Source of the DNA: Verrucomicrobiota bacterium
GTDB taxonomy: Bacteria; Verrucomicrobiota; Verrucomicrobiia; Chthoniobacterales; UBA10450
NCBI GenBank assembly: GCA_003218345.1
Contig: QHNF01000001.1
Location: 1-11,767 of the forward strand
Reading direction: 5' to 3'
DNA length: 11,767 nucleotides
A program made the translations under genes and the position numbers. The notes below the pieces were generated by a model. It saw only the letters and a program-made list of their open reading frames with translations. It was not told the origin of the DNA and made no database searches. Shown here piece after piece: positions 1 to 11,767 of this stretch (positions within the stretch are counted from its first letter, which is position 1; the number at the start of each line of letters is the position of its first letter).

Positions 1-73
1 CGACCGCATCCTCATCTTCCCAAATGATCTTCGCCGGAGTTTGCCGCGCGACGACTTTTTCGAAAATGGTCAT
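1..73 (-). CDS. HIT-family nucleotide-binding hydrolase (HinT-like), N-terminal fragment
   Basis: Only the first 24 codons are present; the gene runs off the left edge. The reading begins MTIFEKVVARQTPAKIIWED, which follows the characteristic HIT/HinT opening (xxIFxKIIxxExPAxxVYED). HIT proteins hydrolyse nucleoside phosphoramidates or dinucleotides with a C-terminal HxHxHxx motif, which lies outside the window and cannot be checked. The ATG at 73 is chosen because the family motif starts directly there; an ATG five bases upstream hits a stop after one codon. No clear Shine-Dalgarno sequence precedes it. It is co-directional with the upstream gene, about 100 bp away. Family assignment is fairly secure from the N-terminal pattern alone; the exact subfamily is not. 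Confidence 0.75.
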   Translation of the reverse strand, partial: MTIFEKVVARQTPAKIIWEDEDAV

Positions 74-177
74 GTCATTTTGAGAGCTTGGAAGTCTCAG
101 AAACCGGGAGTCCGTGTAAATCTGCGCAATCTGACGCTAATTCAAATGCGAAAAACTGGCGGCTAAGTCTGCTGATT
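74..177. other. Intergenic gap between the 186-residue gene and the HIT gene
   Basis: About 100 bp without a supported gene. It must hold the leader of the HIT gene if that gene has its own promoter, but I see no convincing -35/-10 pair. A short dyad GCTGAAATCAGC lies at its upstream edge, at the end of the preceding gene. It has no T-tract and is too small to call a terminator. Confidence 0.4.
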
Positions 178-738
178 TCAGCGCAGCGAGCAATCGAATC
201 GCGAAAAATCAGCAGCCGAACTTAATTTTTCGCGCACGAAGCAGACAATTTCCTCGCGCAGCGCGTCGCAGGCGCGCGTCCATGTTTTCACGCCGCGAAG
301 ATGCTTCACGCAAGATTGCAGCGAGCAAAGCTGGAGATTATCGGCGCCGGTCTCAATCAAAGTGCGAATTCGTTTTTCCAGAAGATCAAAAAACGCGAGT
401 TCGTATCCGGTGCCTGCATGGTGAGCGATGTCGAGGAGTGAGATGGAAATGGGCGGCGGCGAAGGCGCAAAATGAGGCACAATCTCTTTGTAACCGATGC
501 ATTTCAGGACGTATCGCACGGTCTGCGATAATTGGCTAAAGTCGATCACGTTTTCGTCATTTCTAAGATGGAGATAAAAGGCAATGCTTTCCGTAACGTG
601 ATCGGTTAGCCACCAACGAGGATAACCAGCCTCGTCGGCTGCCCGCGTAATCGCAGCGTGCAGCCAATCGCGATTGAACTCGAAGAGTTGCCCTGAATCT
701 GTGCGGAGATATGGAAATTCTTCCTTAAACGCGACCAT
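178..738 (-). CDS. Unnamed 186-residue protein with divergent ATP-cone-like N-terminal region, coupled to nrdR
   Basis: I do not recognise a named family over the whole length. Residues about 16-92 follow the layout of an ATP-cone: a basic/aromatic start (GQLFEFNRDWL), a helix AAITRAADEAG, then a V-x-E-S-I helix, and a final hydrophobic helix ending IGYKEIVPHFA. This parallels the neighbouring NrdR cone (FDRRKL, SIAKAFEK, DMVDEIV, IDEVAYLRYA). There is no CxxC zinc ribbon. Residues about 93-186 are a proline-rich linker and an apparently helical cysteine-containing tail (C138, C143, C157, C166, C183) with no motif I know. The ATG at 738 lies inside the last codons of nrdR, a 14-bp overlap, so translation is probably coupled. 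A role with NrdR or in sensing dATP/ATP is inference from position and resemblance; a wholly different function remains possible. Confidence 0.7.
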   Translation of the reverse strand: MVAFKEEFPYLRTDSGQLFEFNRDWLHAAITRAADEAGYPRWWLTDHVTESIAFYLHLRNDENVIDFSQLSQTVRYVLKCIGYKEIVPHFAPSPPPISISLLDIAHHAGTGYELAFFDLLEKRIRTLIETGADNLQLCSLQSCVKHLRGVKTWTRACDALREEIVCFVREKLSSAADFSRFDCSLR

Positions 739-1279
739 GATTTTTATTGATTGCGAGGTTGCGTGATTCGCCGGCGGGATTTTCTGCTGTCTCAGGCGGA
801 AACAATTCTCGCTGGAGCGTATTCGGTTTTACCCGACGCCCAAGAGTATGAATGGCATCTACAAATTGATCGACATCCTGAAACCGCTGGTACACGGAGG
901 CGTACCGCAAATAGGCCACTTCATCAATTCCGCGCAATTTTTCGAGCACTTTAGCGCCGATTGCCGAAGACGGAATTTCGCGCCCGCTCGTTTCAAGCTC
1001 GTGCACAATCTCGTCCACCATGTCTTCCAGGGTAATAAGACTGGTGGAACGTTTTTCAAAAGCTTTTGCGATGCTGGCGGTCAGTTTGCGCCGATCAAAC
1101 GGTTCATGGGTTCTGTTACGTTTCACAACGCGCAGGTCCGACCGCTCGATTTCTTCATAAGTGGTAAAGCGATACTTGCACGTAAGACATTCGCGGCGGC
1201 GCCGAATACTGGAACTATCCCGCGACTGACGGGAATCGATGACTTTGTCATCACGAGACCCGCACTTGGGGCAACGCAT
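725..1279 (-). CDS. nrdR: Transcriptional repressor NrdR
   Basis: NrdR represses ribonucleotide reductase genes in response to ATP/dATP bound in its ATP-cone. The 184-residue product starts MRCPKCGS and carries a zinc ribbon with C3, C6, C31 and C34. A basic DNA-binding stretch (RRRREC, CKYRFTTYEE) follows, then an ATP-cone over about residues 49-139 (VVKRN, EPFDRRKL, IAKAFEKR, YLRYASVYQRF). This is textbook NrdR up to about residue 150. The family is usually about 150-160 residues; here a roughly 30-residue polar tail overlaps the downstream gene by 14 bp. The ATG at 1279 is fixed by the conserved MxCPxC start. No Shine-Dalgarno sequence is seen. An NrdR box just upstream suggests negative autoregulation. 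Which reductase operon it controls is not visible here. Confidence 0.97.
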   Translation of the reverse strand: MRCPKCGSRDDKVIDSRQSRDSSSIRRRRECLTCKYRFTTYEEIERSDLRVVKRNRTHEPFDRRKLTASIAKAFEKRSTSLITLEDMVDEIVHELETSGREIPSSAIGAKVLEKLRGIDEVAYLRYASVYQRFQDVDQFVDAIHTLGRRVKPNTLQRELFPPETAENPAGESRNLAINKNHGRV

Positions 1280-1294
1280 AGTGTCAAAAAGCTA

Positions 1295-1322
1295 ATTACC
1301 ACACTATAAGTTGTGGCGTCAA
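1295..1322 (-). promoter_or_regulatory. Putative nrdR promoter with the operator in its spacer
   Basis: On the minus strand TTGACG (1322-1317) and GGTAAT (1300-1295) are separated by 16 bp, and that spacer is exactly the NrdR-box candidate. The -35 is good (5 of 6 to TTGACA) and the -10 is moderate (4 of 6 to TATAAT). The start of transcription would fall near 1288, giving a leader of only about 8-9 nt before the ATG, which fits the absence of a Shine-Dalgarno sequence. The architecture is inferred from spacing only. Confidence 0.4.
1301..1316 (-). promoter_or_regulatory. NrdR box
   Basis: The plus-strand sequence ACACTATAAGTTGTGG matches the published 16-bp NrdR-box consensus (acaCwAtATaTwGtgt) at 13 of 16 positions, counted by eye. 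The two outer half sites (CCACA/TGTGG, counting two flanking bases from 1299) form an inverted repeat. It lies 21 bp upstream of the nrdR start codon. NrdR boxes often come as pairs about 31 bp apart centre to centre; I found no good second copy at that distance. Confidence 0.75.
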
Positions 1323-1659
1323 TAGTTGTTTCGGTTCCCTTCTTTTACTCTCGTTCACTTGCAATGCGTAGCTCTGCGAAATCTAGTGCATGTATAGCGG
1401 GTGATCGATGACAGAAGGCGGAGGATAGGCTTCGTCGCCGCGGCGACTCTCGAGCAGAAGCATCTTGTCCGCCATAGGACGGACTCGCTACAGCGAGCCT
1501 CTCGAATCCGCGAACATACAGGCTGGAAGCCTTGTGTGCCGAGACAGCTAAGGCGCCTATCTTCCAGTTCGTGTCGAGTCGGCCGTTGCCAATGGTCGAT
1601 TCGTCAACGATTGACCGCTGCGTTGACGCAAGAGCGCCCTGACGCTACACGGGATTCTC
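1317..1659. other. Non-coding, dyad-rich region upstream of the permease gene
   Basis: About 340 bp with no supported gene. Readings through it are arginine-rich and look like noise. Between 1434 and 1558 there are five short dyads: a perfect 14-bp palindrome GTCGCCGCGGCGAC (1434-1447), GTCCG/CGGAC (1467-1484), CTCGCT/AGCGAG (1484-1497), AGGCT-GGA-AGCCT (1520-1532) and AGGCGCCT (1551-1558). The stretch may be a cluster of interspersed palindromic repeats; I cannot verify copy number from one window. A weak promoter-like pair TTGACG (1623-1628) and TACACG (1646-1651) lies just before the permease ATG. Confidence 0.5.
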
Positions 1660-2607
1660 ATGCAGAACGGCAAGACGATCAGCGCAAGCTACGGTCCCTG
1701 GCTGGTCGGCCTCGGCGCCGCGCTCTGGGGGACAGAGAGCGCATGGCGAATCCCACTCAACGAGCTATTCGATGCCAGGGTAATCGTTTTTTGGGAACAC
1801 GTGCTCATCCTGATCATGTTTCTGCCGATTCTGATCTCGCGCTTACACGAGATTCCGAAAATCCAGCCATGTACGTGGGGTTATCTCCTCTTCTCCGGAT
1901 TCGCCGGCTCGGCCGTCGGCACGATCTTCTTCACGTTAGCGTTGAAATACGGGAACCCGACCGTGGTTAACGTGATTCTGAATATCCAGCCCGTTATTTC
2001 AACTCTTGGTGCTTTTCTGCTTTTTCACGACCGGCTTGCCAGGCGCTTCTTCCTTTATGCCGGCATCGCCATCATTGCCGGCGTTTTCGTCTCAGTTCAG
2101 TATCCAGAGTTAATTGGCGTTTCATTTGAGCGCGCCGGTCTAAATCTCGGCACTGGTTACGCGCTCATCTGCGCGCTTTTCTGGGGTCTCGCGACCGTTG
2201 CCGGGCGCGGCGTGATGATCGGCATGTCGTTGCGGCTTGCTTCAAGTCTGCGCGTCGTGGTCGGACTCACCTGTATGACGTTGATCCTTCTCGCCTACGG
2301 CAAACTTCATGGCGCGGCGCTTTGGCCGCCTGCTGTGCAGGAGCACGCCGCAAAGGCGATTGTTTTGCTAGTTCTACTCGCGTCCATCTCGGGCGGAATT
2401 CCGCTCTTGATTTATTTTCAAGGGCTGCGCCTGACACGCGCATCGACGGCAGGGTATTTCGAGATGATGCAGACTCTTGCTGCGGTTTGCATTACCTGGG
2501 GCGTCTTCGACGCGAGCCTCCATCTCCATCAGGTGATTGCGGCCTTGGTCCTCATCGTTGCCGTGACCATGGTGCATTGGGTCCAGCAAAGGATTGAATC
2601 GCGATAG
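1660..2607 (+). CDS. EamA/DMT-superfamily inner-membrane permease
   Basis: The 315-residue protein has the ten-helix pattern of two tandem EamA repeats: hydrophobic segments at roughly 12-32, 40-60, 72-93, 100-120, 129-147, 163-183, 194-213, 232-254, 263-283 and 289-308. Each repeat begins with the typical opening (ALWGTESAWRIPL and ALFWGLATVAGR). The segment GNPTVVNVILNIQPVIS before helix 4 is typical of the family, as is the charged link after it (FHDRLARR). DMT permeases export or import small metabolites such as amino acids or nucleobases; substrate cannot be read from sequence. The ATG at 1660 is the only standard start: the frame has a stop at 1624-1626 and the first helix begins about 12 residues in. 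Only a weak GGGA precedes it. It stands alone on the plus strand, divergent from nrdR and convergent with the topoisomerase gene. Confidence 0.93.
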   Translation: MQNGKTISASYGPWLVGLGAALWGTESAWRIPLNELFDARVIVFWEHVLILIMFLPILISRLHEIPKIQPCTWGYLLFSGFAGSAVGTIFFTLALKYGNPTVVNVILNIQPVISTLGAFLLFHDRLARRFFLYAGIAIIAGVFVSVQYPELIGVSFERAGLNLGTGYALICALFWGLATVAGRGVMIGMSLRLASSLRVVVGLTCMTLILLAYGKLHGAALWPPAVQEHAAKAIVLLVLLASISGGIPLLIYFQGLRLTRASTAGYFEMMQTLAAVCITWGVFDASLHLHQVIAALVLIVAVTMVHWVQQRIESR

Positions 2608-2642
2608 GCGATGAACGCCTGATTGATCGCAGGATTGCAATC
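2606..2642. terminator. Weak dyads between convergent genes
   Basis: The 46-bp gap between the permease stop and the topoisomerase stop contains AGGCG-ATGAA-CGCCT (2606-2620), a 5-bp stem with a 5-nt loop, and a perfect 10-bp palindrome GATTGCAATC (2633-2642). Neither has a T-tract, so neither is a canonical intrinsic terminator. Their place between two convergent genes makes a bidirectional stop signal plausible but unproven. Confidence 0.3.
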
Positions 2643-2653
2643 AAAGGCTGTCG

Positions 2654-5560
2654 TTAGGCCGTCGTGCTCGCTTTATCCGACTTCGCAACTCGCTCAGTTT
2701 TCTCGGGAAACTCGAAACCGATTTTCTCGTCCTCTAGTTTCAAATAGGCCGAGAACGGGCGTCCCCTTTTCGAGATGAAACCGTCGAGGAGGTCGGTCTT
2801 ACCAGTGGTGAGCAGTCTCTTCGCCTGCTCTATGGGAATCTCGCGGCCCAGAATCGTTTTGCCGAGTTTAAATTTGCACGGCTTTCGGTCAGCCTGGGAA
2901 CGCTCGCAAATGTAGCTGTTCTCGGTTTCAAAAATCTTCCCGCCGCACTTTGGACATTTGCCTAACGACTCTTTGCCTGTGAAATCAATTTTCGCGACCG
3001 GCTCTTTAGGCTTTCGATCTCTTTTTGCCTTTGGTTGGCGCTTTTCGAATTCGAAGCCTACGTCCTTTTTGTCGGTCAACACGAGGAACGCTTTGAAGGG
3101 TCTGCCTTTGCGCGAGATGAAGCGCTCGAGCAAATCGGTCTTGCCGGTCTCGAGCAGCTTCTTCATCTGCTCACGTTCAATAGGTCGCTGCAAAATCGCT
3201 TTCCCAGAGCGGAAATCGCACACCTTATTTGGACCAACTGAATTTTCGCAAACGTAAGTCATCCCGCTCTCGAAAACGCGTCCGCCGCATTTCGGGCACT
3301 TCCCGAGTGGCTCCTGCCCTGAAAAATCGACGGACTGAGTTACGCCGTCAGTCTGGCCATTTGGCCCAAAATCAAACTCTGCCTTGAAGTCGTCACCCAG
3401 CTTGAGTACGGCAGCGAAGCGCTTGCCCTTCCTGCTACGAAAGCCGGTTAGCGGGCCGACCTGTTTGTCACTCACGAGCGTCTCGAACTCTTCGCGGCTC
3501 AGCAATCGCCCCGCGATAGTTTTCCAAATCGTGAAATCGCACTCTTCATTTGTGCAGGTGAAACTCTTGAAGCGCTCGACAATCGGCGAACCGCACTTGG
3601 GGCATTGGCCGAACGGCTCGCTCTCCGGCATGTGCTCATCAGGATGAAAGTGCTTTGCTTTTCCAACGATTTCCTTTGTGAGATCGCGAATGTCACGCAT
3701 GAACGCGTCGCGTGTAAGCTTGCGATGCTCGATTTCTCGCAAACGGAATTCCCAGTCGCCGGTGAGCTCCGGACTGGTCAGCTCCGGTACCGCATTCTTT
3801 AAGAGAGTGATGGTTTGGATGGCCTTCGCCGTTGGCTGCAACTCCTTGCCTTGTCGCACCAGATAATGAGCTGAAATCAGGGTTTCGATAACGGACGCGC
3901 GTGTAGCCGGCGTGCCGAGCCCTTTTTCCTTCATCGCCTCGCGCAGCTCTTCGTCTTCGACCAACTTCCCAGCGCCTTCCATCGCGCTTAGGATCGTCCC
4001 TTCATTATAGCGAGCCGGCGGCTTGGTCTGGTCTGTCTTGATTTCGATGCGGGCCGTTGTGACGCGTTCGCCTTGCCTCACCAGCGGCAGGTTCTCCTCT
4101 GGCTTGTCGCTGGCAGTTTCGCGTCCATAAACCTCCAGCCATCCCGGTGCGACCAGAATTTTTCCTTCCGTCTTGAAAGGTTCGCCTTCCAATCGAGTGA
4201 TCCGTGTGGTGTTCTCATATTGTGCAGGCGGGAAGAAGACAGCCACGAAGCGCCTGGTCACCATGTCGAACACCGCGCTCTCGTGGTTATCTAGCGAACC
4301 GGGAACAGCTCCGGTGGGAATAATCGCAAAGTGATCGCTTACTTTTGCGTTATTAAAGACGCGTTTATTTGGCTTGACCCAATTGTTATCGAGTACTTTC
4401 CGTGCGAATGGATTGTCGCTCTTACCCAATATCGATATTGCTGTCGGGAGGTAATCTTCCGGCAAAGCGCGCGAATCCGTGCGCGGATAAGTGATGACTT
4501 TGTGCTTCTCGTAAAGCGCCTGGGCGATTTGCAAGGTGCGTTTTGCCGAGAAGCCGAAGCGATTGTTCGCTTCGCGCTGCAACGCCGTAAGATCATATAG
4601 TTGCGGCGCAACTTGTGTGGTTGGCTTCTTCTCCTCGAGTTCGACGATGCCATTCTTGCCGCTGCACTTTCGCTGAATGGCTTCGGCGATTTCGCGGTGC
4701 CACAATCGCGCCGCGGCGCGATGCTCTTCCCAGAGGGAGCCGTCTGCGGCATCCAAGCGCCGCTCGGCATCCGGGAGACTCAGTTGCAAACGTGCGAGCA
4801 GTCTCTTCGTTCTTTCAATTTCGTCCTCGTCCTTTGTGAATGCCTCATCAAACCAGCGTCCGGCGTATTCGCCGGCTGCCGCGCGGAATGTGCCGAAGAT
4901 TTCGTGCAGTTCCCGTGGCCTGAAGTCCTGAATCTTTCTCTCGCGGTCCACGATGATGGCAAGGGTCGGGGTCTGCACGCGCCCAAGTGAAGTAACCGTG
5001 CTGCCGCGCCCGCCGCTGAGCCGCAACGTAAAGGCCCGCGTCGCATTGATGCCGACGAGCCAGTCCGCCTCGTTGCGGCTGCGGGCGGCGCTGGCCAATG
5101 GTTGCATATCATCATCGCTCCGCAACCGCGTGAATGCTTCGCGAATGGCGTCCGTGGTCATGGATTGCAGCCAGAGACGCTTGATCGGCTTTTTCGTGCA
5201 AGCGTATTGAACGATGTAGCGGAAGATCAACTCGCCTTCCCGGCCTGCGTCGCATGCGTTGATTATGTCCGAAACATTTTTGTCCTTGATGAGCCTGCGG
5301 AGGACATTGACGCGGCCGCCCATTTTTTCCGCCGGCTCAAGCTCAAACTCCGCCGGCATGATGGGAAGTTTTTTCATGTCCCATTTGTCCTGCTCTTTCA
5401 TAGAAGCAGGCACCGCAAGTTCAAGGAGATGGCCTACCGCCCATGACAACAAATATTTCTCGTTCTCGTAGTAATCCTTGCCTTTTTTGAATCCGCCGAG
5501 TGCCTTGGCGATGTCGCTCGCGACCGACGGCTTCTCGGTAATGATGAGAGACTTGGACAT
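2654..5560 (-). CDS. topB: Type IA DNA topoisomerase, TopB (topoisomerase III) class, with three C-terminal zinc-ribbon units
   Basis: The 968-residue enzyme relaxes negative supercoils or decatenates DNA by cutting one strand through a 5'-phosphotyrosine. The Toprim domain is at residues 1-150, with E9 in ITEKPS and the acidic motif CDAGREGELIFR (D104, E108, E110). G106 replaces the second aspartate of the DxD form, as in many TopB proteins. The catalytic tyrosine is Y358 in ITYPRTDS. Other core landmarks are SLGRVQTPTL (191-200) and GLGTPATRA (547-555). The C-terminal third contains three tandem units, each a four-cysteine ribbon plus a basic repeat: C653/C656/C669/C674, C755/C758/C771/C781 and C869/C872/C885/C895, the latter two each followed by a KTDLL-containing segment. 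These should bind single-stranded DNA. It lies 93 bp downstream of dprA on the same strand, a familiar dprA-topoisomerase pairing. TopA rather than TopB naming is possible, but the Toprim motif favours TopB. Confidence 0.95.
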   Translation of the reverse strand: MSKSLIITEKPSVASDIAKALGGFKKGKDYYENEKYLLSWAVGHLLELAVPASMKEQDKWDMKKLPIMPAEFELEPAEKMGGRVNVLRRLIKDKNVSDIINACDAGREGELIFRYIVQYACTKKPIKRLWLQSMTTDAIREAFTRLRSDDDMQPLASAARSRNEADWLVGINATRAFTLRLSGGRGSTVTSLGRVQTPTLAIIVDRERKIQDFRPRELHEIFGTFRAAAGEYAGRWFDEAFTKDEDEIERTKRLLARLQLSLPDAERRLDAADGSLWEEHRAAARLWHREIAEAIQRKCSGKNGIVELEEKKPTTQVAPQLYDLTALQREANNRFGFSAKRTLQIAQALYEKHKVITYPRTDSRALPEDYLPTAISILGKSDNPFARKVLDNNWVKPNKRVFNNAKVSDHFAIIPTGAVPGSLDNHESAVFDMVTRRFVAVFFPPAQYENTTRITRLEGEPFKTEGKILVAPGWLEVYGRETASDKPEENLPLVRQGERVTTARIEIKTDQTKPPARYNEGTILSAMEGAGKLVEDEELREAMKEKGLGTPATRASVIETLISAHYLVRQGKELQPTAKAIQTITLLKNAVPELTSPELTGDWEFRLREIEHRKLTRDAFMRDIRDLTKEIVGKAKHFHPDEHMPESEPFGQCPKCGSPIVERFKSFTCTNEECDFTIWKTIAGRLLSREEFETLVSDKQVGPLTGFRSRKGKRFAAVLKLGDDFKAEFDFGPNGQTDGVTQSVDFSGQEPLGKCPKCGGRVFESGMTYVCENSVGPNKVCDFRSGKAILQRPIEREQMKKLLETGKTDLLERFISRKGRPFKAFLVLTDKKDVGFEFEKRQPKAKRDRKPKEPVAKIDFTGKESLGKCPKCGGKIFETENSYICERSQADRKPCKFKLGKTILGREIPIEQAKRLLTTGKTDLLDGFISKRGRPFSAYLKLEDEKIGFEFPEKTERVAKSDKASTTA

Positions 5561-5653
5561 GAGGGGCTGAATCGAACCCAGTTATGATGTTTTTGCAAAT
5601 AGGAGCAGAATTCGCGCTACTCGCAAAAACTGCGGCCGTTGTAAGTACATGCT
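5561..5653. other. dprA-topoisomerase intergenic gap
   Basis: A 93-bp gap with no gene. It holds a strong inverted repeat (listed separately) and, just before the topoisomerase ATG, a GGTTCGATTC sequence that resembles a tRNA T-loop by chance. No Shine-Dalgarno sequence precedes the topoisomerase start. Confidence 0.4.
5589..5630 (-). repeat. Inverted repeat / stem-loop between dprA and the topoisomerase gene
   Basis: GTTTTTGC (5589-5596) and GCAAAAAC (5623-5630) are perfect 8-bp inverted copies enclosing 26 nt. On the minus strand the enclosed segment can form a further 5-bp helix, AGTAG with CTGCT (one wobble pair). The result is a two-tier hairpin about 24 nt after the dprA stop codon. 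The outer stem is AT-rich with no T-tract after it, so it is more likely an RNA processing or attenuation structure than a canonical terminator. Function is inference. Confidence 0.45.
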
Positions 5654-6754
5654 CTATCCGAGCTTAACAAAATATTTTCCCGGCAGCTGTTTAACCAGAC
5701 GCTTCAGCTCAAGCCGAAGCAATGTCGATGAAACGGCTGCGCTCGGTAATTCCGTCTTCGCTGCAATATCATCAATCGATGTCTCAACTGCATCGATCGC
5801 GTCATAGATGCGGCGCTCTTCTCCGGAAAGCAATGGCAGTGGACGCACAGCGGCTTCCGGCAACGGCTTTGCTTCCGGCAAAAGAATTTGCAGATCATCC
5901 AGAATGTCATTGGCGTCCATGACCAATTTTGCGCCTTGCTGGATGAGACGATTCGATCCCATCGCGCTGGGCGCGTTGATATGTCCCGGAATGGCATAGA
6001 CCGAACGGCCTTGTTCGAGCGCCTGCGATGCGGTAATGAGCGCACCGCTATTCAGGCCTGCTTCCACCACGAGAATGCCGTGGCTCCAACCGGAAATGAT
6101 TCGGTTTCGCATCGGAAAAGTTTGACGGTCCGGTTCGATCTCCATCGAAAATTCGGACACAATCGCGCCATTTCCTGCGCGAATTTTCTCGGCAAGAGCG
6201 GCGTTCTCTGGTGGGTAAAGTTTCGCTAACCCGGAGCCGATGACTGCGATGGTGCGTCCCTTTGCGGCGAGCGCTCCTTGATGAGCCGCCGTATCGATGC
6301 CGCGCGCAAGGCCGCTGATTACGCTCAACCCCGCATAGGCAAGCTGATAAGCGAGCTTCTTTGCAGACTCCACGCCGTAATGTGTGGTGCGGCGCGCGCC
6401 GATAATGCCGATAGCGTGATGGTCGCGCTCTTCCAATTCTCCCCAAACGTAAAGCACAATTGGCGGCGCGTGGATCTCGCGCAGCGATTTGGGATATGAT
6501 GGCGATGCCTGTGTAATGACGGTGGCGCCGAAGTCGCGAATCCGTCCAAGCTCCGCCTCAAGATCGACAATCGATTCCCAGTCGCTAATCTGATCGGCGA
6601 CTTCACCGCCGATTCCTTCGACCTTGCGGAGCTCGCTGCGTTTCGCGGCGAGGATTTGTTGCGGTTTGTTGAATACCTCTAGTAATTTCCGCAGCCGCAC
6701 CGGGCCAACGGTCGGCAGCATATTGAGGGCGATGCAAGCTTCGGTCGCGTTCAT
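5654..6754 (-). CDS. dprA: DNA-processing protein DprA (Smf)
   Basis: DprA binds incoming single-stranded DNA during natural transformation and loads RecA onto it. The 366-residue protein is full length. Residues 5-58 form a helix-hairpin-helix region (LPTVGPVRLRKLLEVF, VEGIGGEVADQI). The Rossmann-like core runs from about 85 to 290 with IIGARRTTHYG (117-127), SGLARGIDTAAHQGAL (147-162), VIGSGLAKLYPPEN (171-184), FPMRNRIISG (213-222), VVEAGLNSGALITA (229-242) and AIPGHI (254-259). Residues 307-366 match the C-terminal winged-helix (DML1-like) domain. The ATG at 6754 overlaps the stop of the upstream PIN-gene remnant as ATGA, a typical coupling junction. A topoisomerase gene follows. Presence of DprA alone does not prove competence; no other com genes are in view. 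Confidence 0.97.
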   Translation of the reverse strand: MNATEACIALNMLPTVGPVRLRKLLEVFNKPQQILAAKRSELRKVEGIGGEVADQISDWESIVDLEAELGRIRDFGATVITQASPSYPKSLREIHAPPIVLYVWGELEERDHHAIGIIGARRTTHYGVESAKKLAYQLAYAGLSVISGLARGIDTAAHQGALAAKGRTIAVIGSGLAKLYPPENAALAEKIRAGNGAIVSEFSMEIEPDRQTFPMRNRIISGWSHGILVVEAGLNSGALITASQALEQGRSVYAIPGHINAPSAMGSNRLIQQGAKLVMDANDILDDLQILLPEAKPLPEAAVRPLPLLSGEERRIYDAIDAVETSIDDIAAKTELPSAAVSSTLLRLELKRLVKQLPGKYFVKLG

Positions 6755-7208
6755 TTCTTCGAGGCAAATCGCATGTGAAATTCCTGTGGAGTAATACGTG
6801 GAATGACAGCATGGCGATAATCCGCCACATTTCTTGTGACAATCAGATCGGCATTGCCAGGCCTCGCCGCCTTGACTTGCATGGCGTCTTCAAAATCGCT
6901 CATGCGCATCGTCAGCGCATGTCGCACGCTTTCGGTGCCACCGCTGGCGATGGCAGTGAAACTGAGTAGGTCGGCAACAAACTCTCGGCCCTTTGCATCA
7001 CTTCCGGCAACGCGAAGGATGTGATAGATGTTCGAGATCGTATGCCAGCAACCAGAGCTCCGCCTGGCGTTCGCTGGCACCATTCCACTACCGCGCTACT
7101 CTCATCGACGAAGGTCTTCCGACCGACCGCGACGTTCAAAAGAACATCGGTATCGACCAGAGTCTCCAACTGTTGTGAACGTACTTGTGCAACAGGTACG
7201 TTAGCCAT
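6751..7208 (-). pseudogene. PIN-domain ribonuclease (VapC-like), single-base frameshift
   Basis: Two overlapping frames together make one PIN protein. The first (start ATG 7208, or ATG 7289 for a longer form) gives ETLVDTDVLLNVAVGRK with the first catalytic aspartate pair, then VVEWCQRTPGGALVA. The second continues WHTISNIYHILR, MSDFEDAMQ and ADLIVTRNVADYR, which supply the later acidic residues. The break is at about 7046/7047: one extra base there would join ALVA directly to WHTISNIY. PIN toxins cleave RNA and normally pair with an upstream antitoxin. No clear antitoxin is present in the 130 bp to ssb, though the first frame opens with VPVAQVRSQQLE, vaguely like a VapB tail. The 3' end overlaps dprA by 4 bp. 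It is either a decaying toxin gene or a sequencing indel. Confidence 0.8.
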
Positions 7209-7339
7209 GGATTGGACGAATCGGGCCGCGGTTCCGTTGCGCGAAGCCTTTTGCACGCACAATTGCCTTGACTTCAGCTTTTCTTTCATTACACGCGCAT
7301 AATATTCGTAACACGCGTTGTCTTAAGATCGAAACGTGG
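7209..7339. other. ssb to PIN-gene gap, possibly an eroded antitoxin
   Basis: About 130 bp between the ssb stop and the likely PIN start. An ATG at 7289 is in frame with the first PIN segment, so a longer start is possible. In another minus-strand frame a GTG at about 7314 opens a 36-codon reading ending TAA over the PIN ATG. Its sequence (AEVKAIVRAKGFAQRNRG) is basic, and I do not recognise it. Either could be the remains of an antitoxin, but I cannot support a gene call. Confidence 0.3.
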
Positions 7340-7801
7340 TTAAAACGGAATCTCGTCTTCGTCCGGTTCCGCCTTCTCAGGCGGTTTCGGTGGCGCGCTG
7401 GTCTTGCCGCGTCCGCTCATTGGCTGATTTTCTCCAGCGGTCTCAGCGGCAGCGTCAGTCCCGCCAGGGCGGCCGCCCAACAACTGCATACTCTCGCCCA
7501 CGACGCGAAGCTTTGTCCGCTTTTGTCCGGTCTGCTTGTCGTCCCAGGTATCCATTTGCAGACGACCTTCGATGAAGATAGGCCTGCCTTTCTTTAAGTA
7601 TTCGCCAGCGATCTCCGCCAGGCGCGCCCACAGCACCACATCGACAAAGGTGACTTCTTCACGTTTTTCGCCGCCTTCAGTCGTATAAACGCGGTTAACC
7701 GCAATACCCAGATCGCACACGGCGCTGCCTTTCGGGGTGTAGCGCACCTCTGGATCGCGCGTGAGATTTCCGAGGAGAATGACTTTATTGAAACTGGCCA
7801 T
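7340..7801 (-). CDS. ssb: Single-stranded DNA-binding protein SSB
   Basis: SSB coats single-stranded DNA and recruits replication, repair and recombination proteins through its C-terminal tip. The 153-residue product has the OB-fold at about 1-108 with the family landmarks FNKVILLGNLTRDPEVRYTP (4-23), VVLWARLAEIAGEYLKKGRPIFIEGRLQ (55-82) and TKLRVVGESMQLL (96-108). A glycine/proline-rich disordered linker follows. The acidic tip EPDEDEIPF (145-153) is the conserved partner-binding peptide. It is 18 bp downstream of rpsF on the same strand, the usual rpsF-ssb pairing, but rpsR does not follow. DprA, encoded two genes on, works on SSB-coated DNA, so the grouping is functionally sensible. The start ATG at 7801 matches the family (MASxNKV). 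Confidence 0.98.
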   Translation of the reverse strand: MASFNKVILLGNLTRDPEVRYTPKGSAVCDLGIAVNRVYTTEGGEKREEVTFVDVVLWARLAEIAGEYLKKGRPIFIEGRLQMDTWDDKQTGQKRTKLRVVGESMQLLGGRPGGTDAAAETAGENQPMSGRGKTSAPPKPPEKAEPDEDEIPF

Positions 7802-7819
7802 TTCCGGCTTATAGCGAAA

Positions 7820-8149
7820 TTACTTCGCTTTTGCTACCTTTTTCGCCGGCTCTTCCTTCTTTTCCAGGAGGCGCTGGTAGTTCTGGAGGTAAACCTCCGG
7901 GTCGAGCTTAAATTTTGAGCGCAGTTTCGCAATCAACTGAGGATCCGCGTTGAAGACGAAGTTCACGTAATATCCGGCACTGAGCGGGCCAGCTACGTAC
8001 GAAAACTGGCGCTTATCCATTTTCTGCACCTGTTCGATCTGGGCGCCTTCTTGTTGGAACTCGGATTCCAATCGATCGATGATTTCCTTGACTGTGTCTT
8101 CCCGGGCTTGCGTGTTGAGCACAAGCAGCGCTTCATAACGGTTCCTCAT
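7820..8149 (-). CDS. rpsF: 30S ribosomal protein S6
   Basis: S6 sits on the platform of the small subunit and binds 16S rRNA together with S18. The 109-residue protein has the S6 pattern: MRNRYEALLVLNTQA at the start, a helix with a strongly amphipathic run (KEIIDRLESEFQQEG), KRQFSYVAGPLSAGYYVNFVFNAD (47-70), and LDPEVYLQNYQRLL (82-95). A lysine/alanine-rich tail ends the protein. Length is normal for the family. It starts 5 bp after the pth stop and ends 18 bp before ssb, so it is clearly within an operon. Its partner S18 (rpsR) is not encoded in this window, which is unusual because rpsF, ssb and rpsR are commonly adjacent. Confidence 0.98.
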   Translation of the reverse strand: MRNRYEALLVLNTQAREDTVKEIIDRLESEFQQEGAQIEQVQKMDKRQFSYVAGPLSAGYYVNFVFNADPQLIAKLRSKFKLDPEVYLQNYQRLLEKKEEPAKKVAKAK

Positions 8150-8154
8150 GGTTC

Positions 8155-8742
8155 TTAAGTTTTGTTGAAAGTGTTCATCGCGGAAACGAGGCCATTGTCA
8201 ATCACGCATTTCACCGCTTCCACTGCGCGATCGATTGCGGATCTAACAATCGGTTTCTCCTCTTCAAAGAAACGGCTCAATACGTAATCAATCGATCCTG
8301 CACGAGGAGGCTCCCCGATCCCGATGCGAAGACGCGGAATCTCCTCGATGCCGAATTGAATGATAATGGATTCAAGACCGTTGTGACCGCCCGATCCGCC
8401 GCTGGCTCGCAATCTGAGCCGGCCGAGCGGCAGGGCCATATCGTCGAGCATAACGAGAACCTCGCGCGGATCGATTTTATAGAACTGCGCGACTGCGAGG
8501 AGTGGATAGCCGCTCCGATTTATGAAGCTCATCGGTTTTGCGAGGAGCACTTCCCCGCATTTGGCCGTTAATGCATCCCACTTTGTCGATTTCTCCCACG
8601 CCGATCCAAACTGCGCCGCAAGTTGATCGGCGACGATAAAACCGATGTTGTGCCGCGTAGTTGCGTATTCTGGCCCGGGATTCCCAAGACCTGCGACCAA
8701 CCGAATTGTGTTTCTTCCACGGTCGCGAAATCGAAAGTCCAA
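8155..8742 (-). CDS. pth: Peptidyl-tRNA hydrolase (start uncertain)
   Basis: Pth releases peptides from prematurely dissociated peptidyl-tRNA and is essential in most bacteria. The conserved core is complete: LVAGLGNPGPEYATTRHNIGF with the catalytic histidine of TRHN, KPMSFINRSG, VMLDDMALPLGRLR with the catalytic aspartate, and GGSGGHNGLES. Relatives usually start about two residues before the RLVAGLGNPG segment, but no ATG or GTG exists there. I chose TTG at 8742 because an AGGA lies 7 nt upstream; this gives 195 residues, close to the usual length. ATT at 8706 (MTIRLVAG-like) or TTG at 8700 are alternatives. The frame stays open far upstream into rplY, but that part is not Pth. The stop is 5 bp before rpsF. 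The start region lies in a repeat-like sequence shared with the rplY gap. Confidence 0.93.
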   Translation of the reverse strand: MDFRFRDRGRNTIRLVAGLGNPGPEYATTRHNIGFIVADQLAAQFGSAWEKSTKWDALTAKCGEVLLAKPMSFINRSGYPLLAVAQFYKIDPREVLVMLDDMALPLGRLRLRASGGSGGHNGLESIIIQFGIEEIPRLRIGIGEPPRAGSIDYVLSRFFEEEKPIVRSAIDRAVEAVKCVIDNGLVSAMNTFNKT

Positions 8743-8796
8743 AAACTTGTCCTGAGCGAAGCGAAGCAGAGCTGAATGAATCGAAAATCGAAAATG
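8725..8796. repeat. Interspersed-repeat-like segment between rplY and pth
   Basis: The rplY-pth gap and the first pth codons contain tandem short motifs: TCGAAAA twice in a row (8781-8794), AGCGA twice (8755-8764), a related CGAAATCGAAAG (8726-8737), and the segment CTTGTCCTGAGCGAAGCGAAG (8746-8766). From memory, sequences of this TCCTGAGCGAAG type recur between genes in several environmental bacterial genomes; I cannot confirm that here. Its position explains the missing ATG of pth if an insertion replaced the original start. Confidence 0.45.
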
Positions 8797-8798
8797 GA

Positions 8799-9494
8799 TT
8801 ACTTCTTTTGCTCTTTTTCCTTCGCGCCTGGCGCGGCGGCGGCAGCTTCGCCCTCTTCTTTCTTCTCGGTGATAACTTCCGGCCCCGGAGCAGCAGCTTC
8901 GGCCGCAGCGACCGCGGGCTCTTCTTCGACAACTGGGGCGAGTACAGAGAACACCGTCAAATCGGCTGGCACCTTTGCTGTCACGCCTGAAGGAAATGGG
9001 ATGTCGCGGACATGGATTGAATCGCCGATATTCAATTGCGAGACATCTACGGTAATACGATCCGGCAAATCGCGTGGCAGACATTCGATCGCAACGGCGC
9101 GCAAGCTCTGCTCAAGCAATCCACCGAAAGTCTTAACGCCGTTGGGAGTGCCGATCGGCTCAAGGGGAACTTCAGCCTGGATAGTCTCGTCCATGGAAAT
9201 GGCGTGAAAATCGACGTGGACAATGTCGCCGCGCACCGGTGAATGCTGCACTTCCTGCACCAGCGCGGCGCGATTCGATTTTTCACCGGCGATCTCAAGC
9301 TCTACTAAAACATTTTCGCCCGAAGCGTGGCTCATCATTGCATTGATGTCCCGGGCAGCGACTTGCAAGGGCTGCGGTTTATCTTTGCCACTGTAAATGA
9401 CCGCTGGAATAATTCCGCGCGCTTTTAATTTCCGCACAGCGGAACGGCCCACATTCGCCCGCGGTTCTGCTTTTAACTTAACCTGCTTTGCCAT
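8799..9494 (-). CDS. rplY: 50S ribosomal protein L25, TL5/CTC form
   Basis: L25 binds 5S rRNA on the large subunit; the long TL5/CTC form is also linked to stress. The 231-residue protein has the N-terminal 5S-binding beta-barrel at about 1-98 (LKAEPRANVGRSAVRKLKARGIIPAVIYSGKDKPQ in part, HVDFHAISMDE) and the TL5 C-terminal domain at about 100-186 (VPLEPIGTPNGVK, GGLLEQSLRAVAIECLPRDLP, NIGDSIHVRDI). The last 45 residues are a low-complexity alanine/glutamate/lysine tail, probably disordered. The ATG at 9494 is inside the end of prs (17-bp overlap), and the order prs-rplY-pth is a common bacterial arrangement. GGA near the start is the only ribosome-site hint. Confidence 0.97.
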   Translation of the reverse strand: MAKQVKLKAEPRANVGRSAVRKLKARGIIPAVIYSGKDKPQPLQVAARDINAMMSHASGENVLVELEIAGEKSNRAALVQEVQHSPVRGDIVHVDFHAISMDETIQAEVPLEPIGTPNGVKTFGGLLEQSLRAVAIECLPRDLPDRITVDVSQLNIGDSIHVRDIPFPSGVTAKVPADLTVFSVLAPVVEEEPAVAAAEAAAPGPEVITEKKEEGEAAAAAPGAKEKEQKK

Positions 9495-10458
9495 TTATTC
9501 CGTTCTCTATGTTGAACTTGAACAGCGACGAGACCGACTCGTCATTATGAATTCGCTTGATGCCTTCTCCGAGAAGCTCGGAAATGCATAGCACCGTGGT
9601 TTTAAATCCTTTCACGGTGCGCACAGGCGTGCTGTTCGTGGTTACTAATTCCGCGATTTGAGACTTTTGCAAACGCTGGATTGCGATATCAACTAGAACG
9701 GCATGCGAGACGCCAGCGTAAATTTTCTGTGCCCCTCGCTTTTTCAAAAGCTCAGCTGCCGAAGTCAACGTGCCGGCCGTTTCCGTAAGATCATCGACTA
9801 AAAGGACATCGCGGTCTTCCACTTCGCCGATGAGATACAACGCTTCGGTTTCTGTGGCGCTGCGACGCTCTTTTGCCACGATTGCGAGGTTTGCATGCAA
9901 CGCTTCTGCGTAGGCGGAAGCCATTTTAAGTCCGCCCAAATCTGGAGAAACTACCGTCGTTTTGCCCCTGAGCTGTTGTCGCAGATATTTAATCAATACG
10001 GGCAGCGAATAGAGGTGATCCACCGGGATGTCGAAGAAGCCCTGCACCTGTTGCGCATGCAAATCCATCGTTAGCACTCGGCTTACCCCGGCGGCGTGCA
10101 GCAAATTCGCGACCAGTTTAGCGGTTATCGGCACCCGCGGCTGATCCTTGCGGTCCTGGCGCGCGTATCCGAAAAATGGGATGACCGTCGTGATCCGATC
10201 CGCGCTGGCGCGCCGCGCCGCATCCACCATGATGAGCAGTTCCATCAGATGCTCGTTAGTAGGCGGGCAGGTCGGTTGGATAATGAAAACATCGTGGCCC
10301 CGGATGTTTTCCTCGATTCTGACGTACGTCTCGCCATCGGGAAACGAGCTGATTGTCGCCTGACCGAGCGGCACTCCGATGTACTTGCAAATGCGCTCCG
10401 CCAACTCGCGATTGGCCGAGCCCGTAAAAACCTTCAACTCTGGCTGGAGCGCAAACAT
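9478..10458 (-). CDS. prs: Ribose-phosphate pyrophosphokinase (PRPP synthetase)
   Basis: Prs makes 5-phosphoribosyl-1-pyrophosphate from ribose 5-phosphate and ATP for purine, pyrimidine, NAD, histidine and tryptophan synthesis. The 326-residue protein is full length for class I. Landmarks are SANRELAERICKYIGVPLG (14-32), FPDGETYVRIEENIRG (39-54), PFFGYARQDRKDQPR (94-108, ATP site), MDLHAQQVQGFFDIPVDHLY (131-150), and the flexible catalytic loop with K196/R198/R199 in AKERRS. The PRPP loop reads VDDLTETAGT (221-230), with glutamate E226 where the third acidic residue is usually aspartate. The ATG at 10458 gives the usual short N-terminus. It is the first gene of the long minus-strand series, overlapping rplY by 17 bp. 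An inverted repeat lies upstream between it and the divergent desaturase gene. Confidence 0.98.
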   Translation of the reverse strand: MFALQPELKVFTGSANRELAERICKYIGVPLGQATISSFPDGETYVRIEENIRGHDVFIIQPTCPPTNEHLMELLIMVDAARRASADRITTVIPFFGYARQDRKDQPRVPITAKLVANLLHAAGVSRVLTMDLHAQQVQGFFDIPVDHLYSLPVLIKYLRQQLRGKTTVVSPDLGGLKMASAYAEALHANLAIVAKERRSATETEALYLIGEVEDRDVLLVDDLTETAGTLTSAAELLKKRGAQKIYAGVSHAVLVDIAIQRLQKSQIAELVTTNSTPVRTVKGFKTTVLCISELLGEGIKRIHNDESVSSLFKFNIENGINGKAG

Positions 10459-10542
10459 GGAGCGGTTAACTTAGGCGCCCTGAAATAGTCTTGGCAATCT
10501 TCAAAAGTTGCCAATCAGCTTTTCTTTGGCGAATTTTTCCAA
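10459..10542. promoter_or_regulatory. Divergent promoter region between prs and desaturase
   Basis: These 84 bp separate the divergent starts and must hold promoters for both directions or a shared control site. The main feature is the inverted repeat TTGGCAA-N10-TTGCCAA at 10491-10514. Each arm resembles a -35 element on one strand, but I see no convincing -10 boxes. No Shine-Dalgarno sequence precedes either start. Confidence 0.5.
10491..10514. repeat. Inverted repeat TTGGCAA-N10-TTGCCAA
   Basis: Perfect 7-bp arms with a 10-bp spacer, so arm centres are 17 bp apart, or roughly 1.6 helical turns. It lies 33 bp upstream of the prs start and 29 bp upstream of the desaturase start. It could be an operator for a dimeric regulator or a hairpin in either transcript; which one is not decided by the sequence. 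Confidence 0.5.
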
Positions 10543-11495
10543 ATGAATGCTGACCCCATCCGCATAGAACGTCCGACAACGAAATCCAGGCTGTTTGCGC
10601 ATACGCGCTGGGACGCTATTCCCGCTCTGGCTAGCTTTTTTCATCTGGCTTATTTCCTTGGGCTATTCTTCCTTTATCCCCACGCCCCGCTGTGGATAAT
10701 GCTGATTCTCGGATTCGTTTATTCGTTGATGGTAAACGCAAACATCAACGGGGTGGGGCACAATTTCATTCACAAAATCCGTTCTTCCGCTCAAAGCTTC
10801 TCAATCGCCTGTTTGGAGTCACTCAGTCGATCGCCTGTTGCTTTTCGCAGACCTACTACAATGCCGTGCACATGCAGCATCACAAAGGCAATGCCGACCT
10901 GCCAAATGAGAAGGGGGAGACGATCGATTGGATTTCCATTTATAAACATGGCCATGATGGCGAAGCGGAAAATCCCTGGAGTTATGTCTTCCTGAGTTTC
11001 TTTCGCGACGATATAGGCGCGATTCGCAGGGAGCTGCGCAAGCGAGGCAATAGCGATCTATTCTGGGGCAATATCGAGCTGGCAGCCTTTGCGGCCACGC
11101 TTTTCGGGATGTTCCTCTTCAACTGGCGCTATGTTATTTTCTATTTCCTACCGTTTTTCTATCTCGGTCACTGTTTCAGTTATCTTAACGGCTACTACCG
11201 GCATTACGGCGCGAATCCCGATAAACCGATTGCGTGGGGCGTAAGCAGCTACGGAAAAATCTACAACTGGCTCTTCTTCTACAACGGCTACCACGCCGAA
11301 CATCATTTCCGTCCGAAGGTGCATTGGACGAAAATGGAAAAATTTCGCCAGCAGATCTCCGAGCTACAAAAACAGGAAGGTGTTCATACAATCAAGCGGG
11401 CACACATGATCGGCTTTCTCGATCCCAATTTGCCGAAACGCGGCGAACGCGCGGCACATCTCGAATCCACCGCGGGCGAGCGATTCTCAGTCTGA
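10543..11495 (+). pseudogene. Membrane fatty acid desaturase, one single-base frameshift
   Basis: Read across two frames, this is a roughly 317-residue di-iron membrane desaturase with all three histidine boxes: HNFIH (H73, H77), HMQHH (H110, H113, H114) and HAEHH (H251, H254, H255). Hydrophobic segments at about 27-45, 49-67 and a long pair at about 179-213 fit the family. The frame breaks in the run CACAAAATCC at 10771-10780. With a fifth A the reading becomes GHNFIHKNPFFRSKLLNRLFG, the natural continuation. As given, frame 1 stops at 10995 and frame 2 runs to 11495. The break is in a short homopolymer and the rest is well conserved, so a sequencing or assembly error is at least as likely as a true lesion. 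Substrate (acyl chain or another lipid) is not known. Confidence 0.85.
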
Positions 11496-11767
11496 GCGGC
11501 AACTGAAGTCGTTTGAAAGCGTGAGCTCGCCAAACGCTCGAGTTCTTGTTTGACGCGCCCAATCACCGGCAACCAGTCGTCTGCGTTCTTCTGGCGAAAG
11601 AGACGCATGGTCGGATACCAGGGCGAGTCGGTTCGCTTTTGCATCCATCGCCAATCGCAATCAGAATGCAGCAAGATCCACGTCGGCACGCCCAAGGCGC
11701 CGGCCAAATGTGCCGGCATGCTGTCGATCGTGATCATCAAATCGAGCCCGGCAATCGTTTGCGCTGC
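11384..11767 (-). CDS. GT9-like glycosyltransferase domain, C-terminal fragment
   Basis: The frame is open to the right edge and the start lies outside. The visible part begins AAQTIAGLDLMITIDSMPAH, then LAGALGVPTWILL, DWRWM, DSPWYPTMRLFRQ and DDWLPVIGRVKQELERLA. This matches the C-terminal nucleotide-sugar-binding half of heptosyltransferase-like (GT9) domains, often found at the end of TPR-repeat proteins (pattern TxDTxxAHLAGALGxPxW, DSPWYPSMRLFRQ). Such enzymes modify surface polysaccharide or proteins. The conserved domain ends near 11524; the remaining roughly 45 residues are antisense to the end of the desaturase gene and look like read-through, with a 112-bp convergent overlap. The original stop may have been lost, or the tail is non-functional. 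TPR repeats, if any, are beyond the window. Confidence 0.8.
   Translation of the reverse strand, partial: AAQTIAGLDLMITIDSMPAHLAGALGVPTWILLHSDCDWRWMQKRTDSPWYPTMRLFRQKNADDWLPVIGRVKQELERLASSRFQTTSVAAQTENRSPAVDSRCAARSPRFGKLGSRKPIMCARLIV

Follow-up and report, generated by a model that had tools for sequence, protein, structure and literature searches.

A conserved protein encoded with nrdR in Verrucomicrobiota, with a predicted pseudo-ATP-cone and a second domain resembling part of NrdD

Which role could be played by a small ATP-cone-like protein whose gene starts within the end of nrdR? This question is raised by a locus at the very start of a contig (C160) of a Verrucomicrobiota genome (2.39 Mb, 81% complete), of which a stretch of 11,767 nucleotides, in the following called the window, was analysed. 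Excerpts of the literature describe that the ATP-cone of NrdR itself reads ATP and dATP (PMC9110341, PMC12176259), that the oligomeric state of NrdR shifts through this domain, and that many RNRs are also regulated by ATP-cones (PMC9110341). A second sensor protein beside NrdR is not mentioned in these excerpts (PMC9110341, PMC12176259), nor was a mention of the ORF found in excerpts of the literature on nrdR operons in Verrucomicrobia or on the neighbourhood of nrdR; a search on the ATP-cone in Akkermansia found no report.

The nrdR locus and the conservation of the ORF

The following features were assigned in the window:

1..73, minus strand: start of a HIT-domain (HinT-like) gene, first 24 codons, followed by the contig end
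178..738, minus strand: ORF beside nrdR, 186 aa, ATG start, with a predicted pseudo-ATP-cone and an NrdD-barrel-like domain
181..453, minus strand: C-terminal domain of the ORF protein (residues 96-186), similar to a barrel segment of NrdD (class III RNR)
460..723, minus strand: N-terminal ATP-cone-like domain of the ORF protein (residues 6-93)
725..738, minus strand: overlap of the nrdR end and the ORF start, 14 bp
725..1279, minus strand: nrdR, 184 aa, zinc ribbon and ATP-cone (Pfam and alignment A2)
1269..1284, minus strand: second, weaker box-like site, 32 bp on, over the nrdR start codon (10 of 16 bases of the NrdR-box consensus)
1301..1316, minus strand: NrdR-box-like site upstream of nrdR (13 of 16 bases of the consensus)

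The NrdR protein of the window is canonical (Pfam Zn_ribbon_NrdR E 1.1e-19, ATP-cone E 2.8e-16). As an earlier note on this DNA had stated, the ORF starts inside the last codons of nrdR, with 14 bp (725-738) common to both genes. A complete homologue of the truncated HIT gene is present in locus L053 (Pfam HIT, E 5.9e-29). The row nrdR - ORF - HIT is presumably co-transcribed. Two further genes of the window were noted. A PIN_3 gene on the minus strand (6751-7289; E 3.3e-8 for the downstream piece) lies between dprA and ssb, and by eye its front part seems to be in another frame (ORFs 6912-7289 and 6751-7083), by a frameshift or a sequencing error. On the plus strand, a fatty-acid desaturase gene (10543-11495; PF00487 E 2.3e-22 for the downstream piece) appears, by eye, to be split over two overlapping frames.

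The ORF is no chance reading frame, since 1039 of 1095 candidates were homologous to it (E ≤0.01) and its median dN/dS is low. Indeed, the family is under purifying selection, with a median dN/dS of 0.072 (20 of 29 pairs; nine pairs of unequal length were dropped) compared to 0.057 for NrdR (26 pairs), both values being rough because many dS are near or above 1. Within the order the protein was found in 173 of 197 genomes (104 of 112 among the good genomes), within the class in 203 of 286 (E ≤0.01), and within the phylum 85 of 288 genomes had matches (E ≤0.001), those outside the class being mostly to the N-terminal domain only and some of them being ATP-cones of true reductases. The relatives named among the matches listed are soil Verrucomicrobiota, including Candidatus Udaeobacter and Chthoniobacterales/Spartobacteria genomes. 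Homologues are also present in Chthoniobacter flavus (a MAG) and Persicirhabdus sediminis, and Akkermansia probably carries one as well.

Gene order was compared in two samples, the first with 70 loci from within the order (30 top matches plus 40 picked by hand for spread) and the second, wider one with 40 hand-picked loci from 28 families (37 outside the order and three diverged members). An nrdR gene lies directly upstream of the ORF on the same strand in 69/70 and 38/40 of these loci, respectively. Together with nine of the 11 loci fetched for longer relatives (see below), this extends the pairing described in the earlier note far beyond close relatives. The 14-bp overlap occurs in 32 of the 69 loci, all in the window's family, while 22 have a 4-bp overlap and in 15 the genes are 2-41 bp apart; in the wider sample 16 loci have a 4-bp overlap and the rest range from -47 to +155 bp, with starts estimated by script. 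Of 80 picked loci (40 chosen by hand from the order plus the 40 wider ones), 39 have a HIT gene behind the ORF according to clustering. Within the window's family, 31 loci had enough sequence for a motif search, which found the HIT gene in 27; two of the four misses (L054, L055) also belong to the clustered set. No RNR gene was recognised when the 28 neighbour clusters listed were read by eye.

The two genes are also found apart. In genus g107, genome G427 (L184) has ORF and HIT intact on one contig and NrdR was not found, and in G300 (L302) nrdR is in pieces with stops and the ORF is intact. Among 20 listed of the 24 ORF-less genomes of the order, NrdR is kept in six. According to this, the two proteins can exist separately, if rarely. 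NrdR is absent together with the ORF in the other 14 of the 20, a count that leaves out four ORF-less genomes and one NrdR-less genome; co-absence was dropped as proof of a partnership because assembly gaps remove neighbours together. Three further genomes are to be considered here: G196 and G065, with the ORF and lacking NrdR, are contig-end cases, and G121 is only 71% complete.

In the window's family, every one of the 33 loci scanned has a box-like pair at the same place upstream of nrdR (scores 19-23 of 32), with a spacing of 32 bp in 32 loci and 31 bp in one. The conservation of the site at 1269..1284 proves little, as it overlaps coding sequence. Shuffled sequences scored as well in at most one of 100 cases for 25 of these 33 loci, and for 29 of 67 when all scanned loci are taken. 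In 28 of 34 scanned loci of other families the pair was absent. Since the pair is thus mostly limited to the window's family, autoregulation of nrdR through these candidate boxes is suggested for this family only.

The two domains of the ORF protein

The earlier note had seen by eye an NrdR-like ATP-cone layout lacking the zinc ribbon over about residues 16-92. The predicted structure bears this out: it contains the beta-hairpin and the helical cone of the ATP-cone fold (PF03477) and aligns with ATP-cones over residues 6-93. Profile comparisons back the fold similarity as well, with a signal that needed the deeper NrdD and RNR profiles; the comparison of the ORF family with NrdR alone was weak (hhalign E 0.0046, probability 7.6%). 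The N-domain profile matched the ATP-cone of the class I/II RNRs of the order with E 2.5e-4, and such RNRs are present in 113 of 117 genomes. The protein of the window gave no match to PF03477 up to E 10, 10 of 44 family members matched at E ≤1, and three of 10 members scanned singly passed the gathering score of 25.8 bits. When the family profile was compared with PDB sequences, nothing of note emerged (best E 0.33), and Foldseek with the short-form structure found nothing at E ≤0.001 (best 1.5e-3). No unrelated family matched with confidence, the best Pfam hit being DUF1627 (E 0.02). The zinc ribbon with two CxxC motifs had no match in the 186-aa protein and is present in the adjoining NrdR.

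According to excerpts of PMC9110341, the inner nucleotide in S. coelicolor NrdR is touched by K50, R51 and E56 and the outer one by K62, and mutation of V48, K50, E56 or K62 impairs nucleotide binding. The equivalents in the NrdR of the window (K53, R54, E59, K65) are retained in all 32 NrdR rows. The ORF family differs: Lys or Arg occupies the positions of K53, R54 and K65 in 0, 1 and 0 of the 43 rows at order level, and the wider alignment of 94 rows gives the same counts (0, 1 and 0). The K65 position holds a tryptophan (W25) in 43/43 order-level and 76/94 wider rows, and Glu or Asp is found at the E59 position in 0/43 and 16/94 rows. These counts rest on the hhalign register of the ORF family versus NrdR, which was used because a plain MAFFT alignment of the cones misplaced the hairpin and set the start methionine of the ORF on NrdR position 51. 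Judged from the residues so aligned, the ORF protein carries a pseudo-cone that has lost the nucleotide contacts. The suggestion of the earlier note that it could act as a separate dATP sensor therefore does not hold for sensing in the usual way, the equivalents of K53, R54 and K65 being lost across the family. Besides W25, the residues E113 (94), W153 (94) and C157 (90) are near-invariant in the 94 wider rows.

The earlier note did not contain a resemblance of the second domain to part of the NrdD barrel. Following the ATP-cone, the ORF structure aligns in order with residues 438-578 of P. copri NrdD (VIA), and the C-domain profile selects the same NrdD segment by a different route. Its score against the NrdD profile was reached by 0 of 1000 column shuffles, the best match fell into that segment for 5/5 NrdD lead sequences, and class I/II RNR, compared as a control, was not matched. 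With phmmer at 1e-3 an NrdD query yielded the map to P. copri NrdD; at E ≤1e-50 nothing was found. The catalytic NRDD domain (PF13597) had no Pfam match in the ORF protein of the window up to E 10, and NCBIfam RNR models matched five of 10 family members, only within residues 10-105. The second domain probably descends from the NrdD barrel, a reading that is well supported, if short of proof. The convergence of profile and structure, the shuffles, the agreeing lead sequences and the blank control all speak against a chance-like alpha/beta likeness in which an ATP-cone is fused to an unrelated domain. This alternative, which we consider rather unlikely, draws on the fact that VIA re-aligns only chains picked by Foldseek, largely through the ATP-cone, and on the longer relatives, whose C-terminal part matched neither NrdD nor RNR nor the C-domain of the short form in profile comparisons.

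These longer nrdR-linked proteins of about 310-330 aa come from organisms whose listed names include Victivallaceae, Victivallales and Lentisphaeria; one is named 'ATP cone domain-containing protein' in the database and another 'transcriptional regulator NrdR family protein'. They share with the short ORF the match to the N-domain profile (E 7.6e-17) and the position directly downstream of nrdR, and differ from it by helices and strands added to the middle of the protein. They can be aligned over their full length, and in the same order, with certain RNR large subunits (193-218 residues). Of their 39 rows, 2, 0 and 12 have Lys or Arg at the three contact positions, counted among the ten commonest residues per position. 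A diverged gene related to the ORF (hhalign E 4.7e-7) was also seen behind nrdR in loci L223, L226 and L228-L236 (families f24 and f21). It aligns with the ORF from about residue 41 only, its cone hairpin is unrecognisable, and in seven of the 11 loci a HIT gene follows within the stretch viewed.

Possible role of the ORF protein

We propose that the ORF protein is a small, non-catalytic relative of the RNR large subunit, which would consist of an ATP-cone minus its nucleotide contacts and a part of the RNR barrel with three strands, and which would be produced in step with NrdR from the nrdR - ORF - HIT row. The retention of a cone without contacts points to protein-protein contact, and for a co-made cone that is blind to nucleotides in the usual sense, a role as oligomer subunit is the simplest reading. 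Contact from ATP-cone to ATP-cone would be the most likely mode of action. Through it the nucleotide-blind subunit might join oligomers of NrdR, as first candidate, or of RNR, as second, and might move the nucleotide threshold of their assembly. A subunit unable to read nucleotides would dilute, cap or bridge such oligomers, and its RNR-like second domain would present a copy of the reductase surface. That the ORF protein is a regulatory partner acting by cone-cone contact, with NrdR as the leading candidate, seems to us somewhat probable.

Action on RNR itself, in which the pseudo-cone would serve as a cap or bridge on RNR subunits via their ATP-cones and tune inhibition, the link to nrdR reflecting only shared regulation, is rather unlikely in our judgement. 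The domain order copies that of an RNR, class I/II RNRs with an ATP-cone of the kind matched by the N-domain profile occur in nearly all genomes counted, and the ORF outlives the loss of nrdR in genus g107. The latter case (G427 and G300) is a single genus, however, and the tie to nrdR in nearly all compared loci as well as the lack of a recognised RNR gene in the neighbour clusters speak against it. An independent sensor, with an altered pocket for ATP, dATP or another ligand and with signalling to a target elsewhere, is improbable: the model keeps cone fold and beta-hairpin, W25 would supply an aromatic residue, and some wider rows have Glu or Asp at the E59 position, but the contact equivalents are missing family-wide and the hairpin is unrecognisable in the diverged branch between nrdR and HIT.

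The subunit role leads to a wider, tentative picture, which we rate as conceivable rather than likely. In much of the Verrucomicrobiota, NrdR would be co-made with a shrunken, dead RNR whose nucleotide-blind cone enters NrdR or RNR oligomers, and the size series of about 325 residues, 186 residues and forms without a recognisable hairpin would record how an active reductase decayed. A dead copy of RNR would in this picture take part in controlling RNR's own genes and activity. With an ATP-cone protein conserved and co-encoded with NrdR in most of the class, the nucleotide sensor of these bacteria may be a two-protein device, and the long retention of an ATP-cone without nucleotide contacts suggests that protein-protein contact is in itself a function of this domain.

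A literature search on ATP-cone RNR pseudoenzymes found no report, and to our knowledge dead RNRs are known only in herpesviruses. Compared to NrdR, the ORF protein lacks the zinc ribbon and the conserved nucleotide-contact lysines and arginine, and it has an additional C-terminal domain. Like class III NrdD it has an N-terminal ATP-cone followed by the segment matching P. copri NrdD 438-578. Unlike NrdD, it comprises 186 aa instead of roughly 600-850, most of the barrel is missing, the Pfam NRDD domain does not match, and judged from its length the glycyl-radical end should be absent. If the second domain is RNR-derived, the ORF protein is an RNR pseudoenzyme in bacteria.
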